A stretch of DNA of 40,995 nt from Ardenticatenales bacterium (lineage in GTDB: Bacteria > Chloroflexota > Anaerolineae > Promineifilales > Promineifilaceae): positions 1 through 40,995 of the forward strand of contig JACKBM010000060.1 of assembly GCA_020634575.1 (NCBI GenBank). Direction: 5' to 3'. Made by a program: the position numbers and the translations under genes. Below the pieces are notes generated by a model. It ran no database searches. It saw nothing but the letters and a program-made list of their open reading frames with translations, and had not been told where the DNA came from. Shown piece by piece: positions 1 through 40,995 of this stretch (position 1 is its first letter; the number at the start of each line of letters is the position of its first letter).

Positions 1-15
1 TGGTCAACCCCTCAG
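1..15. repeat. Edge of a dispersed 3'-end palindromic repeat (partial copy)
   Basis: Read on the minus strand, these bases are CTGAGGGGTTGACCA. They match the start of the palindromic repeats at 17319 and 20363, which begin GGCTGAGGGGTTG. The match starts two bases past the stop codon of the cyclodeaminase gene, the same 3'-end position as the other copies. Only about 11 bases can be compared before the window ends, so this is a suggestion rather than a firm copy. Confidence 0.4.
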
Positions 16-17
16 AA

Positions 18-1022
18 TCAGGGCTGGCGTTTGGCGCCGATTTCTACCCAGGTGCCGACCCCTTCGGCTTTGCCCCGCTCGTAGACATGGAAGGCGGCGG
101 CGATGTCTTCGATGGCCAGGCCCAGGGATTTGAACAGGGTGATCTCGTCTGGACTGGTCCGGCCGGGGTGGGCGCCCGTCAGGAGGTCGCCAATCTCGGC
201 CAGGATGTGGTCGTCGTCGATGGCCCCTTCCTGTTTGGGGAAGAGGAAATCACCGGCTTCGTTGACCGTGGACTCGCGCCGATCGACAAACAGCGAGGAT
301 CGCACGACGGCGTCGGTGTCCAGCTCGCGGGTGTGTTTGACGCTGGAGCCGACGGCGTTGATGTGGACGCCGGGGCTGAGCCATTCACCAGCCAGGATCG
401 GGGTGGGGGCGCCAGTGGTGGTGCAGATGAGGTCGGCGCCGGCCACAGCCGTCTGTACGTCCGGTGTCGTTTCGACGGTGACACCGTGTTCGCGTTCAGC
501 CCAGGCCACAAAAGCGGCCAATCGCTCCTGGTTTGGACTCCAGACGCGGATGCGGCGAATGTCGCGCACGGCCAGCATCGCCGTCAGATGGGTGCGGGCC
601 TGGACGCCGGAGCCGAGAATGGCCAGGTCGCCCGCGTCGGGCCGGGCCAGCAGGTCGGTAGCCACACCGGTGGCGGCGGCGGTGCGGATGCCGGTGATTT
701 CGGTGGCATCAACGATTGCTTTCAGGACGCCGTGCTCCTTTTCAAACAGCATGACCGTACCCTGGTGAGAATCGTATTCGGTGCCATGATTGCCGGGCAT
801 AACCGACACCGTCTTGATGCCCAACATGCCGATATCGCCACCCAGGTAACCGGGCATCATGCCCAGCACGCCGGAGCGGTCCGGCAGCCAGAGGGGCCAG
901 CGCAGCGGCTGGACCGCATCGCCGGCGGCCAACGTTTTGAATGCCTCCGCGACCACGGCAATACATTCCTTCATGGGCAGCAACTGCCGCACATCATGGT
1001 GACTTAAAATCAGGACTTCCAT
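18..1022 (-). CDS. Ornithine cyclodeaminase / mu-crystallin family protein
   Basis: A 334-residue protein of the usual length for the ornithine cyclodeaminase/mu-crystallin/alanine dehydrogenase (OCD) family, cytosolic NAD(P)-dependent enzymes acting on amino or imino acids. The Rossmann motif GSGVQA lies near residue 137 and is followed by typical OCD segments (RVWSPN, GADLICTTT, GSS, EAGDF, SLGLAIEDIAAA). The ATG at 1022 has a GAGGTG ribosome-binding site about 7 nt upstream. The gene starts 21 bp after the stop of the metallo-hydrolase on the same strand, so the two probably share a transcript. The family includes cyclodeaminases, dehydrogenases and ketimine reductases. Sequence alone does not fix the substrate, so no symbol is given. 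Confidence 0.9.
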   Translation of the reverse strand: MEVLILSHHDVRQLLPMKECIAVVAEAFKTLAAGDAVQPLRWPLWLPDRSGVLGMMPGYLGGDIGMLGIKTVSVMPGNHGTEYDSHQGTVMLFEKEHGVLKAIVDATEITGIRTAAATGVATDLLARPDAGDLAILGSGVQARTHLTAMLAVRDIRRIRVWSPNQERLAAFVAWAEREHGVTVETTPDVQTAVAGADLICTTTGAPTPILAGEWLSPGVHINAVGSSVKHTRELDTDAVVRSSLFVDRRESTVNEAGDFLFPKQEGAIDDDHILAEIGDLLTGAHPGRTSPDEITLFKSLGLAIEDIAAAFHVYERGKAEGVGTWVEIGAKRQP

Positions 1023-1043
1023 CTTTCACCTCGTCAGATTATT

Positions 1044-1775
1044 TCAGATCGGTGTGACGCGTTTGTTACTGGCCGGTACCTCAGGCAAAGAACTGGCCAG
1101 GGCGCGTAACCGGCCGGTCGCCCCTTCTTTTAGCGGCCGGCCATGGCCAAAGCAGATCATGTCCGGGTCCAGCTGCGCCAGCTTGCGCACAGATTGCTGG
1201 GCCGTGGCCATGTCCACGGTCAGAAAACTCCAGGGCAGGCGCATCTGCGTAAAATTGAACAGGCTGTCGCCGGCAAACAGGATTTTGCGCTCCGGCTGCC
1301 AGAAGCTGAGGTGGCCCGGCGCATGGCCGGGCGTGCTCACCACCTGCAAGCCACCCAGGATTTCGGCGAGCCAGGCGCCATCGGCCACGGTTCGGCTCAC
1401 CTTCATGTTGGGCAACGTCGTTTGCGGCGGGCGGGCCAGCTTGGCCAGCCCGCGCAGCTCGGCCCGGTTGGGTAACGGGATGGGGATCTCTCCGCGCGCC
1501 ACCGGCGCCTCCAACTCCGAGCAGATCAGTTCGGCATCCGAGTTGGCCAGCAAAAAGGGGATAGCGCCGACGTGGTCAGGGTGCGCGTGGGTGAGGAGGA
1601 TGCGGCGGATGTCGCGGAGCTGAAAGCCGGCGCCTTCAAGCTGGCGCTGCAGCGACCGGGCTGCCGGGGGGATGCTGCCATCGATAATGGTCAGCCCATC
1701 CTCATCGCGAATGAGATAGACGCGCCCAACCGGCAAGCCGCGAAACGTGAACAGATCCGGGGCAATTTCCTCCAT
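1044..1775 (-). CDS. Metallo-beta-lactamase fold hydrolase
   Basis: A 243-residue metallo-beta-lactamase (MBL) hydrolase. The zinc-binding signature is intact: THAHPDH (HxHxDH), then TPGHAPGH, FAGDSLF and a final CFGHG histidine. The reading frame stays open upstream to 2171, but that part is the protease gene in a shifted frame. The true start is the ATG at 1775, directly behind a strong GGAGGAGGTGA ribosome-binding site. The start MEEIAPDLFTFRG matches the family's N-terminal strand. It follows the CPBP protease gene by 80 bp and precedes the cyclodeaminase by 21 bp, giving a likely four-gene run under the TetR regulator. MBL hydrolases cleave thioesters, lactones or phosphoesters; the substrate is unknown. 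Confidence 0.9.
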   Translation of the reverse strand: MEEIAPDLFTFRGLPVGRVYLIRDEDGLTIIDGSIPPAARSLQRQLEGAGFQLRDIRRILLTHAHPDHVGAIPFLLANSDAELICSELEAPVARGEIPIPLPNRAELRGLAKLARPPQTTLPNMKVSRTVADGAWLAEILGGLQVVSTPGHAPGHLSFWQPERKILFAGDSLFNFTQMRLPWSFLTVDMATAQQSVRKLAQLDPDMICFGHGRPLKEGATGRLRALASSLPEVPASNKRVTPI

Positions 1776-1855
1776 GTCACCTCCTCCCGGCGCCTCCGGC
1801 CCGGTGCCCGCAGCGATTATAGCTGACTCCCGACGAACTTCCTCACAGTTGCCAC

Positions 1856-2651
1856 CTAGCCAAGCCAGCCAGCCACATGGGCCAGCACCAGGCCAAAGCC
1901 CAACCCATTGAACAGAAGATGGGCGATGAGGGCGGAGCCAGTTCCGGCCGGTTTTTGCGAGAAATAACTGATGAGCAGGCAAATTGGCAGCAGATTCAGT
2001 GAGATCCACCATTTGAACAAGGTGAAACAGATTCCAAAGCAGGCCATGGAGCAGCCAGGCGTGCCGGCCATAAGCCCGTTCCATGCGCGGCAGCGAAAAC
2101 CCCGCCACCAGAATTCCTCGCCGACGATATTGAAGAACAGGATGGTGGCGTAAAGCGGCAACAGACCCCAATTACCCTGAATAGAGCCGCCGGCGATGCT
2201 GTCCAGAACCGGCCGGGTCAACGGCTGACGCGGGTCCAGGAGGAAAGATCTCCGCTGGCAGCGGCAGCCAGCCCCGACTGATCAGCAGCTGGCTGACCGG
2301 CTGCAGCAAGCCATAACCCAGGTAACCGAGAAAGGTGATGAACAGGCCGAGACCCACATCGCGCCAGCTGAGCCGGGGCAAGCGGAAGCGCAGCCGCAGA
2401 TGGGCCCAGCTCGCAACTGGACCCGCCGCCAATGTGTAGCCGACCACCGCGGCGACCAGTAGCAGGGCGAGGGGGACAACGGTCACCAACGTATAAGCGG
2501 CAAACGGCGTGAGTCCCAATGGGCCAAGCCGGGGCAGGATGAGGTGGTAGGCGGCCAACAGGCTCAGCGCCGGCAGGCCAAAGGCCGTGAGATAGATGGC
2601 TAGCCGGGGAGCCGGCTTCGGGCTTGTTGTGATTTGGATTGACTGTGACAT
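1856..2651 (-). pseudogene. CPBP-family intramembrane protease, three frameshifts
   Basis: This encodes a CPBP (CAAX protease/bacteriocin-processing, Abi) membrane glutamic protease. The parts fall in different frames. Residues MSQSIQ to AEIF are read from 2651; GEEFWWRGF (motif 1, EExxxR) in a second frame; HAWLLHGLLWNLFHL (motif 2 with FxxxH) in a third; then LFKWW through ALIAHLLFNGLGF (motif 3, HxxxN) back in the second. Joining them needs three one-base corrections, near 2232-2246 (extra T), 2096-2103 (missing base in GGGG-TTTT) and 2016-2023 (extra T). The net result is 795 bases, about 264 residues, the normal family size. The corrected residues are well conserved, so this is either a very young pseudogene or sequencing error. 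The start at 2651 has a GGAG site, and a TetR-type operator lies just upstream. Confidence 0.8.
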
Positions 2652-2664
2652 GATAATTCTCCTT

Positions 2665-2686
2665 GCATACGTACTTGTATGTATGT
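2665..2686 (-). promoter_or_regulatory. Predicted TetR operator of the CPBP protease gene
   Basis: An inverted repeat with arms CATAC and GTATG sits 14 nt before the protease start codon. Aligned with the operator at the tetR promoter (3322-3343) it agrees at 18 of 22 positions, including the whole right arm ATGTATGT bar one base and the central TACT. Two such sites, one at each of two adjacent genes, support control of both by the encoded regulator. This is inference from sequence; binding is not shown. Confidence 0.7.
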
Positions 2687-2708
2687 AAACGGACAAAAAA
2701 AGAGCAAC

Positions 2709-3320
2709 TCAGGGCCGAAAACCCCACAGGAAAGCCCGCGCCAGGGCAGGGCCATCCTGTTTGAGCGAGAAGGTGTCAGCCAGGAGCAGCCATTGTTGGA
2801 TGACGCCATTCTGGAAAGCGCTAAAAGCACGGGCGGCTACCAGCGGGTCCAGGTCAGCGCGCAGACTGCCCTGGTCGATGCCAAATTGCATGTATTGGGC
2901 GATCGCCGCCAGGTTGGCCTGGCTCTGGTCGAGCAAGCGGGCTTCGACCGCCGCCAGATCGGGCGCCTGGTTGCTCTGAAACATCCATAGCCGCAAAATA
3001 TCGCGTACCTGCTGATTCTCCTCGACGAGGGCGAACCAGCGCACCAGAATCTGCTCACAAATTGTCAGGGCATCGCCGCCGCCAGCGGCCACCGCTTCTG
3101 CCAGCACGGAACCGCCGGCAAGATTGGCCGACTCCAGCAGCGCCTGGTACAGCTCTGCCTTGTTCTCGAAGTGGTGGTAGACAGCACCGCGGGTGACGCC
3201 GGCCGCTTTGGCGATCCGCCCCAGATTGGCGGCGTGATAGCCGTATTGGCTAAATTCACGCAGGGCGGCAGCCAGGATATCTTCGCGTGTCTGGGCGGCT
3301 TCTTCAGCAGTTCTTCGCAT
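2709..3320 (-). CDS. TetR/AcrR family transcriptional regulator
   Basis: A 203-residue TetR-family repressor. Residues 1-60 form the helix-turn-helix domain, with the family signature ILAAALREFSQYGYHAANLGRIAKAA, GVTRGAVYHHF and ENKAEL. The remainder is a helical ligand-binding domain of ordinary length. The frame is open to a TTG at 3356, but the ATG at 3320 is preferred: the palindromic operator and a promoter lie immediately before it, and upstream codons would run through them. No ribosome-binding site precedes the ATG, consistent with a leaderless message. It lies 57 bp from the CPBP protease gene on the same strand. Presumably it represses itself and the downstream protease, hydrolase and cyclodeaminase genes until a small molecule binds. 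Confidence 0.93.
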   Translation of the reverse strand: MRRTAEEAAQTREDILAAALREFSQYGYHAANLGRIAKAAGVTRGAVYHHFENKAELYQALLESANLAGGSVLAEAVAAGGGDALTICEQILVRWFALVEENQQVRDILRLWMFQSNQAPDLAAVEARLLDQSQANLAAIAQYMQFGIDQGSLRADLDPLVAARAFSAFQNGVIQQWLLLADTFSLKQDGPALARAFLWGFRP

Positions 3321-3321
3321 G

Positions 3322-3356
3322 ACATACATACTAGCATGTATGTTTGTGTTCGTCAA
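3322..3356 (-). promoter_or_regulatory. tetR promoter with overlapping palindromic operator
   Basis: On the minus strand, TTGACG (3356-3351) and TAGTAT (3333-3328) are separated by exactly 17 nt, a good -35/-10 pair. The -10 box lies inside a 22-bp near-perfect palindrome (3322-3343) with arms ACATACAT and ATGTATGT and central CTAG; only one base pair is mismatched. Transcription from this -10 would start at about 3321-3320, on the A of the start codon, giving a leaderless mRNA. Operator overlap with the -10 box fits autorepression. Confidence 0.75.
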
Positions 3357-3455
3357 GCCTAATGACTATTTTGCTTATCAACAGCCCGATCTTCTATACT
3401 TGCGGCCCATCTTATCAGCCGGCTCAGCCGGACCCAGCCACGAGGAGTGTAGGCC

Positions 3456-4217
3456 ATGAGCCGCAAAACCTATCTGTACGAAATGACCCGTCCCGAAATT
3501 GAACAGGCGCTGGCCGATGGCTTTGATACAGCCGTCGTCAACTTCGGCTCCACTGAGCAGCATGGCCTGCACCTGCCCATGGGCACGGATTCGCTGTGGG
3601 GCGAGGACCTGGCCGAGCGAGTGACTAAAGGGTTGGGGAAGGCGCTGCAGCTGCCCGGCGTCCGCATTGGCCGCTCAGACCACCATATGGATTTTGCCGG
3701 CAGCCTGACCATCAGCCAGGAAACATTTGCCTTGATTGTCCGTGATATCTGTCGCAGCGTGGCCCATCATGGCTTCCGCCACATCGTTCTTATCCCGACA
3801 CATGGCGGCAACTTCCGCCCGCTGGCTGAAGCGATTGCCCAGGTCCAGCCGGAATTACCCGAACTCAATTTGATTGGCTGGACCGATCTGGCGGCCCTGA
3901 CCCATGTGCTCTGGTCGGTCGCCGCCCGCCATGGCATCAGCTCGGACCAGGCCGGCGCCCATGCCGGTGAGAATGAGACGGCGATGATCCTTTACCTGCG
4001 TCCGGAGCTGGTCAATATGGCTGTGGCCGAGGCTGGTTTCATTGGCGACCACCTGGCGATGGCCGAGAAGATGATTGGCGGCAGTTTCAAGTCCGTGACT
4101 CACAATGGCGTTTTAGGCGACCCCAACCTGGGCAATGCCGAGACAGGCGCTGAATATATGGAGACACTGGCTGACGTGGTGGTGGCCTATGCGCGTGCGG
4201 CTCGCGACGGGGCCTGA
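3456..4217 (+). CDS. Creatininase family protein
   Basis: A 253-residue member of the creatininase/creatinine amidohydrolase family, metal-dependent cytosolic enzymes that open cyclic amides or deformylate pyrimidine intermediates. The metal-binding residues are in place: E34 and H36 in STEQHG, D45 in MGTD, H116 in THGGN and E172 in AGENETA. The start ATG has an AGGAG site about 10 nt upstream. It is transcribed away from the TetR operon and converges on the alpha/beta hydrolase 46 bp downstream. Family members work on creatinine, riboflavin/F420 precursors (ArfB-like) or mycofactocin (MftE-like). Nothing nearby points to one of these, so the substrate stays open. Confidence 0.9.
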   Translation: MSRKTYLYEMTRPEIEQALADGFDTAVVNFGSTEQHGLHLPMGTDSLWGEDLAERVTKGLGKALQLPGVRIGRSDHHMDFAGSLTISQETFALIVRDICRSVAHHGFRHIVLIPTHGGNFRPLAEAIAQVQPELPELNLIGWTDLAALTHVLWSVAARHGISSDQAGAHAGENETAMILYLRPELVNMAVAEAGFIGDHLAMAEKMIGGSFKSVTHNGVLGDPNLGNAETGAEYMETLADVVVAYARAARDGA

Positions 4218-4263
4218 GGGCCGAGGTAACCTATTGCTGCGCTGCGTCCTGCCCTGTCTTTGG

Positions 4264-5241
4264 TTAACGCGTTGGGGCCTCGACCACGGATGTCAAAAAC
4301 GTGAGGATTTTGTCGGCCAGGGGCGCGGTGTTCTCGGGCCAGCAGATGTCGCCGGCGAGGATATGGTTGCTGCCCTGACCACCGGCCGGTACCGTCACCA
4401 CCTCCTGCACCTCTGAGCCAATACGCGTGAGCGTCGGCGCGATCTTGCCCGGGTCGATGACGGTGTCGGCCGGGCTGTAGATGGTCAGGATCGGTTGCTG
4501 TATCTGTTCCAGAGGGGCGCGTGTCATCAGTTTGACCAGGGCCATCATCGGCAGCAACGCCCGGGTTGGATAGCGGGTGGTCCAATAGCGGGCCTGCGCC
4601 TCGTTGGCCGGTTCCCATACGCGCTCCGGCCCCTGGATAGCGGTGGCCAGCTGCTCGCCCCAGGGCATGGTTAAGAGGCCCGCACCAGGCGCCGCCGGGC
4701 CAAAGTTTGGCGAGATCAGTACCAGGGCGGCAATGTTGGTCGCCCACGGCTGGGCTGCCAACCAGGTGGCCAGCGTCGCGCCGGTTGAATTGCCGATCAG
4801 TATCACCTGTTTCCCCAGCCGCCGCCCCAGCGCCCAGGCCTCCTGCGCATCATTCAGCCAATAATTGACGGTGGCCTGAGCCATTTCGGCGCCCGTCTGC
4901 CCATGGCCGGCCAGGCGGGCCAGGTAGAGGTTGGCGCCTAAGCGCGCCGCCACCTGCTCGGGCAGCGGTGCCAGCTCCTGGCGGGTGGCGGAAAAGCCAT
5001 GCAAAAAGACAACCGCATACTCTGTTTGTTGGCCCACTGCGCCGGCCCAGATGATCGTTTTCTCCGCGCCCGGCGTGATGTTATGGAAGCGGGCTTCAGC
5101 CCGAGCCAGATAGTCATCCAGATCCTCGGGCAGGGTGAGTTGCCAGAGTCGTTCGTCGGTTTCGACACGCGGTCCGAGCAGGTAAAGTAGAATCAGGGCG
5201 AGCAGTAGCAGGAAAAGGGGCCAGAGTTTGCGTAAGGTCAT
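4264..5241 (-). CDS. Membrane-anchored alpha/beta hydrolase
   Basis: A 325-residue alpha/beta hydrolase with an N-terminal hydrophobic anchor (residues 7-22, rich in L), so the catalytic domain is probably tethered outside the membrane. The nucleophile is S152 in GNSTGA, a variant of GxSxG. The oxyanion strand reads VVFLHGFSATRQE. The likely acid is the D of YSPADTVIDP and the base the H of GSNHILAGD, which gives a complete triad. It starts 9 bp after the inositol-phosphatase stop codon on the same strand, so the two are co-transcribed. The fold covers esterases, carboxylesterases and monoacylglycerol lipases; a lipase/esterase role is the best guess. Confidence 0.88.
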   Translation of the reverse strand: MTLRKLWPLFLLLLALILLYLLGPRVETDERLWQLTLPEDLDDYLARAEARFHNITPGAEKTIIWAGAVGQQTEYAVVFLHGFSATRQELAPLPEQVAARLGANLYLARLAGHGQTGAEMAQATVNYWLNDAQEAWALGRRLGKQVILIGNSTGATLATWLAAQPWATNIAALVLISPNFGPAAPGAGLLTMPWGEQLATAIQGPERVWEPANEAQARYWTTRYPTRALLPMMALVKLMTRAPLEQIQQPILTIYSPADTVIDPGKIAPTLTRIGSEVQEVVTVPAGGQGSNHILAGDICWPENTAPLADKILTFLTSVVEAPTR

Positions 5242-5250
5242 GCGCCCATT

Positions 5251-6069
5251 CTAGCGCATCCCCGGTTGCTGCAAAGGGCTGGTTGGCGGCCGGTAGCTGA
5301 TATGACGGCAGACCTGGTCGATCAGGGTGGGATGGGCCGCGACGAGCGGTTCGCGCAGATTGGAGCCATCCAACAGGGAACTGATTGAAAAGGGCCCACC
5401 GCTCAGGTAGCGGAGTACAGCGCCCTGGCTCTGCAAGATCGCCAGCGGTGCGGCCAGGTCCCAGGCGCACGCTTTGGGAATGAAGGCAGCCGCAGCCAGG
5501 CCGCAGGCCGTGTAGACGATATTGGTGCTGACGCTACCCAGCGTCCGGCAGCGGCGGATGTTCAGCCGGTAGTCGTAGTTGCTGGCGCTGCCGACGGCCA
5601 GGTAAGCGCGGCGGTGCCAGCGTTCCTGTGGCAGCCGCTTCACGGGCAGACCGTTGCGAATGACCTGTCCGAACTGGTCCGTGAAGGTCATTTCATTGAG
5701 GCGTGGGGCGTAATGGAAGCCGTAGACCGGCCGGTCTTCCACCAAAATGCCCACTGCAATCGCCCAGCCGGCAATGCCTTCCAGATAAGCAGAGGTCCCA
5801 TCCAGCGGATCGATAACCCAGGTGACGGGCGCCCCGGCGCGAGAGGTCCGCCCACTCTCTTCGCCCATGACGTTATGGTCGGGAAAGGCATGGTTGATCT
5901 GGGTGGTCAGATATCTTTCCAGTTCGAGATCAACCGGGGTCACCTGGGTCCCATCAGCCTTAATGCTGGCGGGCGCGTCAGCCTGACGACCCAGGGCAAA
6001 AAGACCGGCCGTATGCAGCCAGCCAAGGACACGTGTAATAATCTCTGGGGTTAAGGCAAACGAAAACAT
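5251..6069 (-). CDS. Inositol monophosphatase family protein
   Basis: A 272-residue, Mg2+-dependent sugar-phosphate phosphatase of the inositol monophosphatase family. The metal ligands are visible: the E of VMGEESG, D87 and D90 in VIDPLDGTSAYLEG, and D204 in AWDLAAPLAIL. The frame runs open to 6240, but the ATG at 6069 has an AGGAG site 8 nt upstream and the extra N-terminal residues look non-coding. It is the first gene of a two-gene unit with the alpha/beta hydrolase. Its promoter must lie in the divergent region 6070-6307. Relatives act on inositol-1-phosphate, fructose-1,6-bisphosphate, histidinol phosphate or 3'-phosphoadenosine phosphates; the choice is not resolved here. Confidence 0.9.
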   Translation of the reverse strand: MFSFALTPEIITRVLGWLHTAGLFALGRQADAPASIKADGTQVTPVDLELERYLTTQINHAFPDHNVMGEESGRTSRAGAPVTWVIDPLDGTSAYLEGIAGWAIAVGILVEDRPVYGFHYAPRLNEMTFTDQFGQVIRNGLPVKRLPQERWHRRAYLAVGSASNYDYRLNIRRCRTLGSVSTNIVYTACGLAAAAFIPKACAWDLAAPLAILQSQGAVLRYLSGGPFSISSLLDGSNLREPLVAAHPTLIDQVCRHISYRPPTSPLQQPGMR

Positions 6070-6168
6070 CTGGCAATCTCCTGGTCGCGCCGGGTGGCGC
6101 CGGTTCTGGTGGCAATGGTACGGCAGTGATTGTTTGCCAGCTGCAGAAATAGGGAAAATACCTCTCAA

Positions 6169-6251
6169 GCTTAAGTGCGGATGAGGTAAAAGCCTGAATT
6201 TGGGCTGAAGTTTGTTTGAAGCGTAACTGAATTTCGTCAATAGGCTTAAGT
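6169..6251. promoter_or_regulatory. Three GCT(T/G)AAGT repeats in a divergent promoter region
   Basis: The 238-bp region between the divergent phosphatase and ATPase genes is AT-richer than its surroundings and holds GCTTAAGT at 6169, GCTGAAGT at 6204 and GCTTAAGT at 6244, all in the same orientation and 35-40 bp apart. OmpR-type winged-helix proteins commonly bind direct repeats, and the gene immediately downstream ends in such a domain. That makes these candidate autoregulatory sites. No clear -35/-10 pair stands out. Confidence 0.35.
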
Positions 6252-6307
6252 TGTGCCATGATCAGGCTGTTCCTTGTCGTCTTTCGCTGGTTACGAAGGA
6301 ATCGCTT

Positions 6308-7726
6308 ATGGTTGAAAGTGAATATTGGCGGCGCTATGCGGCGGATTATCGGCGCATGGAAGTTGCCACGATCGCGCGTTGGCTTGAGGCGGGTGAGAGC
6401 GGGGCGGTGATGGGCCTGGTAGGCTGTGGCCGTTCCAACCTGCTGAATTTCATCTGCCACCGGCCGGATGCCCTGGCCCCCTACCTCACGCGTCCCGATG
6501 CCCATGTGCTTATCATGGCCGACATCTACAACTTGCCCAGTAACGATCTCTCCAGTCTATATCGCACCCTGCTTCATGCCTTTTCCTGGAATGTGGAGCG
6601 TTTTCAGGATGGCGCTCTGCAACAAGATATCCTGCGGCTCTACCAGGAAAACAGCGACAAGCTGGATCCATTTCAGCCGCAAATGGCGCTGTTTGATCTG
6701 ATGCGCGCCTGTGAACAACGTGGCCTGCAGATTGTGCTGGTCTTGAACCGGTTTGACCGCTTCTGCGCCAAGGCGACCGATCACATGATCAGCTCCCTGC
6801 GCGGTTTACGGGATATGTTTCGCGGCACCTTGCAATTCATCGCCGGTATGTCCCAATTCCTGGCCTATGTGGATGGTCCTCTGTCACTGGGGGATGTTCA
6901 TGATTTGCTGGTGACACGGCTTTGTTGGGTTGGCGCGCTTAACGACGCTGATGCTGCTACCATGATTCAGGATCATTTTCCCGCCGGTTTGCCTGAAGCC
7001 GATAAGGATCAGATTGGTCAACTCAGTGGCCGCTATCCCAGCTTGTTAAAAGCGGTGTGCCAGTGGCGCCAGCAGGTTGAGGCGCCAGGCGGTAATTGGG
7101 TCCAGGCTTTACTGGCTGAGCGCAGCGTGCAGTTCCGCCTGGGCCGTATCTGGCAGGGCTTAACGCAGGAAGAGCGTCTGGCGCTGATGGAATTGCAGAA
7201 ATTGCAGCTGGAGCTCGGCCGGCCCGGCCCGTCCGGTACCATGGCGCCGCCGGCGGCCCGCCGTCACGCGCGCCTGGAAAATGATTCAGGCGAAATCCTG
7301 GCAGGGCTGGCGCAGCGTGGGCTGCTGGCACCGGCCGGTAAACATTGGCAGATCGCCAGCGAGTTGCTGGTCTATTATCTGGTCAGTACCGGATCGCTCA
7401 CGGGCGGCCGTCTGAAACTGGATCCATCCAGCCGGATTCTCACCGCTGGTCGCCGCAAAATCTCTGATTTGACAGACATGGAGTTCCGGATCCTGCAATA
7501 TTTATTTGCTAATCCGCAGGCGCGTTTGTCTTCGACCGATATCATCGAAAATGTCTGGCAGAGCGTCACCGATATAGAGTACGTGGACCCCAATGCCTTA
7601 CAGGTCCATATTGCCAACATCCGCCGCAAAATAGAACCATTGCCGCATCAACCCAAACACATTGTTACCTGGCGGGGTAATCCGGGGGGCTACCAGTTTT
7701 TCCCGGAAGGTAAGCCAGGGAAGTAA
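6308..7726 (+). CDS. ATPase with C-terminal OmpR-type winged-helix domain
   Basis: A 472-residue predicted transcription regulator. Residues 1-340 form a P-loop ATPase related to AAA/STAND proteins. The phosphate-binding loop is GLVGCGRS (residues 36-43), with arginine 42 where lysine is normal, and the Walker B strand is VLVLNRFD (D150). Residues about 368-470 form an OmpR/PhoB-type winged helix (LTDMEFRILQYLFANP, then NALQVHIANIRRKI and WRGNPGGYQF). There is no receiver domain. The ATG at 6308 has an AAGGA site; an upstream TTG at 6251 lacks one. Its TAA overlaps the ATG of the next gene (TAATG), so translation of the two is coupled and they probably act as one system. Likely an ATP-gated switch that binds DNA. 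Confidence 0.85.
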   Translation: MVESEYWRRYAADYRRMEVATIARWLEAGESGAVMGLVGCGRSNLLNFICHRPDALAPYLTRPDAHVLIMADIYNLPSNDLSSLYRTLLHAFSWNVERFQDGALQQDILRLYQENSDKLDPFQPQMALFDLMRACEQRGLQIVLVLNRFDRFCAKATDHMISSLRGLRDMFRGTLQFIAGMSQFLAYVDGPLSLGDVHDLLVTRLCWVGALNDADAATMIQDHFPAGLPEADKDQIGQLSGRYPSLLKAVCQWRQQVEAPGGNWVQALLAERSVQFRLGRIWQGLTQEERLALMELQKLQLELGRPGPSGTMAPPAARRHARLENDSGEILAGLAQRGLLAPAGKHWQIASELLVYYLVSTGSLTGGRLKLDPSSRILTAGRRKISDLTDMEFRILQYLFANPQARLSSTDIIENVWQSVTDIEYVDPNALQVHIANIRRKIEPLPHQPKHIVTWRGNPGGYQFFPEGKPGK

Positions 7727-10700
7727 TGGTGTCTGATGCAGAACCTGTTCTATTAGAAAATCCCCACCACCTTTATCTGGATTCACGATTGCGCCAACTG
7801 CTGCAAGCGTATTGCGCTGCCTACAAGCGGATAATCCTGCAGGCAGAGCATGGTGGTGGCTATAGCGGCAGCCGTATTCTGGAAGTCAGGCCGATCCGGG
7901 CGGATGGGCTGGCTGAGCTGCCGGCGATTCTCAAAATCGGCCCCATCAACGTGATTGAACGGGAATGGCAGGCCTATAAGAGCCAGGTGCAGTTCCGCCT
8001 GCCCAATGCAGTGCCGGTAGCTGAAGCGCCCCGTTTTTTCCCTGAGTTAAAGTGGGGCGTGCTGCGTTATCAACTGGCAGGCTACGGCACCTACACCCTC
8101 ATCGGTCTGTCAGACTACTGGCGCCGCCCAGAGGTAACAGTCGCCCAGGCCGTGGCCGTGCTGGAGAAGCTACTCGCCGGGCTGCATCCCTACTGGCAGG
8201 CGCACCGGCCGGTATCCCAATTCACCTACCAGGCCAGCTACGATCACCTCCTGCCCGTCAACCTCCAACTGGAGGCAACACCCGCCGCGCCAACCCCCAG
8301 TCTGCCCCTGTTGACACCCGGTGTGCCGCTGGCGACCTTTGGCATTGGCGACTGGGTCCAGCTATCAGATTTTGTGGTCCAGAAAAGCAACCCGGCCACC
8401 CAAACCGTCACCTTGTGTGAGCCAGCCTCAGATTTCCAGGCCAGCAAGCGCTTCCTCCGCCTGCGCATCGCCGACGAGGCCGAACATGACTGGCAGTACA
8501 ACGGCACGATTGGGCCGCTGCCGGGCCAGATTCGGGCGACACGGGAAAGCTTCTGGCAGGCCAAACTGACGGGTCTCATTGACCAGCCCCTGGATGTGGC
8601 CCGGATCACCCTGGAACTGGCCAGTGGCGACCTCTTATTGCGTAATCCGCTGTTGGTTGCCGAAGAGTGGCTACAGCACCGGCAAACGGTCTTTGTTGGC
8701 CCCATCCATGGGGATTTGAACCTGGAGAACATCCTCGTCGAGCCCAACACGGGCAATTTTAACTTGATTGATTACGCTGATGCCCGCCGTGATCACACGC
8801 TGCATGATTTGCTGCGCCTGGAGACAGAAATCATCACCAAATTGTTGCCGCACGAGATCAGGCAGCAGGCGCTTATGCCGGCGGAGACGCTGGCAGGTAT
8901 CTACAGTGGGCTGGCGCGGCTGGCGCCGGTGGCCAATGGGGTCACGCATACGGATTGGGGTTGCCCCAAGAGCTGGCATTTGCTTGTGCTGATCCGCCGC
9001 CAGGCGTCAGTCTACCTGGCCGAACCAGAACAAATGACAGAGTATTACAATGGCCTCTGTCTCTACTTGCTAGGCGCGACCAAGTTCAAGAATTTGCGCC
9101 AGGCCCCTTCGGCCCCCCTGCCAGAATGGCTGGCTTTCTGGGGCGCAGCCCTGACGGACCATCTCTTGCAGGGTTACACCTTGCCGTCGATCCCCTGGCG
9201 GCAGGCGCCGGAAGCGGTTGCCTGCGAGCCGCCCATTGCCACAGAAGCTGAGATTTTCTTGCCCCACCATTATGTCGCCGCCTGGGCGCCGCCCCCGGCC
9301 GGTTCCCATATCCGTTTTGGCCGCAACCTGGATTTTGCCGGCCGTAACCGGGAATTGCGCCAGTTGGCTCGCTTGCTGCAGGCGCCGGGTAGTGTGGTGG
9401 TTGTGCAGGGGATGGGGGGCGTGGGCAAGAGTCAGTTGGCCAGCGAATTTGCCCATCGGTATGGTCATTTTTTCCCGGGTGGTGTTTTCTGGTTAAGTTT
9501 TGCGGATCCGGCCGGTGTGGCCAATGAGGTCGCCGCCTGTGGCCCTAGCTCGCTTTTGCCGCAGCATCCCGGCTTTGCTGAGTTGCCGTTGCCGGAGCAG
9601 GCGGCCTGGGTGCGTCAGGGCTGGGACCGGCCGGTGCCGCGTTTACTCGTTTTTGATAGCTGTGAAGATGTTGTTCTCTTTGAACGCTGGCAACCGCTGC
9701 ATCCGGCCTGCCGGATCATCGTGACCTGCCGGCCGGGCGAATGGCCCGGACTGCCCGGCGTCACGCTGTTGCCTCTGGCGGAACTGCCCCGGGCTGACAG
9801 CATCACGATGCTACGCTGCCAGCACCCGGACGCCAGCGATGAAGTCCTGAACCACATCGCTGAAGAGGTTGGTGATCTGCCGCTGGCGCTGAATCTGGCC
9901 GGCCATTTCTTGAAGCGTCATCAAAACTGGATCAGTCCAGAAGAATATCTGCGCCGCCTGCGCGATCCGGCCCGAAAACAGGATATGCTGCTGGGCGGCC
10001 GTGGGCATTCACCGACGAATCACGACCAGAACATAGCCCGAATTATGGCGCTGAGCCTGGAGCGCCTGCATCTGAATATCCCCAACGATTACCTGGCGCG
10101 TGAGTTGCTGCAGATGCTGGCCTTTCTGGCGCCGGGTGAATTGGTGCCCCAGCCGCTCGTCGGGCATCTCTGGAATGCCCTGCCTGCTGAGCGCCAAAGC
10201 ACGACCCTGCAGCGTGTGTTAGGGCGTCTGCTGGCCACGGGCTTGCTTCAACCGGATGAAGAAGATGCCTTGCGCCTGCACCGTTTGATTTACGACCAAT
10301 TGCGCCTGGCCACTTCCTGGCTGGATCTGGCGCGCCAGCGGGTCATGTCTGTGCTGGAGAAAGCCATTTCTGAAGCGCTGGCCCTGCAGCGCGTGCGGAC
10401 TATGCGCCACTGGCATCCCCACTTCCGCGCTGTGGCCGACGAGGGGTTGCGCGAGCGATCGCCCCTGGCGTTACGATTGGTCAAGCAGATTTGCCTCTAT
10501 TACCGGGAAACCGGCGATTATCACAATGAGCAAACCCTGCTGGTGAAGTTGCTGGCCGCTCATAAAGGCCTTTCGGCCGGGATGAATGCGGAGAAGGCTC
10601 AGCTCACGGCCCGGTTAGGTCTGGCCTACCAGCGTCTGGGCGATCTGGCCCAAGCGCGCCACCATTTTCGTGTGGCACTCGCCTATCAGCAGGCACACCT

Positions 10701-11280
10701 GGGCAAGTACCATATTGATACCGCTGAGACCTACAACTATGTTGGTTTTATGTTGCAGTCGCTGCCTCGTCTGGATGTCGCCAAGGCGCGGTTGTTCCAT
10801 GAGTGGGCGCTCCAGGGCCGTCGGCGTGCGCTTGGTCCTGACCATCCGGAAGTGGCCAACAGTTACTGTAACCTGGCTTTCCTCGCCTATTCCGAGGCAA
10901 ACTGGTCGCAAACATTGGCGCTATTGGAGCAGGCCAGAGCAATCATGCTGGCCCGCTACGGACCGTGGCATCGGGAAACTCTCAAAGTCCAACAGTACAT
11001 CGCCGAAACCCGGCACAAGTTGGGTGATCTGGCCGGCGCCGAAAACTTACTCCTGACTATCTTGCCCTGGCGCCGCCAGCTCACACACAACCAGCACCCC
11101 GAGGTCGCCGAGACCTTGCATGAGCTGGGCGCAGTGATGATGGCCAAGGGCTGTTTGGCCGAGGCTCAGGGTTACCTGGAGCAGGCACTGGCCATTCGCC
11201 AGCGCCTCAGCCCGACACATCATCTGACCCGGGAGACCGAGGCACTGCTGGCGCGCGTGTGTTCCCAAATCAGCGTCTAG
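7726..11280 (+). CDS. APH-like kinase / STAND NTPase / TPR fusion protein
   Basis: A 1184-residue multidomain protein without signal peptide or membrane segment. Residues 1-470 resemble an aminoglycoside-phosphotransferase (APH) kinase: catalytic HGDLNLEN (H328, D330, N335) and metal-binding D349 and D352 in LIDYAD are kept. A beta-rich insert (about 205-290) lies before the catalytic loop. Residues 540-930 are an NB-ARC-like STAND ATPase: P-loop GMGGVGKS (562-569), Walker B LLVFD (D644), GDLPLALNLAG and a winged helix. Residues about 955-1175 are kinesin-light-chain-type TPRs (AQLTARLGLAYQRLGDLAQA, HPEVANSYCNLA, HPEVAETLHELG). It is coupled to the ATPase-winged-helix gene by a TAATG overlap. 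STAND-TPR proteins sense a ligand and oligomerise; the kinase is the probable output. It may belong to the 'ternary complex' conflict-system proteins, an identification from memory only. Confidence 0.85.
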   Translation: MVSDAEPVLLENPHHLYLDSRLRQLLQAYCAAYKRIILQAEHGGGYSGSRILEVRPIRADGLAELPAILKIGPINVIEREWQAYKSQVQFRLPNAVPVAEAPRFFPELKWGVLRYQLAGYGTYTLIGLSDYWRRPEVTVAQAVAVLEKLLAGLHPYWQAHRPVSQFTYQASYDHLLPVNLQLEATPAAPTPSLPLLTPGVPLATFGIGDWVQLSDFVVQKSNPATQTVTLCEPASDFQASKRFLRLRIADEAEHDWQYNGTIGPLPGQIRATRESFWQAKLTGLIDQPLDVARITLELASGDLLLRNPLLVAEEWLQHRQTVFVGPIHGDLNLENILVEPNTGNFNLIDYADARRDHTLHDLLRLETEIITKLLPHEIRQQALMPAETLAGIYSGLARLAPVANGVTHTDWGCPKSWHLLVLIRRQASVYLAEPEQMTEYYNGLCLYLLGATKFKNLRQAPSAPLPEWLAFWGAALTDHLLQGYTLPSIPWRQAPEAVACEPPIATEAEIFLPHHYVAAWAPPPAGSHIRFGRNLDFAGRNRELRQLARLLQAPGSVVVVQGMGGVGKSQLASEFAHRYGHFFPGGVFWLSFADPAGVANEVAACGPSSLLPQHPGFAELPLPEQAAWVRQGWDRPVPRLLVFDSCEDVVLFERWQPLHPACRIIVTCRPGEWPGLPGVTLLPLAELPRADSITMLRCQHPDASDEVLNHIAEEVGDLPLALNLAGHFLKRHQNWISPEEYLRRLRDPARKQDMLLGGRGHSPTNHDQNIARIMALSLERLHLNIPNDYLARELLQMLAFLAPGELVPQPLVGHLWNALPAERQSTTLQRVLGRLLATGLLQPDEEDALRLHRLIYDQLRLATSWLDLARQRVMSVLEKAISEALALQRVRTMRHWHPHFRAVADEGLRERSPLALRLVKQICLYYRETGDYHNEQTLLVKLLAAHKGLSAGMNAEKAQLTARLGLAYQRLGDLAQARHHFRVALAYQQAHLGKYHIDTAETYNYVGFMLQSLPRLDVAKARLFHEWALQGRRRALGPDHPEVANSYCNLAFLAYSEANWSQTLALLEQARAIMLARYGPWHRETLKVQQYIAETRHKLGDLAGAENLLLTILPWRRQLTHNQHPEVAETLHELGAVMMAKGCLAEAQGYLEQALAIRQRLSPTHHLTRETEALLARVCSQISV

Positions 11281-11960
11281 GGGTAATCCCAGCCGCGCCA
11301 GGTGGCTGGCGTCATATGTTCATACACCCAGAGACGCAGATAGGCTTCGCTGTTCACGACGCCCGTGATCATGTGATCGCTCACAAACTGGGACTGGGCG
11401 TTGAATAAGTCAGGTGGGCTGTTGGCCGGCACGTTGAGTTCGACAAATTGCAACGTAAACCATTTGCAGAAGGCCCCATTGGGATGACCGATCTCTTGCT
11501 TGAAACGCGCCATGTCCTCATCAGCCATGATGCCCATCCAACCATACTCGCCGTCAGCCCAATTGGTTTCCTGGCCCGCCACGAAGCGACGCTCATAGTG
11601 GAAGGGGACAATGGTTTTGAAGTTGACCAGCGCGGGATCAGCCGTTTGGCCCGGGGTCAGGATGCGAGCGCGTGTGCCGCCGGCGTAGCTTGTTTCCGGC
11701 GGCAGATCACCGCCGTCGCGCGGCTCGTTCATGTTGCCACTGCTGTAGCCGTAGCTGTAGCTGCTGCCACCGGCCGGTGGCCGAAAAATGCCAAAAAGAT
11801 CCTCTGAAACTTGCCGGGCCTCCTTCCGCTCTGTGGTGAGCCTGGCATAGGCCTGCGCCACGCTGACTGTGGTAACCGGGTCCAGAACTTGGGCATGTAA
11901 CGCCAGCAAATCACGATATTTCGTGTTGTTGAAGCGACAGATAACCAGACATTCTCCCAT
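11277..11960 (-). CDS. Conserved-looking hypothetical protein
   Basis: A 227-residue soluble protein I do not recognise. It starts MGECLVICRFNNTKYRDLLALH and carries a low-complexity Gly/Ser/Tyr segment near residues 65-80 (GGSSYSYGYSSGNMN). The second half is rich in aromatic residues (VPFHYERRFVAGQETNW, EYGWMGIMADEDMARF). The ATG at 11960 has a GGAGA site; the frame is open to 12005 but without a site. Its TAG stop lies within the same CTAG that ends the kinase-STAND gene on the other strand, so the two genes converge with a 4-bp overlap. It is divergent from the small gene at 12071. There is no signal peptide or membrane segment. Function unknown. Confidence 0.75.
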   Translation of the reverse strand: MGECLVICRFNNTKYRDLLALHAQVLDPVTTVSVAQAYARLTTERKEARQVSEDLFGIFRPPAGGSSYSYGYSSGNMNEPRDGGDLPPETSYAGGTRARILTPGQTADPALVNFKTIVPFHYERRFVAGQETNWADGEYGWMGIMADEDMARFKQEIGHPNGAFCKWFTLQFVELNVPANSPPDLFNAQSQFVSDHMITGVVNSEAYLRLWVYEHMTPATWRGWDYP

Positions 11961-12058
11961 CTTGTTTTCTCCAATACATATTTTTTTATGGTTGCTGGAA
12001 GGCACGATAGGGACATACTACCATAGGAGCGGGGCGACGCGAAGAGGCAATTTTGTGG

Positions 12059-12070
12059 TAAAACTCCGCT
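12059..12070 (+). promoter_or_regulatory. Leaderless-type promoter (-10 box 6 nt before ATG)
   Basis: TAAAAC at 12059-12064 ends six bases before the ATG at 12071, so transcription would begin on the start codon. There is no ribosome-binding site, and a TG lies just ahead of the box (TGTGG-TAAAAC), a weak extended -10 feature. No -35 box is clear. The layout matches those before the glycosylase (26501) and pentapeptide (38779) genes. Confidence 0.5.
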
Positions 12071-12526
12071 ATGCAACAGATAGAGCATCTGCAGACGCAT
12101 TTGGCCACGTTATTGGCAGATCGTGAGAACACCGGCCCCGAACTCTGGGCTGCTTATCGGGAAATGGCCCGGCAGCCGGTCCAATGGGCTGGCGGTGAGT
12201 CCGGTGACAGCTTGCTGATTACTTTTGGCTTCGAGACGCTGGCTCGCGAACAAGTGGTCCTCAAGCTGGTGCGCCAGTTCCTTGTGGGCACGGCGGATGA
12301 GTTGTCCGGCGGCTGGCAGGTGCAACTCTGCCTTTTCTATCCGGCAAACGACAATTCAGGGCGCCAGATCAAGGCGCTGCAAACCCTCACACGTGTCGGT
12401 TCCTGGGCATTTCCGAACCGGGATGCATTTCTCGATTACGCGGAAAATCTCCCGGCATTTCAGGAGCTGTTGGCGAACGCCAAACCCCTTCACGTAGACG
12501 TCAGGCTGGAAAATCTGCTAAACTGA
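12071..12526 (+). CDS. Hypothetical protein (151 aa)
   Basis: A 151-residue soluble protein I do not recognise, starting MQQIEHLQTHLATLLADREN. It looks like a compact alpha/beta domain: a helical start, a run of alternating strands (SLLITFGFETLAREQVVLKLVRQF, WQVQLCLFYPANDNS) and a helical end. There is no signal peptide, membrane segment or cysteine cluster. It is divergent from the unknown gene at 11277-11960, with 110 bp between the starts. A -10-like box lies at leaderless distance and no ribosome-binding site is present. Codon use and base composition match its neighbours, so I treat it as a real gene of unknown role. Confidence 0.7.
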   Translation: MQQIEHLQTHLATLLADRENTGPELWAAYREMARQPVQWAGGESGDSLLITFGFETLAREQVVLKLVRQFLVGTADELSGGWQVQLCLFYPANDNSGRQIKALQTLTRVGSWAFPNRDAFLDYAENLPAFQELLANAKPLHVDVRLENLLN

Positions 12527-12643
12527 TTTCTGTTCCCCGCTGGTTGGTGGCGTGACCTGTACTGGAAATAGGCGCTATCGGCCGCACTGTATTGCCCCAT
12601 CTGTACTGGATTCATGCAAAACATCTGTGCTTAATAATCGCCA

Positions 12644-12664
12644 GAGCGACTATTCTGGTCGCTC
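12644..12664. other. Short inverted repeat just before a ribosome-binding site
   Basis: GAGCGAC (12644-12650) and GTCGCTC (12658-12664) form a perfect 7-bp inverted repeat with a 7-nt loop. It ends five bases before the GGAGGAG site of the secreted-protein gene. It could be an operator or an mRNA hairpin that affects initiation; nothing distinguishes the two. Confidence 0.4.
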
Positions 12665-12678
12665 ATTGGAGGAGAATT

Positions 12679-13824
12679 ATGACTCACCTGGTACAGTTTT
12701 TGTCTCGCCGTCGTCGTCAGGCCCTTCTGTGTTGTCTGACGCTGGTTCTGGTGGCGGCTGCCGGTCTGACCGTCGCCGCCTCGGTGCCGATCCCGCAAAC
12801 GCGGGTCCAGAGTGTGACTGACGGCACGGTGAGCGGGCAGGGCTGGGATTTTCCCGCCGGGGCCACATTCAACATTCGCCTGGGCGTCATGGGTAGCCGC
12901 GGCGCGGACGGCATCGTCGTTGGTACGACGACAGTCAATGCTGATGGCACCGTTGCTTATTCGGTCCCGATCCCGGCTGAAATGAGTGGTCAGCGCCAGA
13001 TCGCGATCCGGTTGGATGGATATCAGAACTATTACAGCTATGCCTGGTTCTGGAATCCTGTCCCGGCCACCGATACCGGCACCAAGCCACCTGAAGAAAG
13101 CGGTCAGGGTGGTATCCCCGGCTACACCGGCTACCCAACCTTCAACATCGCCGCGGCTGATGCCGCCGCCCACACCGTGACCATCAATGGCCACAACTTC
13201 CCGCCTAACCAGGCTTTTACCTTCCGGATCAACAGCATGGGAACACGCGGTGTCAACGGCGCTGTTGTCGGTACGCTGGATAGTGGTGCTGGTGGTGACG
13301 TGACGGCAACCTTTAGCCTGCCCGCTGATTGGCATGGTTACAGCCAGTTGGCGATTCGGGCTGATAGTGCCGCTGGTTATTTTGCTTACAACTGGTTCTG
13401 GACGGGTGTGGCAGCGCCTGTGGTTGTGGCGCCGGCACCGGCCGGTAACAGCACCGCGGGCACAGGCGGCCAACCGGCTGGCAGCGGCCCCGCCACGGCC
13501 GGCCCGGCTACAGCTGGCCCCGCCACCGCGGCACCGGCGGCTATCTACCCCACCTTCAGCGTCGCGAGCGTCGCCCGGGGCGCAACGGTCACCATCGTCA
13601 CCCGTAACCTGCCGGCGGATACGGACTTCACCGTCATCATGGGTGACTTTGGCACCCAGGGGCTACGCGGCTACCAGGTGGCGGCCTTTAACAGCGGTGA
13701 AGGGGGTTCACAGACGCTGACCTTCACCATCCCGGCGGCATTGGCCAACAACAACCGCATCGCCATTCGGTTGCAGGGCGTTGGCAACCCGTATTTCGCT
13801 TACAACTGGTTCTGGAATAGTTAA
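12679..13824 (+). CDS. Secreted protein with three tandem beta-domain repeats
   Basis: A 381-residue exported protein. Residues 1-32 are a signal peptide (basic RRRR, then a hydrophobic core, then AAS). Three repeats of about 85-95 residues follow, near 38-115, 150-245 and 292-381. The second and third open with YPTF, all contain a (M/F)G(S/T)(R/Q)G turn and a PA...IAIR strand, and each closes with a YxWFW or YNWFW aromatic motif. Repeats 2 and 3 are separated by a linker rich in Ala, Gly, Thr and Pro (PATAGPATAGPATAA). The ATG at 12679 has a GGAGGAG site. A strong hairpin terminator follows 6 bp after the stop. I do not recognise the repeat; a surface or matrix role is inferred from export and linker. 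Confidence 0.85.
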   Translation: MTHLVQFLSRRRRQALLCCLTLVLVAAAGLTVAASVPIPQTRVQSVTDGTVSGQGWDFPAGATFNIRLGVMGSRGADGIVVGTTTVNADGTVAYSVPIPAEMSGQRQIAIRLDGYQNYYSYAWFWNPVPATDTGTKPPEESGQGGIPGYTGYPTFNIAAADAAAHTVTINGHNFPPNQAFTFRINSMGTRGVNGAVVGTLDSGAGGDVTATFSLPADWHGYSQLAIRADSAAGYFAYNWFWTGVAAPVVVAPAPAGNSTAGTGGQPAGSGPATAGPATAGPATAAPAAIYPTFSVASVARGATVTIVTRNLPADTDFTVIMGDFGTQGLRGYQVAAFNSGEGGSQTLTFTIPAALANNNRIAIRLQGVGNPYFAYNWFWNS

Positions 13825-13830
13825 TGAGGT

Positions 13831-13859
13831 TCAGGAGGCCCCAGGGCGGGGCCTCCTGA
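13831..13859. terminator. Bidirectional hairpin terminator
   Basis: TCAGGAGGCCCC (13831-13842) pairs perfectly over 12 bp with GGGGCCTCCTGA (13848-13859) around a 5-nt loop. It lies between two convergent genes, 6 bp after one stop and 8 bp before the other. GGTTTTA follows on the plus strand. It probably ends transcripts from both sides. Confidence 0.8.
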
Positions 13860-13867
13860 CTCTGGTT

Positions 13868-14485
13868 TTACATGTCCCAGGTGGCATCCCCGTGGAAGTC
13901 GCCGTGGTCCTTGGCCACAAACGCTTCCACAGCAGCGCGGATGTCGCCCAGGCGGAAATGAGGTCCGTGGCCCGGATAACAGACGGTATCATCGGACCAT
14001 TTCAGGACAACATTCCGAAAAGTTTCCAGCGTCTGCTGAAAGCCTTCGTTGGACCAGGTGCGCCCCGGTCCGCCGGCGAAGATCGTGTCGCCGACGACGA
14101 CCCGATTGTCGCCGCGGATAGCAAAACAGATCTGGTCGCCGATATGGCCGGGGGTGTGTTGCACATCCAAAACGTCCTCACCCAGCTGAAAACTGTCGCC
14201 GTCCTCCAGCCAATGGTCCGCCGCTATCTCCTCGACATGGGGGCCGGGGTGGGCATAAAGCGGCACATTCAAGTCGGCCAGCATCTCATCCAGCGCCATC
14301 ACATGATCGATATGAGAATGGGTCAGCAAAATGGCGATTGGTTTGCTGCCGGCTAACATCGCCCGCAATTTTTCAGGGTCGCCACCGGGATCAAACAAGA
14401 CACTCTCACCGCTTTCTTGGCTGATGAGCGCATAGGTATTCATGCTATAAGGGCCAACCTGGGCCGTGCGTAATTCCAGTGCCAT
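13868..14485 (-). CDS. Metallo-beta-lactamase fold hydrolase (glyoxalase II-like)
   Basis: A 205-residue MBL hydrolase, the short glyoxalase II-like type. It has a complete two-metal site: THSHIDH near residues 54-60, HTPGHIGDQ, VVVGDTIFAGGPGR and CYPGHGP. The N-terminus (GPYSMNTYALISQESGESVLFDPGGD) matches the subfamily. The ATG at 14485 has an AGGAG site. It shares the hairpin at 13831 with the convergent secreted-protein gene and lies downstream of dnaA on the same strand, beyond the dnaA terminator. Likely substrates are thioesters or persulfides; no neighbour identifies which. It is the second MBL protein in the window and not a near-copy of the one at 1044. Confidence 0.88.
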   Translation of the reverse strand: MALELRTAQVGPYSMNTYALISQESGESVLFDPGGDPEKLRAMLAGSKPIAILLTHSHIDHVMALDEMLADLNVPLYAHPGPHVEEIAADHWLEDGDSFQLGEDVLDVQHTPGHIGDQICFAIRGDNRVVVGDTIFAGGPGRTWSNEGFQQTLETFRNVVLKWSDDTVCYPGHGPHFRLGDIRAAVEAFVAKDHGDFHGDATWDM

Positions 14486-14563
14486 CTTTTCTCCTTTCTG
14501 GTGCAAGGTTATTTAACGACTGACAGAAACACCAATGATAGGGGAAATCAGGGGAGAAACAAA

Positions 14564-14588
14564 ACGAGGACCCAAACCGGGTCCTCGT
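14564..14588 (-). terminator. Intrinsic terminator of dnaA
   Basis: On the minus strand a perfect 10-bp stem, ACGAGGACCC with GGGTCCTCGT around a 5-nt loop, is followed by TTTTGTTTC. It lies 66 bp past the dnaA stop codon and upstream of the metallo-hydrolase gene. Confidence 0.75.
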
Positions 14589-14654
14589 CTCTTATTTCAG
14601 CGGGGGAGACATAGCCGCCTCCCCCTTTTCCTCGTCTCGCTCTTCCCGTGAGCG

Positions 14655-16040
14655 CTAATCTGTATGGTGGTTTTGATCGTAGAGCAGGCTTTTAATCGCC
14701 ATGACATCCTGCCGCACTTCCTGGTCGGTGTCCAGAAGACCTTCGATTTTGTCATGCCCGTACATGACGGTGGTGTGATCCCGCCCACCGAGGGCGGTAC
14801 CGATCTGGGGCAATGACGCATTTGTTTCGGTCCGGCAGAGATACATGCCAACCTGGCGCGGGTAAGCGACCCCTTTGCTACGCCCCTTGCCATTGAGCGC
14901 TTCCTCGCTGATGGCAAAATGGTCGCAGACCTTGTCCAGGACATCCTCAATGGTGACCTTTTCCCGGACCTTGATCAGGTCTGAAAGGGCGGAACGGACC
15001 AGGGCCATATCAATGGGCGCGCCGGTCAGCTCAGCATAGGCGACCACCTTGGTTAGGGCGCCTTCCAGCTCGCGGATGTTGTTGCGCACCCGCTGGGCGA
15101 TCAGGTCCATCACCTCATCGGGGATGTGGACGTCGACTTGCTCCGCCTTGGCGCGCAGGATGGCGTGACGCGTTTCGATATCCGGCATCTGAATGTCGGT
15201 CATCAGACCCCATTCAAAGCGAGACTTCAGCCGTTCTTCCAGCGTTGTCATCGCCTTCGGGGGCCGGTCGCTGGAAAGAACAACCTGCCGGCCAAGGCTA
15301 TGCAGGTCATTGAAGGTATGGAACAGCTCTTCCTGCGTACTTTCCTTGCCGGCGACGAACTGAACATCGTCGATGAGCAGGACATCGGGCGTGCGATACT
15401 TTTCGCGGAAAGCGGCGGTTTCCTGCGTCCGGATGGCCTGAATCAGGTCATTTGTAAACGTCTCCGAGGTGACGTAACAGACCGTGAAACCATTCTCCAG
15501 GCAACGGTGACCGATGGCATGGAGCAGATGAGTCTTGCCCAGCCCCACGCCGCCATAGATGAAGAGCGGGTTGTAGGTGTGACCGGGTTGCTCGGACACG
15601 GAGAGGGCGGCCGCATGGGCCAGCCGGTTGCCGTGACCGACGACATAGTTTTCAAAGATGTAATGAGGCTTCAGGCCTGCGGTGAGCGATTCGGCGGCGG
15701 GACCGGCCGGTGCTACATGGCCATTGTGCTGGCCATTCACTGGGGGGGTATGCCGCTCGCTCTGTTTCTGACTGCCATTGGCCGGAGCCGGAACGCCATT
15801 GCTGACCACATAATCGATCTTGACCGGGTTCCCAACAACGGTGCTGAGCGTCCGGTGGATCGTGTCATTGAGCCGATTGGAGAGCCAGTCACGAGCGTAA
15901 TCATTGCGCACGCCGATGACGTAACTTTCGTCTTCAACTCTTAACAGATGGGCATCCTTTAACCAAGTGTTAAAAGTCGCCCTGGTCATCTGCATTTCCA
16001 GTTCCCCAAGAGCAGCTTTCCAGGCAGACTCGGGTGTCAT
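14655..16040 (-). CDS. dnaA: Chromosomal replication initiator protein DnaA
   Basis: A 461-residue replication initiator that binds oriC and melts it in an ATP-dependent way. Domain I (residues 1-75) includes FNTWLKDAHLL. Domain II (about 76-125) is a short Pro/Gly/Asn-rich linker. Domain III is the AAA+ core, with Walker A GGVGLGKTHLL (K169), Walker B VLLIDDVQF, and FEWGLMTDIQMPDIETR. Domain IV has the DnaA-box recognition signature GRDHTTVMYGHDKI near the C-terminus. The ATG at 16040 follows a GAGAGGA site. dnaN does not follow it; downstream are a terminator and an unrelated hydrolase. The AT-richer region just upstream is a candidate replication origin. Confidence 0.98.
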   Translation of the reverse strand: MTPESAWKAALGELEMQMTRATFNTWLKDAHLLRVEDESYVIGVRNDYARDWLSNRLNDTIHRTLSTVVGNPVKIDYVVSNGVPAPANGSQKQSERHTPPVNGQHNGHVAPAGPAAESLTAGLKPHYIFENYVVGHGNRLAHAAALSVSEQPGHTYNPLFIYGGVGLGKTHLLHAIGHRCLENGFTVCYVTSETFTNDLIQAIRTQETAAFREKYRTPDVLLIDDVQFVAGKESTQEELFHTFNDLHSLGRQVVLSSDRPPKAMTTLEERLKSRFEWGLMTDIQMPDIETRHAILRAKAEQVDVHIPDEVMDLIAQRVRNNIRELEGALTKVVAYAELTGAPIDMALVRSALSDLIKVREKVTIEDVLDKVCDHFAISEEALNGKGRSKGVAYPRQVGMYLCRTETNASLPQIGTALGGRDHTTVMYGHDKIEGLLDTDQEVRQDVMAIKSLLYDQNHHTD

Positions 16041-16321
16041 GTGTATTCCTCTCCCACGCGTAACTTAGGCGCGAACTAAACCACAGCTGCTGGACCTTCC
16101 CGTCATGCGAATCCAGCAACCCTATCCAATAAAGCTATCCAGGCGTTGCCGACGGTAAACAGCTCCAACCCATCTACCAAACAGGGGTGGCCGACAACAT
16201 TTTGCGCATTATTTGGCTGTTGAGACAAATAACTTAACAAGTTACAGCGGCAGATTGATTCTAGCAAAGGAGGGGGGCCGAAGCAATGCAAAAGCGCGCT
16301 CACAATCTTAAAAAGTGGGAT

Positions 16322-16510
16322 ATTTTTAGGATAGCGGAATGTTAAAGAATTCCTAAAATGGCCCCCTATTGTTAAGGGGATTTGGCATAATGCACATCTA
16401 CTGTTGTCAAGCCCAATATGCCCCCATATGTGGGGGGAGGCTGGCGAATTTGCGACAAATTTCCAGTTATGGCATAGGAAGAGCGTATCACGATTCACGC
16501 ATTTTTAGGA
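16322..16510. repeat. ATTTTTAGGA repeats (two direct, one inverted)
   Basis: ATTTTTAGGA occurs at 16322-16331 and 16501-16510, and similarity continues for about seven more bases (TAGCGGA against CAGCCGA). TCCTAAAAT at 16351-16359 is the inverted form and pairs with the first copy over TTTTAGGA. The repeats lie only in the dnaA upstream region. They could be protein-binding iterons or part of an unwinding element. Confidence 0.5.
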
Positions 16511-16621
16511 CAGCCGAGATGCAGGAAATAACATGAGCCACTGGCCTGACTCGGGAATGCCACGCAATGCAACTTGAACCGGCCGGTTCCGTACAGGGTA
16601 TGTATCTGTGCGTCAAATGAC

Positions 16622-16638
16622 CGTTGGCTCAGCCAACG
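16622..16638. promoter_or_regulatory. Palindromic site before the DUF4342 gene
   Basis: CGTTGGCT and AGCCAACG form a perfect 8-bp inverted repeat around one central base, ending 15 nt before the ATG at 16654. The one-base spacer suits a protein-binding dyad rather than an RNA hairpin. It is a possible operator for the DUF4342-HhH gene. Confidence 0.45.
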
Positions 16639-16653
16639 TACTTAGGAAAGATC

Positions 16654-17253
16654 ATGATTGATATTGAAGAAGAACCCACTGCCGAGAACGGTGAGTCTGC
16701 CGAAGAACAGACCTGGACAGAAGAATTCACCATCGCCGGCTTTGACCTCATCGCCACCATCAAAAACCTGGTGCGCGAAGTGACTATTCGTCACATCGAA
16801 ATCCGCGATAAAAACGGCAAGACTCTGCTGGAAATCCCGCTGGCCCTTGGTGTCGTCGGCGTCGCTTTCCTTAATATCTGGACCAGCCTTGCCCTGATTG
16901 CGGCCTGGATAGCGGAACTCTCCATCCTGGTCGTCCGTGCCGAACCGCCGGTTGACGAGGGTGAGGAGATCGAGATCATCTTCAGCGAAGATGCCGGCGA
17001 TTTTGACATCGAAGTCGGTGAGCCGTTGCCGGACGAAGAGGAAGAGATTCCCGTCAAGACGGGCCCGGTCAACATCAACACGGCCGGTCTGGCCGAGCTG
17101 ACCAGCCTGCCCGGCATCGCCGAAGGGATGGCCCAGCGTATCCTCGATTACCGCGCTGCCCATGGCCCCTTCGCCGACATCAGCGCCCTCACCGGCGTTT
17201 CCGGCATCGGCAAAGCGAAGCTAGAGCAGCTGGCGGGGTTGATTACCGTCTAG
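16654..17253 (+). CDS. DUF4342 domain and helix-hairpin-helix (ComEA-like) fusion
   Basis: A 199-residue protein with two parts. Residues about 18-90 match DUF4342 (IKNLVREVTIRHIEIRDK, then NGKTLLEIPLALGVVG and a hydrophobic stretch at about 60-90 that is probably membrane-embedded). After an acidic linker (residues 92-130, many E and D), residues 135-199 form a ComEA-type helix-hairpin-helix: VNINTAGLAELTSLPGI, then RILDYRAAHGPF and LTGVSGIGKAKLEQL. Such HhH domains usually bind DNA without sequence specificity. The ATG at 16654 has an AGGAAAG site; the frame is open to 16624. A palindrome precedes it and a palindromic repeat follows the stop. Membrane-bound DNA contact is plausible, but the role is unknown. 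Confidence 0.85.
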   Translation: MIDIEEEPTAENGESAEEQTWTEEFTIAGFDLIATIKNLVREVTIRHIEIRDKNGKTLLEIPLALGVVGVAFLNIWTSLALIAAWIAELSILVVRAEPPVDEGEEIEIIFSEDAGDFDIEVGEPLPDEEEEIPVKTGPVNINTAGLAELTSLPGIAEGMAQRILDYRAAHGPFADISALTGVSGIGKAKLEQLAGLITV

Positions 17254-17318
17254 CCTTTCGCTGCGCTCAGGCTGACAGATCAGAACTATACACGCCTTGG
17301 TTGGAGTCGTTGTGCATG

Positions 17319-17363
17319 GGCTGAGGGGTTGCCTAACCCGTCGGGTTGGCTAACCTCTCAGCC
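17319..17363. repeat. 45-bp palindromic repeat between convergent genes
   Basis: A nearly perfect 45-bp palindrome runs from GGCTGAG to CTCAGCC with the core AACCCGTCGGGTT. It lies between the convergent DUF4342 and DUF2277 genes, 9 bp past the latter's stop. A related copy lies at 20363-20429 and a fragment at 1-15. The 3'-end position suggests a bidirectional terminator or mRNA-stabilising hairpin. Confidence 0.7.
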
Positions 17364-17372
17364 TGTTTGCGT

Positions 17373-17579
17373 TTAGCTTCCTTTCACAATGAGGTTGTCC
17401 AGCAGGCGTTGGGCGCTGTCGCTGATCTCCTGGATTGCTCCCTCAAAAATCGCATGATTGGCTTTGGATGGGTGGCGATAGCCACTGATTTTGCGCACAA
17501 ACTGGCGCGCCGCCGCCTCAATTTCCTCTGCCGTGGCCGGTTCATCCGGCCGGCGCAGCTGCTTAATACTTCGGCACAT
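17373..17579 (-). CDS. DUF2277 family protein
   Basis: A 68-residue protein matching DUF2277 over its full length: MCRSIKQLRRPDEPATAEEI at the start, then ARQFVRKISGYRHPSKAN and the helical EISDSAQRLLDNL end. The ATG at 17579 has a GGAG site 8 nt upstream. The family is small, soluble and uncharacterised, common in Actinobacteria and Chloroflexota. The conserved MCRSI start with its single cysteine is intact. It stands alone on its strand, converging on the DUF4342 gene and divergent from the dehydrogenase at 17794. Confidence 0.92.
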   Translation of the reverse strand: MCRSIKQLRRPDEPATAEEIEAAARQFVRKISGYRHPSKANHAIFEGAIQEISDSAQRLLDNLIVKGS

Positions 17580-17793
17580 AGTCGTCTCCTGCTAAATCTC
17601 TCTCAAACCAATGATATGATAACGATAGCATTTTTGAAACAGAGCTGCCGTCAGCCGCTGCGGCTGCGCATTCAGCGCCCAGCCCAGGAAAGCGAAGCTT
17701 TAGTTAGTGTACAGAGTTGGCAAATGAGTCGCGGCGCAATATCCTAGGCCCTGATCTGGCGTCCTGGAAACCGGCCGGATCAGGAGCAACCGC
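17580..17793. other. Divergent intergenic region
   Basis: This 214-bp region lies between the divergent DUF2277 and dehydrogenase starts and must hold both promoters. Its AT-rich part (17605-17640) includes TGATATGATAACGATAGCA. I see no gene, convincing -35/-10 pair or RNA structure in it. Confidence 0.4.
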
Positions 17794-18768
17794 ATGAGCC
17801 TGCCTGAGCGCGACAACCTCACCATCTGCTTTGCCCATCCCGCCTACCAGATGGCGGCCACCTTTGCCCAACGCCAGACCGGCATTCGTCATTTCCAGGT
17901 CTGGAACGAGGCCGATTTGCGGGCTCGCCTGCCGGAGGCGGATCTCCTGGTTGTTTCCGGACTCTGGCGCAATGAGTTGCTGCCGCTGGCGTCCCGGCTT
18001 AAATTAATCCAATCGATCAGCGCCGGCATCAACCAATATGACCAGGTTGCCCTACGCGCCGCCGGCGTTCGCCTGGCCAGCGCGGCGGGGGTCAACAGCA
18101 ACGCCGTCGCCGAACACGCCATCGCCCTGATGCTGGCCCTGATCCGCCATATTCATTGGGGACGCGACCGGCAGCATAAGGGTGAATGGCGTGGCCTCAT
18201 CTCGACCTGAGCCAACGGGAAGATGAATTGGCCAGCAAAACCCTCCTCCTCATCGTGGGCGCCGGCCGGATCGGGAGTCGCCTGGCTCAGTTAGGGGCAG
18301 CGTTTCGGATGCAGGTGTTGGCAACCAAGCGGGATACGTCCAAACCGATTGATGGGGTGGCTGAGCTGCACCGGCCGGGAAACACTCCCCCAACTTCTAC
18401 CCCGCGCTGATTTTGTCGTCCTGACCTGCCCCTCACACCCGGAAACGACTGACCTCATCGACGCGGCCGCCCTGGCCGCCATGAAGCCATCGGCGTTCCT
18501 GATCAACGTCGCCCGCGGCGGTGTGGTGAATGAGGCGGCTCTGCTGGCCGCGTTGCTAGCTGAGCAAATTGCCGGCGCCGCCCTCGACACCGTCGCCGAC
18601 GAGCCGCTGCCGGCCGAATCGCCCATCTGGCGCGAGCCCAAGCTGATCGTCACCCCCCACACGGGTGGCGAAACGCGCCGTTATGAGGCCAACGTTATCG
18701 ACATTCTGCTGGAAAATATCGCCCGCCTCTGGGCCGGGGAAGAGGTGTTGCGTAATCAGATCGTTTAG
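17794..18768 (+). pseudogene. D-2-hydroxyacid dehydrogenase, two compensating frameshifts
   Basis: A NAD(P)-dependent D-isomer-specific 2-hydroxyacid dehydrogenase of about 324 residues after correction. The first 130 residues are read from 17794, then the frame breaks near 18201-18205 (one base missing) and returns near 18376-18384 (one extra base in GGG or AAA). Between the breaks the protein remains well conserved, including the nucleotide-binding GAGRIGSRL. The last third carries the catalytic arginine (LINVARGG), glutamate (DTVADEPLP) and histidine (VTPHTGGETRR). The original ATG has a CAGGAG site about 10 nt upstream. The net length is a multiple of three. Sequencing error or a very recent loss are both possible. 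Relatives reduce glyoxylate, hydroxypyruvate or phosphonopyruvate-type acids. Confidence 0.8.
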
Positions 18769-18795
18769 GGGCAGGTTCGATGGCGGATCGGCCGG

Positions 18796-19347
18796 CTACC
18801 GATCTGCCCAAAGGCCAACGCCATCCGCCCGCGCCGCCTGCTCCAGTGCCCGCAACTCGTCGACAAAGGCGACATCCGGCGGGAAAGTCACTGCCGTGGC
18901 ATAACCCGCTTCCACGAGATACCCATTAACGAAGGTGCCATCCGCCAGGTAGACGTAGCGCAGTAGCCGGCCGTAACGGTCCGTCTCACTTACATCCTTA
19001 ACCAGCACCACCTCTTTATTTTTGACCAGGGCGATGTTCATGTCGGTGGCTTCCTCGTAATACCACTGATCCCGCTCCGGCGTATCGACGCCTATGTAGC
19101 GCACCCGATATTTTTCGCCATCCAGTTCTACATCGACCGTGTCGCCATCGATCACCCAGGTTACCAGGGCGATCTCACCGCCCAGCTCAGCCGCCAGATT
19201 GGTCAGCTGCTCCGCCTCTGACAGCGGTTCCTGCCCCACAACATTGGGTTCCACCAGGAGCTCGGCACAGCCGCTGCACAGCAGCAGAAGCAGGGCAGCC
19301 AGCAGGCCGTATTTGATTTTTAGAATAGTTCGCATCGTAAATGTCAT
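18796..19347 (-). CDS. Thermonuclease-family lipoprotein
   Basis: A 183-residue exported nuclease. The N-terminus is a lipoprotein signal: basic residues, a hydrophobic stretch and the lipobox LCSGC near residue 25, so the enzyme is probably lipid-anchored outside the membrane. Residues about 60-183 are a staphylococcal-nuclease (SNase) domain: VTWVIDGDTVDVEL, YRVRYIGVDTPE (first catalytic arginine and glutamate), and DRYGRLLRYVYL (second arginine). These Ca2+-dependent enzymes cut DNA and RNA. The ATG at 19347 is chosen ahead of one at 19335; neither has a good ribosome-binding site, and the open frame to 19434 lies before the signal peptide. It converges on the dehydrogenase gene with 27 bp between stops. 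Confidence 0.87.
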   Translation of the reverse strand: MTFTMRTILKIKYGLLAALLLLLCSGCAELLVEPNVVGQEPLSEAEQLTNLAAELGGEIALVTWVIDGDTVDVELDGEKYRVRYIGVDTPERDQWYYEEATDMNIALVKNKEVVLVKDVSETDRYGRLLRYVYLADGTFVNGYLVEAGYATAVTFPPDVAFVDELRALEQAARADGVGLWADR

Positions 19348-19450
19348 CGTGTGTTCCCGGGTGCCTTTCACCCAATTGTGACCTACTTTAGCAGCAAACG
19401 AGCTGAACTTCACGAGGGCGTGGCGCCATCCCAAAAGCGAGGCTGTCAGC

Positions 19451-19456
19451 TATAAT
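19451..19456 (+). promoter_or_regulatory. -10 box for the PhyH gene
   Basis: A perfect TATAAT lies 28 bp before the ATG of the dioxygenase gene, giving a leader of about 20 nt that contains its GAAGGAG site. No -35 hexamer is recognisable 16-18 bp upstream. Confidence 0.55.
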
Positions 19457-19484
19457 GGCGCCATCACGCAGAAGGAGTGGCTCA

Positions 19485-20363
19485 ATGTCCGCATACAAGG
19501 TTTTGACGCAAGAACAGGTTGATAGTTTCCTGGAGAATGGTTATCTGATTGTCAAAAACTGCCTCGATCTGACCGTGGCTAATCGCTGGATCGACGACGC
19601 TTTTGCCCGGCTGGGCTATGACCCGAGCGATGAAGCCAGCTGGACGACCGGCCTGGTCTGGCTCAACCACCAGAGCCAGATGCCGATCAAGGAGCTGGCC
19701 CCCCGCGCCTGGGCGGCCATCCTGGATGTGGTGGGTGGTGAGGAGCGGCTGGAGACCCAGATCATGGGTATCGAATCCCGCCACTTCGCCACCATCGATT
19801 CCTCCATCTGGTCCGATGCCTTTGTAGCGAATTTTAATCATGGCGCAGACCGGCCCTGGCAGCCGCCGTCAGCTGAGGTACCCGGCTGGCATAAGGACGG
19901 CAGCTACTTCCGCCATTTCCTGGACAGCCGCGAGCAGGCGTTGTTGACAGTTGTGATGTGGTCAGACATGCGTCACCAGGGGGGCGGCACTTTCCTGGCG
20001 CCGGATTCGGTGCGCCTGATGGCCCGCCACCTGGCTGAGCATCCTGAAGGGGTGCATCCGTCCGACTTCAAATTTGCCGAGATGATAAAGCAGTGCGAGC
20101 GTTTTGAGGAATTGACCGGTGAAGCGGGGGACTTTGTCATCATCCACCCCTTTATGCTGCATGCGTCGTCGCAGAACGTCCTGCGCCGGCCCCGCTTCAT
20201 GAGCAATCCGCCGGTGGTGCTCAAAGAGCCGCTGAATCTGAACCGGCCGGATCCCGCCGAATTCTCCCTCCTGGAGCGCGCCACCCTCCATTACCTCGGC
20301 GTCGACCGCTACGATTTCCAGCCCACCGCCCCCCGTGAATCTTTCTGGTGGCCCGTCGACTAG
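19485..20363 (+). CDS. Phytanoyl-CoA dioxygenase (PhyH) family protein
   Basis: A 292-residue Fe(II)/2-oxoglutarate-dependent oxygenase. The iron-binding facial triad is H136 and D138 in GWHKDGSYF and H226 in MLHASSQN. The following arginines (LRRPRF) would bind 2-oxoglutarate. The N-terminus (LTQEQVDSFLENGYLIVKNCL) is typical of the family. The ATG at 19485 has a GAAGGAG site 6 nt upstream, behind a TATAAT box. The stop codon runs directly into a palindromic repeat. PhyH enzymes hydroxylate lipids, ectoine, halogenated or phosphonate substrates. No biosynthetic neighbour indicates which applies here. The nuclease lipoprotein is divergently transcribed. Confidence 0.88.
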   Translation: MSAYKVLTQEQVDSFLENGYLIVKNCLDLTVANRWIDDAFARLGYDPSDEASWTTGLVWLNHQSQMPIKELAPRAWAAILDVVGGEERLETQIMGIESRHFATIDSSIWSDAFVANFNHGADRPWQPPSAEVPGWHKDGSYFRHFLDSREQALLTVVMWSDMRHQGGGTFLAPDSVRLMARHLAEHPEGVHPSDFKFAEMIKQCERFEELTGEAGDFVIIHPFMLHASSQNVLRRPRFMSNPPVVLKEPLNLNRPDPAEFSLLERATLHYLGVDRYDFQPTAPRESFWWPVD

Positions 20364-20429
20364 GCTGAGGGGTTGGCCAACCCGTCGGGTTGGCTAACCC
20401 GTCGGGTCCGTCAACCTGTCAGGTTGGCG
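20363..20429. repeat. Palindromic repeat with three 17-bp tandem units
   Basis: It begins GGCTGAGGGGTTGGCC like the repeat at 17319, then continues with 17-bp units at 20379, 20396 and 20413. Each unit holds a palindrome: AACCCGTCGGGTT, AACCCGTCGGGTC and AACCTGTCAGGTT. Between the first and third units a C-G pair has become T-A on both arms, which keeps the pairing. It lies between convergent genes and overlaps the last 19 bp of the alpha/beta hydrolase CDS. Confidence 0.75.
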
Positions 20430-21226
20430 GCCCAATGGCCGATTATGGCGAACAGGGCCGCCGGTCGCTCCTGGTGGATGTTGTGGCCGGCGCCGGCTAC
20501 AAACTGGTGGCTGCCCTGGGCCAACAACGCCAGTACGGCGGCCGCATCCGCGTCAGTCAGCGAGCCGCCGGCGGTCGGGTCCGCCTGTACCAGCAGGGTG
20601 GGGCAGCGTACCTTGGCGGCAGCTGCATCGATATCGAAGCCGTCCATGAGGCTGCTGTCAAAGGACATACGCAGGACGTCGGGGTCGAGCTGGGCCAGCC
20701 GTCCCGCCAGGGTTGGGTCCTCGCGCGCGGTAGCTGCCGGCAGGCGCTGCGGCAATAGCTCGGCCAGGGTCGCTTCGTCCTGGCTTTCCAGCAACAGTTC
20801 GTATTGCCCCTTGAAATTGTCGTAAGCGCGCTGGCTGCCGGCCTGCACCGTGGTCCGCCGCAGCCAGAGCGGCGCATCCTCAATCACCAGACCGTTGATC
20901 CAGCGCGGCGCCATCGAACCCAAAGCCAGGGCGACCAACCCACCGAGCGAATGGCCCAGCACGAAGCAGGGCTCGCCCACCACCTCGCGAATGAACTGCT
21001 CAATATCAGCCGCAAAATCCAGCACGCGATAACCGCCCGCCACGTGCCCGGAACGGCCATGGCCGCGCAGGTCGGGCAGATAAACTTGATGCTGGGCGGC
21101 GAGTAGTGGGGTGAAAGTGGCAAAGGAGTCAGACCGGCCGGTTGTCCCATGCAGCAACAAAAACGGCGGCTTGCCCACGCCCTCCACCTCGTAATACAGC
21201 GAAACAGCATCAGCCTTATAAATCAT
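20411..21226 (-). CDS. Alpha/beta hydrolase
   Basis: A 271-residue cytosolic alpha/beta hydrolase with the complete triad: nucleophile S93 in GHSLGG, acid in LLVQADPTAGG and histidine in VAGAGHNIHQERP. The oxyanion region is LLLHGTTGRSDSF and the family DLRGHGRS motif is present. The ATG at 21226 is preferred, though an in-frame TTG at 21235 has a GAGG site and could be used. It lies 77 bp downstream of the UbiD-family decarboxylase on the same strand, so they may form a unit acting on related aromatic or cyclic acids or esters. The last codons lie inside a palindromic repeat, so the repeat supplies the C-terminal residues. Confidence 0.88.
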   Translation of the reverse strand: MIYKADAVSLYYEVEGVGKPPFLLLHGTTGRSDSFATFTPLLAAQHQVYLPDLRGHGRSGHVAGGYRVLDFAADIEQFIREVVGEPCFVLGHSLGGLVALALGSMAPRWINGLVIEDAPLWLRRTTVQAGSQRAYDNFKGQYELLLESQDEATLAELLPQRLPAATAREDPTLAGRLAQLDPDVLRMSFDSSLMDGFDIDAAAAKVRCPTLLVQADPTAGGSLTDADAAAVLALLAQGSHQFVAGAGHNIHQERPAALFAIIGHWAANLTG

Positions 21227-21302
21227 CGGTTCCAATTAGCCTCGCTCAACCGCAACAATCCAAAAAATCCGTGTGAAATCCGTGATAATTCGTGGCCACT
21301 CC

Positions 21303-22613
21303 TCATTCCAGATAATCCGCCAGATCAATCCCCGCCACTCCCGGAATCCGCTTGCGCTCAAACTCGTCGCGCCGGTCCAGCGGCATGGTGCAATCAAAGC
21401 CGATGCGGCCCCAGTTCTGCGGCTTGCTGCCCCGGTAAAAACCGGGCACGCCGGGGAAAACCATGACACGGCTATCAGCCGGGCCGCGCGTCAGATAGGC
21501 CCAGTACACGTCGTTCAGATCGTTCATGTCCACATCGGCATCCACCACCATCACGCTTTTGACAAAATCATGGTGCACGCCCATCGTGCCCAGGATCACC
21601 TGCTGGGGCTGGCCCTCGTAGCTCTTGTCGATTTTGACCACGGTGTTGAACAGGTTGGGCACGCAGGCGACGTCCAGGATGCCTGGGATGGTGGCCGTCA
21701 GATGGTTATAGACGCGATTGTTGAGCGCCAGTTCGAGCAGCCGGTGGTCTTCGGGCGAGCCACAGATGAGGGCGTGATAATAGGCGCCCCGGCGCACGGT
21801 GACGCCCAATACCTCGAAGACATGATTGTTGCCCTGAGGCGCGTAATAGCCGGCAAATTCGCCAAAAGGAGCTTCCGGCCGGCGCACGTGCGGCAAAATA
21901 CGACCTTCGATGACGATTTCGGTATCGTAAGGCACGGCCAGGTCGATGTGACGGCAGCGGCGCAGGCGGAAGGGCGCCCCGGCCAGGCGGGCGACCAGCG
22001 CCATTTCGCTATCCTCGGGTGGGATGGGTGACGCCGCCGCCAGCGAGATCAGCGGCGGCGGGCCGATCAGGATGGCGACCTCCAGCGGCTGATCTTTGGC
22101 CTCAGCGCGCGCCTGATAGCGGGTCAGGTCGTGAGTGGTGCCCAGCCGGACCCGGATCTCCTCGTCGCTGATGTGCATGCCACGGTGGAAGGAGAGGTTG
22201 GGCACACCCGTGTCCGGGTCATTGGCCAGGAAAATGCCGGCGGTGATGTAGGGACCGGCGTCTTTTTCGTGATAGGTGATGTGGGGCAGATCCGCAACGC
22301 GGGCTTCGTAAAACTCACCATCCGCTTCAGGCACAACGACCAGCTCGCCGCCGCTGCCCTTCAATAGCTCTGCCCAATGCTGGCAGAATTGGCCGCGGGG
22401 CGCGCCAATCATGTCACAGAGCCGATCCCGGTCGCCGAAAATGTTGCTGACAACGGGTAGCGAGCTGCCTTTAACGTTGTTGAAGAGGATCGGCCGGCGG
22501 CTTTCGCCCTGGGCGCGGGCGGTGACCGCCGCCAGCTCAAATTGGGGATCTACTTCTTTGTTGACGATCTGCATCTGCCCGGATGACAGCATCGCCTCGA
22601 TGTAATCACGCAT
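21303..22613 (-). CDS. UbiD family decarboxylase
   Basis: A 436-residue member of the UbiD family, which decarboxylates (or carboxylates) aromatic and alpha,beta-unsaturated acids using prenylated FMN. Recognisable parts are the N-terminal alpha/beta domain (RRPILFNNVKGSSLPVVSNIFG), the split-barrel region PNLSFHRGMHI, and the active-site glutamate segment EAPFGEFAGYYAPQG. The C-terminal VMVVDADVDMNDLNDVYWA is typical. The ATG at 22613 has an AGGAGG site. No ubiX-type prenyltransferase, which makes the cofactor, lies in the window; it would have to be elsewhere. The downstream alpha/beta hydrolase may share the message. The substrate is unknown; 436 residues is slightly short for the family. 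Confidence 0.9.
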   Translation of the reverse strand: MRDYIEAMLSSGQMQIVNKEVDPQFELAAVTARAQGESRRPILFNNVKGSSLPVVSNIFGDRDRLCDMIGAPRGQFCQHWAELLKGSGGELVVVPEADGEFYEARVADLPHITYHEKDAGPYITAGIFLANDPDTGVPNLSFHRGMHISDEEIRVRLGTTHDLTRYQARAEAKDQPLEVAILIGPPPLISLAAASPIPPEDSEMALVARLAGAPFRLRRCRHIDLAVPYDTEIVIEGRILPHVRRPEAPFGEFAGYYAPQGNNHVFEVLGVTVRRGAYYHALICGSPEDHRLLELALNNRVYNHLTATIPGILDVACVPNLFNTVVKIDKSYEGQPQQVILGTMGVHHDFVKSVMVVDADVDMNDLNDVYWAYLTRGPADSRVMVFPGVPGFYRGSKPQNWGRIGFDCTMPLDRRDEFERKRIPGVAGIDLADYLE

Positions 22614-22684
22614 AATGCCTCCTGACCAGTTGGGTTGATGGTCAGGTAATTGTAGGGCATTTTGCGTTTTGTGCGTCGACTGGT

Positions 22685-22960
22685 TCAGGTGAGCTTCAGA
22701 GTGTCGTTGGTGGCCATATCATCGAACCATTTGAGTTCGATCTCGAGGCTGTGCTGGGTGCCCCGGCCGGTTTTTACCTCATCCTCCACTTCGATTTCCA
22801 TGAACAGATGATGGGGAATTGCCAGTTTTTGCTCCTGGCCACCCTGTTGTAACATCACCTGACCGCCCTCAATTTTGTCAGCCAGCTGCCGCAAGAAGGC
22901 GGCGATATCGGCCCGACTATACCGTTCCTCACTCTTGAATAATTTCTTTTCCTGATCCAT
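22685..22960 (-). CDS. amphi-Trp domain-containing protein
   Basis: A 91-residue small protein matching the amphi-Trp domain family: YSRADIAAFLRQLADKIEGGQVMLQ, a short beta segment and the ending LEIELKWFD with the family tryptophan. Two ATGs lie close together. The second, at 22960, is preferred because AGGAGG sits six bases upstream, whereas it would directly abut the first at 22966. The family is uncharacterised; the name refers to an amphipathic pattern with a conserved tryptophan. It is divergent from the pspC-like gene across a 246-bp region. Confidence 0.85.
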   Translation of the reverse strand: MDQEKKLFKSEERYSRADIAAFLRQLADKIEGGQVMLQQGGQEQKLAIPHHLFMEIEVEDEVKTGRGTQHSLEIELKWFDDMATNDTLKLT

Positions 22961-23206
22961 AGGCATCCTCCTGAGTCGGGTAACAGTTTACGTATGGTGC
23001 ACCTTTTCCCTAAGTACAGGTTGTCATTTTCCGGCGGGAATATTGTCACGCTCTTATCGGATGAACCGAACGAAGATAGTTCACACCAACACACTTCAGT
23101 AGAAGCGAATGCGCCGCAACTTTGTCCCACTCGCTGCGTAATAGAGGATGTTCACTGACAACATAAACGAGCGGGCTTGACCCGAAATTAGAACGGAGAT
23201 TGTGAC
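22961..23206. other. Divergent intergenic region
   Basis: This 246-bp gap holds the promoters of the amphi-Trp and PspC genes. GGCTTGACCCGAAATTAG (23174-23191) contains a TTGACC -35-like hexamer, but no good -10 follows at the right spacing. I see no gene or structured RNA. Confidence 0.4.
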
Positions 23207-23416
23207 ATGGAAAAGAGATTAATGCGTTCCCAGAGTGACCGAATGGTCGCCGGTGTGGCGGCAGGTCTGGCTGAATACTTCAACATCGACCCCGCCATTG
23301 TGCGCTTGCTGTTTGTCCTGATGGCTGTCATGGGTGGTCATGGGCTGCTGATCTACCTCATCCTCTGGCTGGTGATGCCGGAAGTGGATGAGCCGGTGAA
23401 GAGTGCCGCGGCCTGA
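23207..23416 (+). CDS. PspC domain-containing protein
   Basis: A 69-residue inner-membrane protein made almost entirely of a PspC domain. Residues 4-30 are the typical KRLMRSQSDRMVAGVAAGLAEYF, then INIDPAIVRLLFVLMAVM-type sequence and one membrane helix (residues about 34-58, GLLIYLILWLVMPE). In enterobacteria PspC works with PspB in the phage-shock envelope-stress response; stand-alone short PspC proteins like this are common and mostly uncharacterised. The ATG has a CGGAG site 9 nt upstream. A hairpin terminator follows the stop. Confidence 0.93.
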   Translation: MEKRLMRSQSDRMVAGVAAGLAEYFNIDPAIVRLLFVLMAVMGGHGLLIYLILWLVMPEVDEPVKSAAA

Positions 23417-23446
23417 TCGGCCTGAATTCTGGTAATTTGCCAACCC

Positions 23447-23483
23447 GCGCGGTGGTCGCCAATGAGCGGCCACCGCGCTTTTT
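23447..23483. terminator. Intrinsic terminator between pspC-like and FAD oxidoreductase genes
   Basis: GCGCGGTGG (23447-23455) pairs with CCACCGCGC (23470-23478), the stem continues past one mismatch, and TTTTT follows. It ends the plus-strand PspC gene. The stop codon of the convergent oxidoreductase lies at the T-run. Confidence 0.8.
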
Positions 23484-24579
23484 ATTTGCCGGCAAAGCGC
23501 TCCAGCCGGTAGGGTGCGAGTAAGTCAACCCGGACACCATCCAGGATTTCACTGGCAGCCAGCCGGCCGACCAGCGGTCCGAGGGTGATACCGCTATGCA
23601 TGGCCGCCAGGTAGATATCCGGGGCTGCCTCAGGCGCGCCGATGATCGGGAGTTCGTCAGCCGGTAGAACGCGCCAGCCCAGAGTCAGCTTTTCAATGGG
23701 AATGTCGCTTAGGTGGGGCAGGCTTTGGGCAGCGCTCTGCAGGAGCTGCTGGCCCGCCTCGGTGGACGTGTCAGTGCCGTCCGTGCCTTTGAAGCTGAGG
23801 CCGACGACCAGTCGGCCATCCGGTTTCTGTTTCATGTGGCCATGGGGCGAGAGGATAATGCGCTGGATTAGCTCGGGTTGCGGGGCGGTGTGGACGAGAA
23901 CGCCAGGCGAATCCTGCAGGGGCACGTTGAGGCCAGCGAGGGCGGCGAGGGCCGGGCTGCCGGTGCCGGCGGCGATCACCAGGGTGTCTGCCGGGATGGC
24001 GCCCTGGCTGGTGCGGACGGCCTGGAGCTGGTTATCCGGCCGGTCCAACCCCACCACCTCACAGCCCGTCAGGATCTGCGCGCCCAATGCCTCCGCTTCG
24101 GCCAACAAGACCCGGGTCACATGAACCGGATCAACGTGGCCTTCAATCTCGCCAAAAAGGGCCGCGGCCGGCTCACCTGGGGTCAACTGGGGTTCCAGCT
24201 CGGTAAACGTCTCAACGCTGATCGGGCGCACCGGGTAGCCCCAACTCTGGTGCCGGCGGGTCGCCTCAAGTACAGCCGCCGCGCGGTCCGCGTCATGATG
24301 CCATTCAAGGCTGCCGCCCCAACGCACCATCAGCTTGTCCGGCAACTGTTTTTCCAGATCGCTCCAGGCGGCAATCCCCAGTCGATTTAACAGGTAATAA
24401 TGGTGGGGCTTTTTGCCCCGGGACGCGTTGATCCAGGCAAAGGAGTTGGCCGTCGCTCCCTGGCCTGGCTCCCCTTTTTCGACCACTGTGACGCTGGCGC
24501 CGGCCCGCGCTAACTGGTAGGCAATGGCCGCGCCGATAATGCCGGCGCCGGCGATTATGATTCGCTTTTGTTCTTTCAT
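23482..24579 (-). CDS. FAD-dependent oxidoreductase (DAO family)
   Basis: A 365-residue flavoprotein of the D-amino-acid oxidase/glycine oxidase (DAO) superfamily. The FAD-binding dinucleotide fold is at the N-terminus: IIIAGAGIIGAAIAYQLARAGA, with the acidic residue in VTVVEKG. Further family parts are GATANSFAWINASRG, LVIAAGTGSPAL and the C-terminal YLAAMHSGITLGPLVGRLAA. The ATG at 24579 has only a weak GGGGA site. Such enzymes oxidise secondary or D-amino acids with oxygen or a quinone as acceptor. There is no signal peptide, so it is cytosolic or membrane-associated. The neighbours give no hint of substrate. Confidence 0.9.
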   Translation of the reverse strand: MKEQKRIIIAGAGIIGAAIAYQLARAGASVTVVEKGEPGQGATANSFAWINASRGKKPHHYYLLNRLGIAAWSDLEKQLPDKLMVRWGGSLEWHHDADRAAAVLEATRRHQSWGYPVRPISVETFTELEPQLTPGEPAAALFGEIEGHVDPVHVTRVLLAEAEALGAQILTGCEVVGLDRPDNQLQAVRTSQGAIPADTLVIAAGTGSPALAALAGLNVPLQDSPGVLVHTAPQPELIQRIILSPHGHMKQKPDGRLVVGLSFKGTDGTDTSTEAGQQLLQSAAQSLPHLSDIPIEKLTLGWRVLPADELPIIGAPEAAPDIYLAAMHSGITLGPLVGRLAASEILDGVRVDLLAPYRLERFAGK

Positions 24580-24640
24580 CTGTCCATCCCCTGACGTATG
24601 CTCGACATTCTATCAGGGAGATGGACGACAAGCGAAAGGC

Positions 24641-25573
24641 TCAGGGCAACGTTATTTCATGGTTGCCGAAAAAGTTGTCGACGTAGGCATCGCTTGAGAG
24701 GGCCGTGAACTGGTAGCCATACGGCGCGTACTGTTCGCCGAGCGCGGCGGCGCAGGCGAAAATTTGTTCACCGGCCGGTGGCACCGTCCCAGCCAACGGG
24801 TAGGTCTGCTCAAAACTGAAGGACATAAGGGCGCACGCAATGTACGTCCTGCCCGGCATGAGCATACTAAACTCATAATAACCCATTGCGTTGGTATACC
24901 CGCTTTCCAGGGGGACAGGGCTGCCCGACGTGACATCCCACAGCTCCAGGGTCCAACCACTAAGCGCTGGCTCAGTCGCCTGATCCCATTCGCCAAATGG
25001 GGCAAATCGGTCGTCCCAGATGTAGCCTGCCTTGAGTGCGTGGCGCCAATTGCCAAAATCGATGCCTGCCGCCACAGCGCCCGCGCTTAAGGTCACCTCG
25101 TGGAAGCAGCCGGTTAATGAGGCCGGGTTGGGATAAGCACAGATCCAGTCTGCCTGGCTTACCTCACGGACCGGCCAGGTACCGGGCAAGACGCCGCCAA
25201 TGAGGTAGCTGCCATCTGCGGCTGTGAGAGCTGAAGGCTCGCCAGCCTCATCCCAGACCGCGTTGCCATCGTAGTCGACATAGATGCGCCAGCCGGCCAA
25301 ACCCGGGTCGCCAGTTTCCCAGACGCTGCCGTCAGCATCCATATCTTCCCAGTTCCGGCCGGTTACCGTCGCCGTCGTGGGGGGAACGCATTCGCCCAGA
25401 TAATCCCCATGGTTGAGATGGGCCTGAGCAGCGGGAGACGGCACAATTAAGGTGGCCTCGTCGATCGTCCCTGGCTTGTGGCAGAGAATTACTTTGGGCT
25501 GCTCGGCCAGGGCAGTACTGCTGGTCGCGACAAACAAAACAACAATCAGGAGCCAAACGACAGTTCTTTTCAT
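24641..25573 (-). CDS. Secreted protein with SdrD B-like domains
   Basis: A 310-residue exported protein. Residues 1-23 are a signal peptide (MKRTVVWLLIVVLFVATSST, then ALA). Residues 27-65 (VILCHKPGT to AHLNHGDYLGEC) match a cysteine-containing motif often found at the start of such proteins. Two SdrD B-like carbohydrate-binding/Cna-B-type beta domains follow, about 70-175 (WEDMDADGSVWETGDPGLAG) and 180-300 (GYIWDDRFAPFGEWDQATEP); the repeats (D-x-D-G and GYYEF/GSYLI turns) are clear. No sortase or anchoring signal is seen at the C-terminus. The ATG has an AGGAAGGA site. It is probably a surface or matrix component; binding partners are unknown. Confidence 0.82.
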   Translation of the reverse strand: MKRTVVWLLIVVLFVATSSTALAEQPKVILCHKPGTIDEATLIVPSPAAQAHLNHGDYLGECVPPTTATVTGRNWEDMDADGSVWETGDPGLAGWRIYVDYDGNAVWDEAGEPSALTAADGSYLIGGVLPGTWPVREVSQADWICAYPNPASLTGCFHEVTLSAGAVAAGIDFGNWRHALKAGYIWDDRFAPFGEWDQATEPALSGWTLELWDVTSGSPVPLESGYTNAMGYYEFSMLMPGRTYIACALMSFSFEQTYPLAGTVPPAGEQIFACAAALGEQYAPYGYQFTALSSDAYVDNFFGNHEITLP

Positions 25574-25894
25574 GATGCTATCCTTCCTGGCACAGACCGT
25601 TTCCGGCCATGCGTCGTATGAGCTTTGTCGTTCAGGTAGGGGCGAAACATGCTGGTGTTGGTTAACAGCTGCATTGTGGAACCGGTGGGCAAGCCCATTG
25701 AGCGGGGTCGCTTGCTACCGCCAGATGCCATTAATGGGGCTGCCAGCAGCAGCCAGGATGCTGTCCAGAGGGGGTTACGCACGCCACGTAGCATATTACT
25801 CGCTTCCGGTTCGTTGGCACGCACGTAAACAGAGTGTGGCAGAGCAGCAGGCTGTTGTCAGGTATCGTTTGTCATATCTGGCGCTGGGATTCCG
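25574..25894. other. Intergenic region without a recognised gene
   Basis: These 321 bp lie upstream of the SdrD-like gene and downstream of the glycosylase gene. A minus-strand frame of 84 codons (25570-25824) exists, but it has no ribosome-binding site and an unconvincing composition. I see no RNA structure. Confidence 0.4.
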
Positions 25895-26494
25895 TCACGA
25901 CAGAGGTGGTGAAGTTGGGGGCAACGCCTGGCATTCGTCGTGACGAAAACAGGTCACCAAATGATCGTTCACCATGCCCACGGCCTGCATAAACGCATAC
26001 ACAATAGTCGGCCCCACGAAGCTGAAGCCGGCTTTTTTGAGCGCTTTGCTCATGGCCTGGGATTGCGGGGTCTCGGCTGGGATCTGGGCCAGGCTGGTCC
26101 ACTGGTTTTGCACCGGCCGGCCATCCACAAAATCCCACAGAAACGTGCTGAAGGAGCCCTGCTTTTCCATGATGTCCAGGTAACCACGGGCATTTTTGAT
26201 GGCGGCGTTGATCTTGAGCCGATTGCGCACAATGCCCGGGTCCTGTAGCAGGGCGGCGACTTTCTGGTCGTCATAGCGGGCAATCAGTTCCGGATCAAAA
26301 TTGTCGAAGGCGCGGTAATAGTTTTCCCGTTTGCGCAGGATGGTGATCCAGCTCAGACCGGCCTGGGCGCCATCGAGGATGAGCTTGGCGAAAAGGGGTT
26401 GGTCCTCGTAAACCGGGACGCCCCATTCTGTGTCATGGTATTGATTGTAGAACGGGTCGTCGCCCGACCAACCGCAGCGAATGATTTCTGACAT
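25895..26494 (-). CDS. tag: DNA-3-methyladenine glycosylase I
   Basis: A 199-residue base-excision repair enzyme that removes 3-methyladenine from alkylated DNA. The family is recognised over its length: RCGWSGDDPFYNQYHDTEWGVP at the start (C7 a zinc ligand), FAKLILDGAQAGLSWITILRKREN with the catalytic glutamate region, and the end VGPTIVYAFMQAVGMVNDHLVTCFRHDEC, which has the H and C zinc ligands. The length is normal. There is no ribosome-binding site before the ATG; a TAAAAT box lies six bases upstream, suggesting a leaderless message. It stands alone on its strand. Confidence 0.95.
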   Translation of the reverse strand: MSEIIRCGWSGDDPFYNQYHDTEWGVPVYEDQPLFAKLILDGAQAGLSWITILRKRENYYRAFDNFDPELIARYDDQKVAALLQDPGIVRNRLKINAAIKNARGYLDIMEKQGSFSTFLWDFVDGRPVQNQWTSLAQIPAETPQSQAMSKALKKAGFSFVGPTIVYAFMQAVGMVNDHLVTCFRHDECQALPPTSPPLS

Positions 26495-26506
26495 GGGCTG
26501 ATTTTA
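26495..26506 (-). promoter_or_regulatory. Leaderless-type promoter of tag
   Basis: On the minus strand TAAAAT (26506-26501) is followed by six bases and the ATG. Transcription would begin on the start codon, and no ribosome-binding site is present. No -35 box is clear. Confidence 0.55.
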
Positions 26507-26618
26507 GCAGCCGGTCAGCCCAAAAGCGATGAAAAAAAGAAGAGCCAGCGACCCGCAGATCACTGGCTCCAACATCAGCAGCATGGCGTCCCGTGCCACT
26601 AACCAAAGGCTATCAGGT

Positions 26619-27188
26619 TTAGCGCGTCATATGCCCGGTGTAGGGGAAGTTGCCGGCGGCGATATCATCTTTGAAGTGCAGACGACCCTCGACACCCTCA
26701 AAATCCTCGGTGCCGCTGCCCGAAATAATGGGATGTTGACAGCGGCCAAAGATCTCAGCGCCGAGCGGGAAACCTTCATCGGCACAATCTTCATACTTGC
26801 CCCGGAAGATATAGGTGGTGCTGAAGGTCCCTTCACCCAGGGTACCGCCGGTGATCACGTAGGTCTCCGTGCCACTTTCCCGGTAGGTGCCGCTTGGTGA
26901 ACATTCAAAGGATTCCACAAAAACGTAGACACACCCTTCCAGGTCGCCGGTCATCAAGGTGGCGAAGTCAGGGGCCTGACCGGCCGGTCCTGTCACCTCG
27001 TCCGTGCAGTCACCCGGGCCGGGAATGTAGCCAACACCGGCAAATTGCGTCATGCCGGCAGCCTGGACCGGCAGGGCCAGCGCCAGGAAGGCGACCACAG
27101 CGGCCACGGCCACGAGGAAGGGGCCGCTCAGACGTTGGAAGATGGTCAGCTGTGACTGACGGTCATCCAGAAAACGGTCATTATTCAT
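26619..27188 (-). CDS. Secreted hypothetical protein
   Basis: A 189-residue protein with an N-terminal signal (residues 1-43: a polar start, then FLVAVAAVVAFLALALPVQAAG). The mature part of about 145 residues is beta-rich and holds four cysteines (GDCTD, EGCVY, FECSP, EDCAD) plus one in GRCQHP. Its end, SGTEDFEGVEGRLHFKDDIAAG, resembles small secreted barrel proteins of the DUF3224/allene-oxide-cyclase-like kind, but I cannot confirm this. The ATG at 27188 has an AAGGAG site 8 nt upstream. Location outside the membrane is inferred from the signal. Function unknown. Confidence 0.8.
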   Translation of the reverse strand: MNNDRFLDDRQSQLTIFQRLSGPFLVAVAAVVAFLALALPVQAAGMTQFAGVGYIPGPGDCTDEVTGPAGQAPDFATLMTGDLEGCVYVFVESFECSPSGTYRESGTETYVITGGTLGEGTFSTTYIFRGKYEDCADEGFPLGAEIFGRCQHPIISGSGTEDFEGVEGRLHFKDDIAAGNFPYTGHMTR

Positions 27189-27270
27189 CGTTGTTCTCCT
27201 TAAGCTGTTCGATACGGAAAAACGTTCGTCTCAACGAGCTATATGATGGACAGTGCAACCAGGGCAATGA

Positions 27271-27305
27271 CTGGCTGCGAGGCACAGCTCTTACCTCGCA
27301 GCCAG
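27271..27305. terminator. Hairpin between giant kinase and secreted-protein genes
   Basis: CTGGCTGCGAGG (27271-27282) and CCTCGCAGCCAG (27294-27305) form a perfect 12-bp stem with an 11-nt loop. It lies 137 bp past the stop of the kinase gene and 83 bp before the start of the secreted-protein gene on the same strand. There is no T-run, so it may be a factor-assisted terminator or an operator. Confidence 0.5.
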
Positions 27306-27441
27306 GTGGCACGGGAGAAACGCTGAATTCAACTGCGCCCAGGCCGCATGGCCCCATTCTTGGCTACTTTGGCCGCCAATTCAAGCGGATCTGGCGGTTG
27401 TATCACTTTTGTATCGGTTTCTGAAGCTGGAGAACGGCCCG

Positions 27442-30400
27442 TTAATCTTCTACCCTTGCGGCTTCGTACCATTGGCCACCAATCGGGTGGACCAGAGAGA
27501 CCCAGATGCGGTAACCGTCAACTTCGCCCGCCTCATTTCGGGTGAAAATGACGCGGCTGCCATCGCTGAAGCGAAACTCGTTCTCGCCAATAGTGATGAG
27601 GGTGCTGCTGCCACCGACATCTGGAAAGAACAGCACGACTTGCCCATTTTCAATGCTAACGTAGACGTGGTAGCGCCAGGGTCCTTCCAGATAATGCCCT
27701 TCGTACTGTGCCAGTATGGCCGGATCTACCCTGAATTCGCGCGAACTGATCCGCAAAACGTAATCACCGGCGTTGGCATCCAGATAGCTGCGCGCTTGAA
27801 TCTCATAAACGCCATCCACCGGCAGCACAATAGCCTCGATATTGGCGTCAGTAAGCAGGCGACCGCCTGCGCCAGGCTCATCGTTCGCTTTGGCCAGCAA
27901 CGTGCCATCCGGATTCCGCAGGAACAACAGGGTATCCAGGCTGGCCATGGTGAAGCGATCTTCGAGTGAAATCAGGGCTGTTGTCATCGGCACCTGGGCC
28001 AATAGCTCAATTTGCAGCGTTTCGCCGGCCCGCCCCTCATAATGCCAGATATCGTAATCATATCGCTCCAGGGTGCCCGGGTTGTCGCCAAGTGTGGCTT
28101 GCTGGGGCTGGTGACCGGTTGCTGGTGGGAAAAGAGGTGTTGTGATCGCTGCTATTGCCCTGGTGGTTTGAGGTTGGGTCTGGCTGGCAAAACGATCTTG
28201 CAGCGACAACAGCAGTTCGGCGGAGCTGACCAGCGGCTGGCCGGCGACACACAATGGTTCGATGCCGTAGGTTTCTCTTTCCGCGCAGCTTAGCTCTCGT
28301 ACGGTACGATGGCTCGGCAGCCACGCCAGCAATTGCGCCGGCGCCGGCGCCGTTAGCTGCCACTGGAGGATGGTGCCGTCCGCGTCAGTTGCCAGCAATG
28401 TCTGGCCGTCCGGGTGCAGGGCCAGCGTGGGGCGGAAGGCGCTGTTGAGCCGGTCGTTGAGGGGGAGGCGACGCAAGGGTGTGCCCGTGGCGACATCCCA
28501 GACAATCAGCGGGTCATTTTGGGCGGTGGAAATGGCGGTCTGGCCATCCGGCGCGAAGACCACATCGACCACAAAATCAGCATGGCCGATGAAGCGCCGC
28601 ACCGTCTGGCCGGAAGCCAGCTCCCATAAGAGCAGACTGTCGTCGCGTCCCCCTGATAGAAGTTGGGTGCCAGCCGGGCTCAAGCTGATGCCATGTATGC
28701 CCGGGTCGCGATCATTGCCAAAATGGTGGCCAACGCCGCCAGTAAGCCCGGTTAGCCGCTGGATCTGCTCGCCGGTAGGCAAATCCCAGGCTATCAGGGT
28801 GCCGTCCCAGGAGCTGGAGATGGCCTGGGCCTCGCCCGGTAAAAAGGCGACATCATAGACGCCGCGGCCCTCATAATGGCCGATAAGGCGTTGTAGGATA
28901 GCCCCGGTCGTCAGATCCCAATAAATCACATCCCCATCCAGCGATCCGGAGAGGGCGAAGCGGCCGTCACTGCTGACCTTAACACTGTTGACACTCCCAA
29001 AATGACCGAGTAATTGAGCCAGCTGCTGGCCAGTTTCAAGTTCCCAAAGGATCAGGGAGCCGTCCTGACCGGCCGATAAGGCCCGGCGGCTGTCCGGGGT
29101 GAAGGCAATATCAAAGATGCTTCCCTCATGACCCGTCAGGTAATGGATAGGCGTGCCGGTTGCATAGTCCCATAGGATGAGCTGGTTATCCGGCAGATTG
29201 CCGCCGGAAAGCGCCCAGCGGCCGTCCGGGCTGATCGCCAGCCCCATGCCGCGTGTTTCCGTCCCGGGGGCCGGGGGCAAATGGCCGGTGCCGGCAGCGC
29301 CCCAGCGAGCCAGCTGCCAGGCGTTCTGCAAATCCCATATCTGTAGCACGCCATCGGTACCCGCCGTGATCGCCTGTTCCCCGTTTAGAAACTGAAGTGC
29401 CTGAATATTGGCCGTGTGGGTGCTGAGTTGCGCTATGATCCGGCCGGTTTCCAGATCCCACCAGATCAGCTGTTTATCAAGACTGGCCGATAGGGCGCTG
29501 CGCCCGTCCGGGCTGATGGCTGCCGTCAATACCCCGCCTTCGTGACCCTGGAGTTGGAACAACCGCTGCCCCGTAGCCAGATCCCAGTAATAGAGGGACG
29601 CGTCGCTGGAGGCCGCCAGCGCAAAGCGGCCATCCGGGCTGAAGGTGACGCCGTTTATGGTCCGATCCAGGCCAGGGAAAGTCTGCAAAGGTTGGCCGGC
29701 AATGGTGTCCCAGAGCAGCAGTGCCCGTTCGTTATTGTCGGCAAAGCTGAACTGCCCTACCAGCGCCTGGCGGCCATCAGGACTGAGGGCCATACCCAGG
29801 ATGCCCTCGATGTTGCCGCCGGCCCCTGTGCCAAAGCGACGCAGAATCTGGCCCGATCGCAAATCCCAGACGATGAGTTCGGCCGGGGCGGCGGCGGAAT
29901 CTTCAGCAGAGATAGCCCAGGCGCCATCCGGCCCAAAAGCCACGCCACTGACATCACCCTTGTGACCCTCCAGCCGATGCAGGATCCGGCCGGTCACCAA
30001 ATCCCACAGAATTGCACTATCATCCCGGCTGCCAGACAGGATCTGCCGCCCGTCCGGGCTAAAGGCGACGGCGATCACAGCGTCGCGGTGGCCGGCAAAC
30101 TGCCCCTTGATCTGACCGCTGGCCAGGTCCCAGATCGTCACCAACCCATCGTCAGAACCGGTTAGCAGCGATTGCCCATCCGGGCTGACGGCCAGGGCGT
30201 TGAGGGGGCTGGTATAGGCGAATTGGCGCTGGACGCCCGGCGCGTAGGCAATATCAACCAATGTCTGCCAGGCCACGTCCGGGGGATCAGCCACATCGTT
30301 GGCGGCCAGGGCCAGGAGCAGCGCCAGCGGCTGGTCGTTGGCGGCGATGGCCTGGCGGGCGTTGGCCGCCAATGAGAGACTGTAGGCAACGCGCGCCTCC

Positions 30401-33129
30401 GCTTCGCGCTGGGCGGCCAGTGCCTCGTTCAAACGGGCCTGGCGGGCAAAGATGACAGCAAGGGCGGTCAGGATCGCTGCCAGCGCGAGCGCGGCCGTCA
30501 GGATCTGGGCCCGCTGGCGCAAGCTGTGGGCGGCCCGCTGCTGTGCTTCCGCCCGTTCGCTTTCGGCAGTGGCCAACTGGCGGGCCGTCTCCAGCTCCCG
30601 CTGCAACCGGGCTGCTTCGGTGGCCTGCCGATTTTCTTCGGCGATCTGGCTGGCCCCGAGGTAGGCGACCTCGGTGGCATTGAGGCTGAGGCTGCTTTCA
30701 CTGGCCCAGGCCAGGAACAACGCCAGCCGGTTACCGCTGAGCAAAAAACTTTCATCCTGTTGATTGGCCGACCATTGCCGGGCTGCTTCGGCCAGCTGCC
30801 GTTGGCGGCGAATATCAGCCCGGCTTTCGCGTAGCCATTCCCGCAGCCGGGGCCATTCCCGTAAAAGCGCTTCATGGGCGACCTCAACCGTCGGGCTGCG
30901 GCTGGCCGGATCATGATCAAAGGTGAGCAGGCGATGGCGCCCATACTGGCTCAGGATCTGCTCGAAGCGGGGTGCGTCCCCAGGCCCGGCCAGATCCTCG
31001 ATCTCGGCGCGCAAGACGCGGCGGCGCGTGTCTTCAACTCCTTCACCCAGGGTGACGAGGCGGAGAAAGGTCTGGCGGATGGCGGCCTGACCGGCCGGAT
31101 CAAAGCCCGCAAATATCTCGTCAGCCCGGAGTGACAGCGCGCCCGTCACGCCGCCACTGGCCTGGTAAGCTGCCAGCGTCAGGTGAGGACCACTGCGACG
31201 CTCAAACAACTCGGTCAGAGCGTATTGGAGCAGGGGCAGGCTGGCTGGCTGATCGCCGACGTCATGGACGATAGCGGCGACGAGTTCCGGGGCGATCGTC
31301 ATGCCTAGCTGGTGCAGCGGGGCGGTGATGGCCTGGGTCAGCTCGTCCGGCGTCAGCGGCAGAACCAGGACCATGCGTTGGCGCAGGATTTCCCCGAAGT
31401 CAACGTATTGCAGCGGCCGGTCGGTAAAATCGGCTCGCAAGGTCACGACCACGCGCAGCCGGGCCTCCGCATCAAGCAGCGCCACCAGCAAGCTCTCCAG
31501 AAATTGCCGGCGCGTCTCTTCGTCTGTGACCAGGGTAAACAACTCTTCGAATTGATCGATGACCAAAAGAAGCTCGGCGTTGGGCTCAGCAGCCAGGAGC
31601 GATTGGCTGACCTGAAGTAGCCCGGTGCGGTCCCGTTTCAGCGCCTCGACGAGAGCGGGAACCGGGGCGCTGGCCACGCGCCCAAGGGCCTCGGCCAATT
31701 CGGCCCACGGATCGGTGCTGGGCGTTAGCGTGACAATAAACCATTCGGCCGAGCCTGGTAGGGCGCCGCGCCGCAGGGCCGGTATCAGGCCCGCCTGGAC
31801 GACGGACGATTTGCCGCTGCCGCTCGGGCCGAGGACGGCCAGAAAGCGGGCCAGGTCGTTGTCTTCGGCCAGCCGATCCAGCATCTCGTCGACCAATAGC
31901 TGCCGGCCGAAAAAGCTTTTTGCATCTGCTTCGCGAAACGCATAGAGGCCGTGATAGGGATTGCTGAGTGCAGCCACCTGAGCGGCGGTCAGTTGGGCCG
32001 GCGCGGTGAGCTGAGGCAGGGGAGCCTGCCAGATGGTCGCCAGCGCCTGCAAAATCTCGTCGACAGATTGATAACGACTGGCGGGTTCCTTGGCTGTGGC
32101 CCGCTGCAGAATGTCGTCCAGCCCGGTTGGCAGATTGGGCCTGAGGGGAGACAGGGCGGGTAAAGGGGCCATGAGGTGTTGCTCGCGGTAAGCAACCGGT
32201 GTGGGTCCGGCGAAAGGAGGCTGACCGGCTAACATCTCAAACAGGAGCAGGCCAAAGCAGTAAATGTCGGTTGCCGTGCTGGCATCGTGGGCCAGAAATT
32301 GTTCGGGGGCCAGGTAACGGGGTGTCGTGATGTTGGCGAGGTCGGGTGTGTGGGCGCCGTTGTTGGGGACCGGCCGGTGGCTGGCAATGCCAAAATCGGC
32401 CAGGTAACCATTGTGCTGTTCATCCAGCAGGATATTGGCCGGCTTAATGTCCTGGTGCAGGATATTGTGCCCGTGCGCCGTGACCAGCGCCTGGCCGATT
32501 TGCGTTACCAACTGCTGCACGAGGTCGAGCGACAGGGGACCTTGTGTCAATAGCTGAGCCAGATCGCCCGGCCGCAATAGCCGCATGATGAGATAGGCGC
32601 CATTCGGCTCCCGCCAGAAATCATAGAGCGGCACGATGTGGGGATGTTCCAGGCTGGCGACCAGGCGGGTTTCAGCTTCAAATTGGCGGATAAAGCGGGC
32701 CTGGTTGGCAATGTAGGGATGGATGATCTTGACGGCTACATCCCGGCCCACCGATTGCTGCGTGGCCCGGTAAACCACGCCCATGCCGCCGCTGCCGATG
32801 CGCTCAGCCAGCAGAAACCCCTTGATGGCCCGACCGCTCAGATCCGCCGCGCCGATTTCCTCGGGGAGGGGGGCGATGGCCGGAAGGGAGACGGGTTCGT
32901 GCGTCTGTCGGGCCAGATGGATAAATTCCGTTTGTTGTTCCGGGGGGATTTGGACAGCCTCAGCCAGAAGCCCTGCCAATTGCACGGAGGGCCGCAGCGT
33001 ACAGCTCTCAATCCGCCGAATGGTCACCGTGGCGCAGCTAACCTGACGCGCCAGCTGGGCCTGTGTGAGACCCAGAAGGAGCCGCCGTTCACGTAAAACC
33101 TGACCGAACTGGATGGGTCGTTTTGCCAT
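27442..33129 (-). CDS. XRE-HTH / Ser-Thr kinase / STAND NTPase / WD40 receptor protein
   Basis: A 1895-residue, one-gene signalling protein. Residues 1-75 are an XRE-type HTH (LTQAQLARQVSCATVTIRRIE). Residues about 105-365 are a Hanks-type kinase with G-loop GSGGMG, K134, HQD (D227) and DFG (D245); the usual HRD arginine is glutamine 226, so it is a non-RD kinase. Residues about 395-860 are an nSTAND-type NTPase with P-loop GPSGSGKSS (K440) and LLLVIDQFEELF. A coiled-coil-like stretch and one membrane helix (about 878-900) follow. Residues 965-1592 hold 14 WD40 repeats, enough for two seven-bladed propellers. The end has a PPC-like domain (1685-1800) and a DUF3471-like domain (1805-1890), both usually extracytoplasmic. 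This suggests outside sensing and inside kinase plus DNA-binding output. The ATG lacks a ribosome-binding site. Confidence 0.92.
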   Translation of the reverse strand: MAKRPIQFGQVLRERRLLLGLTQAQLARQVSCATVTIRRIESCTLRPSVQLAGLLAEAVQIPPEQQTEFIHLARQTHEPVSLPAIAPLPEEIGAADLSGRAIKGFLLAERIGSGGMGVVYRATQQSVGRDVAVKIIHPYIANQARFIRQFEAETRLVASLEHPHIVPLYDFWREPNGAYLIMRLLRPGDLAQLLTQGPLSLDLVQQLVTQIGQALVTAHGHNILHQDIKPANILLDEQHNGYLADFGIASHRPVPNNGAHTPDLANITTPRYLAPEQFLAHDASTATDIYCFGLLLFEMLAGQPPFAGPTPVAYREQHLMAPLPALSPLRPNLPTGLDDILQRATAKEPASRYQSVDEILQALATIWQAPLPQLTAPAQLTAAQVAALSNPYHGLYAFREADAKSFFGRQLLVDEMLDRLAEDNDLARFLAVLGPSGSGKSSVVQAGLIPALRRGALPGSAEWFIVTLTPSTDPWAELAEALGRVASAPVPALVEALKRDRTGLLQVSQSLLAAEPNAELLLVIDQFEELFTLVTDEETRRQFLESLLVALLDAEARLRVVVTLRADFTDRPLQYVDFGEILRQRMVLVLPLTPDELTQAITAPLHQLGMTIAPELVAAIVHDVGDQPASLPLLQYALTELFERRSGPHLTLAAYQASGGVTGALSLRADEIFAGFDPAGQAAIRQTFLRLVTLGEGVEDTRRRVLRAEIEDLAGPGDAPRFEQILSQYGRHRLLTFDHDPASRSPTVEVAHEALLREWPRLREWLRESRADIRRQRQLAEAARQWSANQQDESFLLSGNRLALFLAWASESSLSLNATEVAYLGASQIAEENRQATEAARLQRELETARQLATAESERAEAQQRAAHSLRQRAQILTAALALAAILTALAVIFARQARLNEALAAQREAEARVAYSLSLAANARQAIAANDQPLALLLALAANDVADPPDVAWQTLVDIAYAPGVQRQFAYTSPLNALAVSPDGQSLLTGSDDGLVTIWDLASGQIKGQFAGHRDAVIAVAFSPDGRQILSGSRDDSAILWDLVTGRILHRLEGHKGDVSGVAFGPDGAWAISAEDSAAAPAELIVWDLRSGQILRRFGTGAGGNIEGILGMALSPDGRQALVGQFSFADNNERALLLWDTIAGQPLQTFPGLDRTINGVTFSPDGRFALAASSDASLYYWDLATGQRLFQLQGHEGGVLTAAISPDGRSALSASLDKQLIWWDLETGRIIAQLSTHTANIQALQFLNGEQAITAGTDGVLQIWDLQNAWQLARWGAAGTGHLPPAPGTETRGMGLAISPDGRWALSGGNLPDNQLILWDYATGTPIHYLTGHEGSIFDIAFTPDSRRALSAGQDGSLILWELETGQQLAQLLGHFGSVNSVKVSSDGRFALSGSLDGDVIYWDLTTGAILQRLIGHYEGRGVYDVAFLPGEAQAISSSWDGTLIAWDLPTGEQIQRLTGLTGGVGHHFGNDRDPGIHGISLSPAGTQLLSGGRDDSLLLWELASGQTVRRFIGHADFVVDVVFAPDGQTAISTAQNDPLIVWDVATGTPLRRLPLNDRLNSAFRPTLALHPDGQTLLATDADGTILQWQLTAPAPAQLLAWLPSHRTVRELSCAERETYGIEPLCVAGQPLVSSAELLLSLQDRFASQTQPQTTRAIAAITTPLFPPATGHQPQQATLGDNPGTLERYDYDIWHYEGRAGETLQIELLAQVPMTTALISLEDRFTMASLDTLLFLRNPDGTLLAKANDEPGAGGRLLTDANIEAIVLPVDGVYEIQARSYLDANAGDYVLRISSREFRVDPAILAQYEGHYLEGPWRYHVYVSIENGQVVLFFPDVGGSSTLITIGENEFRFSDGSRVIFTRNEAGEVDGYRIWVSLVHPIGGQWYEAARVED

Positions 33130-33530
33130 TGGCGGAATGGACTATCAGCAATGTTTTTTTGTCGATTATGTTGGCGTCAGTGCCGAGAGAATGACACGTT
33201 TAATGATAGCAGATTCGCTCAGGCTGCAAAATCAGGCGGGGAACCTGAGTTTGGTATAGCTCTTAACAGAGCTGGGCGACATTTCCTGAGCCTCATCGAT
33301 GGGGCAACACGATCAGCAAGAGCAGGCGATGTGGGACAGGAATGCCATGTGCCTTATGTGCTGTTGCCTGGACGTCGCGCAGGCTAGAAAGCTTCATTGT
33401 TTTTGGCGGCCTTAACCAGCCACCGGCCGGACAAGCCCTGCGCCTCAAGGCTGGGTCCTTCGCCTGCTCTTATGGGACAAAAGGACCCAGCGACGAGGCT
33501 CAGGAAATGTCGGCAGAGTTGGCCAGCTCT
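33130..33530. other. Intergenic region upstream of the giant kinase gene
   Basis: This 401-bp stretch holds the kinase promoter and, at 33450-33491, an 11-bp inverted repeat (GCTGGGTCCTT with AAGGACCCAGC, 20-nt loop) 40 bp past the stop of the TPP enzyme gene, possibly its terminator though without a T-run. AGCTCT/AGAGCT forms a smaller hairpin near 33258. Open frames here lack ribosome-binding sites and I do not call a gene. Confidence 0.45.
33203..33230 (-). promoter_or_regulatory. Promoter of the giant kinase gene
   Basis: On the minus strand TTTGCA (33230-33225) and TATCAT (33208-33203) are 16 nt apart, a reasonable -35/-10 pair. It would give a leader of about 68 nt before the ATG at 33129. 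Confidence 0.5.
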
Positions 33531-35171
33531 CTAGTCACTCGCCTTCTTCCCGCGCACCCTGTCCCGGGTAAAGAGGGGCACCGAGCTGGGCATCTCGCCG
33601 ACAGGGATCTCGATCACCGTCGGCACGTTGCTTTCCAGCCCTTCGTCGACGGCGGCGCGGATGTCGTCCAGCTCGGTGCAGCGGACGGCGTTGGCGCCAA
33701 AGGAGCGGACCAGGGTGACGAAGTCCGGGTTCTGGAATTCGGTGGCGATGATGCGGCCGCCGTACTGGTGTTTCTGACCGCGGTAGACGTTGCCAAAGTG
33801 GCCATCGTTAAAGAGCAGGGTGACAAACGGGATATCGTGCTGCACCGCCGTAGCGATCTCCTGCACGTTGTACATAAAGCCGCCATCCCCGATAGCGCAG
33901 ATAACCGGTTTGTCCGGCTGGGCCAGCTTGACCCCCAGGGCCGTGGCGAAGCCGTAGCCCAGAGTGCCCTGGTAGCCGGGGTTCATGAAGGTGCGTGGCT
34001 GGTAGGTCGGGTAGGCGTTCCAGCCGACGTAGCTGATCTGCGTCACGTCAGAGACAAAAATGCCATCGTCCGGCAGCGCCTCACGGATTAATTTCAGATA
34101 GGACATTTGCGGCTCAATCTTGGCCAGTTTCTCGTTGAACGCCCCGCGCAGCGCCAGCATTTCTTCTTCACGCGAGGGGCGTGACTGGTTGTGTTTGGCC
34201 AGCCGTTCTACCAGCGCCGGGACCACGTCCTCGGCCAGGGCGGTCAGACCAACCGTGGGCGGGCGGATGTTGGTGTGCGCCTCCGGGTCGACGTCGATGC
34301 GGACGATCTTGAGGTCGTCGTCCAGCCCCCAGCGCAGCTGCGGCATCGACAGCCGCGTGCCGATGCCGACGACCACATCTGCTTTGGCCCACAACGCTGG
34401 CGCGGCCATGAGCGAATGGCTCAAATAATGGCGGCTGCTGACGACACCGTTGCCCGTGCGGAAGGAGAAGACGGGCGCCTGCAACATTTCCGCCAGCCGG
34501 GTCACCGATTCTGAGGCATTCATGGCGCCGCCGCCGACAAAAATGAGCGGATTTTTGGCTGCGCCCAGCAGTTTGGCGGCTTCCTCGACCGCATCCATAT
34601 CCACGGGCGGCCGGAACGGGTCTTCCTTGACCACGATCTCGCCCACTTCGGCCACGGCCGCCAGGACATCCTGGCCCACTTCCAGACCGACGGGTAGGGG
34701 GATGCCGGAATTGAGCTGACGAAACGCCTCGCCCATTTTCTCGCCGATCTGGCCGGGGCCGGCAATGCGCTCGGCCCATTTGGTGAGTGAGCGCAGGATG
34801 CCGAGCTGGTCCGGGATCTCATGCAGCATGCCGGTGTTGCGGCTGATCATGTCGGTCGGGATCTGGCCGACCAGGGCCAGGACGCGGCTGTTCAGGCCGT
34901 AAGCGGTGGCCAGGGCGGCTGTGGTATTCAGAAAACCCGGCCCGGGCACAACGTTGTAAACGCCGACCTGGTCTTTGGCCCAGGCGTAACCCAGGGCCAT
35001 GTAAGCGGTCGCCTGCTCATGGCGGGTATGGATGACGCGCAGATGGTGGCGGGCGTCATAAAAGGCATTGTAGAGATGATCCAGTTGGGCGCCGGGCAGG
35101 CCAAAGAGGGTATCAACGCCGTGGGCTAACAGAGAACTAACAATTGCTTCACCACCGGACATGCGGCTCAT
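33531..35171 (-). CDS. Thiamine pyrophosphate-dependent enzyme (acetolactate synthase-like)
   Basis: A 546-residue TPP-requiring enzyme of the acetolactate synthase/benzoylformate decarboxylase superfamily. The cofactor-activating glutamate is in HTRHEQATAYMA (near residue 50). The central domain has ALVGQIPTDM and IFVGGGAMN. The TPP/Mg2+ motif is GDGGFMYNVQE (GDG...N) in the C-terminal domain. The ATG at 35171 has an AGGAGG site 8 nt upstream. No small regulatory subunit (ilvN-like) or branched-chain pathway gene is adjacent, so it is probably not the anabolic acetolactate synthase. Oxalyl-CoA, glyoxylate, sulfopyruvate or benzoylformate chemistry is possible. The assignment stops at superfamily level. 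Confidence 0.9.
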   Translation of the reverse strand: MSRMSGGEAIVSSLLAHGVDTLFGLPGAQLDHLYNAFYDARHHLRVIHTRHEQATAYMALGYAWAKDQVGVYNVVPGPGFLNTTAALATAYGLNSRVLALVGQIPTDMISRNTGMLHEIPDQLGILRSLTKWAERIAGPGQIGEKMGEAFRQLNSGIPLPVGLEVGQDVLAAVAEVGEIVVKEDPFRPPVDMDAVEEAAKLLGAAKNPLIFVGGGAMNASESVTRLAEMLQAPVFSFRTGNGVVSSRHYLSHSLMAAPALWAKADVVVGIGTRLSMPQLRWGLDDDLKIVRIDVDPEAHTNIRPPTVGLTALAEDVVPALVERLAKHNQSRPSREEEMLALRGAFNEKLAKIEPQMSYLKLIREALPDDGIFVSDVTQISYVGWNAYPTYQPRTFMNPGYQGTLGYGFATALGVKLAQPDKPVICAIGDGGFMYNVQEIATAVQHDIPFVTLLFNDGHFGNVYRGQKHQYGGRIIATEFQNPDFVTLVRSFGANAVRCTELDDIRAAVDEGLESNVPTVIEIPVGEMPSSVPLFTRDRVRGKKASD

Positions 35172-35285
35172 GGGGTTCCTCCTGGAAATGGGGCCGCCAG
35201 GGTGGGCGGCGGGGTTTGGTGTGGGCTGGTTGCTCTGAGATTATTATACGGGCTTAGAGGGCAAGAGACATCATGGTTGGCGGCG

Positions 35286-35655
35286 CTGCCTTTGGCGCCG
35301 TATTCCGTCCGGCAGCGCGAGGCGCTCAAGCGCCACGCTACGGGCGCGTCCGCTTGAAGCGGACTTTCGTGTCACGACAAGAGCCTGGCGTGAACATCAA
35401 GTCTGCCTTTAGCGCCGTACTCCGCCTGGCAACGCAAAGCGCTAAGGCGCCACGCTACGGGCGCGTCCGCTTGAAGCGGACTTTCGTGTCACGACAAGAG
35501 CCTGGCGTGAACATCAAGTCTGCCTTCAGCGCTAAGGCAGACGGGCGCGTCCGCTTAAAGCGGACTTTCGTGTCACGACAAGAGCCTGGCGTGAACATCA
35601 AGTCTGCCTTCAGCAGACGCGCCCGTAGCGTGGCAGTTCACTGCCTCGCGTTGCT
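35286..35655. repeat. Composite 117-bp tandem repeat element with inverted ends
   Basis: Two 117-bp units (35293-35409, 35410-35526) and a shortened 84-bp unit (35527-35610) stand in tandem. Their shared 68-bp core starts at 35342, 35459 and 35543; copies 1 and 2 are identical and copy 3 differs at one base. The core holds the palindrome GTCCGCTT-N-AAGCGGAC, and the single change is its central base. The 19-mer GCCACGCTACGGGCGCGTC (35332, again 35449) returns exactly inverted at 35616-35634, and GGCAGCGCGAGGC (35311) nearly inverted at 35643. The element fills most of the gap between the TPP-enzyme and malQ genes. It looks like a non-autonomous mobile or structured-RNA element. A plus-strand frame stays open across it because the periods are multiples of three. 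Confidence 0.8.
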
Positions 35656-35714
35656 GGGCGAGAATAACACCGACAACGTAGCCAGAACGATATGTGATTT
35701 CCCCGCCCGTTCGT

Positions 35715-35720
35715 TATAAT
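35715..35720 (+). promoter_or_regulatory. -10 box for the glucanotransferase gene
   Basis: A perfect TATAAT lies 48 bp before the ATG of the glucanotransferase gene. The leader would be about 40 nt and includes the GAGGGAAG ribosome-binding site. No convincing -35 box is seen. Confidence 0.5.
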
Positions 35721-35767
35721 TGCCTGCCGGTCCACGGTGGGCCGAAATATGACCCTGAGGGAAGTTT

Positions 35768-37321
35768 ATGCAGTTTCCACGCGCCGCGGGCGTTCTCCTT
35801 CATCCGACCTCTCTGCCCAGCCGCTATGGCATTGGTGATCTGGGTGATGATGCGTATCGCTTTGTCGATTTTCTGGTGGCCGCCAGGCAGCAGCTCTGGC
35901 AGGTATTGCCGTTAGGGCCGACAGGTTATGGTGATTCGCCCTATCAATGTTTTTCGACCTTCGCTGGCAACCCGCTGCTGATCAGCCCGGCGCGGCTGGT
36001 GCGTGAGGGGTATTTACCGGCCGGTGCCCTCGAAAATGTCCCGGATTTTCCCTCCGATGAGGTTGATTTTGGCCGGGTGATCCCCTACAAAAACGAGCTC
36101 CTGCAGACTGCTTTTGACCATTTCCGCCTCAACGGCAATGTGGAGCAGTGGGAACGCCTGGCCTCTTTCTGCGAGGAGCAGGCCGGCTGGCTGGATGATT
36201 TTGCCCTTTTCATGGCCCTGAAGCAGCATTTTGCCGATCGGGAAGATGGCGGCGTCTGGAACCATTGGCCGGATGAAATTGCCCTGCGGACGCCCGAAGG
36301 TATCGAAAGCTGGACCGCGCAATTGCGTGACGACGTGGAGCGCAACAAGTTCCTGCAATTCCTTTATTTTGAGCAATGGCTGGGGCTGAAGCGCTATGCC
36401 AATGAGCGAGGTATCCAGATCATTGGCGACATTCCCATTTTTGTCGCTTTTGACAGCGCCGACGTCTGGGCCAACCCCGAATTGTATTTTCTGGAGGAAG
36501 ATGGCTCACCCAGCTTTGTGGCGGGCGTGCCGCCGGATTATTTCAGCGCGACGGGGCAGCGCTGGGGCAACCCGCTTTATCGCTGGGAGCGGATGGCGGC
36601 CCAGGGCTACCGCTGGTGGACGAACCGGCTGCAGATGTGTCTGACGCAAACGGATATCGTGCGCATCGACCATTTTCGCGGGTTTGAGGCGTATTGGGAG
36701 ATCCCGGCAGAGGAAGAGACGGCCATTATCGGCCGGTGGGCGCCTGGGCCGGGCGCTGAGCTGTTTGATGCGTTGCTGCAAAACCTGGGCGACCTGCCCA
36801 TTATTGCCGAGGACCTGGGCGTTATCACGCCGCCGGTAGAAGAGCTGCGGGATCGCTATGGCTTCCCTGGCATGAACATCCTGCAATTTGCCTTTGGCTC
36901 AGCAGCGGAAAACCGCTTTCTACCGCATAACATCAAACATCATTCGGTGGTCTACACCGGCACCCATGACAATGATACAACCCGTGGTTGGTACGAAAGC
37001 GAGAGCGACGAGACACGCGATCATGTGCGCCGCTACCTCGCCTGCGACGGCCACGATATTGCCTGGGACCTGGTGCGGGCGGCCAATGCCTCGGTGGCGG
37101 CGCTGGCCATCGTGCCTATGCAGGATCTCCTGAACCTGCCGACCGCGGCCCGGATGAATTACCCCGGCCGGTTAGGCGGCAACTGGCAATGGCGCTATAC
37201 GCGCGACATGCTGGAACCGTGGATCGCGCCGCGGCTGGCTGATTTAACCGAGCTCTATGGCCGCGCCCCCGCTATTCCGGAGACGGATGATGAGGCTGAG
37301 GTCGAGGCAAGCCAGGACTAG
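35768..37321 (+). CDS. malQ: 4-alpha-glucanotransferase
   Basis: A 517-residue GH77 amylomaltase/disproportionating enzyme that transfers alpha-1,4-glucan chains between maltodextrins or glycogen in the cytosol. The start (FPRAAGVLLHPTSLPSRYGIGDLG) is the family signature. The catalytic residues are the nucleophile D301 in IDHFRGFEAYW, acid/base E348 in IAEDLGVITPPV and D401 in GTHDNDTTRGWY. The length is normal for the short bacterial type. The ATG follows GAGGGAAG. Its stop shares a CTAG with the stop of the convergent selenoprotein gene. No other glycogen gene lies in the window. Confidence 0.97.
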   Translation: MQFPRAAGVLLHPTSLPSRYGIGDLGDDAYRFVDFLVAARQQLWQVLPLGPTGYGDSPYQCFSTFAGNPLLISPARLVREGYLPAGALENVPDFPSDEVDFGRVIPYKNELLQTAFDHFRLNGNVEQWERLASFCEEQAGWLDDFALFMALKQHFADREDGGVWNHWPDEIALRTPEGIESWTAQLRDDVERNKFLQFLYFEQWLGLKRYANERGIQIIGDIPIFVAFDSADVWANPELYFLEEDGSPSFVAGVPPDYFSATGQRWGNPLYRWERMAAQGYRWWTNRLQMCLTQTDIVRIDHFRGFEAYWEIPAEEETAIIGRWAPGPGAELFDALLQNLGDLPIIAEDLGVITPPVEELRDRYGFPGMNILQFAFGSAAENRFLPHNIKHHSVVYTGTHDNDTTRGWYESESDETRDHVRRYLACDGHDIAWDLVRAANASVAALAIVPMQDLLNLPTAARMNYPGRLGGNWQWRYTRDMLEPWIAPRLADLTELYGRAPAIPETDDEAEVEASQD

Positions 37322-38016
37322 AACGCGTCCTTAAACTCCTGCACCGCCTTGGGGCCGTTGCGCTCCAGGCCGGCGAAGAACTGATCCCGATCCGAATCGC
37401 GATAATCCAGCCGCTCCACGCGGAAGGGAGACAGGCGCACCTTGTCGCGGCGGCGGTGGGCCACATCCAGGAAGTAATCGAGCGCATTCGCTACGCTGTT
37501 GCTGTCTGACCAATCTGACTTATAAATCGGGATGCCAGCCCGGTTAAAGATCCAGGTCATGTTGGGCATCGAACCGTAGGCGCGGTGGCAGGCGCCATCG
37601 AGAGAGTCCACCAGGATGGTCCGGTCCACGCCATACACTTCGCTTAGCGCATGGGCGTGGTGAAACTTCTGGGCCATCGAGGTCAGGTGCGGGTAATTTT
37701 CGCCGGGGTGGGCCTCATTGGTGTAGAGAAAGACCGAGCCGACATCTTGTGGCGCGTATTTGGCTGCCAGGGCATTCATGGATGGCGCCGCCATCCCACA
37801 ATATGGTCAGGTGAAGCTGCCAAACTCAACGACGGTATACAAATGGCTGGACCACAGCTCTTCTAGCGAAGTCTCCGTCTCATCCAGGCGCCAGAGGGGG
37901 AAACTGGGCGCTTTCTGCCCAACAGGTGGACTCTCTTCAAAACGCATCCAGGGCATAAATTTGTCCGGGACAAACGCGTCGTAGTTGTAGCGGGTTATCA
38001 GGTCAGCAGCGGTCAT
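37318..38016 (-). CDS. Selenoprotein, deiodinase/redoxin-like thioredoxin fold
   Basis: A 232-residue protein if the in-frame TGA at 37809-37807 is read as selenocysteine (residue 70). The two halves are in the same frame with no indel. The sequence around the TGA is VVEFGSFT-U-PYCGMAAPS, which gives a U70-P-Y-C73 redox motif. FGSxTUPP is the active site of iodothyronine deiodinases and related bacterial redoxin proteins. The rest fits that family: FLYTNEAHPGENYPHL, then VDSLDGACHRAYGSMPNMTWIF. The N-terminal half has the redoxin opening GQKAPSFPLWRLD. A perfect hairpin follows the TGA at SECIS distance. The ATG at 38016 has a GGAGGA site. It starts 13 bp after the pentapeptide gene. Probably a cytosolic thiol/selenol oxidoreductase; true iodothyronine activity is not implied. 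Confidence 0.85.
37780..37796 (-). promoter_or_regulatory. Bacterial SECIS-like hairpin
   Basis: On the minus strand GGATGGC and GCCATCC form a perfect 7-bp stem closing a GGC loop. The loop begins 17 nt after the TGA at 37807. Bacterial SECIS elements, as I recall the model, need a small apical loop with a G among its first two bases, about 16-37 nt after UGA; this fits. Synonymous options would allow many other sequences here, so the pairing is notable. Confidence 0.7.
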
Positions 38017-38029
38017 GGGGTCCTCCGGG

Positions 38030-38770
38030 TTAAGGGGCCGTGGAACCATCTGGTAGGATGGCGCCGGTCAGGGAGGCAGCCATGGCGAGCTGCCCCTCGG
38101 TCACAAGGGCGCCGGCGAGATCGGCCTGGCGCAAATTCGCATTGAGGAGATTGGCGGCGAGTAGATCGGCGCCACGCAGGTCGGCCTGCTGCAGGTTCGC
38201 ATTTTGCAGATCAGCGCCAAACAGGCTGGCACCGCTCAGGTCGGCCGCGCCGAGCTCCACACCGTTCAGATTGGCCTGATAGAGATTGGCGTTGGCCAGG
38301 GCGGCGGCGTGGAGGTCACGGCCGCGCAAATCGCGCCAGGCCAGGTTGGCTGCCCGGGGCGTGGGCGCCGCGCCCAACAGTTGCTCCGCCTGGGCCGCAT
38401 CATACTGTTGCCCATTTGGCAACGTGACACCGGTCAGCGAGCGGGCCTGGCGCAGTTGGGCGGCTGTCACGACCGCGCCGGTGAGCTGGGCGCCGGCCAG
38501 ATCCGCCCCCTTCAGGCGGGCGGCGCTCAGATCAGCGGCCAGCAAATTGGCCCCGCGCAGGTTGACGCCGCTGAGGTCTGCCCGGATCAAATTGGCCTCA
38601 CGCAGATCGGCGTTCTGCAGATCAGCGCCGCGCAAATCCAGATAGCTGAGATCAGCGCGAGCCAACTGGCCCTTACGCCGATTGAAGTAGAGCCGCAGAA
38701 AGGCTTGCTGGCGCAGGCCCAGGTAAGCTTTGGTCAGGTACAGCCAGAGGCGGAACAGGTAACGTCGCAT
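38030..38770 (-). CDS. Pentapeptide repeat protein
   Basis: A 246-residue protein built mostly of pentapeptide repeats of the A(D/N)LxX type, in two blocks: about residues 37-108 (ARADLSYLDLRGADLQNADL and on) and about 145-225 (ANLAWRDLRGRDLHAAALAN and on). Each block is followed by a similar SLTGV/ILP(N/D)G segment (TGVTLPNGQQY, TGAILPDGST), which suggests an internal duplication. The repeats fold as a right-handed square beta-helix. The basic N-terminus (RRYLFRLWLYLTKAYLGLRQQ) is amphipathic and may touch the membrane. The selenoprotein starts 13 bp downstream, so they share a message. Some family members mimic DNA and inhibit gyrase; nothing here supports or excludes that. Confidence 0.92.
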   Translation of the reverse strand: MRRYLFRLWLYLTKAYLGLRQQAFLRLYFNRRKGQLARADLSYLDLRGADLQNADLREANLIRADLSGVNLRGANLLAADLSAARLKGADLAGAQLTGAVVTAAQLRQARSLTGVTLPNGQQYDAAQAEQLLGAAPTPRAANLAWRDLRGRDLHAAALANANLYQANLNGVELGAADLSGASLFGADLQNANLQQADLRGADLLAANLLNANLRQADLAGALVTEGQLAMAASLTGAILPDGSTAP

Positions 38771-38784
38771 CTGCCCGCATTATA
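38771..38784 (-). promoter_or_regulatory. Near-leaderless promoter of the pentapeptide-selenoprotein unit
   Basis: On the minus strand a perfect TATAAT (38784-38779) lies eight bases before the ATG at 38770, so the message would have a leader of zero to two bases. There is no ribosome-binding site. Confidence 0.55.
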
Positions 38785-38848
38785 ACCGACTCCGGCCGGT
38801 TGTGACCCCATTCTACTGAGGTAAAATCGACGCCAGTGAGGCAACTCT

Positions 38849-40528
38849 ATGAATGAATTCAGCCTTTTATGGCCTGATGGGCAACCCACTCGCACCTGGC
38901 CTGTCGCCCCGGAAACCTTTCGCGACCTGGAACTCGGCGCCATCGTGCGGGCCATTTGTACCCAGCCGCGCTACGAGCGCGCCCTGCATGATCACTTTGG
39001 CCAACTCTGCCTGGATGAGGCCACCATTCGCTATCGGCAGACCCTGCTGCAAGATCTCGACGCCCAGCCTGAATTTACCCGGTTGTTGACTGAAGCGCTG
39101 CCGCTGTTGGAAGAGCTGGCCCTGCCCGGGCTTAGACAGAAGAAGCAGGTAGATAGCCTGCCCGCAGTGCTGCTGCGCGCCCGGGAGCTGGAACTCCTGG
39201 TCGCTACCGTGCAGGGTTTACAGACCGCCTTCGCGGCGGTTGTGGGTGTGTTACAGTCTGAGGGGTTGCGGCGCTGGCAAGCGGCAATTGCCGAGTTGGC
39301 CGGCGACAGCCAGTTCCAGGCGCTGTGCCTTGAGCTGCCCGAGTTGCTAAGCGCCCTGCGCGGCCGCGCCAGCATCACCATCGGCGTGAACCTGGATCAT
39401 CAGCTGCGCCCGGAGGCGGCGGTGCTGCTGGCGGTTAACGCGGAGCGCTTTACGGAGAGCAGCCTGCTGGACCGCTTGTTTGGCAAGGGCAAGACCGGCC
39501 TTCGGGGCATCGCGCCGCTCCATCAGCCACCTCTGGTTAACCCGACCGGCGGCTCCGGTACGCCGCAACGGTTAAGCGCGCAGATGGTGCCATTGTTCCA
39601 GGATCTGGCCAAGATCTTGGAGCATATCGCCGAGCCGGTGGCCCGCGAGCTACGTAAATTCGCGCAATTACACGGCCGCTGGCTGGCGGCGCGCCATGAT
39701 GAATTGCTCTTTTATCTGCAGGCGCTGGCGTTGTGGCAGCGGCTGCAGGGGGCCGGCCTCACGCTCAGTTTTCCGGCGATTGTGCCAGCAGCTGAGCGCC
39801 GGCTGGAGGCGGCGTCCGCTTTTAATCTGCAGCTGGCTTTGCGCGAGCTGGACCGGCGCGACGAGGTCCCGGTTGACCAGCGCATCGTCAAAAATGATAT
39901 TCAGTTCGGCGAGGACGGCCGTATTGCCATCCTGACAGGCCCCAATCAGGGGGGCAAGACGACCTACATGCAGAGCATTGGTCTGGTGCAGGTCTTGGCG
40001 CAGCTGGGGCTGCCGGTGCCGGCGGCGGCGGCTTCGGTCAGCCCGGCTGATGGGATCTACACCCATTATCCGGTTGAGGAGCAGCTGGCGCTGGGGACCG
40101 GCCGGTTCGGCGACGAGGCCCAGCGCCTACGAGCCATCTTCGAAATGGCGACGAGCGAAAGCCTCGTTCTGCTCAATGAATCGCTGGCCACAACCGGCAT
40201 TCAGGAAGGGTTGCGCGTGGCTCGCGATATCATGGGCGCTTTTCGCCAGATCGGCTTGCGCGCCGTTTTCACCACGCATTTGTATGAACTGGCCGCCGCA
40301 ATCGATGAGTTAAATGCCCATGTGGCTGGCACGAGCCGTCTTTTCAGCCTGGTCGCTTCCCGACCAGAGACAGGCACAGAAGCCACCTCTGGAAACAGCT
40401 ATCGCGTCACGCCAGGGCCGCCTTTGGGACGCAGCTTTGCTGAGCAGATCGCCCTGCGCTATGGCATCAGCCATGAACAGTTGCAGGCCCTGTTGCGTGA
40501 ACGCGCGCTGTTGGAGGAAGAAGAATGA
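38849..40528 (+). CDS. MutS-related ATPase (mismatch-repair-like)
   Basis: A 559-residue protein with a C-terminal MutS domain V ATPase. The Walker A is GPNQGGKTT (K370), followed by the family segments THYPVEEQLALGTGRFGDEAQRL and FTTHLYELA. The Walker B reads SLVLLNES with N443 where MutS has aspartate; E444 is kept. Residues 1-330 form helical core/clamp domains; the N-terminal mismatch-reading domain of MutS (with FxE) is absent, and there is no Smr domain as in MutS2. So it is neither MutS nor MutS2 but one of the shorter MutS-like families, role unknown. The ATG follows GTGAGG. Its TGA overlaps the ATG of the next gene (ATGA). Confidence 0.9.
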   Translation: MNEFSLLWPDGQPTRTWPVAPETFRDLELGAIVRAICTQPRYERALHDHFGQLCLDEATIRYRQTLLQDLDAQPEFTRLLTEALPLLEELALPGLRQKKQVDSLPAVLLRARELELLVATVQGLQTAFAAVVGVLQSEGLRRWQAAIAELAGDSQFQALCLELPELLSALRGRASITIGVNLDHQLRPEAAVLLAVNAERFTESSLLDRLFGKGKTGLRGIAPLHQPPLVNPTGGSGTPQRLSAQMVPLFQDLAKILEHIAEPVARELRKFAQLHGRWLAARHDELLFYLQALALWQRLQGAGLTLSFPAIVPAAERRLEAASAFNLQLALRELDRRDEVPVDQRIVKNDIQFGEDGRIAILTGPNQGGKTTYMQSIGLVQVLAQLGLPVPAAAASVSPADGIYTHYPVEEQLALGTGRFGDEAQRLRAIFEMATSESLVLLNESLATTGIQEGLRVARDIMGAFRQIGLRAVFTTHLYELAAAIDELNAHVAGTSRLFSLVASRPETGTEATSGNSYRVTPGPPLGRSFAEQIALRYGISHEQLQALLRERALLEEEE

Positions 40529-40995
40529 TACGGCAAGAGCGCCCCACTTTTTACTTTTTAGGCGTCACTACCGGCAGCTCGGCCGGTCAAAAGGTGTTCC
40601 CCCGTTGGGCTGAGCATCTCGGGCTGAACGGCGCCCAACTGGTTGGCGTCGATCTGCCGCTGCAAGCGGATCGGGCGGCGTATCGCGCCTTTGTGCAACA
40701 GATCAAGGCTGATCCCCTGTCGCTGGGTGCCCTGATCACCAGCCACAAAATCGACCTGATGCGGGCGGCCGCCGACCTGTTTGATCTCTTCACCCCGGCC
40801 GCCACTTTGTGTGATGAGATTTCCTGCATCTACAAGCGGGGGGGGCAGCTGATTGCCGATGTGGTGGAAATTGATTCGTTCCAGGTAGCGCTGACCAGCT
40901 GGTTGGGGGCGGGTTATTTTGCCCGGCGTCGGACAGAGCTGCTCTGCCTGGGGGCAGGGGGAGCGGCGACGGCGCTGCTGGCCTACCTGGGTACG
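40525..40995 (+). CDS. Shikimate dehydrogenase-like protein, cut by window end
   Basis: The reading frame opens at the ATG overlapping the stop of the MutS-like gene (ATGA) and continues without a stop for 157 codons to the window edge. The translation begins MIRQERPTFYFLGVTTGSSA. It then has LVGVDLPLQADRAAYRAFVQ, DPLSLGALITSHKIDLM, EISCIYKRGG and a nucleotide-binding start LLCLGAGGAATALLAYLG. This matches the substrate-binding domain and first Rossmann strand of shikimate/quinate dehydrogenase-like proteins (NxxxPxK replaced by TSHK, keeping the lysine). The coupling to the MutS-like gene means they are co-translated. Whether it makes shikimate is uncertain: FLGVTTG replaces the usual GxPxxHS motif. 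Confidence 0.85.
   Translation, partial: MIRQERPTFYFLGVTTGSSAGQKVFPRWAEHLGLNGAQLVGVDLPLQADRAAYRAFVQQIKADPLSLGALITSHKIDLMRAAADLFDLFTPAATLCDEISCIYKRGGQLIADVVEIDSFQVALTSWLGAGYFARRRTELLCLGAGGAATALLAYLGT

Follow-up and report, generated by a model that had tools for sequence, protein, structure and literature searches.

Two open stretches lie in the same minus-strand frame of this DNA, separated by a single TGA. Does that TGA end one gene before another begins, or does it encode selenocysteine (Sec) within a single gene that automatic annotation has cut in two? The window, by which we mean the whole analysed stretch of 40,995 nucleotides, contains at 38016–37318 on the minus strand a frame of 232 codons plus a TAG stop, with one in-frame TGA as codon 70 in the motif FGSFT-TGA-PYC (U70-P-Y-C73). 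The first-pass annotation had joined the two stretches across this TGA, and we found the reading frame, the codon number and the motif exactly as it claimed. Our preferred reading, to which we assign a probability of about 0.92 from sequence comparison, is a single Chloroflexota (Anaerolineae-like) selenoprotein gene whose UGA codon 70 would be decoded as Sec to yield a deiodinase-like/redoxin enzyme. The features that define the gene are as follows.

37318–38016, minus strand: predicted selenoprotein gene with a thioredoxin-fold, deiodinase-like/redoxin product (translation with TGA as Sec; Pfam; orthologues in 23 loci).
37807–37809, minus strand: UGA codon 70, predicted to be read as selenocysteine (TGA kept in orthologues; Cys in homologues P0002, P0009, P0122 and P0123).
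37798–37800, minus strand: codon of Cys73, presumed to act as the resolving cysteine in UPYC (sequence; alignment).
38022–38026, minus strand: Shine-Dalgarno-like GGAGG, 5 nt 5' of the ATG at 38016 (sequence; list of open reading frames).

The GGAGG favours the start at 38016 over an in-frame ATG at 38049. Places with this split-frame anatomy (at least 60 open codons, one TGA, and at least 100 open codons in frame) occur 15 times in the window, the selenoprotein gene included, so the anatomy by itself is weak evidence; what lifts the gene above chance is conservation of its TGA in orthologues. We compared it with 23 loci from genome contigs assigned to Chloroflexi/Chloroflexota or to families of that phylum, which are 59–74% identical. 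TGA occupies the codon-70 site in all 23, followed by PYC in 22 and by SYC in one. Among 396 genomes drawn from the class of genome G018 there are 29 carriers, and all 29 copies have one internal TGA. A set of 56 genomes of one order gave 16 matches, of which 15 are the orthologue with its TGA and one is a remote form with Cys. Counting each genome once (23 + 18 + 4), TGA is kept at codon 70 in 45 of 45 orthologue-bearing genomes. Three genomes (G005, G769 and G773) also hold one or two TGA-containing paralogues that are 46–49% identical to P0003 and have the same motif and hairpin codons. Plasmid records returned one distant match (31.5%), and the 16 stretches in viral contigs that fit a pattern include no relative.

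These data bear directly on one alternative, in which the TGA truly ends translation, or is an error of sequencing, and the locus is either a pair of genes or a pseudogene with a nonsense mutation. Gene callers do report the TGA as a stop, and errors or decay do occur in this record: a 2-hydroxyacid dehydrogenase gene at 17794–18768 on the plus strand is broken by two frame changes, with its N-terminal domain in one frame, its middle in another and its NAD-binding end back in the first; the cause is either a pair of indel errors in the sequence record or decay of the gene. Against a real stop stand the same TGA in all 45 orthologue-bearing genomes, which largely refutes it, and the observation that both halves are conserved as protein, with one predicted thioredoxin fold spanning them. 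We consider this alternative very improbable.

The split itself is widespread in databases. A protein database search gave 1795 matches. Of the 120 listed, 113 start past the TGA, at residue 75 or 80, and the other 7 start at residue 1. One of the post-TGA fragments is an NCBI 'hypothetical protein' from an Anaerolineales bacterium, with 99% identity. Gene callers thus split such genes, as the first-pass annotation had expected, and because they start only after the UGA, these 113 listed relatives miss the catalytic residue along with the N-terminal third of the chain. P0166, a fragment of 154 residues with about 69% identity to P0003, is named from a Planctomycetota assembly, on a 4.28 Mb contig, and is possibly a transfer or a mislabelled assembly.

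Decoding of UGA as Sec in bacteria would be guided by an RNA hairpin just downstream of the codon, and such a hairpin is present in the window.

37780–37796, minus strand: bSECIS-type hairpin with a 7-bp stem and the loop GGC at 37787–37789 (geometry, covariation, codon constraint).

This hairpin (GGATGGC-GGC-GCCATCC) is perfectly paired, as had been claimed; it starts 10 nt past the TGA, its UGA-to-loop spacing is 17 nt, and its energy when folded alone is -10.2 kcal/mol. The geometry fits the bSECIS model as set out in part of a published account (PMC13188914). Perfect stems of at least 7 bp in bSECIS geometry follow 12 of the 1294 TGAs in the window (0.9%; both strands), and among the 15 split pairs a stem in this geometry is found only at the selenoprotein gene, the next best having 5 bp. 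Single-sequence folding energy was ordinary for composition (z = -0.51, -0.03 and -0.10), and given these unremarkable z-scores we dropped it as evidence for the hairpin and used covariation and codon usage instead. An Rfam search of the window returned no family at its gathering score.

In an alignment of 41 distinct sequences, standard pairs fill 94.8% of 287 stem cells, and both-side changes occur in 7 cells compared with 1.1 in shuffles; the best slid register pairs 57.1%. With 11 sequences added (52 in all), standard pairs fill 93.4% of 364 stem cells, and both-side changes occur in 11 cells compared with 1.8 in shuffles, which ignore relatedness. These changes fall in three pairs: A-U to C-G or U-G, G-C to U-A, and G-C to C-G. 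The weakest pair is the innermost, unpaired in 13 of 52 sequences; L022 and L064, two rows related to each other, have a broken stem, and other rows lack single pairs. The pair counts leave out L016, which is the same stretch as L015, together with L099 and L100, and the comparison covers UPYC-type rows, with the TGA relatives lacking UPYC (L075, L078, L081, L082 and L084) outside it.

Codon usage points the same way. In 49 sequences we examined the 35 degenerate columns in which a single amino acid fills at least 85% of the rows, and found that the three most uniform codons are the three in the stem: Ala +6 (GCG in 48 of 49), Gly +4 (GGG in 43 of 47) and Ser +9 (TCC in 36 of 42), compared with a 35-column mean of 0.55. 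At each of the six Gly columns outside the stem, GGC is used most often. By covariation and codon constraint, then, the SECIS-like element of the first-pass annotation is conserved as an RNA structure.

We searched for the Sec machinery in the genomes of 23 relatives that carry the gene (G001–G023), rather than in that of the window's own organism. selB scored over its cut-off in 21 (the exceptions being G005 and G009) and selA in 22 (the exception being G005). selD was present in all 23 and each time carries a single in-frame TGA, which makes selenophosphate synthetase another predicted selenoprotein in every one of these genomes. tRNA-Sec scored over the cut-off in 22 genomes, firmly in 21 of them (65–76 bits). 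This cut-off is lenient, since 5 of 14 control genomes pass it, and we discounted the G014 match (49.8 bits, 86 nt), which resembles the second-best matches of other genomes and is probably another tRNA. Genome G005, a draft of more than 1100 contigs, has selD and two TGA-bearing copies of the gene, yet no selA, selB or tRNA-Sec scores over the cut-off there. The proposal that selA, selB, selC and selD should accompany the gene held in nearly all of these relatives and failed for three of the four in G005 and for selB in G009. Co-occurrence of selA with the gene was rejected as evidence: selA is found in 318 of the 396 class genomes, at near-equal frequency in carriers (25 of 29) and non-carriers (293 of 367), so its presence is permissive rather than specific. 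All four carriers without a selA match have tRNA-Sec and selB over cut-off. A tRNA search of the window returned none.

Homologues outside the 45 genomes vary at the Sec site. Cys is the usual partner of Sec, and replacement by Leu or Phe is unusual. Four full-length homologues have Cys at the site (P0002, P0009, P0122 and P0123), while Leu occurs in P0003 and P0004, Phe in P0007, and Trp in P0005 and P0012, with the downstream Cys kept; some of the homologues with neither Cys nor Sec are 60–66% identical. Distant Chloroflexota relatives have Ser, Ala, Gly, Asp or Cys, or else TGA in UPYC, UPPF, UPIT or UPLA contexts. The first-pass annotation expected Sec or Cys at this position and regarded homologues with neither as counter-evidence; TGA or Cys is indeed present in many, and the expectation fails for those with Leu, Phe, Trp, Ser, Ala, Gly or Asp. 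Residues other than Cys or Sec were found in 5 of the 7 listed full-length or nearly full-length relatives and in distant Chloroflexota, and in none of the 45 orthologue-bearing genomes. When we sought Leu, Phe or Trp homologues in whole genomes, including the 56 of one order, we found none. A phylogenetic tree places two supported groups inside the TGA-bearing radiation, one of the Leu/Phe rows and one of the Cys rows P0009, P0122 and P0123; P0002 (Cys) and the two Trp rows stand singly among TGA rows, in a region where deep branches lack resolution. Two relatives from Chloroflexota genomes (L075 and L078) carry the classical deiodinase motif FGS(I/V)T-TGA-PPF; the residue P shown for them in the tree comes from an alignment shifted by one position. 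Three distant relatives (L081, L082 and L084) have TGA in a UPIT or UPLA context without a Cys three residues on.

The two metagenomic Trp relatives are what would favour reading the UGA as another amino acid, by Trp read-through or a local code change, in place of Sec. Their Trp may itself stem from gene calling under code 4, and the Cys of the four full-length homologues, together with the Sec machinery and bSECIS-like hairpin of relatives, argues against another amino acid. So does the ordinary use of TGA as a stop elsewhere in the window, claimed earlier for its other genes and confirmed in the one we checked, a TetR gene at 2709–3356 on the minus strand. We regard such a reassignment as scarcely credible. 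Local recoding to Sec, as first proposed, is supported by the conserved TGA, hairpin covariation, codon constraint, Sec machinery in gene-carrying relatives and Cys homologues.

What kind of selenoprotein would this gene encode? The best-scoring Pfam family is Redoxin (PF08534; 35.5 against a cut-off of 26.6); T4_deiodinase (PF00837) is barely over its cut-off (27.3 against 27.0), and AhpC-TSA is also over. PF00837 matches 27 of 29 family members at E ≤ 0.001. The best NCBIfam match is NF038285 (deiodinase family protein), and at 41.8 bits, far under the 250-bit cut-off, the protein falls outside that family. The closest solved structures are the mouse deiodinases Dio2 (9h48) and Dio3 (4tr3), with which the predicted protein shares the thioredoxin/peroxiredoxin-like fold, the GSxT-U-P site and the Y..E.H relay residues. 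Five of the six proton-relay positions of Dio2 (Ser127, Thr129, Tyr157, Glu160, His162 and His182) align with S67, T69, Y98, E101 and H103; the sixth, His182, falls on Leu111, beside a His at 110. Dio2 and Dio3 differ in having PPF after the active-site Sec, no Cys three residues on, and a longer omega-loop, whereas the window's protein has UPYC and, by profile alignment, an omega-loop (substrate loop) about 9 residues shorter than that of Dio3. Cys73 is invariant in a 29-row alignment (A4) whose rows were chosen among UPYC/CPxC-type relatives.

The structural match and the five relay residues raise the question of whether the selenoprotein is a true reductive dehalogenase with halogenated aromatics as its substrates, and not a general oxidoreductase of the thiol/peroxide kind. 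The shorter substrate-binding loop, the unaligned second relay His and the higher Redoxin score speak against this, and the presence of the resolving Cys73 suggests a thiol cycle; we consider a dehalogenase unlikely. A broader proposal, which we hold to be quite unlikely, is that the UPYC, UPPF, UPIT and UPLA forms belong to a large, mostly unannotated Chloroflexota radiation of deiodinase-like selenoproteins that keeps the relay for Se-dependent reductive dehalogenation, and in which replacement of Sec by Leu or Phe (not Cys) in some lineages might have given non-redox descendants.

Related selenoproteins have been described before. A report on the Sargasso Sea metagenome (PMC1088965) predicts deiodinase-like selenoproteins with the same domain, a bSECIS-like hairpin and Sec/Cys pairs, and 'Deiodinase-like protein, UxxC' is listed as a bacterial selenoprotein in tables of two reviews (PMC9312934 and PMC13188914). 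By its published description, this bacterial family (PF00837, UxxC) resembles the window's protein. The protein likewise shares its best Pfam family and motif class with the 'Redoxin family protein' selenoprotein (PF08534, UxxC), as listed in the same two reviews. A table from 2006 gives three selenoproteins in Chloroflexi (PMC1794560). The word stem 'chloroflex' occurs zero times in the main texts of PMC13188914, PMC9312934 and PMC1088965. In searches of open-licence papers on selenoproteins and Chloroflexi, Anaerolineae or Chloroflexota, no listed title or abstract start describes the clade, and closed literature may do so. Judged by sequence, we firmly take the predicted gene to be a previously mis-split member of an already known kind of bacterial selenoprotein, and not a new family.

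The gene overlaps a convergent 4-alpha-glucanotransferase gene (35768–37321) by 4 nt, and a second gene lies immediately upstream.

38030–38770, minus strand: pentapeptide-repeat gene, ending 13 nt upstream of the selenoprotein gene (Pfam).

The two are possibly co-transcribed; the 23 loci used for comparison showed no pentapeptide-repeat counterpart close to the gene. We compared open reading frames (ORFs) of at least 110 codons within 7 kb in the window, which reaches about 3.2 kb upstream, and in the 23 loci. No ORF family is common to more than 10 of the 24 neighbourhoods, and several of the shared ones belong to one close clade (L008–L018 type). The window's adjacent genes match no locus; of its more remote ORFs, two have a match, each in a single locus. 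In six loci (L006, L007, L009, L020, L021 and L023) an ORF for a pyridine nucleotide-disulphide oxidoreductase is found within 7 kb, at differing distances. It has a membrane-protein ORF beside it in L006 (L006:10795–13088), L007 and L009 (L009:7615–9926), with a VTT domain by Pfam in L006 and L009. This hints at the oxidoreductase as a reductant, too weakly to build on, and no disulphide-reductase neighbour was seen near the window's gene. The window also contains dnaA (14655–16040, minus strand), so a replication origin may be near.

The gene, its conserved UGA and hairpin, the predicted fold and the relatives' machinery are supported by sequence, and from them we infer Sec insertion, a redox cycle and a reductant as follows. 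Ribosomes would start at 38016; at UGA codon 70, the hairpin that closely follows would direct decoding by SelB and Sec-tRNA(Sec). The resulting enzyme would have a thioredoxin fold, belong to the bacterial deiodinase-like/redoxin group and carry S-F-T-U70-P-Y-C73 as its active site. Its Sec70 selenolate, aided by S67, T69, Y98, E101 and H103, would most likely take an oxidising or leaving group from the substrate, with a peroxide, a disulphide or possibly a halogen as candidates. Sec70 and Cys73 would then join in a selenenyl-sulphide that may be opened by a reductant of the thioredoxin type or by a pyridine-nucleotide disulphide reductase.

The prediction corrects a widely repeated annotation error, by which members of this family stand truncated in databases. 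The codon constraint and compensatory changes in the stem clearly illustrate selection on a bacterial SECIS within a coding region. Finally, the combination of a deiodinase-type relay with a putative resolving Cys in a small bacterial protein makes testable the question of what role deiodinases had before thyroid hormone.
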